Shown: in pieces, positions 1-40,464 of the stretch
Numbering within the stretch: the stretch's first letter is position 1
Layout: each line of letters begins with the position of its first letter
Source of the DNA: Armatimonadota bacterium
GTDB lineage: Bacteria; Armatimonadota; Fimbriimonadia; Fimbriimonadales; Fimbriimonadaceae
Direction: 5' to 3'
NCBI GenBank assembly: GCA_016223145.1
Contig: JACRPN010000005.1
Coordinates: forward strand, 1-40,464
DNA: 40,464 bases
Program-made: the position numbers and the translations under genes
The notes under the pieces: generated by a model
Databases searched by the model: none
Seen by the model: the letters and a program-made list of their open reading frames with translations, nothing else
Told to the model about the DNA's origin: nothing

Positions 1-754
1 CGGAGACCTTCTTGGCTTCGGTGTCGTCGAAGCTCTTCACCTTGCCGCCAAACGGCACGGGCCGCGCGATGACCGCCACCTTGGCTCCCTTGGGACGCGA
101 ATCGAGGGCAAACACCGCCTTGCCTTGAACGACCGCGGGCGTGTCCACCATCTTGGTGGGCTTGCCGAGAAGCTTGAACTCGCTGGGCTTCTTGAGCGTG
201 ACCGCCGAACGCTCGGGAACCGGCAGCTTCGCTGCGATGGCCGCCAATTCGCCGAAGGTAACGCGCTGGCCCGAGTTGCCACCGAGGATCGAGCCGTTCT
301 CGATGCGGCACTGCTCGACGCCGATGTTCCACTTCTGAGCAGCCGCCTGCCTCAGCATGAGGGCTGCAGTAGCGCCGGCCCAGCGCATCGCCGAAAAACT
401 CCCGCGAATGCTGTTGCTGCCTCCAATGCCCTGGCCGCCGTACTGTCGCATGCCCCCGTCGGCCTTCGACATGACAACCTTTATCGACTTCCAGTCCACA
501 CCGAGCTCTTCAGCGACGCACATGGGAAGGGAAGTCTTCACGCCGGTACCGCACTCGGGCCTTGGCGCGAGGATCGAAACGACTCCTGTCGTGTCGATGG
601 AAACGAAGACATTAAGCGTCGCGTTTTGGGCTGCCTCGTTCGACGCACCGGCCGCTTTGCGGCTCGGCAACACGCAACCCAACACGAGCCCTCCGCCGGC
701 GATCATGCCGGCATTCAGAACCGTGCGTCGGGAAACTTTGGTGATAACGCTCAC
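1..754 (-). CDS. Molybdopterin-binding subunit of xanthine dehydrogenase/isoquinoline oxidoreductase family, N-terminal part
   Basis: Large (catalytic) subunit of a molybdenum hydroxylase that would oxidise an aldehyde or N-heterocycle; the substrate cannot be told. The first 251 codons are present and the gene runs off the left edge. It starts at a GTG preceded by GGGAGG, and this GTG overlaps the TGA of the 2Fe-2S subunit gene by 4 bp (GTGA), so the two are translationally coupled. The N-terminus has a twin-arginine signal (SRRTVLNAG, residues 8-16) followed by a hydrophobic glycine-rich stretch, so export as a folded complex is expected, as in IorB-type proteins. A segment reading APRPECGTGVKTSLPMCVAE matches the first conserved block of this family. 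The absence of an FAD subunit beside it fits the two-subunit IorAB type. Confidence 0.88.
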   Translation of the reverse strand, partial: MSVITKVSRRTVLNAGMIAGGGLVLGCVLPSRKAAGASNEAAQNATLNVFVSIDTTGVVSILAPRPECGTGVKTSLPMCVAEELGVDWKSIKVVMSKADGGMRQYGGQGIGGSNSIRGSFSAMRWAGATAALMLRQAAAQKWNIGVEQCRIENGSILGGNSGQRVTFGELAAIAAKLPVPERSAVTLKKPSEFKLLGKPTKMVDTPAVVQGKAVFALDSRPKGAKVAVIARPVPFGGKVKSFDDTEAKKVS

Positions 755-1218
755 TTGGAACCTCCCATTTTCGCTGCTCGCTTGATCGCCTTCTTGATGC
801 GCGGATAGGTGCCGCATCGGCAAAGGTTTGCGCCCATTCCGGCGTCAATTTCGGCGTCAGTCGGATTCGGCTTTGCCTTAAGGAGTGCGGCTGCGGCAAG
901 GATCTGTCCGCCCTGGCAATAGCCACACTGCGGCACATCTTCCTCGATCCAAGCCTGCTGAACCGGGTGCGAGCCGTCTTTGGAGAGCCCCTCGATGGTC
1001 ATCACCTTCTGGTTCTTGACCTCGGAAACGGGCAGGAAACAGCTCTTGTGGGTCTTGCCGTCGAGGAGCACCGTACACGCGGCACAATCTCCGACACCAC
1101 AACCGTACTTAGGTCCCTTGATGTCCAATAGGTCTCGAAGAGCCCAAAGCAAGGGCATGTCGGGATCGGCGTCGAAATCCCGTTTCTGGCCGTTGACGTT
1201 GATGCTGAATTTGGCCAC
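751..1218 (-). CDS. (2Fe-2S)-binding small subunit of molybdenum hydroxylase (IorA/CoxS type)
   Basis: 155-residue electron-transfer subunit, the usual length. An N-terminal ferredoxin-like domain carries the plant-type cluster cysteines (CGVGDCAAC, then a Cys after LDGKTHKS). The C-terminal helical domain carries the second cluster (QCGYCQGGQ and LCRCGTYPRI). Start is GTG (GTG GCC AAA) with GGAGG 8 bases upstream. It is the first gene of a two-gene operon: its stop overlaps the start of the large subunit. Electrons from the molybdenum site would pass through both clusters, in the IorAB type probably to a membrane cytochrome or other acceptor. The family is secure; the substrate is unknown. 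Confidence 0.93.
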   Translation of the reverse strand: MAKFSINVNGQKRDFDADPDMPLLWALRDLLDIKGPKYGCGVGDCAACTVLLDGKTHKSCFLPVSEVKNQKVMTIEGLSKDGSHPVQQAWIEEDVPQCGYCQGGQILAAAALLKAKPNPTDAEIDAGMGANLCRCGTYPRIKKAIKRAAKMGGSK

Positions 1219-1398
1219 GCAGCTACCTCCCAGGCGCTGGGCCGCGCCTGCCTTGGCAGGTGCGTTTCATGCCCAACCGCTCTTCTCCTATGATACGCAG
1301 GATTGCGGGGAAATCGTGGGCATCAGTTCAGGTGCCTCTTGCCCAACTCCCTCTCCTCTGCTGGGAGCATTACTTTAGCGGCGCCTGTCTCCCTCCCC

Positions 1399-1444
1399 AA
1401 CCCCTCCCTCATATTCCGCCGGAGCGAAAGACAAGGGAGGGGCT
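1399..1444. repeat. 46-nt covarying hairpin repeat, copy 1
   Basis: Outer arms CCCCTCCCT (1401-1409) and AGGGAGGGG (1434-1442) enclose an inner stem CGC-cgga-GCG. A second copy at 4941-4986 has the same outer arms but an inner stem CAC-aaga-GTG, so a G-C pair has changed to an A-T pair with pairing kept. It lies 3' of glnA and may act as its terminator, although no T-run follows. A separate hairpin, CCTCTCCC-acga-GGGGAGAGG, follows at 1448-1468. Confidence 0.6.
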
Positions 1445-1481
1445 AGTCCTCTCCCACGAGGGGAGAGGGGGAAGGCCTGGC

Positions 1482-2894
1482 TTACGCGTCCGCGTAGAGG
1501 AAGAACTCATAGGGGTGCGGACGCAGGTCGATCGCGTCGCACTCGTTGAGCAGCTTGTACTCGATGTAAGTATCGATCAGGTCCTTGGTGAACACGTCGC
1601 CCTTCATCAGGAAGTCGTGGTCCTTGGCCAGCGCCTCGAGGGTGGCCCGGAGCGATCCCGGCGTTTGCGGGATGTTCTTCTTCTCCTCGGGTGGCAGCTC
1701 GTAGAGGTCCTTGTCCATCGGCTTGGGCGGCTCGATCTTGTTCTGAATGCCATCGAGGCCGGCCATCAGGCACGCGCTGAACGCCAGATACGGGTTCGCC
1801 ATGGGGTCCGGCGCACGGAACTCGATGCGTTTGGCCTTGGGCGACTTGCTGTACATGGGGATTCGAACGCAAGCCGAACGGTTGCGCTGCGAGTACATCA
1901 GGTTGATCGGCGCCTCATAGCCCGGCACCAGACGGCGATAGCTGTTGGTGGTGGGCGCGCAGAAGGCTAGCAGCGCGGCCGCGTGCTTCAGGATGCCGCC
2001 GATGTACCAGCGCGAGATGTCCGAGAGGCCCGCATAGCCGGTCTCATCGTACATCAGCGTCTCGCCGTTCTTCCAGAGGCTCATGTGGATGTGCATGCCG
2101 CTGCCGTTGTCGCCGAAAAGCGGCTTGGGCATGAAGCAGGCGATATAGCCATGCCGATAGGCGGTCTGCCGAATCACGTACTTGTACTTCAACAGGTTGT
2201 CGGCCATCGGAATGAGCGGCGAGAAGCGCATGTCGATCTCGCACTGCCCGGCAGTCGCCACCTCGTGGTGGTGCACCTCCACGTCGATACCTACGGCCTG
2301 AAGCTGGGTCACGATCTCCGAGCGGACGTCCTGCAGCTTGTCCATGGGTCCGCAAGGGAAGTAGCCGCCCTTGGGCCGGATCGTAAAGCCAGAATTGTCT
2401 TCCTTTCCGCTGTTCCAATGGGCCTCGTCGCTGTCAATCGCGAAGCCGGACTTCCACGGGTTGTTCTCGTACAGCAGCGAATCGAACAGGAAGAACTCGG
2501 CCTCGGGCCCAAAGTAGGCCTCGTCGGCGATGCCGGCGGAGCGCATGTACTGGAGGCATTTGTGGGCCACATACCGCGGATCGCGCGAATAGGGCTGGCG
2601 GGTGATCGGGTCCTCGATGTTGCAGATGACGACGGCGGTCTCGTGCTCGGCGAAGGGATCCATAAACATGGAGGCCGGGTCGGGGATGAGCAGCATGTCG
2701 GATTCGTTGATAGCCTGGAAGCCCCGAATGCTGGAGCCATCGAAGCCGATCCCGTCTTCGAAAGTCTCTTCCTTGAAGTCCTCGGCGGACATCGAGAAGT
2801 GCTGCCACTGGCCGAAAAGGTCGGTGAAGCGTATGTCGACGAATTTTGCCTTGTTGCCATGAACGAAGGCGACGGCATCCTTTGCGGTCATCAT
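1482..2894 (-). CDS. glnA: Type I glutamine synthetase
   Basis: Makes glutamine from glutamate, ammonia and ATP; forms a cytosolic dodecamer. The 470-residue length is that of GSI. Family blocks are all present: DGSSIRGF (52-59), the GPEAEFF metal-ligand strand (129-135), GDNGSGMHIHMS (261-272), APINLMYSQRNRSA (328-341) and KRIEFRAPDP (355-364). Tyr398 sits in KDLYELPPEE, equivalent to the adenylylated Tyr of enterobacterial GlnA, so control by adenylylation is possible, though no glnE is in the window. The start is a doubled ATG (2894) behind GAGAGG. It stands alone, with no glnB or ntr gene adjacent. The call is secure. Confidence 0.97.
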   Translation of the reverse strand: MMTAKDAVAFVHGNKAKFVDIRFTDLFGQWQHFSMSAEDFKEETFEDGIGFDGSSIRGFQAINESDMLLIPDPASMFMDPFAEHETAVVICNIEDPITRQPYSRDPRYVAHKCLQYMRSAGIADEAYFGPEAEFFLFDSLLYENNPWKSGFAIDSDEAHWNSGKEDNSGFTIRPKGGYFPCGPMDKLQDVRSEIVTQLQAVGIDVEVHHHEVATAGQCEIDMRFSPLIPMADNLLKYKYVIRQTAYRHGYIACFMPKPLFGDNGSGMHIHMSLWKNGETLMYDETGYAGLSDISRWYIGGILKHAAALLAFCAPTTNSYRRLVPGYEAPINLMYSQRNRSACVRIPMYSKSPKAKRIEFRAPDPMANPYLAFSACLMAGLDGIQNKIEPPKPMDKDLYELPPEEKKNIPQTPGSLRATLEALAKDHDFLMKGDVFTKDLIDTYIEYKLLNECDAIDLRPHPYEFFLYADA

Positions 2895-2941
2895 TTCCTC
2901 TCTTTGCCCCTCCTCAAGGGCGTTTTGGCGGGATGAATGCG

Positions 2942-2990
2942 GGTGCTCGGTTTTCAGGTGTTCGGGTTTTCAGGTGTTCGGGCTGTTGGT
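2942..2990. repeat. Tandem 16-bp repeat (GGTGTTCGGGTTTTCA)
   Basis: Three head-to-tail units: the first lacks one base, the second is complete, the third decays after GGTGTTCGGG. A related single copy, in the same strand sense but more diverged, forms the 3' end of the small gene at 20124. Confidence 0.75.
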
Positions 2991-3158
2991 GTCCAGGTTC
3001 ACCGTCTCACCGGCTCGCCCACTCACCGACTCGTCCCATCACCGTCTACAAGTTCCCCAAAACGGCGACGAACCGGACGCCCCGCCTGGCTCCGGCTCGC
3101 TTTTCTCTAAGAATCCCCTCGGCAACGCTGCCAACGATAGGACGAGTGTACCGAGCGG

Positions 3159-3186
3159 AACGCCTCCCAGGCAGGGGGTGTTTTTC
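3159..3186 (+). terminator. Terminator-like hairpin in leader of the STN-domain gene
   Basis: Arms AACGCCTCCC and GGGGGTGTT pair over 9 bp (two G-U type pairs) with a 5-base loop, followed by TTTTT split by the arm end. No plus-strand gene lies upstream, so if real it would act as an attenuator of the gene at 3313. Confidence 0.3.
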
Positions 3187-3312
3187 CACCAGCGATGGGG
3201 AAGCAGCCCGAGGCTCCAAACATGACCTTTGGCCTACAACGACGAAGTCGGGAACCGACACAGGGATCTCCTCCGTAGTCCCTTCGAAACCCGACAGTTT
3301 TGAGGTGCAAAC

Positions 3313-4887
3313 ATGAGGATGGGAACACTCGCTTCGATCGTCGTCGCCGCAGGATGCCTGGCGCTCGGCACGTATTCCGCCGCCCAAGTGGACGGCATCG
3401 ACCTGGTCGCCGGGAACCAAAACGTGGAGATCACGACGGTCCCCGCCGAATCCGCGATGCAGACCTACCGCGTCACGCAGAGTTCGAAAATGGCCAAGCC
3501 GAGCCCCGCGAGCACGAAGGCTCTGCAGAAGAAGATCACGAAGCGCTTCGCCAACGCCAACCTTTCCGAGGTTTTGGCGTGGCTGAGCCTTCAAGACCTC
3601 AGCTTTGTGGCCGACATGGGGGCCTTTCCCGATCGGAAGGTCACCTTCAACTTCAAGAACCAGACCCTGAAGAACGTGATGGACACCATCGCCGAGACGT
3701 TTGGCGGCGCCTGGAGCCAGAAGGGCGACATCTACACGCTGACGCCGAAAGCGCCCAGTTTCGTGTTTTCGCGTTCCGGAAAGGCCGGCTCGCAACCGTG
3801 GAGCTCCATTGCTCCACAGACCTTCACCATGACCCCAAAGGGCGAGTTCAAGCTCCAACCGATGCCGAACCGCGTCTGGGCGACTCCCAAGACCGAGTTC
3901 AAGATCGAGGGCTTGCCCAAGAGGAACTTCGAGTTCTCTTTGGGCAACATGCACAACCAGGGCAAGGAGCTGACCCCGGCCCAAAAGAAAGAGGTCGAGG
4001 CTGCCATGGCCAGGGCCAAGGAAGAAATCAAGCGGGCGATCGAGGAGCTAAAGGGGCACAAGGGCCATATCCAGGGACTTGATGACAAGCAGCTGCACGA
4101 GCTCATCAAGCATCTCCAGGAGATCATCGGGAAATCCGTGGGCGGCGCCTTCCAGTGGCAGGGCTTCGACGAAAACTCGATGGACCTCAAGCTCTTTGAA
4201 AAAGGCGAGATGAAGGAGCTTCATGACAAGGAACTGGCTGAGCACATGAAGGCTCTCCAGGGCCTCAAGCTCGATGAAAAGCACTTCGGCGACGCCATGA
4301 AAGAGCACATGAAGGCTCTGGAAGGGTTGAAGGGAGACCACATCAAGGTCTTCAGCGGCGATGAGATGAAGGAGCATATGAAGGCGCTCCAAGGCCTAAA
4401 GCTCGATGAGAAACACCTCGGTGACGCCATGAAAGAGCATATGAAAGGGCTGAAGGAGCTCGAAGGTAGCCATTTCAAGATGCTTGACAGTGAAAAGCTC
4501 AAGGCCCTTATCGAGAAGTCCCACGGCAACATGAAGGGGCTTGACGGGGAGAAGCTCAAGGCACTCATGGAAAAGTCTCATGCCGAGATGAAGATGCTGG
4601 ACGCCGACAAGATGAAAGAGCTGATGAGCAAAGCCCATGCAGACCAGAAGCGCGTACTGGAGCTGGCCGAGGCGGGCAAACTCAAGGCCAAGGTGACCGG
4701 CGAGAACCTGGGCAAGTTGGCCGAGTCACTGACCGACGCCCAGCGCGAGCTCATGAAGAAGCAGGGCTACCTGACGCCAAAGGACCTTACCGAGGAGCAG
4801 CGCAAGCTGATCCCCGACATGGGCAAAGGTGACTGGACTCTGACCTATTCGAAGGACGGCAAGTCGGTGACGATCAAGGGGGGATAG
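3313..4887 (+). CDS. Exported STN-domain protein with Met/His/Lys-rich helical repeats
   Basis: 524 residues. A signal peptide (residues 1-24, TYSAA before the likely cut) sends it out of the cytoplasm. Residues 68-145 resemble the STN (secretin/TonB short N-terminal) fold: two LQKKITKRF / LKNVMDTIAETFGG type helices around beta strands. Residues 308-446 are seven degenerate 19-23-residue repeats, the best pair being EHMKALQGLKLDEKH at 310-324 and 354-368, exactly 44 residues (132 bases) apart. The repeats are rich in Met, His, Lys and Glu and should be helical or coiled. The end (FTDA-like AESLTDAQRELMKKQGYLTP) looks like a separate helical cap. Start ATG follows GAGGTG. STN domains usually sit on secretins or receptors; here no secretin or barrel domain follows. 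Function unknown: metal binding, or a periplasmic scaffold, are guesses. Confidence 0.8.
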   Translation: MRMGTLASIVVAAGCLALGTYSAAQVDGIDLVAGNQNVEITTVPAESAMQTYRVTQSSKMAKPSPASTKALQKKITKRFANANLSEVLAWLSLQDLSFVADMGAFPDRKVTFNFKNQTLKNVMDTIAETFGGAWSQKGDIYTLTPKAPSFVFSRSGKAGSQPWSSIAPQTFTMTPKGEFKLQPMPNRVWATPKTEFKIEGLPKRNFEFSLGNMHNQGKELTPAQKKEVEAAMARAKEEIKRAIEELKGHKGHIQGLDDKQLHELIKHLQEIIGKSVGGAFQWQGFDENSMDLKLFEKGEMKELHDKELAEHMKALQGLKLDEKHFGDAMKEHMKALEGLKGDHIKVFSGDEMKEHMKALQGLKLDEKHLGDAMKEHMKGLKELEGSHFKMLDSEKLKALIEKSHGNMKGLDGEKLKALMEKSHAEMKMLDADKMKELMSKAHADQKRVLELAEAGKLKAKVTGENLGKLAESLTDAQRELMKKQGYLTPKDLTEEQRKLIPDMGKGDWTLTYSKDGKSVTIKGG

Positions 4888-4940
4888 TCTCCCACCCTCC
4901 CGACTTCGCTTCCCTCGCTCTGCTCGGCGGGATCTTCGAT

Positions 4941-4986
4941 AGCCCCTCCCTCAGTTTCCACAAGAGTGAAAACCAAGGGAGGGGCT
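4941..4986. repeat. 46-nt covarying hairpin repeat, copy 2; likely bidirectional terminator
   Basis: Perfect 11-bp arms (AGCCCCTCCCT / AGGGAGGGGCT) around an inner GTTT-c-CAC-aaga-GTG-a-AAAC stem. It lies between the convergent ends of the STN-domain gene (4887) and the metallo-hydrolase gene, and its right arm overlaps the latter's stop codon. See copy 1 at 1399-1444. Confidence 0.65.
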
Positions 4987-6370
4987 ACACCAGCTCCACA
5001 GTCTCCAGGTGTCTCGGAATCGTCGTGTTCCATCCCAGGACCTCGCCGATCTTGTTGGCAAGCGCCGCCTGAGCCTTTGGCTCGCCGTGAACAATGAAGG
5101 TCCGCTTGGGCGGCTTCTGAAAGCCGGATAGCCACCTCAGAATCTCGCCCTGGTCGGCATGCGCGGAGAGCGCGTTCACCTTCTCCACCTTCGCGCGGAC
5201 CTCGACCTCCTGACCCAACACGCGAACCGTCGGCTCCCCTTCGATCAGATCCCGTCCCAAAGTGCCCTCCGCCTGATACCCGGTGAACAGCACCACCGTG
5301 TTGGTCCGCTCCAGCCGCGCCAGCAGGTGATGCACCACTCGCCCGCCGTTGCACATGCCGCTGCCGCTGATGATCATCATCGGGCCCTGGCGCGAGTTGA
5401 GCTCCTTCGACTGCTCCCGGTCCCGGACCCACGTCACGTCCTTGGCCTCCAGCGGATTCTGCTGCTGGTCGAGCACCAGGCGCGCTTCTCGGTCGTATTC
5501 CTCCGTGTGCTTCAGGTACTGGACCGTGGCCTCACTGGCCATGGGGCTGTCAACGAAGATCGGGACCCGCTTGATCCGTCCTGAATCCTGCAGCCGCTTA
5601 ATGTAGAAGAGCAGCTCTTGGGTACGGCCGATGGCGAAGCTCGGCGTGATGATGCATTGCCCCTGCTCCCACGCCTCGTTCAAGATGTGCTCCAGCTTGA
5701 GCTCGGGGTCCTCGACCGAGTGCAGCCGGTCCCCATACGTGCTTTCGACCACGAGGTAGTCGGTGTCCGCGACAGCTTCGGGATCAAGCAGGATCGGGGT
5801 GTCGTAACGCCCAAGGTCCCCCGACATGAGCAGGTTTTGGCCATCCGGCAGATCCATCGAGGCGAACGCGGACCCCAGAATGTGCCCAGCGGGCAAATAC
5901 CTGTAGGTCACTCCCCCCGGAAGCTGGAATGGCGTATCAAAGCGCACCGGCTCGAATCGCTTCAGGCACCGAAAGGCGTCGGCTTCGGTATAGAGGGGCA
6001 GCGCCGGCTTGTGCCGGGTCAGGGCGTGCTTGTTGCGGTACCGGGCGTCGTCTTCTTGCAGGCGGCCGGAATCGGGCAGGCTGATCCTGGAAAGGCCAAT
6101 GGTCCCAGGAGTGGCATAGATCGGCCCCCGATAGCCCTGAGCGACCAACCTCGGCAGATAGCCGATGTGGTCCATGTGGGCATGGGTGATCACCACGGCA
6201 TCGATGTCGTGAGGCTGGATGGGAAGCGGCTGCCAGTTGCGCTCGCGCAGTTCGCGTTTGCCCTGAAAGAGCCCGCAATCGACGAGGATTTGCTTGCCAC
6301 GTACACGAAGGAGATGTTTGGAGCCGGTAACGGTCTCTGCGGCGCCGCAGAACTGAAGGGTACAGGTCAC
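4985..6370 (-). CDS. Beta-CASP metallo-beta-lactamase-fold hydrolase (RNase J/CPSF73-like)
   Basis: 461 residues, the usual size for bacterial YSH1/CPSF-type proteins. The zinc motif THAHMDHIGYLPR (H63, H65, D67, H68) is followed by MSGDLGRYD (metal-bridging Asp), the beta-CASP segment starting at VESTYGDR, and the C-terminal RMMBL-type block ALSAHADQGEIL plus FIVHGEP. These residues support a two-zinc phosphodiesterase acting on RNA as an endo- or 5' exonuclease, in the cytosol. Start ATG at 6370. It is not RNase J proper, being shorter and lacking that family's C-terminal domain. Its stop lies in the arm of a hairpin repeat. Confidence 0.93.
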   Translation of the reverse strand: MTCTLQFCGAAETVTGSKHLLRVRGKQILVDCGLFQGKRELRERNWQPLPIQPHDIDAVVITHAHMDHIGYLPRLVAQGYRGPIYATPGTIGLSRISLPDSGRLQEDDARYRNKHALTRHKPALPLYTEADAFRCLKRFEPVRFDTPFQLPGGVTYRYLPAGHILGSAFASMDLPDGQNLLMSGDLGRYDTPILLDPEAVADTDYLVVESTYGDRLHSVEDPELKLEHILNEAWEQGQCIITPSFAIGRTQELLFYIKRLQDSGRIKRVPIFVDSPMASEATVQYLKHTEEYDREARLVLDQQQNPLEAKDVTWVRDREQSKELNSRQGPMMIISGSGMCNGGRVVHHLLARLERTNTVVLFTGYQAEGTLGRDLIEGEPTVRVLGQEVEVRAKVEKVNALSAHADQGEILRWLSGFQKPPKRTFIVHGEPKAQAALANKIGEVLGWNTTIPRHLETVELV

Positions 6371-6398
6371 GATTCCTGCATTGTGCCCTATCTACCGG

Positions 6399-6866
6399 CT
6401 ACCAATAGGGCGGAAAGATCACGCCGTCCTGGTTCCGGTTGTCCGAGTAGATGACGCGGCTGTCTGACAAGCTCCAGCGATCACCTGTTCTTTCGAGGGT
6501 CATTCGGATGGCCGGCCGGTCGACGCCACCCCAGGTGGAAGGCTCCTCGGCGATCGCGAGGACATAGGCTCTGTTGCCCGTATAGCCGAGCACTTTGTAG
6601 AAGGCGTATTTGCCGTCGATCCCTTCTTCGTCAACGGCCTCCTGAACGGCCTCCATCATGGAACCTCCAACGAGTGCTGTCTGCGCCTCAAAGAAGGCAT
6701 AGGGCAGCAGGGAACACGCGATGAACAGCGTCACCCAGATCTTCGAGGAGCCGTCTCCACCGTTCACCTGGATAGGACGGAACATGGTGACGAACAGGGT
6801 CAGCAGCCCTGACGCCACGAAGGCAGCACCGATGTAGAGGATGAACCCAAACATGCTCTTTCCCAT
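6399..6866 (-). CDS. Small membrane protein of unknown function
   Basis: 155 residues from the ATG reading MGKSMFGF; a longer reading from TTG at 6896 is open but that stretch is polar and less likely. Two membrane segments are visible: about residues 5-27 (GFILYIGAAFVASGLLTLFV) and 41-58 (IWVTLFIACSLLPYAFFEA). The remaining ~95 residues are soluble, with a WSLSDSRVIYSDN segment that looks like a beta-sheet domain reporting a physiological value or binding a ligand. It ends 28 bp before the metallo-hydrolase gene, so the two may be cotranscribed. No family is recognised. Confidence 0.7.
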   Translation of the reverse strand: MGKSMFGFILYIGAAFVASGLLTLFVTMFRPIQVNGGDGSSKIWVTLFIACSLLPYAFFEAQTALVGGSMMEAVQEAVDEEGIDGKYAFYKVLGYTGNRAYVLAIAEEPSTWGGVDRPAIRMTLERTGDRWSLSDSRVIYSDNRNQDGVIFPPYW

Positions 6867-6987
6867 CTTCTTCTCGGCGCGGCAGAAGGGGAGCAATACC
6901 CACCGGCGAGCGAAACCGGCAATTCCACCTGGAGAAAGGCGGCCTGAATTTCCGGGCCCATTGAACCGAAATTCTCAATGGGAATCG

Positions 6988-7332
6988 ATGAATGCATGGA
7001 TGAAGGATCGGGGGTTGCGGCGGGCCGAAATGCACCGCCGACATGCGGCGCAGAGCTTGAAGCGCTGTCCCCTCTGCAACACCTTGAACGCCCGCCAAAA
7101 CGCAGAGTGCGTGACCTGCCGATGGTACGGCGAGTTCGAGAGCGACCCGTTCCTGATCGAGGAGGGGCTGGACCAGATGATGCGTCGGTGCCCCGAGTTC
7201 GCCGAGGACTTCCTGAGCGATTCCCGGGCCACGGGCGCCGCAGGACCGCTGACACGGGTGCTCACACTCGTGACGAACCTCTGGCGAAGGGTTTTGCGCT
7301 GCGGGCTCAGGCGACTCTATCCATCGGGTTAG
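6988..7332 (+). CDS. Small zinc-ribbon protein of unknown function
   Basis: 114 residues from the ATG of MNAWMKDRG, preceded by GGGA at a short spacing; a longer frame exists upstream but runs antisense to the 6399 gene. A zinc-ribbon knuckle pair, CPLCNTLNARQNAECVTC, places four cysteines at residues 27, 30, 41 and 44. The acidic segment FESDPFLIEEGL and a C-terminal basic, hydrophobic helix (LTLVTNLWRRVLRCGLRR) follow; the helix could lie on the membrane. It is convergent with the cyclic-nucleotide-binding gene (6 bp apart). Function unknown. Confidence 0.65.
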   Translation: MNAWMKDRGLRRAEMHRRHAAQSLKRCPLCNTLNARQNAECVTCRWYGEFESDPFLIEEGLDQMMRRCPEFAEDFLSDSRATGAAGPLTRVLTLVTNLWRRVLRCGLRRLYPSG

Positions 7333-7338
7333 GCGAGC

Positions 7339-7794
7339 CTATCGTGCCGTGCCGATGCGAGCCAGGGCTGCGTCGAGCTGGATGTTCGCCGTGCGCAGCC
7401 TCTGGCAAAGGAGCTTCCCGATGTTCTCGAACAGCTGCGCTTTGAGGGCGGCGTCGGAAACCAGAAGCGCGTCGAGATCACATGACGGGATCACGGCGGC
7501 GCTCGTGTGCCCCACGGCCGTGACGGTAGCCGAGCGCGGCTGATCGTCCACGAGGCTGACCTCGCCGACGACGCTGCCTGGCCCCACCTCTGCCAAGGTC
7601 TCCTCAGAGAAGCTCTTGATCAGCGCAGAGCCGGTCAGGATTATCATCAGATCGCTCTTCTTGTCGAACTGGCGCACCATCACCTGCCCGCCGTCGAAGA
7701 ATTGCTCTTTGGCGATGTTCACGATCGCCTCACGCTGGGCATCGGCAAGGCCCCGGAACAAGTAGTTGTGGCGCACGGCTTCGGCAATATTCAC
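7339..7794 (-). CDS. Stand-alone cyclic nucleotide-binding domain protein
   Basis: 151 residues that are almost entirely one cNMP-binding beta-roll domain. The phosphate-binding cassette is clear: GSVVGEVSLVDDQPRSATV, with the Glu and the Arg that contact the ribose-phosphate. There is no DNA-binding helix-turn-helix after it, so it is not a full Crp/Fnr regulator; it probably senses a nucleotide or acts in trans on a partner. Start is GTG (GTG AAT ATT) behind a strong AGGAGG at good spacing. No partner enzyme or regulator adjoins it. Confidence 0.88.
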   Translation of the reverse strand: MNIAEAVRHNYLFRGLADAQREAIVNIAKEQFFDGGQVMVRQFDKKSDLMIILTGSALIKSFSEETLAEVGPGSVVGEVSLVDDQPRSATVTAVGHTSAAVIPSCDLDALLVSDAALKAQLFENIGKLLCQRLRTANIQLDAALARIGTAR

Positions 7795-7854
7795 TGGATC
7801 CTCCTGACTCGCACCCTATTTTAGAGGATGAAGGGCCAAGGATGCGAGGTCTGA

Positions 7855-9048
7855 GTGGCCGATAGGGACCTTCCGGTACCATTCCTACCTGAAATGAGCG
7901 TTCGCGTCCGCCCCTATGAGCCTGCTGACCTGGAAGGATTCAAGAACGTGCGTCAGCACGTGTACCATGGCGGGGCACCGATTCCGGAGGACACGCAGCT
8001 CTTTCGGGACGACATTCGCGTCACCGTTGTCGAGAAGGAAGGCAAAATCGTGGCCAGCGCGAACGCGCTCGATATGCGCATCGCCTGCCGAGGCGGGGTG
8101 CTTCGGAACGCCGGAGTCGCGGCCGTTGGCGTCCTTCCAGAGGAGCGATCGAGCGGTGTGGGGTCGGACCTGATGCGCGGCGCCGTCCGCGAGTATTTCG
8201 GCGCCGGCTTTCTGCTCTCAAGCCTCTACCCCTACCGGGGCGCGTTCTATCGCAGGTTTGGCTACGAGTTCAGTGGCAAGACGCTGGAGATCAAAGCCCC
8301 TTCCCAAAAAATCCCCAAGGTCCAGCCACTGCTGCCCGTTCGTCAGATTCCTGTCGAAGAGGCCGGGCTTTTGCGGCCGTGCTACGAGACCTTCACAGGG
8401 CGCTACAACGGGATGAACCTCAGAAACGACGACCAATGGTGGCGGCACCTTGGCCGGGAAAAGCCCTACACGATCTATGTTGTCGGCGAGCCCGTCGAGG
8501 CCTACGTGTCGGTCCGACTGGTTGCAGGGTTCTTTGAGAACCAGGAGGTCCATGAATTCGTGTGGACCACCCAGCGAGGCTATCTCGCCGCGCTTTCACT
8601 GATCCGCTCTCTGGGCATCAATCAGAACTCGGTGAGCTGGTTCGAGCCGGCGGATTCGCCGTTTCAGGCTCAGTTCGACGAACAGGGGATCGAGTTCAAA
8701 TATGACTGGCCCCGGCCTATGTGGCGCGCCATTAACGTGCCTGAGTGTCTCGCCGCAATCAAACCGTCTGGGACCGGAGAGGTCACGTTGAGGGTCGAAG
8801 ACCCGTTGATTCCAGAAAACGAGGGCCCTTGGCGGATCCAGTTTGGCTCAGAGCAAGTCGAAGTGGAGAGGGCGGATTCTGGTGCTGTGGAGATCGGTAT
8901 TCACGCCTTTTCCCAGGCGCTGATGGGCGAACCATGTTTCACCCGTTGCCTGGAGCAGGGAAGAGCCACGGCGCGGACGGACGAAGCCGTATCCGCAATG
9001 GAAGCGCTCCTTCCTGGGGCCATCGTGTACACGATGGACTTCTTCTAG
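7855..9048 (+). CDS. GNAT-family N-acetyltransferase, Eis-like
   Basis: 397 residues from GTG at 7855; an alternative ATG (MSVRVRPYEPADLE) at 7894 removes 13 residues, and neither has a strong ribosome site. The N-terminal GNAT domain carries the acetyl-CoA loop (VGVLPEERSSGVGSDLM) and the SLYPYRGAFYRRFGYE block typical of the Eis/DUF4111-like group, which acetylates amines on aminoglycosides or proteins. A second, degenerate GNAT domain and an SCP2-like C-terminal domain follow in Eis; residues 290-397 fit the latter by position and by a strand-rich sequence. The acceptor is unknown. Confidence 0.85.
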   Translation: MADRDLPVPFLPEMSVRVRPYEPADLEGFKNVRQHVYHGGAPIPEDTQLFRDDIRVTVVEKEGKIVASANALDMRIACRGGVLRNAGVAAVGVLPEERSSGVGSDLMRGAVREYFGAGFLLSSLYPYRGAFYRRFGYEFSGKTLEIKAPSQKIPKVQPLLPVRQIPVEEAGLLRPCYETFTGRYNGMNLRNDDQWWRHLGREKPYTIYVVGEPVEAYVSVRLVAGFFENQEVHEFVWTTQRGYLAALSLIRSLGINQNSVSWFEPADSPFQAQFDEQGIEFKYDWPRPMWRAINVPECLAAIKPSGTGEVTLRVEDPLIPENEGPWRIQFGSEQVEVERADSGAVEIGIHAFSQALMGEPCFTRCLEQGRATARTDEAVSAMEALLPGAIVYTMDFF

Positions 9049-9113
9049 GGTCTGCGGGCTCCCGCCAGTCTGTCGTCCCGGTCCTGTCGACCCAGCCAAA
9101 GCTCTGCACCCTT

Positions 9114-9133
9114 GAGCGAGCTGTAGCTCGCTC
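9114..9133. repeat. Short palindrome GAGCGAGCT-GT-AGCTCGCTC
   Basis: A perfect 9-bp inverted repeat with a 2-base centre, 65 bases after the acetyltransferase stop. It may belong to the GTAG-hairpin family (GTAG lies in its centre), or serve as a transcription end. Confidence 0.55.
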
Positions 9134-9195
9134 CCCTGGAAAGTTGGGATGAACCCCGCCCTCCAAGCCGGACCGACTCTGTTAGTGACTACCCG

Positions 9196-9218
9196 TAGCC
9201 GCTGGCTTTAGCCGGTGA
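9196..9218. repeat. GTAG-hairpin dispersed repeat
   Basis: GTAGC followed by a CGCTGGC/GCCGGTG hairpin with a TTTA loop. Related to 12715-12742, 20028-20058 and 32274-32304. Confidence 0.55.
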
Positions 9219-9220
9219 AG

Positions 9221-10765
9221 TTACACCATCACAGGCTGCTTCGCGGGCCGCCAGCGGACGTCCAGGTCCTTGACCGCTTTGGTCTCGTCCAGCCGTCCAA
9301 CGACCTGAGACTTGGGCGCCTCGTGGAGCAAGTCAGGGTTGCTTTGAGCTTCCTTGCAGATGGCAATGAGCGTGTCGCAGAACTCGTCAAGCGTCTCTTT
9401 GGCTTCCGTCTCCGTGGGCTCGATCATCAGGCACTCCGGCACGATGAGGGGGAAGTAGTTGGTGGGTGGATGGAAGCCGTAATCGATGAGCCGCTTGCTG
9501 AAGTCGAGGGCGCGCACGCCGTTTTCCCGCTTGTACTTTTCAACCGTAATGACGCACTCGTGCATGCAGAAGCGGTCGTGAGCCGGGGGGATCCAGTCTT
9601 TGAGCCGCGCCTGAACGTAGTTGGCGTTCAGCACCGCATGGCGAGCAATCTCGGGCATATATTCCTTGCCCATCGCCAACAGATAAGTGAGCGCGCGGAC
9701 GGCCATCAGGGAGTTGCCCCAGAAGCTGGAGACGCGCCCGATGGAGAGGGGCCGGTCGTAGTCGAGGAGGACTTGGGTGTCGGTCCTATACTTCCTGTCG
9801 GATGTGTCCGACGAGTCGGACAGGTCAGACAAGTCAGACTGGGCCCTGCGCACCACCGGGCTCGGCAGAAACGGCTCCAGATGGCCCTTGGCGCCGATCG
9901 CGCCGCATCCGGGACCACCGCCACCGTGGGGCGTGGTGAAGGTCTTGTGGAGGTTCAGGTGCATACAGTCGAAGCCCTGATCGCCCGGCCTCGTAATGCC
10001 CACCATCGCGTTCAGGTTCGCGCCGTCGCAGAAGACCTGGGCACCGGCGGCATGGACCATCTCGCACACCTTGACAATGTTTTTCTCGAACAGCCCCAGG
10101 GTCGAAGGGTTCGTGACCATAAACGCAGCCACCGTATCGTCGAGCTGCGCAGCCAGGCTCTCTAGGTCGGTCTGCCCGTCCTCGGTGGTCTTGACAGGCT
10201 TCACCGCATAGCCGCAACGCGCCGCGCTGGCAGGGTTGGTTCCATGCGCGCTGTCCGGGATGAGTACGACGGTGCGCTTACCGCCCTCGCCGCGCGATTC
10301 GTGGTAGGCCTTGACGAGCATGAGGCAGGTCTGCTCGCCATGAGCGCCGGCGACCGGCTGCATGGTCATCGCGTCGAAGCCCGTAACCTCCGTGAGAATC
10401 TCTTGAACCTCCGCGATCACCTCCAAGAAACCCTGGCACGTTTCGGCGGGCTGCATCGGGTGGACGTGGGTGAAGCCCGCAAGCCCTGCGGTGCGCTCAT
10501 TGATCTTGGGGTTGTATTTCATCGTGCACGAGCCAAGCGGATAGAAGCCCGTGTCGATGCCGTAGTTGATTTGGCTGAGGTTCGTGAAGTGGCGGACCAG
10601 GTCGAGCTCGGCGATCTCGGGGAGGTTCAATTCCTCTCGCCTCTCGCCTATCGCTTCTCTCCAATCGACGTCTGGCGTGTCGCAATGGGGCACGTTGCAG
10701 CCGATGCGTCCAGGGCGAGACTTTTCAAAGATGAGGGTCGGGGTGGGGACCAGCTTGGTAGGCAT
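9221..10765 (-). CDS. gcvPB: Glycine dehydrogenase (decarboxylating) subunit 2
   Basis: PLP enzyme half of the P-protein of the glycine cleavage system; with GcvPA, GcvH and GcvT it splits glycine to CO2, ammonia and methylene-THF. 514 residues, slightly long. The PLP lysine is Lys274 in HLNLHKTFTTPHGGGGPG; GFYPLGSCTMKYNP (74-87) and the CDGANLNA block (247-254) are family hallmarks. Residues 310-323 read SDLSDLSDSSDTSD, an insertion coded by five 9-bp tandem units (9797-9839), placed where relatives have a short loop after LPSPVV. The other gcv genes are not in the window. Start ATG lacks a clear ribosome site. Confidence 0.95.
   Translation of the reverse strand: MPTKLVPTPTLIFEKSRPGRIGCNVPHCDTPDVDWREAIGERREELNLPEIAELDLVRHFTNLSQINYGIDTGFYPLGSCTMKYNPKINERTAGLAGFTHVHPMQPAETCQGFLEVIAEVQEILTEVTGFDAMTMQPVAGAHGEQTCLMLVKAYHESRGEGGKRTVVLIPDSAHGTNPASAARCGYAVKPVKTTEDGQTDLESLAAQLDDTVAAFMVTNPSTLGLFEKNIVKVCEMVHAAGAQVFCDGANLNAMVGITRPGDQGFDCMHLNLHKTFTTPHGGGGPGCGAIGAKGHLEPFLPSPVVRRAQSDLSDLSDSSDTSDRKYRTDTQVLLDYDRPLSIGRVSSFWGNSLMAVRALTYLLAMGKEYMPEIARHAVLNANYVQARLKDWIPPAHDRFCMHECVITVEKYKRENGVRALDFSKRLIDYGFHPPTNYFPLIVPECLMIEPTETEAKETLDEFCDTLIAICKEAQSNPDLLHEAPKSQVVGRLDETKAVKDLDVRWRPAKQPVMV
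9797..9839. repeat. Five 9-bp tandem units inside gcvPB
   Basis: Plus-strand units read GTCGGATGT, GTCCGACGA, GTCGGACAG, GTCAGACAA and GTCAGAC. Nine is a multiple of three, so gain or loss of units keeps the gcvPB frame. The unit has the look of an intergenic microsatellite rather than of selected protein sequence. Confidence 0.8.
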
Positions 10766-10888
10766 GGCAATGAGGGGAGTTTACTCGGGGGCGTTGGGTT
10801 TGGGGTGTGGGGGGTTGTGGATGGAGGTCCCGGGCCACGGGCCGCAGTCGCAGGCCTCTTCTCACCGACTCCCCACAAGCCGCGGCAC

Positions 10889-12520
10889 TCAGGGCTCGGC
10901 CAGGAACGGATACCTGTAATCGGTGGGGGAGACCAGCGTTTCCTTCACCGTCCTGGGGCTCAGCCAGCGGAACAGGTTGAGCATCGAACCGCTCTTGTCA
11001 TTCGTCCCGGAACCTCTTGCCCCGCCAAACGGTTGCTGGCCGACCACCGCACCCGTGGGCTTGTCGTTCACATAGAAGTTGCCGGCTGCGTGGCGCAGAA
11101 CTCTCGTTGCCAGGTTGACGGCGTCGCGATCCTGCGAGAAGATCGAGCCGGTCAAAGCATAAGGCGACGTCTGATCCACGATGTGCAGGGTCTCTTCAAA
11201 CCTGCTCTCGTCATAGACGTTCATCGTGAGCACCGGCCCAAAAATCTCCTCGCACATGGTGCGGTATTGGGGATTTGCCGTTTCGATGACCGTCGGTTCG
11301 ACGAACCAGCCCTCCGTCTTGTCGCCGGAGCCGCCCACGAGGATTGAGGCGTCGGTGGCTGCCTTGGCGCCGTTCAAGTATTCGAGGATGTTGTCGAAGT
11401 TCTTCTCGTCGATGACCGCGTTCACGAAATTCGAAAAGTCTTCGACCGTGCCCATCTTGAAGCTCTTCACCCCTTCGACGAGGCCCTCACGCACATGGCT
11501 CGCCATGTTGGAGGGGATGTAGCAGCGGCTTGCGGCCGAGCACTTCTGGCCCTGATACTCGAACGCTCCACGGAGCAAACCGGTCACGACGGCTTGCGGA
11601 TCGGCGCTCGGGTGTGCGATAACGAAGTCCTTGCCGCCCGTTTCACCAACGATCCTTGGATAGCCCTTGTAGCGGTGGATGTTGTCGCCAATGGACTTCC
11701 ACATCCCGTTGAAGGTGCCCGTGCCACCGGTGAAATGAAGGCCGGCGAAATCCGGATGGGAAAGACAAACTTCGCCGATCGTCGGCCCCGGCGCGAACAC
11801 CAGATTGACGACGCCGTCGGGCAGCCCGGCCTCGCGCAGGATGTTCATGATCACGTTGGCGCTATAGATCTGCGTGTTGCTGGGCTTCCAGACCACCACG
11901 TTGCCGCATAGAGCGCAGCTTGTGGGGAGGTTTCCGGCGATGGCTGTAAAGTTGAAAGGGGTCACCGCGAGGATAAAACCCTCGAGGCCCCGGTACTCCG
12001 TGCGGTTGTGCATACCGGGCGCTTGGCCTGGCTGAAGTTTGAGGATTTCGGACAGAAAGTGAACGTTGAACCGGAGGAAATCAGCAAGCTCGCAGGCCGA
12101 ATCGATTTCCGCTTGAAAGGCGTTTTTGCTCTGGCCGAGCATCGTTGCGCCGTTGATCGTGGCGCGGTATTTGCCTGAGATCAAGTCGGCGGCCTTGAGG
12201 AAGATGTGGGCCCGCTGCTCAAGAGTCGTTTCAGCCCATGTGGGCCTGGCGGCAAGCGCGGCGTCGATGGCCGCCAGGACGTGGCCGGCTTCGCCTTGGT
12301 GGTAGGTTCCGAGCACGTGAGAGATTTCGTGCGGCGGGCGCATTTCCTTGAGTTTCCCGGTGCGCACCTCTTTCCCGCCGATCATCATGGGGACCTCTGT
12401 CGGGCGCGCCTTCATTTCGCGCAGAGCGGCCTTAAGGATCTCGCGCTCCTTGGTGCCTGGGGCATAGGTCAGGACGGGCTCATTTTGGGGTCTGGGGTAG
12501 TCGAAAGCGCCGAGGCTCAT
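10889..12520 (-). CDS. pruA: L-glutamate gamma-semialdehyde dehydrogenase (1-pyrroline-5-carboxylate dehydrogenase)
   Basis: Oxidises glutamate semialdehyde, the product of proline or ornithine breakdown, to glutamate with NAD+. 543 residues, single-domain, of the ALDH4 type also found in mitochondria rather than the PutA fusion. The nucleotide-binding and catalytic blocks are intact: TPFNFTAIAGNLP, LHFTGGTGTFNGMW, the Glu of VGETGGKDFV, the nucleophile Cys327 in YQGQKCSAASR, and EEIFGPVLTMNVY near the C-terminal third. It sits upstream of gcvPB on the same strand, with 123 bp between, so any operon is loose. No putA/proline dehydrogenase is in the window. Confidence 0.96.
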   Translation of the reverse strand: MSLGAFDYPRPQNEPVLTYAPGTKEREILKAALREMKARPTEVPMMIGGKEVRTGKLKEMRPPHEISHVLGTYHQGEAGHVLAAIDAALAARPTWAETTLEQRAHIFLKAADLISGKYRATINGATMLGQSKNAFQAEIDSACELADFLRFNVHFLSEILKLQPGQAPGMHNRTEYRGLEGFILAVTPFNFTAIAGNLPTSCALCGNVVVWKPSNTQIYSANVIMNILREAGLPDGVVNLVFAPGPTIGEVCLSHPDFAGLHFTGGTGTFNGMWKSIGDNIHRYKGYPRIVGETGGKDFVIAHPSADPQAVVTGLLRGAFEYQGQKCSAASRCYIPSNMASHVREGLVEGVKSFKMGTVEDFSNFVNAVIDEKNFDNILEYLNGAKAATDASILVGGSGDKTEGWFVEPTVIETANPQYRTMCEEIFGPVLTMNVYDESRFEETLHIVDQTSPYALTGSIFSQDRDAVNLATRVLRHAAGNFYVNDKPTGAVVGQQPFGGARGSGTNDKSGSMLNLFRWLSPRTVKETLVSPTDYRYPFLAEP

Positions 12521-12674
12521 AGGCCCAGTTTACCGATGTGAGTGCGGCGTGCTCCAGGTGCGTTTGGGCAGAGGACTCTGGGCTGCGCAGTGAAGCGCAA
12601 TTGGCCTCGGCACTTCGGATGAAGTCTTGGAAGTGGGGCTATAAGCCCTCTCATGAACCTGCAAGACGTGTATT

Positions 12675-12706
12675 GGAGGGACGGAGGGACAGAGGAACGA
12701 AGGGAC
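12675..12706. repeat. Four 8-bp tandem units (GGAGGGAC type)
   Basis: Units read GGAGGGAC, GGAGGGAC, AGAGGAAC and GAAGGGAC. The same array, also of four units, occurs inside the DUF1501 gene at 18565-18596. Confidence 0.8.
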
Positions 12707-12714
12707 GCGGAACC

Positions 12715-12742
12715 GTAGCCGCAGGTCTTTAGCCTGCGTCCG
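12715..12742. repeat. GTAG-hairpin dispersed repeat
   Basis: GTAGC, then CGCAGG-tcttta-GCCTGCG, then TCCGG. Member of the family also seen at 9196, 20028 and 32274. Confidence 0.65.
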
Positions 12743-12800
12743 GGCATTTATGAGATAGCTTGTAGTGGGAGACGCAAACGCGAACAAGCCACAAAGGACA

Positions 12801-12830
12801 AGGCCGCCGCCTTTCGGCGACGGCCCCGTC
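12801..12830 (-). terminator. Likely terminator of the lacI-prepilin-lipoprotein operon
   Basis: Arms GGCCGCCGCC and GGCGACGGCC pair over 10 positions with one mismatch and a TTTC loop. It lies 27 bp past the lipoprotein stop; read on the minus strand a T-rich CTTGTCCTTTGT follows. Confidence 0.6.
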
Positions 12831-12856
12831 ACTCTCATCGAGGGCCGGGAGGCCCG

Positions 12857-13093
12857 CTATTTGCTCGAAGTCCGGCCCTTACCCATCGCTTGTGCTTTGC
12901 GCAAGGCCCCAATCGCCGCCTGTTTTGCTTGGGGCGGCATCTTGTCGTTGTTTTCGATGTCCTTGATCTGCTTTTCCAGCGCCGCGCTGGACTCCTCGGG
13001 GGTCATTTGCACGTCCCCTCCGTAGTTCCCAGAACCGCAGCCGGCAGCCGCGAGAATCGAACCGAATACGACGAGAGCTGTGATGATCTTCAT
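12857..13093 (-). CDS. Small lipoprotein downstream of a prepilin
   Basis: 78 residues from the ATG reading MKIITALVVFGS; upstream codons that extend the frame lie inside the prepilin gene. The signal peptide ends in a lipobox, LAAAGC, so Cys at about residue 18 would be lipidated. The mature part is short, charged and helical (MTPEESSAALEKQIKDIEN) with a basic tail. It starts 4 bp after the prepilin stop and is the last gene of the lacI-prepilin-lipoprotein operon; a small lipoprotein after an H-X9-DG prepilin is an arrangement I associate with planctomycetes and armatimonads. Function unknown; it may help assemble or anchor the pseudopilin. Confidence 0.8.
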   Translation of the reverse strand: MKIITALVVFGSILAAAGCGSGNYGGDVQMTPEESSAALEKQIKDIENNDKMPPQAKQAAIGALRKAQAMGKGRTSSK

Positions 13094-13097
13094 GTTC

Positions 13098-13970
<873 letters not shown>

Positions 13971-14993
13971 CTAGGGTGTCCTCCGAGGCGGTGCGGTCGA
14001 ACCGCGTTCAATAAACTCCGTATCTAAGACAATGTCCTCGACATCCTTGTCCCCATCCACAAGCCTGAGCAGGCATTGAACGGCAAGGGTGCCAAGCTTT
14101 GTGATCGGCTGGCGCACGGTCGTGATTGGTGGGTTGACCGTGGCGCTCGTGGGGGTCATGTCGAAGCCCGAAATGGAGATGTCTTCGGGGACCTTCAGAC
14201 CCGCTTCGCTGGCCGCATGGATGGCGCCGATGGCCATCTCGTCGTTGGCGCAGCAGACCGCCGTGGGAGGGACGGGAAGGTCGAGCAGTTCTTTCATGGC
14301 TCGGTACCCTCCGTCGATCTCGAAGCGGCCCCGCACGACGTACTCATCGCGGACGCGGAGCTTTTGCCGATAGAGCGTTTCTTGATAGCCTTTGAGCCTG
14401 AGGAGTGCGTCCTCCATCGTCAGAAGGCCGGTGATGTGGGCGATGCGCGTGTGCCCCAGGTCGATAAGGTGGCGGACGATCTTCGACATACCGCCCTCGT
14501 TGTCGATGCCTAAGTTCACCACGCCGCCCTGAGGGATGCCTGCCATGGTGACGCAGGGAAGACCTGCGTTGGCGACGCTGAGAACGGCGTTCTGGCCAAC
14601 ATAGGGGGACACGAAAATCGCGCCGTCAACGCGGCCATCGAGGATCGCCTCGCCGACTTCGTGCCCGCTCGTCTCGCTGAACCTGGTGTAGACGAGAAGG
14701 TCCTGATGGCGGTGGCCGGCTTCGTTGGTGATCCCGTTCAGGGCGAGCTGGAGGTAAGGGCTCAGGAACAGGTTGTCGTACATCTCCGGCGGCACGATAC
14801 CGATGACGTTGTTCTTGCCGGTGATCATCGACCGCGCGAGGCGGTTCGGACGATAGTTCATCTCGCGAGCGACTGCTCGTACTCGCTCTCGAAGCTCTGC
14901 CGGAACGGGCCGCCCCGAATCGTTCAGCGCGTAACTCACCGTGCTGATCGAGATATTGAGCCTCTTCGCTATATCCTTGATTGTCGTCGCCAT
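13971..14993 (-). CDS. LacI-family transcriptional regulator
   Basis: 340 residues from the ATG reading MATTIKDIAKRLN, with AAGG just upstream. A longer start at 15026 would translate the operator itself and is rejected. The N-terminal helix-turn-helix (IKDIAKRLNISISTVSYALN) and hinge (NRLARSM) are followed by a periplasmic-binding-protein fold with GIDNEGGM and CCANDEMAIGAIHAA blocks. It should bind a sugar-like effector. Two overlapping palindromes lie between promoter and start, so it very likely represses its own operon, and through it the prepilin and lipoprotein. The divergent PSD1 gene starts only 138 bp away and may share control. Confidence 0.94.
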   Translation of the reverse strand: MATTIKDIAKRLNISISTVSYALNDSGRPVPAELRERVRAVAREMNYRPNRLARSMITGKNNVIGIVPPEMYDNLFLSPYLQLALNGITNEAGHRHQDLLVYTRFSETSGHEVGEAILDGRVDGAIFVSPYVGQNAVLSVANAGLPCVTMAGIPQGGVVNLGIDNEGGMSKIVRHLIDLGHTRIAHITGLLTMEDALLRLKGYQETLYRQKLRVRDEYVVRGRFEIDGGYRAMKELLDLPVPPTAVCCANDEMAIGAIHAASEAGLKVPEDISISGFDMTPTSATVNPPITTVRQPITKLGTLAVQCLLRLVDGDKDVEDIVLDTEFIERGSTAPPRRTP

Positions 14994-15000
14994 TGACCTT

Positions 15001-15026
15001 GCGAAACGTTTCGCGAAACGTTTCAC
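15001..15026 (-). promoter_or_regulatory. Double palindromic LacI-type operator
   Basis: GCGAAACGTTTCGC (15001-15014, perfect palindrome) and GCGAAACGTTTCAC (15013-15026) overlap by two bases, giving two GAAACGTTTC cores 12 bp apart. They sit between the -10 box and the lacI start codon, the right place for autorepression. AACGTT with flanking A/T triplets is in keeping with LacI-family sites having a central CG. Confidence 0.85.
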
Positions 15027-15031
15027 CTCCT

Positions 15032-15060
15032 ACAATACACAAGTTTTTGGCCAATGCCAA
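15032..15060 (-). promoter_or_regulatory. Sigma-70-type promoter of the lacI operon
   Basis: On the minus strand: TTGGCA (15060-15055), 17-base spacer, TATTGT (15037-15032), followed by the double operator and the lacI ribosome site. The same TTGGCA-17-TACAAT pattern precedes the PEP-CTERM gene at 34506. Confidence 0.75.
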
Positions 15061-15130
15061 GTGTTTCTCGAAAAATGTCCTATACAGAAAAGTCAACTAA
15101 AATAGCAACGTGGTTCTTGGGAGATCGATT

Positions 15131-18100
15131 TTGTCCTTCGCGGGGCTTGGGCTCTTTGCCGTGGGGGTGTTCTGTTCTGCGGTCGGAGAAGGGGTTGGCA
15201 GGCAGCAGAGCGCGCCAGAAGGCGGGAGCGGCGCGTTGTTCCGAACGCAGGCGACAGCCTCCTCTCACCGAGCCTTGACGTCGGTCTCTTCTCTGGGGTC
15301 CACAGAGCTCATGGCTACTTCGGTACCGGCCCTCGACGAAGGACGCGACGCATCTGCCGACGAGCCGATCGAGTTCAACCGCGACATCCGCCCAATCCTC
15401 AGCCTCTGTTTCACCTGTCACGGGCCCGCCGCAGGTGACGGAGTCGCCGGACTGCGGCTCGACAGCTTCGAGGGCGCAACGAAAAAACTGGAGGACGGCA
15501 AGCAGGCCATCGTCCCCGGCAATCCTGACGCCAGCGAGCTTGTGCGCCGGGTCGAGGCCACCGACGAAGCGATTCTGATGCCCCCGCCATCGAGCCATAA
15601 GGTGCTGACGGCAGCCGACAAAGCCAACCTCCGCCGATGGATTCTGGAGGGCGCCAAGTACAAACCGCACTGGGCCTTCGTCAAACCGGTTCGCCCACCG
15701 CTTCCCACCGTCAAGAACACGAAGTGGGCCCGAAGCTCGATCGACCGGTTCGTGCTTGCCCGCCTGGAGCATGGAGGGCTCAAGCCGGAACCTGAAGCCG
15801 AAAAGGGCAGGCTCCTAAGGCGCGTGAGCCTTGACCTCACCGGCATTCCGCCCACACCGGCAGAGCTCGATGCCTTCTTGAGCGACCAGAGCTCCAGGGC
15901 CTATGAGAAGGCAGTGGACCGTCTATTGGCCTCGCCAAGGTACGGCGAGCGCATGGCCATGGATTGGATGGACTATGCCCGCTATGCCGACAGCAACGGT
16001 TATCAGGCCGACTACGAGCGCTATCAGTGGCGCTGGCGCGATTGGGTAATCGACGCCTTCAACGGCAACATGCCCTATGACCAATTCACGGTCTGGCAGA
16101 TCGCCGGCGACCTGCTGCCAAACGCAACCATGGAGCAGAAACTCGCGACCGGGTTCAACCGCAACCACCGGATCAACACCGAAGGCGGCGTGATCGCAGA
16201 GGAGTGGCGCGTCGAGAACGTGATCGACCGCGTCGAAACCACGAGCGCCATCTGGCTCGGACTGACCTCGGGATGCGCCCGCTGCCACGACCACAAGTAC
16301 GACCCCCTGACGCAGCGGGACTTCTATCGGATGTTCGCCTTCTACAACAATGTCCCAGAAACCGGATCCGGCGAAGAGCGCCCGATCAACCACCCGCCAA
16401 CGCTCAAAACGCCCACCGCGGCACAGTCCGCCGAATTGGCGAGGCTCACGGCGCTGATCGACAAGAACGCGAAGTGGATGTCCGGCAGAGCAGCGGCGAA
16501 CCGGGCGAGATCGGCAAGCTGGGCTCTGGCCCCGGAGAAGCCATTGAAGACTGCAGGGCAGCTAAGCCAGGTTCGTCTGAGCGCGACATCGGGACTAAAG
16601 ACGGAGGGGAAGGTTCAGTTCGAACCCGGGAGAGCCACAGGCTCCGCAGCGCTATCGGAGGGAGGCTTCATCGATCTGGGCGATGCCGGAGCTTCCTTCG
16701 AAAAGGACACGCCGTTTTCCTATGGCGGTTGGGTGAAGCCGGCAAACGGCGAAGGCGCGCCGTTTGCACGGATGGACTCCGGGAACGCCTTTCGCGGCTG
16801 GGAGTGCTCGCTCGTCGGGGGCCGTCCCCAGGCGCACTTGATCAACCGATGGCCCGAAAACGCACTCAAGATCGCCGCCAAGAACACGATCCCGAACGGC
16901 AAGTGGACCCATCTTTTCTTCACCTACGATGGCAGCATGAAAGCGAAGGGCTTCCGGATGTACGTGAACGGGAAGGCGGTCGAGACGACCGTCGAGAACG
17001 ACAGGCTCAGCGAGACGATCAAGACCGGGGTCTCCACCAAGCTTGGGCGAAGAACCAACTCCGAGCAGTTTGCAGGTTCGGTGGACGGGTTTGCCTGGTG
17101 CGACGCCGAAATGACGCCGGCAGAGGTTGCCCAACTTGCGGCAGCGCATCCGGCACGACCCCTCCTGGCCATACCGAAGGAGAAGCGCAGCAAGGAGCAA
17201 TCGGAGGAGGTCGCCCGCCTGTGGTCGCTCGACAATGATAAGGCGTTCGCCAAGACCGCAGCGGAATCGGAATCGGCCCAGGAGGACTTACGCAAGCTCG
17301 AAGCGAGCATTCCCACGACGATGGTGCTCGAAGAGATGCCGAAATCGCGGGATTGCTATGTGCTGGAGCGTGGCCAATACGACAAGCACGGAGAGCCAGT
17401 GGAAGCCGGCCTCCCATCGTGGCTGCCCAACATGCCAAGCGGCGCTCCGAACAACCGGCTCGGATTCGCGCAATGGATCGTGTCGCCGGAGAACCCGCTG
17501 ACGGCCCGAGTGACTGTGAACAGGCTTTGGGAGCGGTTCTTCGGGAACGGACTCGTGAGCACGGTCGAGGATTTCGGCACACGCGCCGAATACCCGTCGC
17601 ACCCCGAACTGCTCGATTGGCTCGCGACGGAACTGGTGCGGCTGAAATGGAACCTTAAGGCGTTCATCAAAGAGATCGTGATGAGCCGGGCTTACCGGCA
17701 GTCCTCTGCCATTAGCGAGGAAAAGCTCGAAAAGGACCCGCAAAACCGGCTCATCTCGCGGGGACCTAGATTTCGGCTTCCTGGAGAGGTGATCCGGGAT
17801 CAGGCGCTGTTCGTGAGCGGCCTGCTTGCGGAGAAGCTCGGCGGGCCGTCGGTCTATCCATACATGCCCGAAGCAGTCTGGGACGAAACGAACTTCTACG
17901 GAAACCTGAGGAACTACAAGCACGCATCCGGGCCCAACCTTTATCGCCGCAGCCTCTACACCATTTGGAAGCGCACGGCCGCCCCACCCAACATGCTGCT
18001 GTTCGACGTGCCGGCGCGAGAGGCTTGCCGCGTCCGTCGCGCCCGAACAGACACGCCACTTCAAGCGCTCACGCTCATGAACGACCAGACCTTCGTGGAG

Positions 18101-18400
18101 GCCTCGCGGGTCCTGGCTCAAAAGATGATGGAGGAGGGGGGAGCGACGCCAGAGTTGAGGATCACGTACGCGTATCGGCGCGTGCTGTCGAGGGACCCCT
18201 CTAAGGCGGAACTCAGAGTCCTGACGGCGAATCTGGCGGCTCGGACAGATCGGTATCGCAAGGACCCAAAGGCGGCAAGAAGGCTCCTCATCGCCGGAGA
18301 CGCGCCGCTAAATCTGAGCCTCGACCAAGCAGAATTGGCCGCCTACACGCTGACCGCAAGCGCGCTCCTCAACCTGGACGAGACGGTGACCAAGGAATAG
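15131..18400 (+). CDS. PSD1/DUF1549-DUF1553 planctomycete-type cytochrome protein with a LamG-like insert
   Basis: 1089 residues from TTG at 15131, which has GGGAGA 8 bases upstream; a GTG at 15110 adds 7 residues. Order: hydrophobic signal (about 1-18), a low-complexity linker, a cytochrome c domain with CFTCH (93-97), DUF1549/PSCyt2 (about 200-416, with GCARCHDHKYDP), a concanavalin/LamG-like domain (about 513-673, FSYGGWVKP to SVDGFAWCD), and DUF1553/PSD1 (about 774-1060, NRLWERFFGNGLV). It is followed 2 bp later by the DUF1501 gene, the normal partner. The pair is thought to act outside the cytoplasm on complex sulfated or modified glycans, but the chemistry is unproven. The linker before the cytochrome domain is unusually long. 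Confidence 0.93.
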   Translation: MSFAGLGLFAVGVFCSAVGEGVGRQQSAPEGGSGALFRTQATASSHRALTSVSSLGSTELMATSVPALDEGRDASADEPIEFNRDIRPILSLCFTCHGPAAGDGVAGLRLDSFEGATKKLEDGKQAIVPGNPDASELVRRVEATDEAILMPPPSSHKVLTAADKANLRRWILEGAKYKPHWAFVKPVRPPLPTVKNTKWARSSIDRFVLARLEHGGLKPEPEAEKGRLLRRVSLDLTGIPPTPAELDAFLSDQSSRAYEKAVDRLLASPRYGERMAMDWMDYARYADSNGYQADYERYQWRWRDWVIDAFNGNMPYDQFTVWQIAGDLLPNATMEQKLATGFNRNHRINTEGGVIAEEWRVENVIDRVETTSAIWLGLTSGCARCHDHKYDPLTQRDFYRMFAFYNNVPETGSGEERPINHPPTLKTPTAAQSAELARLTALIDKNAKWMSGRAAANRARSASWALAPEKPLKTAGQLSQVRLSATSGLKTEGKVQFEPGRATGSAALSEGGFIDLGDAGASFEKDTPFSYGGWVKPANGEGAPFARMDSGNAFRGWECSLVGGRPQAHLINRWPENALKIAAKNTIPNGKWTHLFFTYDGSMKAKGFRMYVNGKAVETTVENDRLSETIKTGVSTKLGRRTNSEQFAGSVDGFAWCDAEMTPAEVAQLAAAHPARPLLAIPKEKRSKEQSEEVARLWSLDNDKAFAKTAAESESAQEDLRKLEASIPTTMVLEEMPKSRDCYVLERGQYDKHGEPVEAGLPSWLPNMPSGAPNNRLGFAQWIVSPENPLTARVTVNRLWERFFGNGLVSTVEDFGTRAEYPSHPELLDWLATELVRLKWNLKAFIKEIVMSRAYRQSSAISEEKLEKDPQNRLISRGPRFRLPGEVIRDQALFVSGLLAEKLGGPSVYPYMPEAVWDETNFYGNLRNYKHASGPNLYRRSLYTIWKRTAAPPNMLLFDVPAREACRVRRARTDTPLQALTLMNDQTFVEASRVLAQKMMEEGGATPELRITYAYRRVLSRDPSKAELRVLTANLAARTDRYRKDPKAARRLLIAGDAPLNLSLDQAELAAYTLTASALLNLDETVTKE

Positions 18401-18402
18401 CC

Positions 18403-19956
18403 ATGAAAAACGACTTTCAGCTTCAAGACCAGTTCAACCGCCGAACCTTCCTCAAGCGAACCGGCGGCGTGGGTCTGGCTGCCCTGGCGTCATTGCTCGT
18501 GAGGGAAGGGTGGGCCGAGACAGGTCCGAGGTCCGAGGCTCGAAGCTTGCTGGGACCAAGAGACGAAGGGACGAAGGGACTGAGGGACGTAGGCACAGAC
18601 CCAAACCCCACACCCCGAACCCTAAACCCTTCCGAGGGCGGCCTCCCAGGATTGCCGCACTTTCCCGCAAAGGCCAAGCGGGTCATCTATCTGTTCCAGT
18701 CCGGCGCGCCGAGCCAGATCGACCTGTACGACCCGAAGCCACAGCTCAAAGAGCGCTTCAGAGAAGACCTTCCGGCGAGCGTGCGTATGGGCCAGCGCCT
18801 GACCGGCATGACTAGCGGGCAGAAGGCGTTCCCAGTCGCGCCGGGCATTTTCGGTGCCAAGACCTTTGGGCAGAGCGGGCTCACGATCAGCGAATTGCTC
18901 CCGAACATCGGCGGGATCGCCGACGAGATTTGCATGATCCGGTCGATGTTCACCGACGCGATCAACCACGATCCGGCCGTCACGTTTGTACAGACCGGGC
19001 ACCAGCTTGCGGGCCGACCCAGCATGGGGTCCTGGCTCAGCTACGGGCTCGGGACGATGAACCGCGACCTCCCGACCTACGTGGTGCTCACCAGCATCGG
19101 GCGGGGAAGGCAAGACGATCAGCCGCTCTATGACCGGTTATGGGGCTCGGGGTTCATCCCGACCCAGCACCAAGGGGTCAAGTTCCGAAACACCGGCGAC
19201 CCCGTTCTGTTCCTCTCCGATCCTCACGGCATCGATCGTCAAACGCGGCGCGAAATGCTCGATGAGCTGATGGGGCTCAACAAGATTCAGCGGACCGCCA
19301 CCGGCGACCCTGAAGTGGACACCCGAATTTCGCAGTACGAGCTGGCATTCAGGATGCAGGCGTCCGTGCCAGAGCTTCTCGACATCTCCACCGAGCCCAG
19401 CGCCGTGTTGGAGATGTACGGCCCCGACGTCCATCGAAAGGGTAGCTATGCTTACAACTGCCTGCTCGCAAGGCGCTTGGCAGAGCGTGGCGTCCGGTTC
19501 GTTCAGCTTTTCCACATGGGGTGGGACCACCACTTCGACCTTCCCAGGATGGTGAGGGGCCAGGCCCAAGACACCGATATACCGTCCTCGGCGCTGATCA
19601 AGGACCTGAAGCAGCGGGGGATGCTCGACGACACTCTGGTCGTGTGGGGCGGCGAGTTTGGGAGAACGGTCTACTCGCAGGGCGACCTGACAGAGACGAA
19701 TTACGGCCGCGACCACCACCCGCGCTGCTTCTCCATTTGGATGGCCGGCGGCGGCATCAAGCCGGGCATGAGCTACGGGCAGACCGACGATTACAGCTAC
19801 AACATCGCTGAGAACCCGGTCAGCATGCACGACCTGCATGCGACGATGCTGCACCTTTTGGGGGTCGACCATGAGCGCCTAACCTTCAAGTACCTCGGCC
19901 GCGACTTCCGGCTCACGGACGTGAGCGGGGAAGTGCCGAGCGCGATTCTGAAGTAG
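18403..19956 (+). CDS. DUF1501 (sulfatase-fold) Tat-exported protein
   Basis: 517 residues; ATG 2 bp after the PSD1 stop. A twin-arginine signal, NRRTFLKRTGGVGLAALAS (12-30), indicates folded export. The alkaline-phosphatase-like DUF1501 core runs from about residue 92 (KRVIYLFQSGAPSQIDLYD) to the end, with VVWGGEFGRTVYSQGD and GRDHHPRCFSIWMAGGGI as the conserved metal-site region. Residues about 39-80 are a non-conserved, Pro/Gly/Arg/Asp-rich segment coded by dispersed repeats (four 8-bp units at 18565-18596, then an AACCC-type run), yet the frame holds. It would work with the PSD1 protein; substrate unknown. Confidence 0.93.
   Translation: MKNDFQLQDQFNRRTFLKRTGGVGLAALASLLVREGWAETGPRSEARSLLGPRDEGTKGLRDVGTDPNPTPRTLNPSEGGLPGLPHFPAKAKRVIYLFQSGAPSQIDLYDPKPQLKERFREDLPASVRMGQRLTGMTSGQKAFPVAPGIFGAKTFGQSGLTISELLPNIGGIADEICMIRSMFTDAINHDPAVTFVQTGHQLAGRPSMGSWLSYGLGTMNRDLPTYVVLTSIGRGRQDDQPLYDRLWGSGFIPTQHQGVKFRNTGDPVLFLSDPHGIDRQTRREMLDELMGLNKIQRTATGDPEVDTRISQYELAFRMQASVPELLDISTEPSAVLEMYGPDVHRKGSYAYNCLLARRLAERGVRFVQLFHMGWDHHFDLPRMVRGQAQDTDIPSSALIKDLKQRGMLDDTLVVWGGEFGRTVYSQGDLTETNYGRDHHPRCFSIWMAGGGIKPGMSYGQTDDYSYNIAENPVSMHDLHATMLHLLGVDHERLTFKYLGRDFRLTDVSGEVPSAILK
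18565..18596. repeat. Four 8-bp tandem units inside the DUF1501 gene
   Basis: Units GAAGGGAC, GAAGGGAC, TGAGGGAC and GTAGGCAC. Same unit and copy number as the intergenic array at 12675-12706. It is followed by an AACCCCACACCCC / AACCCTAAACCC run (about 18600-18630) whose reverse complement resembles 10796-10815. Confidence 0.8.
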
Positions 19957-20027
19957 GTTCCGGTGAACAGTGATCGGCGATGGTCGGTATCAACTCCGGG
20001 TCCTCCCTCCGTTCTGAAGGGGAGTAC

Positions 20028-20058
20028 TGTAGGCGCCGGTTCGGTGCCGGCGTCCGGT
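20028..20058. repeat. GTAG-hairpin dispersed repeat
   Basis: TGTAGG, then CGCCGG-ttcggtg-CCGGCG, then TCCGG. The right flank TCCGG is shared with the copy at 12715-12742. Confidence 0.6.
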
Positions 20059-20123
20059 GGTGAGGTCGAAGATCCCGTCGCCTCTGGCCGGGAGGGGATG
20101 GGAATGCGGCGTAGGTCCAACAT

Positions 20124-20327
20124 TTAGGTACTCGGGTTTCCAGGACGCCCGAACCCAATCTCGTTAACCCATACGGCCAGGTCGGAATAGACAACCGTAA
20201 TCCATTCCCCAGATGTGTCGTTATTTATTTCCGAAATCGCTACAACTTGCCAACCGTGCTGGCACATCTCGTTCATTCCTGCTTCGGCTTCTTCAATTTG
20301 GTTATATCGCCGGACCTTGTAAGCCAT
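20124..20327 (-). CDS. Small DUF4177-like protein of unknown function
   Basis: 67 residues, ATG 9 bases after a strong GGAGGGGAGG. The pattern YKVRRYNQIEEAEAGMNEMC followed by GWQVVAISE resembles DUF4177-type small alpha/beta proteins, in which a helix is followed by a GW-containing strand. The last ~12 residues (IGFGRPGNPST) are coded by a copy of the dispersed TTCGGG/AAACCCGA repeat, so the natural C-terminus has probably been replaced. It lies 13 bp downstream of another small gene, forming a two-gene unit. No function known. Confidence 0.65.
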   Translation of the reverse strand: MAYKVRRYNQIEEAEAGMNEMCQHGWQVVAISEINNDTSGEWITVVYSDLAVWVNEIGFGRPGNPST

Positions 20328-20340
20328 TTCGCCTCCCCTC

Positions 20341-20601
20341 CTACGGCACCGTCACCACGCTCAAAATCGCTGAAGTCGCTCCGACTCTCGCGCTGTTTTG
20401 TATCTCTTGCGCGCGGTATTCGCGCTGTTCAGGCTGGCCTGCAGCAATCGGCGCGCGGGCATCGACGTATTCCGCCGTCTGAGAAATCCCAAGCTGCTCC
20501 CAAGTGCCAGCGCTGCGCTTGCTGCCCACCGCAATCAAGCCGAACGTCTCGGTGAGGTCTAAGGGCGAGACAGTTCCCCAATTGTCCCTGGCTATTCCCA
20601 T
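20341..20601 (-). CDS. Small hypothetical protein
   Basis: 86 residues from the ATG of MGIARDNWGT; a TTG five codons upstream is less likely. No ribosome site is visible, and the start lies at the edge of a palindrome that may contain its -10 box, so a leaderless message is possible. No signal peptide, membrane segment or known domain. The sequence (EYVDARAPIAAGQPEQREYRAQEI) is polar, and the C-terminal SARVGATSAILSVVTVP is a plausible beta hairpin. It is first in a unit with the 20124 gene and divergent from the DUF433 gene. Confidence 0.5.
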   Translation of the reverse strand: MGIARDNWGTVSPLDLTETFGLIAVGSKRSAGTWEQLGISQTAEYVDARAPIAAGQPEQREYRAQEIQNSARVGATSAILSVVTVP

Positions 20602-20624
20602 CGAGTCATTGTACAATAGACTCG
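20602..20624. promoter_or_regulatory. Palindrome between divergent small genes; possible TA operator
   Basis: CGAGTC and GACTCG arms (one arm offset by a base) surround ATTGTACAAT, itself a perfect palindrome. TACAAT on the plus strand and TATTGT on the minus strand are back-to-back -10-like boxes. It lies 12 bp before the DUF433 start and touches the start of the 20341 gene. Confidence 0.5.
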
Positions 20625-20636
20625 AAACGTGACGAA

Positions 20637-20876
20637 ATGAATCCCAACAGCTATCTTAGCCGAGACCCGAAGGTATGCGGAGGCGAAACCGTGTTCAAGG
20701 GCACAAGGGTGCTGCTTCGGACGGTCTTGGCGAGCCTAGCCGAAGGGGACCGGGAAGAGGATCTGCTGGAAGCATTCCCTACGCTCACAGTGGACCACAT
20801 TCGTGCGGCAGTCGCATTCGCCGCAAATTCGGCGCTAGAGGATCAGCCCGTGCCGGCGGTGCCCCAAGTCCGGTGA
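20637..20876 (+). CDS. DUF433 antitoxin-like protein
   Basis: 79 residues, all one DUF433 domain: DPKVCGGETVFKGTRVLLRT, then EGDREEDLLEAFPTLTVDHIRAAVAFAA, the helix-turn-helix-like half. DUF433 proteins are encoded with PIN-like proteins and are taken to be their antitoxins and autoregulators. The stop overlaps the next gene's GTG by 4 bp (GTGA). Start ATG at 20637 follows the palindrome described at 20602. Confidence 0.88.
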   Translation: MNPNSYLSRDPKVCGGETVFKGTRVLLRTVLASLAEGDREEDLLEAFPTLTVDHIRAAVAFAANSALEDQPVPAVPQVR

Positions 20877-21229
20877 AGATCAAGCTGGACGAGAACATCC
20901 CAATCAACGTCGCGTCTTCATTTGGCGCGATCCACGAAGTTGATTCAGTCCTTTCGGAAGGGCTCCAAGGCCACGACGACTCTGCGATTTGGGCCGCTGC
21001 CCAAGCGGATGGACGGTTCCTGATAACTCAAGACTTGGATTTCTCGGACCTGCGAGCCTATCTCCCTGGGACTCACGCGGGCATTTTGCTTCTTCGGCTA
21101 CGCAGTCCCTCGCGGGCTGCGATGATCGCACGGGTCACCGAGATTTCGGAGATGGAGGACTTCCCAAACTGGGAGGGGTGTTTCGTGGTCGCGACAGACT
21201 CGAAAACTCGTGTTCGGAGACCAAGCTAG
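20873..21229 (+). CDS. DUF5615 PIN-like toxin
   Basis: 118 residues from the GTG that overlaps the DUF433 stop. The start KIKLDENIPINV carries the first acidic residues, and FLITQDLDFSDLRAY the second pair (the D-D of the PIN-like metal site), with GTHAGILLLRLR as the central strand. It should be an RNase toxin held by the DUF433 antitoxin. Active-site Asp residues are intact, so it may be functional. It is cotranscribed with DUF433 and followed by an MmcQ-like gene. Confidence 0.88.
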   Translation: MKIKLDENIPINVASSFGAIHEVDSVLSEGLQGHDDSAIWAAAQADGRFLITQDLDFSDLRAYLPGTHAGILLLRLRSPSRAAMIARVTEISEMEDFPNWEGCFVVATDSKTRVRRPS

Positions 21230-21347
21230 CAAGCTCCGAAAATGCGGCAATGTCAGCCCGTCCGACTTGGGGCAGCTACCCCAGAGACGATGCCTCTCGG
21301 AAAAACGCAGAAGCTCTGCGTCGGGGATTGCAGTCAAAATCACCTCT

Positions 21348-21668
21348 GTGACCTACGACGACTTGGTGTCACTGGCTATGGAGCTGCCCGAGACGTCGGA
21401 AGGGCCGACTTGGGGCACATCCGGCGTCAAACGCAAGAATCGCTTCATGTTCCGGATCAAGGAGGACGGTGAGTCCGTGGCCATCCGGCTCGACTGGGAT
21501 ACCCGGGACCGGTTGCTGAAGGAGCGCCCGGAAGTGTGCTTCCTGACGCCTCATTACGAGAACTACCCGGCGTTGCTCGCCCTCTTGGAGTCCCTGGACT
21601 CGGAGCTGGCATGCGAGCTGGTTCGGGCCAGCTGGGAGTTCGCCCCCAGCAAGGACCAACGCAGCTGA
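21348..21668 (+). CDS. MmcQ/YjbR-family protein
   Basis: 106 residues from GTG (GTG ACC TAC GAC GAC); the open frame extends upstream to 21210, but family members start near MTYDDL. Typical features: ALELPETSEGPTWG-like beginning (here AMELPETSEGPTWG), a KRKNRFMFRI strand, AIRLDWDTRDRLLKERPEVCF, and a C-terminal helix ending in ELVRASWEF. The double-wing fold is related to DNA-binding CyaY-like proteins; the role is unknown. No ribosome site is visible. Its convergent end is 4 bp from the CopA gene end. Confidence 0.85.
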   Translation: MTYDDLVSLAMELPETSEGPTWGTSGVKRKNRFMFRIKEDGESVAIRLDWDTRDRLLKERPEVCFLTPHYENYPALLALLESLDSELACELVRASWEFAPSKDQRS

Positions 21669-21672
21669 GCGG

Positions 21673-24132
21673 CTAAAGGCGTACGCTCCTAAGCCGCAAA
21701 GCATTCGCGATGACGCTCACGGAGCTGAGGCTCATGGCCGCTGCCGCAATCATCGGACTCAGGAGGACGCCGAAGAAAGGATAGAGAACACCGGCCGCCA
21801 GAGGAACGCCGAGCGTGTTGTAGCCGAACGCCCAAATGAGATTGAGCCGAATGTTCGACATCACGGCGCGACTCAACTTCCGCGCTCTTAGGATGCCACT
21901 CAACTCGCCTTTGACCAGCGTAATCGCGGAAGTATGGATGGCCACGTCGGTGCCCGTTCCCATCGCGATGCCCACGTCTGCCGCAGCGAGTCCCGGAGCA
22001 TCGTTTACGCCATCGCCGGCCATGGCAACCACTTTTCCTGCTTGGCGCAGCTCCTGAATGACCTTCGCCTTGTCCTCGGGCCGCTGGTTTGCTCGGAATT
22101 GGCGCAGGCCGAGCTTCGAGGCGACAGCCTCAGCCACTCCCTGGGCGTCTCCCGTGAGCATCACCGGCTCGATGCCGAGTTCAGCGAGGTGAGCGAGTAG
22201 GGCCGCAGCATCAGGCTTGATCGGGTCCTCGACCCCGATGAGGCCGATAACAGCCCCGTCGCGACAGACGAAGACGGTGGTTTGTCCCTTCGCCTGCAGC
22301 TCTAGGGCCAACCGGGCCAGATCCCCGGGCTCAATGGCGAGAGATTCGAGCAGCGCCAGGTTGCCAAGGGCAACAGGCGCGCCGTTAAGGGTGCCTTTGA
22401 GCCCCAAACCCGTCAGGGATGAGAAGTCCTGAACCGCGCTGGGCTCGACGCCCTGGGTGGCGGCTGCTTCAAGGATGGCTGCGGCGAGCGGATGCTCGCT
22501 CGATCTTTCAAGTCCCGAGGCCAAGGCGAGAACCTCTTGCGAGCTGATGGTGCCTGCCTGGAGAATGGCCGCCACCTTTGGTTTGCCGACGGTGAGCGTG
22601 CCGGTTTTGTCCAAGACCAACGTGTCGACTCGCTCCATGAGTTCTAGGGCGTGAGCGTCCTTGACAAGCACGCCTGCCTGGGCTCCGCGCCCCGTGCCCA
22701 CCATGATCGACATCGGCGTCGCCAATCCCAGAGCACAGGGGCAGGCGATGATGAGGACGGCGACGGCGTTCAGGATCGCATACGCGAGCTTGGGCTCCGG
22801 CCCCCAGACGGCCCAGCAAACAAAGCTTAGGGCCGCACTCAGCACCACAGCCGGCACGAAGATCGCGGAGACGCGATCGGCAACCGTTTGGATGGGCGCC
22901 CGCGATCGCTGGGCCTCGCTGACCAGCTTGACGATCTGTGCCAGCAGCGTGTCCTTTCCAAGGCGTTCTGCGCGCATCACGAATCCTCCGCTGCCGTTGA
23001 GGGTTCCTCCGACGACGTCGTCACCCTCGCGCTTTGAGACCGGAAGCGACTCGCCGGTCAGCATCGATTCGTCGACGGCGCTTTGGCCTTCCGTGACGAC
23101 ACCATCGACCGGTACTTTCTCCCCTGGGCGAACACGCAGGAGGTCGCCGACTTGAAGGTCGCGCAAAGGCACATCTTCTTCCTTTCCGTCGGCGGCCACC
23201 CGCCTGGCGGTTTTGGGCGCCAGGCCCAATAGGGCCCGGATCGCGGTGCCGGTTTGGGAGCGCGCTTTCAACTCCATGACCTGTCCCAAAGCGACAAGGG
23301 TCAGAATCACCGCTGCAGACTCGAAATAGACCGGGACGGCGCCCATGTGGTCGCGAAACGATGCAGGGAAGAGCCCTGGGGCAACGGTTGCGATCAGGCT
23401 GTGCAGATAGGCCACGGCCGTTCCGATCCCGATAAGGGTGAACATATTCGGGCTTCGCAGCTTCAGGGAAACCCATGCCCGCTCAAAAAACGGCTTGCCG
23501 TTCCACATGGCCCAGGTGGCAAAGAGCGCCTGGATCGCCGCACCGGCGCGGGCGTTGTGCGGGAAGAGGTCGAGGCCGACCATCGGGCCCATGGCGATCA
23601 CGAGGATCGGAACGGTAAAGGCAAGACCGGCCCAGAACCGGCGGCTCATGTCTTCGAGTTCCGGGTTCTTCTCTTCGATCTCGATTTCGCGCGGTTCGAG
23701 CGCCATGCCGCATTTCGGGCAGTTGCCCGGCCCGTCTTGAACCACCTCCGGGTGCATCGGGCAGACATAGACCTGTTTGGTGAGCTCTAGCGAGACCTCT
23801 TCGGGTTCCAGCGCCATGCCGCACTTGGGGCAGGGGCCAGGTCCAATTTGGCGAATCTCGGGGCACATCGGACAGATATAGACACGGGTGTCGCCTTCGG
23901 CAGCCTTGGCCTCGGCTTCATCGGCTGCTTTCCGTTTTTCGGGGTCGAGGTAGCGTTCCGGGTCGGCGTCGAACTTCGTTTTGCAGCCGGCGCAGCAGAA
24001 GTAATAGTCCTTTTCCTGATAGGTGGACTTTGGCGTGTCTTCCACAGGTTCGACGGTCATCGAGCAGACCGGGTCGATATGTCCCTTGGGTTTGGCCATT
24101 TGCAGGGGCTGGAGGTTGCGTCGAGGTTCCAT
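21673..24132 (-). CDS. copA: Copper-translocating P1B-type ATPase with YHS and two HMBD domains
   Basis: 819 residues. N-terminal YHS domain (19-62), then two heavy-metal-binding domains (85-110 and 121-147), the first with CPMCP where CPMHP is usual. The ATPase core has the CPC ion-path motif ([13 protein letters not shown]), DKTGTLT phosphorylation site, [10 protein letters not shown] (HP motif), GDGVNDAP hinge, and at the end FGYNTLGVP and [16 protein letters not shown], which mark the Cu+ group. It exports Cu+ from the cytosol using ATP. ATG at 24132 is behind GGGAG; a second Met 11 codons on lacks one. The usual HMA domain is absent, replaced by YHS/HMBD. No CopZ, CueR or CsoR adjoins. 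Confidence 0.95.
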
Positions 24133-24171
24133 GGTTGAGGCTCCCGCATCGCCGTCTAGCTTTCAGGACCA

Positions 24172-24232
24172 CCTCGCCCCTTGTGGGAGAGGTCGGTGAG
24201 CTCCGGCGAACCGGGTGAGGGGTCGCCAGGCG
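24172..24232. repeat. Dispersed GTGGGAGAGG/GGGTGAGGGG repeat
   Basis: Arms CCTCGCCCC...GTGAGGGG flank GTGGGAGAGG and a CCGGCGAACCGG hairpin. This resembles the CTCTCCC/GGGTGAGGG type of repeat seen between genes in many bacteria. A related short hairpin lies at 1448-1468. Confidence 0.4.
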
Positions 24233-24313
24233 CCGAAACGTAGCGGCCGTGCGGGCCCCACTAGGCTACCTCTTGTCCTAAGGGTTCGCCTGTTGCTGGG
24301 ATATGCTCGATGG

Positions 24314-24724
24314 ATGAAGTCCGAGACCGCTTACCTGACCTTTCAGACCCAACAGAGGGAGGAGTTCGTCTGCATTACTGAGGAGGTCGCCCGGGTCGTA
24401 GGCAAGTCCGGGATTCTAGAGGGGTTTTGCCTCGTGAGCGCCATGCACATCACCTCCGCGGTCTATGTGAACGACCTCGAGCACGGCCTGATCGAGGACA
24501 TCAAGGAGTGGCTGCGGGGCCTTGCTCCCACCAAGGACTATCGCCACCACCGGACCGGCGAGGACAACGGCGAGGCGCACCTAAAGAACCTGGTCTTGCA
24601 TCACCAGGTGATCCTCCCCATCACCTCTGGGCGGCTTGACCTTGGACCCTGGCAGCAGGTGTTCTATGCCGAATTCGATGGGCAACGCCGCAAGCGCGTG
24701 ATCGTAAAGGCAATTGGTGAATGA
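24314..24724 (+). CDS. YjbQ/UPF0047-family protein
   Basis: 136 residues, the normal length. Conserved blocks: [17 protein letters not shown] (His of the family's metal or substrate site), [29 protein letters not shown] (the HxxG/NxxxH core), and [12 protein letters not shown]. Members are linked with thiamine-phosphate synthase side activity, but their physiological role is unsettled. ATG at 24314 is followed by a plausible [12 protein letters not shown] start. The TGA overlaps the next gene's ATG by 4 bp, so the Clp_N-like protein is coupled to it. Confidence 0.93.
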
Positions 24725-26493
24725 TGAAAGAACCTGGAAAGCGGGCAAGACCGGACCCGGCAGCAACGTCTCTCTTGATGCTCGCTGGGAACGAGCGGAT
24801 GGTACGCCGGGCTCATCTCGGACTTGACAAGGCTATGGAGGAGATGACGGGCAGTGCGGACGTGCTTGCCACGTTTCTCAAGAACCATGCCGACGCCGCT
24901 GAGCCGCTTGCCCGCGGGTTGGGAACCGAGGCGGATGTGATCCGGCAACGGGCGGAAGCGATTGGCCCAACCTCGGAGCCGCCTGCCGATCCACCAAGGC
25001 TCCCGCCTAACAAGCAGGAGGCCCTGGATAGGCTAAGAAGCGAAGCCGAATGGAAAGCCCCTTGGTCGGCTCCCGTCACGAGGGCGATGCAAGAGGCCCG
25101 GGATGAGGCGACAACCGATGGCCGCGAGATCTACAGCGTGGGAGAGATGATGGCCGCGCTGCTCGCCTCGGACTGTGAAGCGAGGATGCTGCTTCTGGAG
25201 TTCGGGCCTGCCTCAACACTTGACCGTGCGGTGCGCGAGTTGAAGGGCCGCAAAACACAAGAAGTTGACTTCATGGTCGAGTTTCAAAAGAACATGAAGT
25301 CGATGCTCGACGCGGCTTGGCCTAAGCTGATGGAAGAGGCTAAGCAGATGTCAGCCGATGGCTCGACGCAACGGGACCCGAATGCGCTGAAGGAGGAGCA
25401 TTACGCGAAGGACCCGGCATACTACGACGCGCCCGTTGACCTAGCGAAAAGGCTAAGGGAACCCGTGCCCGACGCTCGCTACCGGAACACCCTGCTTGGC
25501 GGTATCTGCCTGCATGCCGCAGAGAACGAGGCGCGGAGACGAAGCGCCCCTTCCGTTCGGCTTGATCACATGGTATACGTGCTGCTCCAGGATGGCACGG
25601 ACACGGCCGAGTTCCTCGATGGGCTGAAAGTCGACCGAATAGCCTGGCGAAGAAGGCTCGACGAAGCTCTGCCGTACTATCCCGAAGGCCCACGATGGCC
25701 CGCCAACGCCCGAGATCTGGGCATGAGCATCCCCGACCCGGGCGAGACGCACCTTAAGAAGGAGGTTCCAGATTTCCTGGACGTTTCCTCATTAAGCAAG
25801 GAGGAGCGAGGCGAGTACTTCGAAAGGAAGGCGTCAGAACGGAATTTCACGGACCTTGCGTTTCTGGTCCAAGTCCCCACAGAGGATGCTTCCGTGGGCC
25901 ATCAGCTCTTTCAGGAGGCGAATATCTCTCAAGACGCGATCAGAGCCGCCGTCCGCTCAAAGGAGACCGGCGATCCGGAGTGGTACCTGCGAAAGCCGAA
26001 TCTTGCCGAGCAGCTTCGAGACAGTGGCATGGCAACGAGCCTCAACATGCTTCTTTCCGAAAGGCGATGCTTTGAGGCAGCAGAGTTCGAGGCCCGTACC
26101 CGATGGGCGCCATCAATAACGCTCGATCATCTGCTGCTCGCATTGTTGGGGGATGGAACAGATACTTCGGCCTTCGTTGAGTCGATGGGAATTGACCGCA
26201 AGAGCCTGCTCCAAGAGATAGATCGAACGTGCCCTCGGTACAGCTCTGGTCCCTATTTCCCCGAGAGAGATCGCTCCTCCATGTTGGGTTTGGCCGCGTT
26301 CGGGATCCTGGCCAAAAGGCGGTTCAGCGATCTGCTTGCGATCTACGAGCTGCTGAATGACCCGCTCTCGGACTCCACGGCTGCGGGGCGGGTTGGGCTA
26401 AGGCTGCTCATAGACCGGGGTGTGACGCTGGACAACGTGCGCGCGTTTCTGAGTTCATTGGGGGTCGACATCTCGGAGTATGAAAATGGCTAG
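24721..26493 (+). CDS. Multi-module Clp_N-like protein lacking an ATPase
   Basis: 590 residues. The ATG (24721, or the next codon 24724) overlaps the yjbQ stop. It appears to be about six Clp_N-like half repeats, in three pairs: roughly 15-82 and 118-176, 254-316 and 350-415, 440-502 and 520-585. The middle ones are clear duplicates: [20 protein letters not shown] and [20 protein letters not shown], each then followed by a GTDT-A-F segment and a VD/ID helix, and each preceded by DPxYY/DPEWY. Clp_N domains recruit substrates or partners to ClpA/B/C ATPases. No Walker motif or AAA+ domain is present, so it would be an adaptor, chaperone-like sink or binding protein. Function not known. Confidence 0.8.
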
Positions 26494-26520
26494 GGAAAAG
26501 GGCCAGATCAGCAGTCATAT

Positions 26521-26576
26521 GCCTCAGGAGCCTGACTCCACTACCTCATGACCGCTGCAGGCTCTGCTCCTGAGGC
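26521..26576. repeat. Twin hairpin A (56 nt)
   Basis: Perfect 11-bp arms GCCTCAGGAGC / GCTCCTGAGGC around a 34-base loop. The loop can extend the stem as GCCTG...CAGGC. See twin at 26598. Confidence 0.8.
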
Positions 26577-26597
26577 TCTTGGTCGCACTGGGCGTAA

Positions 26598-26653
26598 GCC
26601 TCAGGACCTTGATCCCGGACTCTCGGGAGCGTGCGATCTGAGGGTCCTGAGGC
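26598..26653. repeat. Twin hairpin B (56 nt)
   Basis: Perfect 11-bp arms GCCTCAGGACC / GGTCCTGAGGC, again around a 34-base loop, holding an inner TCCCG-gactct-CGGGA stem. The first nine bases of the arms (GCCTCAGGA) are identical to hairpin A, and the two lie 77 bases apart, start to start. Confidence 0.8.
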
Positions 26654-26792
26654 ATGACCGAGGCTCATGAGCAGTTTCGGACCGTTGCGTCCCTACAGGG
26701 CCCGATCCTTTCGGGCGCCGGCTTTCCAGGGCGATGCCCTTCGCTTTCACCTTTCGGCCCCTTGGTCCTTATCGGAGAGAACCAGCGAGGGT

Positions 26793-27422
26793 TCATAGCC
26801 TGACATCCGCGAGCGAACCCACCACCTCTTCCGCCTCAACCAGGTGGCCGTGGCGCTCGCGATCCACTCCGATGACGTAGCACCCTGCGGCCTTTGCGCT
26901 TCTGACTCCATTCACGGAATCCTCGAAAGCGGCGCAGTCACACGTCTCAAGACCGAGCCTGCTTGCCCCCAGCAAGAAGGGCTCAGGGTGCGGCTTGCCA
27001 AAGACCACGTCGCGCTCGCAGACCAGGGTCTCAAACAAGTGCCCGATCTCGCCGGCAAACCTCTTGCGGACAGCCTCGACATACCACTCCACCGACGAGG
27101 TGACGATTGCCGCCCTCCTCTCTCTTATCCTGGGCAAGAAGGGCAAAACGTCCGGGAATACCTGGATCTGCCGCGCGATGTAGCCGCTGAGGATCGGTTT
27201 TTGGGTCTTGGTGAAGCTTTCAACCGTCAGTGAACTGCTGAACCTGGCATTGAGGTCTTCGAGCATCCTCGGTAAAGTCGTGCCGACATACATCGAAATG
27301 TCCTCCTTCTCGATGGCGAGACCCATCGCATGGAACGCCTCCAATTCGGCCTTTTTATGCCAGGGTTCGGAGTCGATGAGGGTGCCGTCGAGGTCGAATA
27401 GGATGCCTTTGATCAAGGGCAC
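26793..27422 (-). CDS. HAD-superfamily phosphatase (beta-phosphoglucomutase-like)
   Basis: 209 residues from GTG at 27422 (GTG CCC TTG ATC). Motif I is FDLDGTLIDSE (D9, D11); motif II is TSS in AAIVTSS; motif III Lys lies in GKPHPEPFLLGA; motif IV is AAFEDSVNGVRSAKAAG. The cap is the alpha-helical C1 type inserted after motif I. It should hydrolyse a phosphorylated sugar or similar small metabolite in the cytosol; the substrate is not evident. It stands alone beside the ion-channel gene, on the opposite strand. Confidence 0.92.
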   Translation of the reverse strand: MPLIKGILFDLDGTLIDSEPWHKKAELEAFHAMGLAIEKEDISMYVGTTLPRMLEDLNARFSSSLTVESFTKTQKPILSGYIARQIQVFPDVLPFLPRIRERRAAIVTSSVEWYVEAVRKRFAGEIGHLFETLVCERDVVFGKPHPEPFLLGASRLGLETCDCAAFEDSVNGVRSAKAAGCYVIGVDRERHGHLVEAEEVVGSLADVRL

Positions 27423-27571
27423 CAGGGTACCGCGACTTGTTCCGTCCGAACCGAACGCCGGCCCTAATCAAAGGGGCCACCCAAAGGAGCCTTGGAACGC
27501 AATCCTGTGTTGGCTCTGTGCGCCACAGCGTTTCCTGACATACTCGTCAGCATGATCCGGACGGTTTGGCG

Positions 27572-28666
27572 ATGATTCTGGCGATCCTAGGCGCCGCTAT
27601 CGTGGTCCTTGTGCTTTGGGACGCCTTTCAGGCCATCGTCGTGCCGAAGACGGTGTCCCGTCAAATCAGCATTTCCTCGATGTACGCCATGGCCGTTTGG
27701 CGGGTGTGGCATGGGCTGGTGGACCGTCTGCCCGAGGGCCGCGCTCGCCACGCGCTGCTGGTCTCGTTTGGTCCGATGGCGCTGCTGTTCCTGTTTGTCG
27801 CTTGGTCCGGAGTGCTCGTGGCCTCTTTCGCACTGATCCTTTTCGGCGTTCAGGCCCTAGGCCCAGGTGGCGACTTTCTGGAAGTGCTGTACATGTCCGG
27901 CGTGACGTTTTTCACGCTGGGATTCGGGGACGTGGTGCCCCAAACGGGGTTGGGACGGTTTCTTACGGTCGTCGAAGCCGGCACAGGCTTTGGGTTCCTT
28001 GCGGTGGTGATCGGCTATGTTCCGACGCTCTATCAGTCCTTTTCTCGTCGCGAGCGGTTTATCGTCCTGCTCGATTCCCGCGCAGGCTCGGACCCCTCGG
28101 CGTGCGAACTGCTAAGGCGGCACTTCACGCTGGGAACGATCGGGCAACTGGCTGAGACGTTGCTGTCGGCCGAGGTTTGGGCGGCCGAGCAGCTTGAGGT
28201 CTATCTGAGCCATCCCATATTGGCTTACTACCGGTCGCAGCACGACTCACAAAGCTGGCTGAAGACCATCACGGCGATCTTGGATGCTTGTGCGCTGATC
28301 CTGGCCTGCAAATTGCCGGAAGACGAGGCTCATCGAAACCTACGGTTCCAAGCGCAAGCCACCTTTGCGATGTCGCGCCACGTGATCGTGGATCTGGCCT
28401 ACCTGCTGGGCGACGCGCCGGCGAAGAAACCCTTTGGTAGGCTCGCACCGGCTGACCTCGAGGCCCTTCGGGAAACGCTAGCGCTGGCGCAGTGGGATCT
28501 CGATCAAGAAGCCTTGCAAAGGCTTGAGCGGTTCACGGCGCTTTATGAGCCCTACCTCGTGGGGCTCGCCATCGAGATGCATTTCTCGGTCCCCGCCTGG
28601 CGACGCTTGGATGAAGAGCCGGATAATTGGGAGCGAACCGCCTGGGACGACGCGCCGCACTTCTGA
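27572..28666 (+). CDS. Two-pore-helix potassium-type ion channel with cytosolic domain
   Basis: 364 residues from ATG (MILAILGAA); a TTG two codons earlier is possible. Membrane segments: about 1-22, 64-96 and, after the pore, 127-150. The pore loop has TLGFGD at 115-120, the potassium filter with Phe for Tyr. The C-terminal ~210 residues are soluble and mostly helical, with no RCK/TrkA Rossmann motif or cyclic-nucleotide site that I can recognise. No transporter or regulator lies in its unit; trmFO follows after 23 bp. The gating signal is unknown. Confidence 0.85.
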   Translation: MILAILGAAIVVLVLWDAFQAIVVPKTVSRQISISSMYAMAVWRVWHGLVDRLPEGRARHALLVSFGPMALLFLFVAWSGVLVASFALILFGVQALGPGGDFLEVLYMSGVTFFTLGFGDVVPQTGLGRFLTVVEAGTGFGFLAVVIGYVPTLYQSFSRRERFIVLLDSRAGSDPSACELLRRHFTLGTIGQLAETLLSAEVWAAEQLEVYLSHPILAYYRSQHDSQSWLKTITAILDACALILACKLPEDEAHRNLRFQAQATFAMSRHVIVDLAYLLGDAPAKKPFGRLAPADLEALRETLALAQWDLDQEALQRLERFTALYEPYLVGLAIEMHFSVPAWRRLDEEPDNWERTAWDDAPHF

Positions 28667-28689
28667 GAGAAGTGCTTCAATAGTAGCGC

Positions 28690-30093
28690 TTGAGAGAGGT
28701 CACAGTCGTTGGAGCTGGATTCGCCGGTGTGGAAGCCGCCTGGTCGCTGGCTGAAGCTGGAGTCGAGGTGCGGCTCATCGAGATGCGCCCCGAGACTTCC
28801 ACGCCCGCCCACACCACCTCCCATTTCGCCGAACTGGTCTGTTCAAACAGCCTGAAATCTAAGCTCGGCACCAGTCCGGCGGGACTTCTCAAAGAAGAGA
28901 TGGCGCATCTGGGCTCCGTGGTGTTGCAGGTTGCGACGAAGTGCGAGGTCCCCGGTGGCGAAGCGCTCTGCGTGGACCGCAAGCTCTTCGGCGCCTGGAT
29001 GACCGAGAAGCTGGAGTCGCATCCTTTCATTCAAGTTGAGCGGCGCGAATTCTCGCCGCAAGACCTAGAGCGCGAGCTCAGCGCCGGCGGCCTCGTGGTT
29101 CTGGCGACAGGGCCGCTGACCAGCGCGGCCCTGTCTTCATGGCTCGCCGAAGCCACTGGCCGCAAGCACCTCTACTTCTATGATGCGGTGAGCCCGACGG
29201 TAGAGGCCGCGTCGCTGGACCGCTCGATCGTGTTTGCCCAGAGCCGGTACGGCAAAGGGGGCGACGACTACCTGAACTGCCCGTTCGAGAAGGACAGCTA
29301 CCTTGCATTTGTTCGGGAGTTGATTGCCGCTGAGCGGGCGCCCATTCATGCCTTCGAAGCCGGTGGAAAGCGCGATGCCCCGGAGAGCGAAAGGGAAGAC
29401 GCCTTTCTTGAGAAGATCAAGTACTTCGCAGGCTGCACGCCCATCGAAGCGATCGCCGAAAAGGGCGAACGCTCGCTCGCCTTTGGCAACTTCAAGCCCG
29501 TGGGGCTGACTGACCCGAGGACGGATCGCCGCCCCTATGCCGCACTCCAACTGAGGCCCGAGAATGCAGAGAAATCACTCTACTCCCTTGTCGCTTGCCA
29601 GACGCGGCTCAAGTGGGGCGAGCAGAAACGGGTGTTTCGGATGGTGCCTGGATTGGAGCAGGCAGAGTTCGTTCGTTATGGCGTGATCCACCGCAACACC
29701 TATCTCGAGGCGCCCGTGGCCCTGCATCCAAACCTCGAACTCAGGAGCAGGCCGGGTGTGTACGTGGCCGGGCAGCTTACTGGGGTTGAAGGTTATGTCG
29801 AGTCGGCGGCGATGGGAATCCTGGCCGGCAGGTTCGTGTTGGACAGGTTGGCGGGAAGGGAATCCGTGCTGCCTCCAAGGGCCACCGCCTTGGGTTCGCT
29901 ATTGGGGCACTTGCAGGATGAGACCGAAAGGGAGTTCGCTCCGATGAACATCAACTGGGGCCTCCTGCCTGAGCCTGCAGAGACCTTTCGGGACAAGGGT
30001 CTCAAGCGGGCCGCCAAGCTCGCGTTTGCGAGGAGTGCGTTTGCCGAATGGCTCGGAGCAGCGGCTCAGGCCGCTTCTTCGTCTTCAACGTGA
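28690..30093 (+). CDS. trmFO: Folate/FAD-dependent tRNA (uracil-5-)-methyltransferase
   Basis: Makes ribothymidine at tRNA position 54 using methylene-THF and FADH2. 467 residues from TTG at 28690 (TTG AGA GAG GTC). The dinucleotide fold GAGFAGVEAAWSLAEAG (8-24) binds FAD; CSNSLKSK holds the first redox/catalytic Cys (51), and FAGCTPIE the second (about 249). GVEGYVESAAMGILAG is the end of the FAD domain. TrmFO-type methylation is used by many bacteria in place of SAM-dependent TrmA. It is convergent with, and overlaps by 28 bp, a small gene. Confidence 0.96.
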   Translation: MREVTVVGAGFAGVEAAWSLAEAGVEVRLIEMRPETSTPAHTTSHFAELVCSNSLKSKLGTSPAGLLKEEMAHLGSVVLQVATKCEVPGGEALCVDRKLFGAWMTEKLESHPFIQVERREFSPQDLERELSAGGLVVLATGPLTSAALSSWLAEATGRKHLYFYDAVSPTVEAASLDRSIVFAQSRYGKGGDDYLNCPFEKDSYLAFVRELIAAERAPIHAFEAGGKRDAPESEREDAFLEKIKYFAGCTPIEAIAEKGERSLAFGNFKPVGLTDPRTDRRPYAALQLRPENAEKSLYSLVACQTRLKWGEQKRVFRMVPGLEQAEFVRYGVIHRNTYLEAPVALHPNLELRSRPGVYVAGQLTGVEGYVESAAMGILAGRFVLDRLAGRESVLPPRATALGSLLGHLQDETEREFAPMNINWGLLPEPAETFRDKGLKRAAKLAFARSAFAEWLGAAAQAASSSST

Positions 30094-30272
30094 ACCTTGT
30101 TGACTGGTTCAGCGCTCGCAAAATCCCAGTTGTCACAGTCGAGCCTTCGGCAGAAGATCATTCGCTGGAGCGAGCCGTCGTTCTGTTCGACTTCGGCCAT
30201 CTTGGCGAACCTGCAATCCACGCAGAGCTCGGGCTCCAAAAGTCGGACGATTTTGAGTTGACGTCGCGCCAT
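30066..30272 (-). CDS. Small four-cysteine (zinc-binding-like) protein
   Basis: 68 residues; ATG 8 bases after GAGG. Cysteines at 17, 20, 41 and 46 (LCVDCRF, FCRRLDCDNWDF) could bind zinc. A basic start (MARRQLKIVRLL) precedes them and the tail is acidic. It overlaps the trmFO end by 28 bp on the other strand. No family is recognised; small Cys proteins of this kind can act on nucleic acid. Real on the strength of the ribosome site and cysteine pattern. Confidence 0.65.
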   Translation of the reverse strand: MARRQLKIVRLLEPELCVDCRFAKMAEVEQNDGSLQRMIFCRRLDCDNWDFASAEPVNKVHVEDEEAA

Positions 30273-30441
30273 CCTTGTACCTCGACTTCGGGCGGACCTC
30301 CCTCGCCCCAGCGTTGCCGGGGGGCCTTCCTTGGCCGGAGATGGTTGCCGTTCCTTGCCGTCAATAAGAGCATCGGATGGGGGGATGATGGCGGTGCCGG
30401 TTAGAAATACGGGATTCCCTTGGAGGCGTTGCCGGCACGGG

Positions 30442-31059
30442 TTAGGAGCTCGATTCGCCAGGCCGGTAGGTCAGGGAGTCCCATGGGGTTTGGATCTCTA
30501 GAGCCTCTCTGAGTTCAGCCAAATACCTTCGGTGCGACATCGGCAGTGCACCGAGCGACCGAAGGTGAGGATTCATCATCTGAGCGTCAAAAAGCACGAA
30601 TCCCAGCTCACGGCACCTATTCACAAGCGCCCAAAGCGCAACCTTGCTCGCGTCGGTTTCGCGGTGGAACATCGACTCGGCGCAAAAGCAGCCCCCAAGC
30701 GCAAGCCCATAAACTCCTCCCACCAGGGTCCCGTCGAGCCAGCTTTCGCAACTGTGCGCCCATCCATCGCCATGGATTCGCGTGTAGCAGTCGATCAGCC
30801 CCTCCGTGATCCAGTTGTCCTTGGGCCTCACGCAGCAGCGCATCACATCCTCAAATGCGGTGTCGTAGCGGACCTCAAATCGGCCCGAACGCAGGGTCTT
30901 TCCGAGGGACCTGGAGACCCGAATGCCTTCGACCGGAAACACCGCCCGGACGTTCGGCACATAGAACTCGATCTCCCCGGTTTCAGGTTCGCCCATAGGG
31001 AAGGCGCCGTGCAGGTACGCGCTTCGAATGAGGTCCGATGTTAGGTCTTCGCCTCGCAT
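30442..31059 (-). CDS. aat: Leucyl/phenylalanyl-tRNA-protein transferase
   Basis: Transfers Leu or Phe from tRNA to N-terminal Lys/Arg, marking proteins for ClpS-ClpAP degradation (N-degron pathway). 205 residues. Family blocks: AYLHGAFPMGEPETGEIEFY, DNWITEGLIDCYTRIHGDGWAHSCE, GGVYGLALGGCFCAESMF (with an unusual CFC in place of FF-like residues), and FDAQMMNPHLRSLGA. The ATG overlaps the methyltransferase stop (TGATG), so the two are coupled. No clpS/clpA is in the window. Confidence 0.96.
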   Translation of the reverse strand: MRGEDLTSDLIRSAYLHGAFPMGEPETGEIEFYVPNVRAVFPVEGIRVSRSLGKTLRSGRFEVRYDTAFEDVMRCCVRPKDNWITEGLIDCYTRIHGDGWAHSCESWLDGTLVGGVYGLALGGCFCAESMFHRETDASKVALWALVNRCRELGFVLFDAQMMNPHLRSLGALPMSHRRYLAELREALEIQTPWDSLTYRPGESSS

Positions 31060-31769
31060 CAGGCCCCCTTGCGCCAGGCCATCACATAGAAGTTGGGCAT
31101 CCTGGTAAAGTCGCCCAGCCCAGGGTATTGCTCGACGGTCGCGGGTGAGGGAAGCGGCTCGGAGAAGTGCTCAAGCCTCAGGCCCGCATCCAGGCAGGCT
31201 TCCATGACCTTCCCCAATGGCCTGTGGTATTGAAGGACCTCGATTCCTCGCCACGAGCAGGACTCCGAAAACTCCTCGGCGTACCGGTCAAACGAGTAGC
31301 GCGACTTGCGGCCCTGGTCGTCGAGAATCCAGCGTCCGTTTGCGGTCGCAAAGGCTGAGACGTTCGAGAGGATCAGCCTTCCTCCCGGTTTCAGGACCCG
31401 CGCCATTTCGGAGATCGCCTCCCGATACCCCGGAATGTCCACGAGCGTGACATAGCTGGCCGCCAAGTCGAAGGTCGCGCTCCGGAGCGGGATCGCCTCT
31501 GCGACGGCCCGAAGCAGTTGCCGGCTTCCTCGCCGCTTGCCCAACTGGAGCAGAGCCACTGTCGGATCGAAGCCCACAACCTCTGCGCCTCGTTCGGCGA
31601 GCATCCGCGCGAAGCGCCCTTCTCCGCACCCGACGTCGAGAACTCGCGATCCTTGAACGTCGCCACAGAGCCTGAGCATCAAGGGATCGAGCAAATGGGT
31701 CCGGTTGGGGTCCCCTTGGTCGACGAACGTGGCCCACGCATCCGCCGATTCCACCCATCCGCCTTCCAT
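31059..31769 (-). CDS. Class I SAM-dependent methyltransferase
   Basis: 236 residues. Motif I is VLDVGCGEGRFARM (43-56), followed by VVGFDP (the ribose-binding acidic strand), a FDLAASYVTLVD motif II, and MARVLKPGGRLILS motif III. The C-terminal half has a YHRPLGKVMEACLDAGL helix. Target not indicated. Its stop overlaps aat, and its start is divergent from a DinB-type gene 57 bp away. Confidence 0.92.
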   Translation of the reverse strand: MEGGWVESADAWATFVDQGDPNRTHLLDPLMLRLCGDVQGSRVLDVGCGEGRFARMLAERGAEVVGFDPTVALLQLGKRRGSRQLLRAVAEAIPLRSATFDLAASYVTLVDIPGYREAISEMARVLKPGGRLILSNVSAFATANGRWILDDQGRKSRYSFDRYAEEFSESCSWRGIEVLQYHRPLGKVMEACLDAGLRLEHFSEPLPSPATVEQYPGLGDFTRMPNFYVMAWRKGA

Positions 31770-31826
31770 TCCGCCATTTTACGTGAGGCCCAGGATCGTC
31801 TTGACGGCCGTGCAATACTTCAGCCC

Positions 31827-32243
31827 ATGACCACCGATCCTCTTCGCTATTCCCTGGATACTTCTGGAACGCAACTAACGAAGGTCTATGAAGGCCTTTC
31901 TGAGGACTTGATGGACGCCCACCTTGATCCAAGCGCAATGTCGCCGAGGGAGATCCTCGAGCATCTGTGCGAGTGTTACGTCGCCTATTCAGCCTACGCA
32001 CAAGGCGAGAAGCACGATTGGGGAAGCTATGCGGCTGAAGATAAAGGCACCGGGCCGCTAATGTCCAAGTGCCTTGAACTCAGGGCCTCGGCAATCGAGA
32101 AGGGCCTTGCCTCCGAGTCAGAGGGCATCCGGAACGCTTCGATGGACTTCATCGCGCTCCACGACTGCTATCACGTGGGGCAAGTCGCCTCACTCCGAAT
32201 TGCAAAGGAGCCGGACTGGAACTCGCATAGCCTGTATCAGTGA
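31827..32243 (+). CDS. DinB-family (YfiT-like) protein
   Basis: 138 residues from ATG (MTTDPLRYSLDTSG), a conventional start; an upstream open frame is antisense to the methyltransferase. The four-helix bundle metal site is represented by EHLCE (first His) and by HDCYHVGQVASLR (the HxxxHxGQ of the family). Members act as metal-dependent thiol transferases or damage-linked proteins; which applies is not shown. Confidence 0.88.
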   Translation: MTTDPLRYSLDTSGTQLTKVYEGLSEDLMDAHLDPSAMSPREILEHLCECYVAYSAYAQGEKHDWGSYAAEDKGTGPLMSKCLELRASAIEKGLASESEGIRNASMDFIALHDCYHVGQVASLRIAKEPDWNSHSLYQ

Positions 32244-32273
32244 GCGGGGTTAGTTGGGTAGAGCTCCGGACCT

Positions 32274-32304
32274 GTAGGGCAGACTCTTAGTCTGCCTTGA
32301 GCCG
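32274..32304. repeat. GTAG-hairpin dispersed repeat
   Basis: GTAGG, then GGCAGACT-ctt-AGTCTGCC (perfect 8-bp arms), then GAGCCGG. Outer GGACC/GGTCC extends the stem. Confidence 0.7.
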
Positions 32305-32470
32305 GTCCACGACTGCAACGAGCCCACAAGCTAGCCGCATGACTTCACAACCAGGGTCAAAAACGAGCCTTCAGGTACAATCGTTCCCATCTCACACGGG
32401 ATGAGCCTTGCGGCCGGGTCCTGATTCGGGATCTTCCTCGAATCTGGTGGCGCCGCCAAGAAAAGGGAAC

Positions 32471-32572
32471 ATGGCCAGGACGGTCATGCCACCCACGGGG
32501 TTCGCCCGGAGGAAAACAAAACCCGGAGGATGCACTCCCATGGCTGGAGTGCCTAACGAGACATATGGTTGA
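32471..32572 (+). CDS. Possible leader peptide of rpsB
   Basis: An in-frame 33-codon reading (start ATG 32471) contains a second ATG at 32540 with a strong GGAGG 10 bases upstream; the last 10 codons read [10 protein letters not shown]. Its stop (32570-32572) is three bases into the rpsB start, so ribosomes leaving it would meet rpsB's own ATG (32565), which lacks a good ribosome site. The ATG at 32540 lies in the loop of the 32532-32552 hairpin. Confidence 0.3.
32532..32552 (+). promoter_or_regulatory. Hairpin before rpsB
   Basis: GCACTCC-catggct-GGAGTGC, 7-bp perfect stem. It contains the possible leader start in its loop and the GGAG nearest rpsB in its right arm. It may be an S2 autoregulatory element. 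Confidence 0.35.
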
Positions 32573-33512
32573 ACTCAGCATGAAAGAGCTGCTGGAGTCT
32601 GGCGTCCACTTTGGCCACCAGACCCGCCGCTGGAACCCCAAGATGAAGCGCTATATCTATGGCGCTCGCAACGGCATCTACATTGTCGACCTGCACCAGA
32701 CCATTAAGCTCTTCGAGGACGCGCTGAAGTTCGTCCAGAAGATCGTCGAGGACGGCGGCACCGTGCTGTTCGTCGGCACGAAGAAGCAGGCACAGTCGGC
32801 AGTCAAGGAAGCCGCACAGCGGAGCGGCCAGTTCTGGGTCAGCGAGCGCTGGCTCGGCGGCATGCTCACCAACTGGAAGACGATCCAACTTCGCGTGAAC
32901 CGCCTAAAGGAGCTGGACCGGATGGAAGAGGGAGGTTATTTCGAGCGCCTTCCCAAGAAGGAAATGCTGAAGCGCATCGAAGAGCGAAACCAGCTCAACC
33001 GCTTCCTCGAAGGCATCCGGAACCTGGAAGAGCCGCCCCAGTGCATGGTGGTCGTCGACGTCAATAAAGAGATCATCGCGATTCGGGAGGCCCGAAAGCT
33101 TGGAATCCCGATCGTCGGAATCGTGGACACGAACTGCGATCCCGATTTGGTCGACATGGTGATCCCGGGCAACGACGACGCGATCCGTGCGATCAGGCTC
33201 GTGACCGGCAAGATGAGCGAGGCGATCCTCGAGGCTCGGCCGCTCAGCGAAGAACTAACCGAAGGAACGCTGCCCGAAGATGGCGCGCCGACGGACGAGG
33301 GGCGCCCGATCGAGTTCGGCGCCGTGGAAGAAGAACTGCTCCGCGCGTTTGGCGGAGACGAGACCGTTGCGGTGACAGCGCCTGTTGTCGCTGAAGAGCC
33401 TGCACCGGTGGAGGAGGCTCCTGCCGCGCTTGAGGCGCCCTCGGAAGTGGAAGCGGCTCCTGCAGCAGAAGAAGAGTCCGCCCCGGCAGCGGCAGTGGAG
33501 GAAACGAACTAA
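32565..33512 (+). CDS. rpsB: 30S ribosomal protein S2
   Basis: 315 residues: the normal ~230-residue S2 ([27 protein letters not shown] start, TNWKTI and VDVNKE blocks) plus a ~85-residue C-terminal tail rich in Ala, Glu, Pro and Val (after [12 protein letters not shown]). The tail is low-complexity and probably disordered. First gene of rpsB-tsf; tsf follows with no gap and its ribosome site lies inside this gene's end. The ribosome site at ATG 32565 is weak, hence the leader-coupling idea. Confidence 0.97.
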
Positions 33513-34358
33513 ATGGCTATCTCAGCCGCAGACGTTAAGAAGCTTAGAGACGAAACTGGCGCGCCGATGATGGATTGCAAGGCCGCCCTCGAAGAGGCCG
33601 AAGGCGACTTCGACAAAGCCAAAACCATCCTTCGCGAAAAGGGAAAGGCCGCGGGTGCCAAGAAGGCGGACCGAGGCACCTCGGCAGGCGTGGTCGCCTT
33701 CGCGCCTTCGGCGGACGGCAAGGCCGTGGGCGTCGCCGTGCTGGAGTGTGAGACCGACTTCGTTTCGAACACAGAGGATTTCCAGGGTGTTGCCGCCAAA
33801 CTTGCAGCGGCATTTTTGGCTAACGATCCTGGCGCGAACCCGATGGGCGCCTCCGTGGACGGCACGACCGTCGAGGGGCTGATCTCCGACGCGATTGGCA
33901 GGATCCGCGAGAACATCCAGCTCACCAAGGCGGTCCGCATCGCCTCCGATGGCGTTTTGGCCCCTTACGTGTATCAGACCAAGACCAAGGGTGCTGTCGT
34001 CGAGGTGAAGGGCGATGCGAGCAACCTCGCAGAGGCGGGCTACAAGGTGGCGGTGCAGGTTGTCGCAAGCCCACCGCAGGCCGTCAAGAAGGAGGATCTG
34101 CCGCAGGACGTCATCGCCAAGGAAATCGAGGTGGAGACCCAGCGTGCGATTAACGAAGGCAAGCCCGAGAACATCGCCCGCAACATCGCGCAAGGACGCG
34201 TGAACAAGGAGTTCGTGAAGCAGGCCGCTCTGCTCGAGCAGCCCTACTACGCGGACCCGCACAAATCGGTGAACGACGTGGTTGCGGAGTTCGGCAAGGC
34301 CGGTGGCGGCAAGATTGAGGTCGTGGCGTTCCACTACTTCGGCGTCGGCGTGGGCTAG
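33513..34358 (+). CDS. tsf: Elongation factor Ts
   Basis: Guanine nucleotide exchange factor for EF-Tu in the cytosol. 281 residues. N-terminal UBA-like domain (ISAADVKKLRDETGAPMMDCKAALEE) with the GDFDKA helix, then the core with TDFVSN in place of TDFVARN. ATG follows rpsB's TAA directly, with GGAGGAAA in the rpsB tail. The usual next gene pyrH is absent, and a strong terminator closes the unit. Confidence 0.97.
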   Translation: MAISAADVKKLRDETGAPMMDCKAALEEAEGDFDKAKTILREKGKAAGAKKADRGTSAGVVAFAPSADGKAVGVAVLECETDFVSNTEDFQGVAAKLAAAFLANDPGANPMGASVDGTTVEGLISDAIGRIRENIQLTKAVRIASDGVLAPYVYQTKTKGAVVEVKGDASNLAEAGYKVAVQVVASPPQAVKKEDLPQDVIAKEIEVETQRAINEGKPENIARNIAQGRVNKEFVKQAALLEQPYYADPHKSVNDVVAEFGKAGGGKIEVVAFHYFGVGVG

Positions 34359-34416
34359 GCTATGGGCTGACGTCTGCGGCTGCGAGTGCCAACTGGTGTT
34401 GCCAACGGCCATTAGG

Positions 34417-34458
34417 CGCCTCCTTGTCCCAAATTGGACAGGGAGGCGTTTCTGTCTT
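34417..34458 (+). terminator. Intrinsic terminator after tsf
   Basis: CGCCTCCTTGTCC and GGACAGGGAGGCG pair over 13 bp (one T-G), loop caaatt, followed by TTTCTGTCTT. Ends the rpsB-tsf unit. Confidence 0.9.
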
Positions 34459-34505
34459 GAGGAGGCACTTGCGGGTCTTTGCACGCTTTGCCGGCAAAAA
34501 TACTG

Positions 34506-34534
34506 TTGGCAAATCTGCTATTGCATCATACAAT
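34506..34534 (+). promoter_or_regulatory. Sigma-70-type promoter of the PEP-CTERM cupredoxin gene
   Basis: TTGGCA (34506-34511), 17-base spacer, TACAAT (34529-34534). The start of transcription would be about 34541, 58 bases before the ATG. Confidence 0.75.
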
Positions 34535-34598
34535 GAGATACCTCTCAATCTGAGTCATTCTTTAGGGAGGGATTGTTTCTTTCTGGAGGGTTTGTTCT

Positions 34599-35051
34599 AT
34601 GCGCAGTTTTACATTCGTCGGGCTGGTTGCCGGCTCGCTCTCTCTTGCAGCGGGATCTCAGGCAGCCATCGTCGACGTCAACGTCTTTGACTTCGATTTC
34701 AGCGTCAATGCACCTGGCCAAACTGTAGTGGACGCGGTGATCGACGTCGGGGACACCGTCAGGTGGGTGTTCCTGGCGGACTTTCACACGACCACTTCGG
34801 TAGTAGGAAGCGCCGAGTCTTGGGATTCCGGGATGCTCATGGACGGAAGCACGTTCTCCCACAGTTTCGGCCAGGTGGGGGTTTTCACCTACTACTGCCA
34901 GATGCACGGCTTTGACATGGGCAACGGCACCGCCGGCGGAATGGCCGGGACCGTGACTGTCAACCCCGTTCCCGAGCCGGTATCCGGGCTCGTGCTCGCT
35001 GGGAGTTTAGGGGCGTTTGCGCGTAGAAAGCGCAGGTCCCAGCTTCAGTAG
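34599..35051 (+). CDS. Plastocyanin-like cupredoxin with PEP-CTERM anchor
   Basis: 150 residues. Signal peptide (about 1-22, ending SQAA), then a cupredoxin: His63 in DFHTTTS, Cys100 and His103 in YYCQMHG, with Met115 in GGMAGTVTV as the likely axial ligand. The tail PVPEPVSGLVLAGSLGAFARRKRR is a PEP-CTERM signal: PEP motif, hydrophobic stretch, basic end, recognised by an exosortase that cuts and sorts the protein to the surface. It would be a surface-held electron carrier or copper protein. ATG behind GGAGGG, with its own promoter. No exosortase is in the window. Confidence 0.9.
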   Translation: MRSFTFVGLVAGSLSLAAGSQAAIVDVNVFDFDFSVNAPGQTVVDAVIDVGDTVRWVFLADFHTTTSVVGSAESWDSGMLMDGSTFSHSFGQVGVFTYYCQMHGFDMGNGTAGGMAGTVTVNPVPEPVSGLVLAGSLGAFARRKRRSQLQ

Positions 35052-35242
35052 GATTTCGGGGCACACCACTAATAACCCCGTTGGGGACTGTTGAGAAAGA
35101 CGTAGCCCAGGCGTCCGGCCCGGCCCGTTTAGGTTCTTCGGCTGACGATTCCGAGCGGCAAAACATCAATGCTCAACATTCCCCGTTGGGGCCCCGGAAA
35201 CGACCCGACGGCTCTATGTTCACGGCACGGCAGCCAAGTGTC

Positions 35243-36541
35243 CTAAGGGAACCTCTTGGCTTGCTCGGCCCTGATCGCGGCAACGTGGTTCGCCAAAAGC
35301 TCCTTTTCCGACGCCATCGCGCCTGGGAACCACCGGATCAAGTCCGCCTCAAGCTGCTCCATCCGCTGAAGATACATCGCCCCTTTGACTCGGCCCTGCG
35401 GGCCGCCTGCAGCCTGGACATACGACGCCCACTGGGTCTGCCACCCGGTTTCGGGGTGCTTTGCGGCGAGACATCCAGGATAGACCTCCACTAGCCGCCT
35501 CAGCAAGTCCGCCTGCTCTGGCTTGTCCGAAAGGAGGTCGATCGCTCTATCGAGGGACCGTGCTGGATCATAGGAACCGGGGTCATACGCATAGTCGCCG
35601 CAGGTCAGCATCGGCAGGCGGTTCAGCTCGTTCTGAAAGCCCATCGGGTTCGTCATGTAACCATCGAGCACCTCGGGGAGCCTCGGATCTCGCCCCGAAA
35701 CCGGGCCGAGGTGAAGCGCAGGGTTTCGGTCGTTGACCGGGTAGTTATCCCAAAGCACCACCCTGTGCCCCATGGCCTTGCGGATCCGCTTGGCTGAGGC
35801 CAAGTCCACCGTTTGCGAGACCACTTGCGGCCCTGTCCAGAACACATAGGCGTTCCTGTCCAGCGCTTTGGCCATTGCCGACCAATAGGGCTGAAACTCC
35901 TTCTCCGTGCCGTCGCCCCAATAGTAGGTGGGGCAGAAGATCATCTGTGCCCCAGAGTCCTTTTTGCGCAAGTCCGTGAGGAGCCGGTTGACCAGGTCCG
36001 ATTGAAGCTGGGCAAGCTGTGCAGGCTGGGTGCCCTCGGTCCCGATGTCGTCGAGGGACAGGCTGTACCAGCGCACCCCCAGGCCTTGCATGAACTCAAA
36101 GTGACGCCAAAGGGCCTGATAGTCGCCCTGGCGGTGATAGTCGTAAGGCCTGCTACTGTGAAGCTGGGGATGAAAGGCGAACACAAAGTGGAGGCCTCTT
36201 TCCTTGGCCCGCTGGACGACCTTCCTCCAATCCTCCCTTTCGGCCTCCGACTTTGGCTCCCACCAATTGTTGACGTACCTCAGACGATCCGTGTAATAGC
36301 TCAAGTAGCAGTTCATCACGAAGTTCATCTTCGCTTTGGCCATCCAGGGAATTTCAGTGAGGTACTGGTCTCTGGACCATCCCCATCCCTTGCTTCCTCG
36401 CAGCTTGAAGCCCGTGTTCTGCTTGGGCGATGGCGCCTGAACAGACGGAAGAATTGCGTCGGATGGCTTCTGCGGCTCAATGGTTCCGGAGCCGCCTGAA
36501 TGCGCTGTGGCCGTGGCGAGGATCAGCACGAGGGCAACCAT
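35243..36541 (-). CDS. Exported GH84-like (beta-N-acetylglucosaminidase) glycosidase
   Basis: 432 residues with a short signal-like start (MVALVLILATATAHS). The catalytic Asp pair lies in SLSLDDIGTEG (D164, D165), as in O-GlcNAcase/hyaluronidase-type GH84, where one Asp orients the 2-acetamido group. VVLWDNYPVNDRNPALHLGP is the family's later substrate-binding block. It should release GlcNAc from glycans or peptidoglycan-derived material outside the cytoplasm. The ribosome site before ATG (GAGG, 12-base gap) is weak. Followed upstream by a lipoprotein gene on the same strand. Confidence 0.85.
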   Translation of the reverse strand: MVALVLILATATAHSGGSGTIEPQKPSDAILPSVQAPSPKQNTGFKLRGSKGWGWSRDQYLTEIPWMAKAKMNFVMNCYLSYYTDRLRYVNNWWEPKSEAEREDWRKVVQRAKERGLHFVFAFHPQLHSSRPYDYHRQGDYQALWRHFEFMQGLGVRWYSLSLDDIGTEGTQPAQLAQLQSDLVNRLLTDLRKKDSGAQMIFCPTYYWGDGTEKEFQPYWSAMAKALDRNAYVFWTGPQVVSQTVDLASAKRIRKAMGHRVVLWDNYPVNDRNPALHLGPVSGRDPRLPEVLDGYMTNPMGFQNELNRLPMLTCGDYAYDPGSYDPARSLDRAIDLLSDKPEQADLLRRLVEVYPGCLAAKHPETGWQTQWASYVQAAGGPQGRVKGAMYLQRMEQLEADLIRWFPGAMASEKELLANHVAAIRAEQAKRFP

Positions 36542-36610
36542 GCGTAGACCGTACCTCAGGTCCCTATGGGTGCAGTGCTCGACGAAGCCGCCTTGCCGAA
36601 AAGCGGCGAA

Positions 36611-37189
36611 CTACCTACGGTCGGACGAACTGCCCTCGGTCGCCTTCTGATCTGGCTTAGCGATCGGCCTGACGGAACAGACCATGCGCGAGATCGCCGC
36701 TTTGTCATCCGAGTGCACCATCTCGTTCGCTTCGATTTGGAGAGCTACAAGCCCACGTTCACCAATGAGATACCCCGTGCCCACCGCCAGCTTGCCCTTG
36801 AACTCGGGGAACTCGATCAGCCCCTTCCACCCCATGCCTTCGATGGCCCTGCCGTTTGGGACGGTCGTGTGAATCTCCTTGAGGAGTTTCTCAGGCGGAT
36901 TCGCGAAGTAAGCGACCCTAAGAACGATTCCGGGCCCGCCTTCCGATCGGACGGTGAATCCGCTCAGCGAATATTTGCGATCGGGAATCCAGGGCCTGGC
37001 GATCTCGATGTCCATCGCATCGTAGCCGTATTCGGCGTTGGCGGGAACGGCGACGATCTCGGACTTCGCGGGGGCGTTAGCCGAAGGCGCGACGCAACCG
37101 CAAAGCGGAAGCAAGCCCAAAACCAACACCCAACCGGCCCTGCACGACACCTGACCAACGTACCCCACCGCAGGGCCGGTATGCGCCAA
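36611..37189 (-). CDS. Hypothetical lipoprotein
   Basis: 192 residues from TTG at 37189, with GAGGA 8 bases upstream; GTG starts at 37168 or 37150 are alternatives. The signal peptide ends in a lipobox, LPLCGC, with Cys at about residue 32 acylated. The mature domain is beta-rich (IVLRVAYFANPPEKLLKEIH, TGYLIGERGLVALQIEAN), with no recognised family. It lies 69 bp upstream of the glycosidase gene on the same strand, so a unit is possible; function unknown. Confidence 0.75.
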   Translation of the reverse strand: MAHTGPAVGYVGQVSCRAGWVLVLGLLPLCGCVAPSANAPAKSEIVAVPANAEYGYDAMDIEIARPWIPDRKYSLSGFTVRSEGGPGIVLRVAYFANPPEKLLKEIHTTVPNGRAIEGMGWKGLIEFPEFKGKLAVGTGYLIGERGLVALQIEANEMVHSDDKAAISRMVCSVRPIAKPDQKATEGSSSDRR

Positions 37190-37236
37190 TCCGGGCTTCC
37201 TCGGTAACCTCCGCTTGCCTATTCACAGGTGCAACC

Positions 37237-38121
37237 ATGTCAAGAGAGAATCACGCCGACATTCGCATTGGAACCCTCGCCGGTTTTGCCTCCGGCCCCA
37301 ACTATCTCCGCCAGGTCGTGGCGCACGGCTTCGAATCGTTTGAGCTGACCACTTGGGCCTATGTCGGCGATCTCAACTTGGCCGAATTCGCCAAAGAGGC
37401 CGAGGATGCCTTAGGGGGCAAGGCGATCATCAGCAGCATCGGCATCTACGGAAACCCCCTGCAGGACGAGAAGACCGCCCACGATTGGGAGGTGATGATT
37501 CGAGCCTGCAAGCACTTCAAGTGCAACGTGGTGAACGGCTTTGCCGGCGCGCTTGAAGATCGTCCGGTGGATCAGTCGATGCCCAAATTTAAGGAGGTGT
37601 TCGGGCATTTGGCGAAGGTCGCCGCGGACGAAGGCGTTAAGATCGCGTTTGAGAACTGTGACATGGGGGGCACTTGGGATACCCCGAAATGGAACATCGC
37701 GCACGCTCCCACCGCTTGGGAAATGATGTTCAACGAGGTACCTGGCGATGTGCTTGGGCTCGAATGGGAGCCCTGCCACCAAATGGTCAGCCTGATCGAC
37801 CCGATCGCTCAGCTCCGGAAGTACGTCGGGAGGGTCTACCACGTTCACGGGAAGGACGCGACGATCTGCTGGGACGTGATCAAGGAGAAGGGGCTGAGGG
37901 GCGGCGTGCCCGTCGTGTATCACCGCACACCGGGTTTTGGGGATACCAACTGGACCGACGTCATCACCATCCCCAGGCAGGGCGGCTTCACCGGCTGCAT
38001 CGACATCGAGGGATGGCACGACCCGATCTACCGAGATGAACTGGAGATGACGGGCCAGGTGCATGGCCTGCGGTATCTGCAGGCTTGCCGGGGCGGCGCA
38101 TTTGTGCCCAACCCCAAATAG
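37237..38121 (+). CDS. Sugar phosphate isomerase/epimerase (xylose isomerase-like TIM barrel)
   Basis: 294 residues. Metal-site residues fit the AP-endonuclease-2/xylose-isomerase-like fold: IAFENCDMGGTWDT (Glu), LEWEPCHQM (Glu/His), YHVHGKDATI (Asp/His), and a final CIDIEGWHDP (Glu). The likely job is epimerising or isomerising a sugar or inositol derivative, as in the IolE/IolI and tagatose-epimerase groups; which cannot be told. ATG at 37237 has AGGTG upstream. It is divergent from the lipoprotein gene. Confidence 0.9.
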   Translation: MSRENHADIRIGTLAGFASGPNYLRQVVAHGFESFELTTWAYVGDLNLAEFAKEAEDALGGKAIISSIGIYGNPLQDEKTAHDWEVMIRACKHFKCNVVNGFAGALEDRPVDQSMPKFKEVFGHLAKVAADEGVKIAFENCDMGGTWDTPKWNIAHAPTAWEMMFNEVPGDVLGLEWEPCHQMVSLIDPIAQLRKYVGRVYHVHGKDATICWDVIKEKGLRGGVPVVYHRTPGFGDTNWTDVITIPRQGGFTGCIDIEGWHDPIYRDELEMTGQVHGLRYLQACRGGAFVPNPK

Positions 38122-38199
38122 CAAAGCGCTCCTAAATTCGAGAAATCCAGCTTCCCCCAAGGTGCGGATCGGCGTCTCAAAAGCCGATGCATTACTTGG

Positions 38200-39582
38200 G
38201 TGAGGATGGGACCAACGAAGCGCATGCCAGACAGAGACCATGCTGGCGTGAAGGAAGAACGTAGGCCGCTGCCCCTGATAAAACACGCTTTGGTGGGATT
38301 CTGGTCGTTTAGCTGGGTCCCGGTGATCTGTTGGATCGAGGGGTGGTATGCGTCGGGGACGACGGGTTTTTGGACCAGCGTTCTCGCGGCGCATGCTCGC
38401 GGGAGCGTGTGCTGGCTGTTCGACCTGGCGCCGTTCCTGGGCGCCTTTCTCTCCGTCTGGTCCAGACTGAAAGTCGAACGATTGGAAGGGAGCTTGCAGG
38501 GCGTCGCAGAGGCACGAGACAGGGCCGAAGCGGATTACCTTGCCGACAAGCAGAAAATCGAGCTCCGGCGCCAGGAGTTCGACCGCCTGGCCGAGCTCCA
38601 TCGGGCGGCAGCGCGACGGTTCGAAGAGCTGTTTCAGGGCCTTCCGGTGGCTTGTTTCACCTATGACCGGAGCGGATTGCTCTTTGAGTGCAATCGAGCG
38701 CTCGAAACCCTATGGGCAACTCCCGCCGCAAAGATGCAGCAAAAACCTGTGAACGAGTCCATATGGTCCACAGGCGACCTGGAACAGTGGCGCGCGCTCA
38801 ACGAACGCGTTTTCGCCGGCGAAACGATTTACCAGGTGGAGCTTTGGTTCCCTAACGTCGGCGGCTCCGGCAAGTGGATTCTATTCAGCTCGATCCCGCT
38901 GAGGTCCATGCAGGACGACGTGGTGGCGGCCATCGCTTCCCTGATGGACATCACTGACCGCAAGGCCATGGAGCAGCGGATTTCCGACCAGATCAGCGAG
39001 CTGAACCTGGTCGCCGAACAGCTCGCGGGCCAAAAGAGGGAGCTCGAGGTCGCCAACGAGCGGCTCGCGCTTCAGGCCACGACGGATGGACTTACGGGCG
39101 TCGCGAACCGGCGGCTCTTCCGAGAGGTGCTGGACCGAGCCTGTCAGGAGGCCGGCCCCGAACACCCGTACTCGCTCGTGATGCTCGACGTCGACCACTT
39201 CAAGTCCTACAACGATACATTTGGCCATCAAGCCGGTGACGATCTACTGAAGTTGATCGCCGACCATCTGAAGGCGGCAATCCGGCCCAACGACTTTGCT
39301 GCAAGGTTTGGTGGGGAGGAGTTCGTGCTTCTTTTGCCGGGGTCCGACGCGGCCCAGGCGCACGTTGTCGCAGAACGCATCCGGGCGCAACTCCAGGGGT
39401 TGGAGCAAGCTTGCTGCCCCGTGAGCGCGAGTTTTGGCATTGCGACGATCGCCCTCCAAGGGGCGGACCCCAGGGCCTTTCTCGAGCAGGCCGATGCCGC
39501 CATGTACGTCTCTAAGCGCTGCGGCCGCAACCAGGTCACCCATTGGGACGACATTTCGGCCGACACCGCGCGGGCGGCTTAG
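38200..39582 (+). CDS. Membrane-anchored PAS-GGDEF diguanylate cyclase
   Basis: 460 residues from GTG at 38200; ATG choices at 38206 or 38224 are just as likely, as no ribosome site decides. Two membrane helices (about 27-50 and 68-92) are followed by a coiled coil (about 95-145), a PAS domain (about 145-265, ending in DITDRKAMEQRI), and GGDEF (about 295-450). The catalytic motif is GGEEF at 371-375. An RxxD I-site (R362-D365) five residues before it should give product inhibition. It makes c-di-GMP, so the PAS signal sets surface or lifestyle choices. No EAL or PilZ partner nearby. Confidence 0.94.
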   Translation: MRMGPTKRMPDRDHAGVKEERRPLPLIKHALVGFWSFSWVPVICWIEGWYASGTTGFWTSVLAAHARGSVCWLFDLAPFLGAFLSVWSRLKVERLEGSLQGVAEARDRAEADYLADKQKIELRRQEFDRLAELHRAAARRFEELFQGLPVACFTYDRSGLLFECNRALETLWATPAAKMQQKPVNESIWSTGDLEQWRALNERVFAGETIYQVELWFPNVGGSGKWILFSSIPLRSMQDDVVAAIASLMDITDRKAMEQRISDQISELNLVAEQLAGQKRELEVANERLALQATTDGLTGVANRRLFREVLDRACQEAGPEHPYSLVMLDVDHFKSYNDTFGHQAGDDLLKLIADHLKAAIRPNDFAARFGGEEFVLLLPGSDAAQAHVVAERIRAQLQGLEQACCPVSASFGIATIALQGADPRAFLEQADAAMYVSKRCGRNQVTHWDDISADTARAA

Positions 39583-39645
39583 CTCGGCGATACGCGCACC
39601 TTTCCGAACTAATTGGGCCTCCCATCCTGCCAATATGGGAAAGAA

Positions 39646-40464
39646 ATGGCGATTGGTCGGACCCTTATTGCCTTGATTGCGCTCGCTTGGGTGTCGAGCC
39701 TGCGCGCGCAAGAGGCTGTCCCAAACGAAGTGCTTGTCGGTGTTGCGCCCGGCAGTGACCTCGCCATGCCGGCGGCGCTGCTGCGCTGGGGCATGACCCA
39801 GACCGACGCCATATCCCAATTGGGCGTACGCCGCGTTAAGCTGCCACCGGGATCAACCGTCGCCCAAGCCAGGGCCGCTCTCGGGGGATATGCCTTTGTT
39901 CGCTTTGTCGAGCCGAACTACCTCGTTCGGCCAGCGTACGTCCCGAACGATCCGAGCTTTGGGAACCAATGGGCTCTTTCAAAGATCAGGATGGCCCAGA
40001 GTTGGGACGTGACCTTTGGGTCGGCCTCGACGGTCATTGCGGTCATTGATTCAGGCATCGACAAGGCGCATCCGGACCTCGTCGGCAAGTACGTGGCAGG
40101 GTGGGACTTCATCAATAGCGACAGCGACGCACAGGACGATAACGGCCATGGAACCTATTGCGCTGGAATCGCGGCAGCCGCCACGGATAACGGCATCGGC
40201 TTGGCTGGCGTCGGTTTCAACTGCAAGATCATGCCGATTAAGGTGCTGAACAGCGTAGGCGCCGGCTCGACCGCGGACGTCGCGCACGGGATCACCTACG
40301 CTGTCGACAACGGGGCGAAGGTGCTCAGCATCAGCCTGGTCGCGTCGGGTGGTTCCAGCACCCTTCTGAGCGCTGTGGACTACGCCTATGCCAACAATGT
40401 AAGCCTGGTGGCCGCATCGGGCAACAACGGCAACAGCACACCGCTCTACCCCGCTAACTACGCC
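39646..40464 (+). CDS. Subtilisin-like S8 serine peptidase, N-terminal part
   Basis: 273 codons up to the right edge, open. ATG behind GGGAAAG. Signal peptide (about 1-21, ending SLRA), then a propeptide-like region, then the peptidase: Asp135 in AVIDSGID and His168 in DNGHGTYCAGIA. The catalytic Ser lies past the edge. GNQWALSKIRMAQSW is the usual start of the S8 domain in thermitase-type enzymes. It should be secreted or surface-held and self-processed. Confidence 0.93.
   Translation, partial: MAIGRTLIALIALAWVSSLRAQEAVPNEVLVGVAPGSDLAMPAALLRWGMTQTDAISQLGVRRVKLPPGSTVAQARAALGGYAFVRFVEPNYLVRPAYVPNDPSFGNQWALSKIRMAQSWDVTFGSASTVIAVIDSGIDKAHPDLVGKYVAGWDFINSDSDAQDDNGHGTYCAGIAAAATDNGIGLAGVGFNCKIMPIKVLNSVGAGSTADVAHGITYAVDNGAKVLSISLVASGGSSTLLSAVDYAYANNVSLVAASGNNGNSTPLYPANYA

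Follow-up and report, generated by a model that had tools for sequence, protein, structure and literature searches.

Several kinds of bacterial repeat are linked to single-strand transposases. REPINs and BIMEs consist of two inverted copies of one palindromic unit, which are joined by a short linker, are intergenic and are linked to genes of REP-associated tyrosine transposases (RAYTs) (PMC3116915; PMC8266576). The TnpA-REP enzymes of E. coli, Stenotrophomonas and Marinomonas bind folded single-stranded hairpins together with their 5' foot, and TnpA-REP enzymes cleave mostly at CT dinucleotides (PMC8266576). In TIRtrons, RAYT-like Y1 transposase genes (TIRYT) lie between inverted repeats that have no relation to GTAG REPs; some of these repeats are self-complementary ('double palindromic'), occur as dimers and make up moderately abundant genomic families (PMC3733652). 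Most TIRYTs have been placed in subclass 2.1 with an HTH tail (PMC6006769). Subclass 2.6 of TnpA-REP (Bertels group 5), which is found mainly in Bacteroidetes, has the signature HuH, WQ, YIH[QN]NP and SS with a median HuH-Y spacing of 82, and its members are flanked by 'atypical' structures that lack GT[AG]G and of which copies occur elsewhere in the genome (PMC6006769).

Here we describe a twin hairpin in an Armatimonadota genome, which is very probably a non-autonomous doublet of putative RAYT-recognised terminal hairpins, similar to a REP doublet, BIME or REPIN, or equally a TIRtron miniature.

The twin hairpin and its second copy

The window, i.e. the whole stretch of 40,464 nucleotides that was analysed, is part of a genome (G000) of 3.87 Mb in 23 contigs, which is 97% complete. 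The twin and its neighbouring genes are arranged as follows:

24721-26493, + strand: gene of a Clp_N-domain protein, the upstream neighbour of the twin
26519-26655: whole REP-doublet-like unit, 137 bp, with inverted-repeat ends of 11 bp, ATGCCTCAGGA...TCCTGAGGCAT
26521-26576, + strand: left hairpin, the forward unit, with arms at 26521-26531 and 26566-26576, AT before it and a CT-type foot after it
26532-26565: left loop, 34 nt, conserved in length and not in sequence
26577-26597: linker joining both units, 21 nt
26598-26653, - strand: right hairpin, the inverted unit, with arms at 26598-26608 and 26643-26653
26609-26642: right loop, 34 nt, not conserved in sequence
26793-27422, - strand: gene of a HAD-type hydrolase (HAD phosphatase), the other, convergent neighbour of the twin

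As stated in the original prediction, both hairpins are perfect 11-bp inverted repeats around loops of 34 nt, with arms GCCTCAGGAGC/GCTCCTGAGGC on the left and GCCTCAGGACC/GGTCCTGAGGC on the right, and the sequence GCCTCAGGA is common to the arms of both. The flanks give the hairpins an orientation, with ATG outside and CTT or CTA inside. The twin sits in a 299-bp intergenic gap between convergent neighbours, of which the upstream one is absent in both sister species. The claim that no gene covers the hairpins also holds, as no ORF of at least 60 aa overlaps the twin by more than 20 nt. Cross-pairing of the four 9-mers, from which switchable structures had been proposed, follows from any inverted doublet, and such structures are possible in principle.

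Perfect inverted repeats of at least 11 bp with loops of up to about 60 nt occur five times in the window and 0-4 times (mean 0.85) in 20 Markov shuffles, so a lone 11-bp hairpin is weak evidence. The twin with its shared arms is well beyond chance, given a second twin in the genome and the excess of the pattern across the family. This second complete twin, the only further one in G000, was found by a search with the hairpins alone and is located between co-directional genes (C14:111841-111978, 138 bp). Its arms are identical to those of the window twin, and in both copies the left stem ends AGC/GCT and the right stem ACC/GGT. The loops and the linker differ in sequence between the two copies, with a similar linker length: 14 of 34 positions of the left loop are identical, and the right loop of the C14 copy is 35 nt long with a different sequence.

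A DNA search with the whole region also drew in an unrelated dispersed repeat downstream, which the hairpin-only search separated from the twin. This second repeat (26685-26780) starts about 30 nt after the twin and comprises a GCCCTACAGGGC hairpin, CCAGGGCGATGCCCTTCGCT and a GGCCCGTTGGGCC-type hairpin. It has about 29 matches in G000, and tandem copies of 177 nt are present in a sister species. It is probably another transposase-linked repeat family, since an IS200-type Y1_Tnp gene (L008) has two copies next to it and one copy is 26 bp away from another Y1_Tnp gene. The sister-species copies (L012 1192-1234, 1369-1411 and 1546-1588) match the Rfam family Acido-Lenti-1 RNA with 18.8-19.4 bits, at a gathering score of 37. 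This is a weak lead that Acido-Lenti-1 might not be an RNA but a DNA repeat linked to a transposase.

Distribution and shared plan in the family

The pattern CCTCAGGA-N(20-45)-TCCTGAGG was found at 28 sites in six of the 85 family genomes, and its reversed control at one site. Five alphaproteobacterial contigs (L111-L115) that came up in the species-wide pattern scan were not counted as relatives; they have another palindrome, CCTCAGGATGAGG...CCTCATCCTGAGG, and no RAYT among the ORFs listed. This intergenic family, CCTCAGGATGAGG-loop-CCTCATCCTGAGG, possesses the same 8-nt core as the twin and is apparently unrelated to it.

We aligned 31 units from six genomes and built a covariance model from them. 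The original prediction had suggested a covariance-model search as a check, and this search, run on the family genomes, found homologues in 18 of 85, with up to about 40 matches in one genome (G006), some of them counted on both strands. The window hairpins match the covariance model R2 with 47.2 bits (E=1.0e-10) for the left one and 56.8 bits (E=1.2e-13, - strand) for the right one. In two sister species of the genus, both complete, no twin-hairpin element was found, and viral contigs had no match to the hairpin.

The oriented unit reads 5'-(C)AT-GCCTCAGGACG-[about 34 nt]-CGTCCTGAGGC-T(T/A)-3' and spans 52-55 nt, counted from its first CC up to its last GG. A twin is one unit followed by its inverse, and such oriented inverted pairs are present in G000, G006 and G019; at a few sites only one hairpin is present, and both of its flanks are of the outer type. 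Two ORFs between units in G019 were considered as well, which have no Pfam domain and look like host genes. Most units are intergenic, without a long ORF over them, and the copies in G006 are found between genes of varied orientation, including divergent gaps.

Across the 31 units the 9-nt arm core is 97.6% identical and the loop length is nearly constant (33-36 nt). The mean loop identity is 31.8% (0.318), against 26% expected from the composition, and it is 36.7% within G006. The 11-bp helix is paired in 95.6% of the cells. At the two innermost pairs, seven cells show compensatory changes of both partners, a number that none of 500 shuffles reached and register slides reached at most three; as the shuffle leaves the relatedness of the units in, this comparison is supporting and not decisive. 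Beyond the stem the loops have no common structure.

Shared loops are rare, and are clearest for two G006 doublets and for the pair of right-hand units next to the RAYT of that genome. The two doublets (L064 7507-7650 and 9312-9455) lie 1.8 kb apart, with the same left loop and nearly identical right loops. They are a recent copy event, unlike most pairs, whose loops differ. Simple copying from a master element does not explain loops that keep their length and not their sequence, because recent copies should share their loops and few do. Old elements under selection for arms and spacing are one possibility; the other is that loops are somehow replaced.

RAYT genes between the hairpins

In G006, the genome with the most copies, a RAYT gene of 185 aa is found between two units (L063:5935-6492, minus strand), with a distance of about 17 nt to the left unit (5866-5918) and about 22 nt to the right unit (6515-6568). 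With NF047646 (REP-associated tyrosine transposase) the protein reaches 94.5 bits, above the curated cut-off of 80; it also matches PF01797 with 3.7e-11, and has the HUH and Y motifs of a RAYT (HVH at 63, YIHQNP at 136). The only match in a PDB sequence search was a non-significant one to E. coli TnpA-REP (4er8, E=0.61). Among intact RAYTs, that of G006 was the only one seen whose ends on both sides are exactly CCTCAGGACG. In addition, contig C362 of G041 has two RAYT fragments (3724-3834 and 3888-3980) between a left unit (3563-3625) and a right unit (4009-4069), and this locus is a decaying element.

Close relatives of the G006 RAYT (E<1e-30) are present in 16 of the 85 family genomes. Beyond the family, four further genomes of the order have relatives (E<=1e-20) and no genome outside the order has one, among 291 genomes of the phylum. 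Several related RAYTs from other genera have hairpins of the same plan: those of G015, G018, G041, G048, G013 and G081 have matched perfect hairpins on both sides, with loops of 32-46 nt and with arms that are specific to the lineage: GCCTCCATACGC in G015, GCCTCCAGACT in G018, CCCCCAACACC in G041, GCCTCCGTATC in G048 and CCCACCACAGT in both G013 and G081. Under a strict flank rule (perfect 10-bp arms, a loop of 30-49 nt and arms matching on both sides), seven out of 30 RAYT loci passed, including G006, compared with none of 600 Markov-randomised flanks and none of 21 other Y1_Tnp loci. The other 23 of the 30 related RAYTs failed this test.

The RAYTs of G006 and G008 are sisters in the tree (support 97/97), and CCTCAGG-type hairpins are found beside both. 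Moreover, the RAYT subfamily occurs in 11 of the 18 genomes with hairpins and in five of the 67 others (Fisher p=4e-6, an optimistic value, as the test treats genomes as independent and these are related). G000 has no close RAYT, the best match having 25% identity (E=9e-8), and no hairpins were found at the G000 Y1_Tnp loci examined.

Possible origins of the doublet

The REP-like mobile unit, one of three guesses in the original prediction, is the one that gained support, from the homologues found by covariance model and from the hairpins that flank RAYT genes in relatives; from this we infer that the twin was mobilised by a RAYT. In such a process the DNA would become single-stranded, for example during lagging-strand replication, and the stems would then fold. 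The RAYT would bind the hairpin and its 5' foot, nick at the foot and then move or copy the doublet. By analogy, the G006-type RAYT may act like the TnpA-REP enzymes that have been studied; the units here have a conserved C-T at the 3' foot. The cognate RAYT might have been lost from G000, or the element might be of outside origin, which would leave two immobile relics. Because G000 is without a close RAYT, its two copies are most simply orphan relics of a lost or foreign element. A more speculative idea, which we regard as rather doubtful, is that this RAYT lineage may read the stem plus a measured distance, as the perfect arms are lineage-specific and the loop has a fixed length and a free sequence. 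The enzyme, perhaps a dimer, would read the geometry, the arms would coevolve with it, and the loops would drift under strict length selection or be actively diversified.

A site for a double-stranded DNA-binding protein, as the original prediction also considered, would consist of four half-sites for a nucleoid or regulatory protein, arranged with fixed spacing as two inverted pairs, which the host would maintain. Palindromic half-sites at fixed spacing would look alike, and the nearly invariant arm core, the near-random loops of constant length and the mostly intergenic copies agree with this. However, the units flank RAYT genes and RAYT remnants, the arm sequence varies with the RAYT lineage, and the asymmetric flanks (AT outside, TT/TA inside) suit a transposase foot. 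Furthermore, the element is missing from both sister species and from most of the family, unlike a host-wide site, and we therefore consider this explanation very unlikely. Even less probable is a structured RNA between convergent genes, be it a small RNA pair, a 3'-UTR element or a bidirectional terminator. The window twin does lie between convergent genes and its stems are strong, with a fold z-score of -3.0 on the - strand, which is expected because the inverted repeats are strong. On the + strand, folding is no better than in shuffled sequences (z -0.77). The loops have no structure in common apart from the stem, and the scan of the region and the window gave no Rfam match at the gathering score. 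No promoter- or terminator-like site was found, nor a strand-specific gene context, given the co-directional genes around the C14 copy and the other orientations in G006, so the small RNA pair, another of the guesses, gained nothing from the analysis.

The least probable of the explanations is a MITE derived from a DDE insertion sequence of the ordinary type, which has terminal inverted repeats. Its resemblance to the locus lies in the 137-bp unit with perfect 11-bp ends, but neither G000 copy is flanked by an obvious target direct repeat, there are four internal arms instead of two ends, and where a gene was found between such ends, it is a Y1/HUH RAYT.

The RAYT-linked doublet is a known kind of bacterial repeat, here in an unusual long-loop form that is enzyme-less in G000. 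For the bacterial order concerned, the literature searched describes no RAYT-linked repeats, and the doublet extends their range to it. A form with perfect 11-bp stems, unconserved loops of about 34 nt and no GTAG foot escapes rule-based REP searches with 2-5-nt loops. The RAYT lineages with their differing arms are a ready set for studying how domesticated transposases recognise hairpins, and the same series bears on the question of why RAYT-linked elements persist once the enzyme is gone.

Comparison with known repeat systems

IS200/IS605 elements such as IS608 and ISDra2 also have subterminal hairpins at both ends, which are recognised by a Y1 HUH transposase, and asymmetric flanks. Their hairpins measure 20-25 nt, and neither end is an inverted copy of the other, whereas here both ends carry one unit, inverted.

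The locus shares with REPINs and BIMEs the inverted palindromic pair with its short linker and the several dispersed, mostly intergenic copies per genome (two doublets in G000, about 40 covariance-model matches in G006). The copy number of two in G000 is low compared with the hundreds known for GTAG REPINs and BIMEs. A cognate RAYT in the same genome is lacking in G000, and matching RAYTs are present in G006, G015, G018, G041, G048, G013 and G081. The canonical GTAG or GT[AG]G (GTGG) 5' foot is absent, with CAT, GAT, TCT or GCT before the stem instead. Canonical GTAG REPs have a 2-5-nt loop or a bulged second stem (PMC6006769), in contrast to the perfect 11-bp stem and the 33-36-nt loop found here.

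By motif reading rather than by tree, the G006 RAYT resembles subclass 2.6, with HVH, WQ, YIHQNP and WSS and a HuH-Y spacing of about 73. It differs in the residue preceding HVH, which is H and not N, and in its host, as subclass 2.6 is mainly from Bacteroidetes.

With TIRtrons the relatives have in common a RAYT gene between non-GTAG inverted or self-complementary repeats (PMC3733652, in the sections used here). The TIRtron majority motif GGGGWSAS given there was not seen in the arms, and those sections hold neither these arm sequences nor fixed loops of about 34 nt. Matched repeats on both sides of the RAYT, a trait of TIRtrons and atypical REPtrons, were found in relatives at seven of the 30 loci and at none of the 600 controls; that the transposase cleaves and moves the repeats, a further such trait, is putative here. 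The twin is REPIN/BIME-like by structure, yet it lacks the defining features of GTAG REPs, and it fits most closely with TIRtrons and atypical REPtrons.
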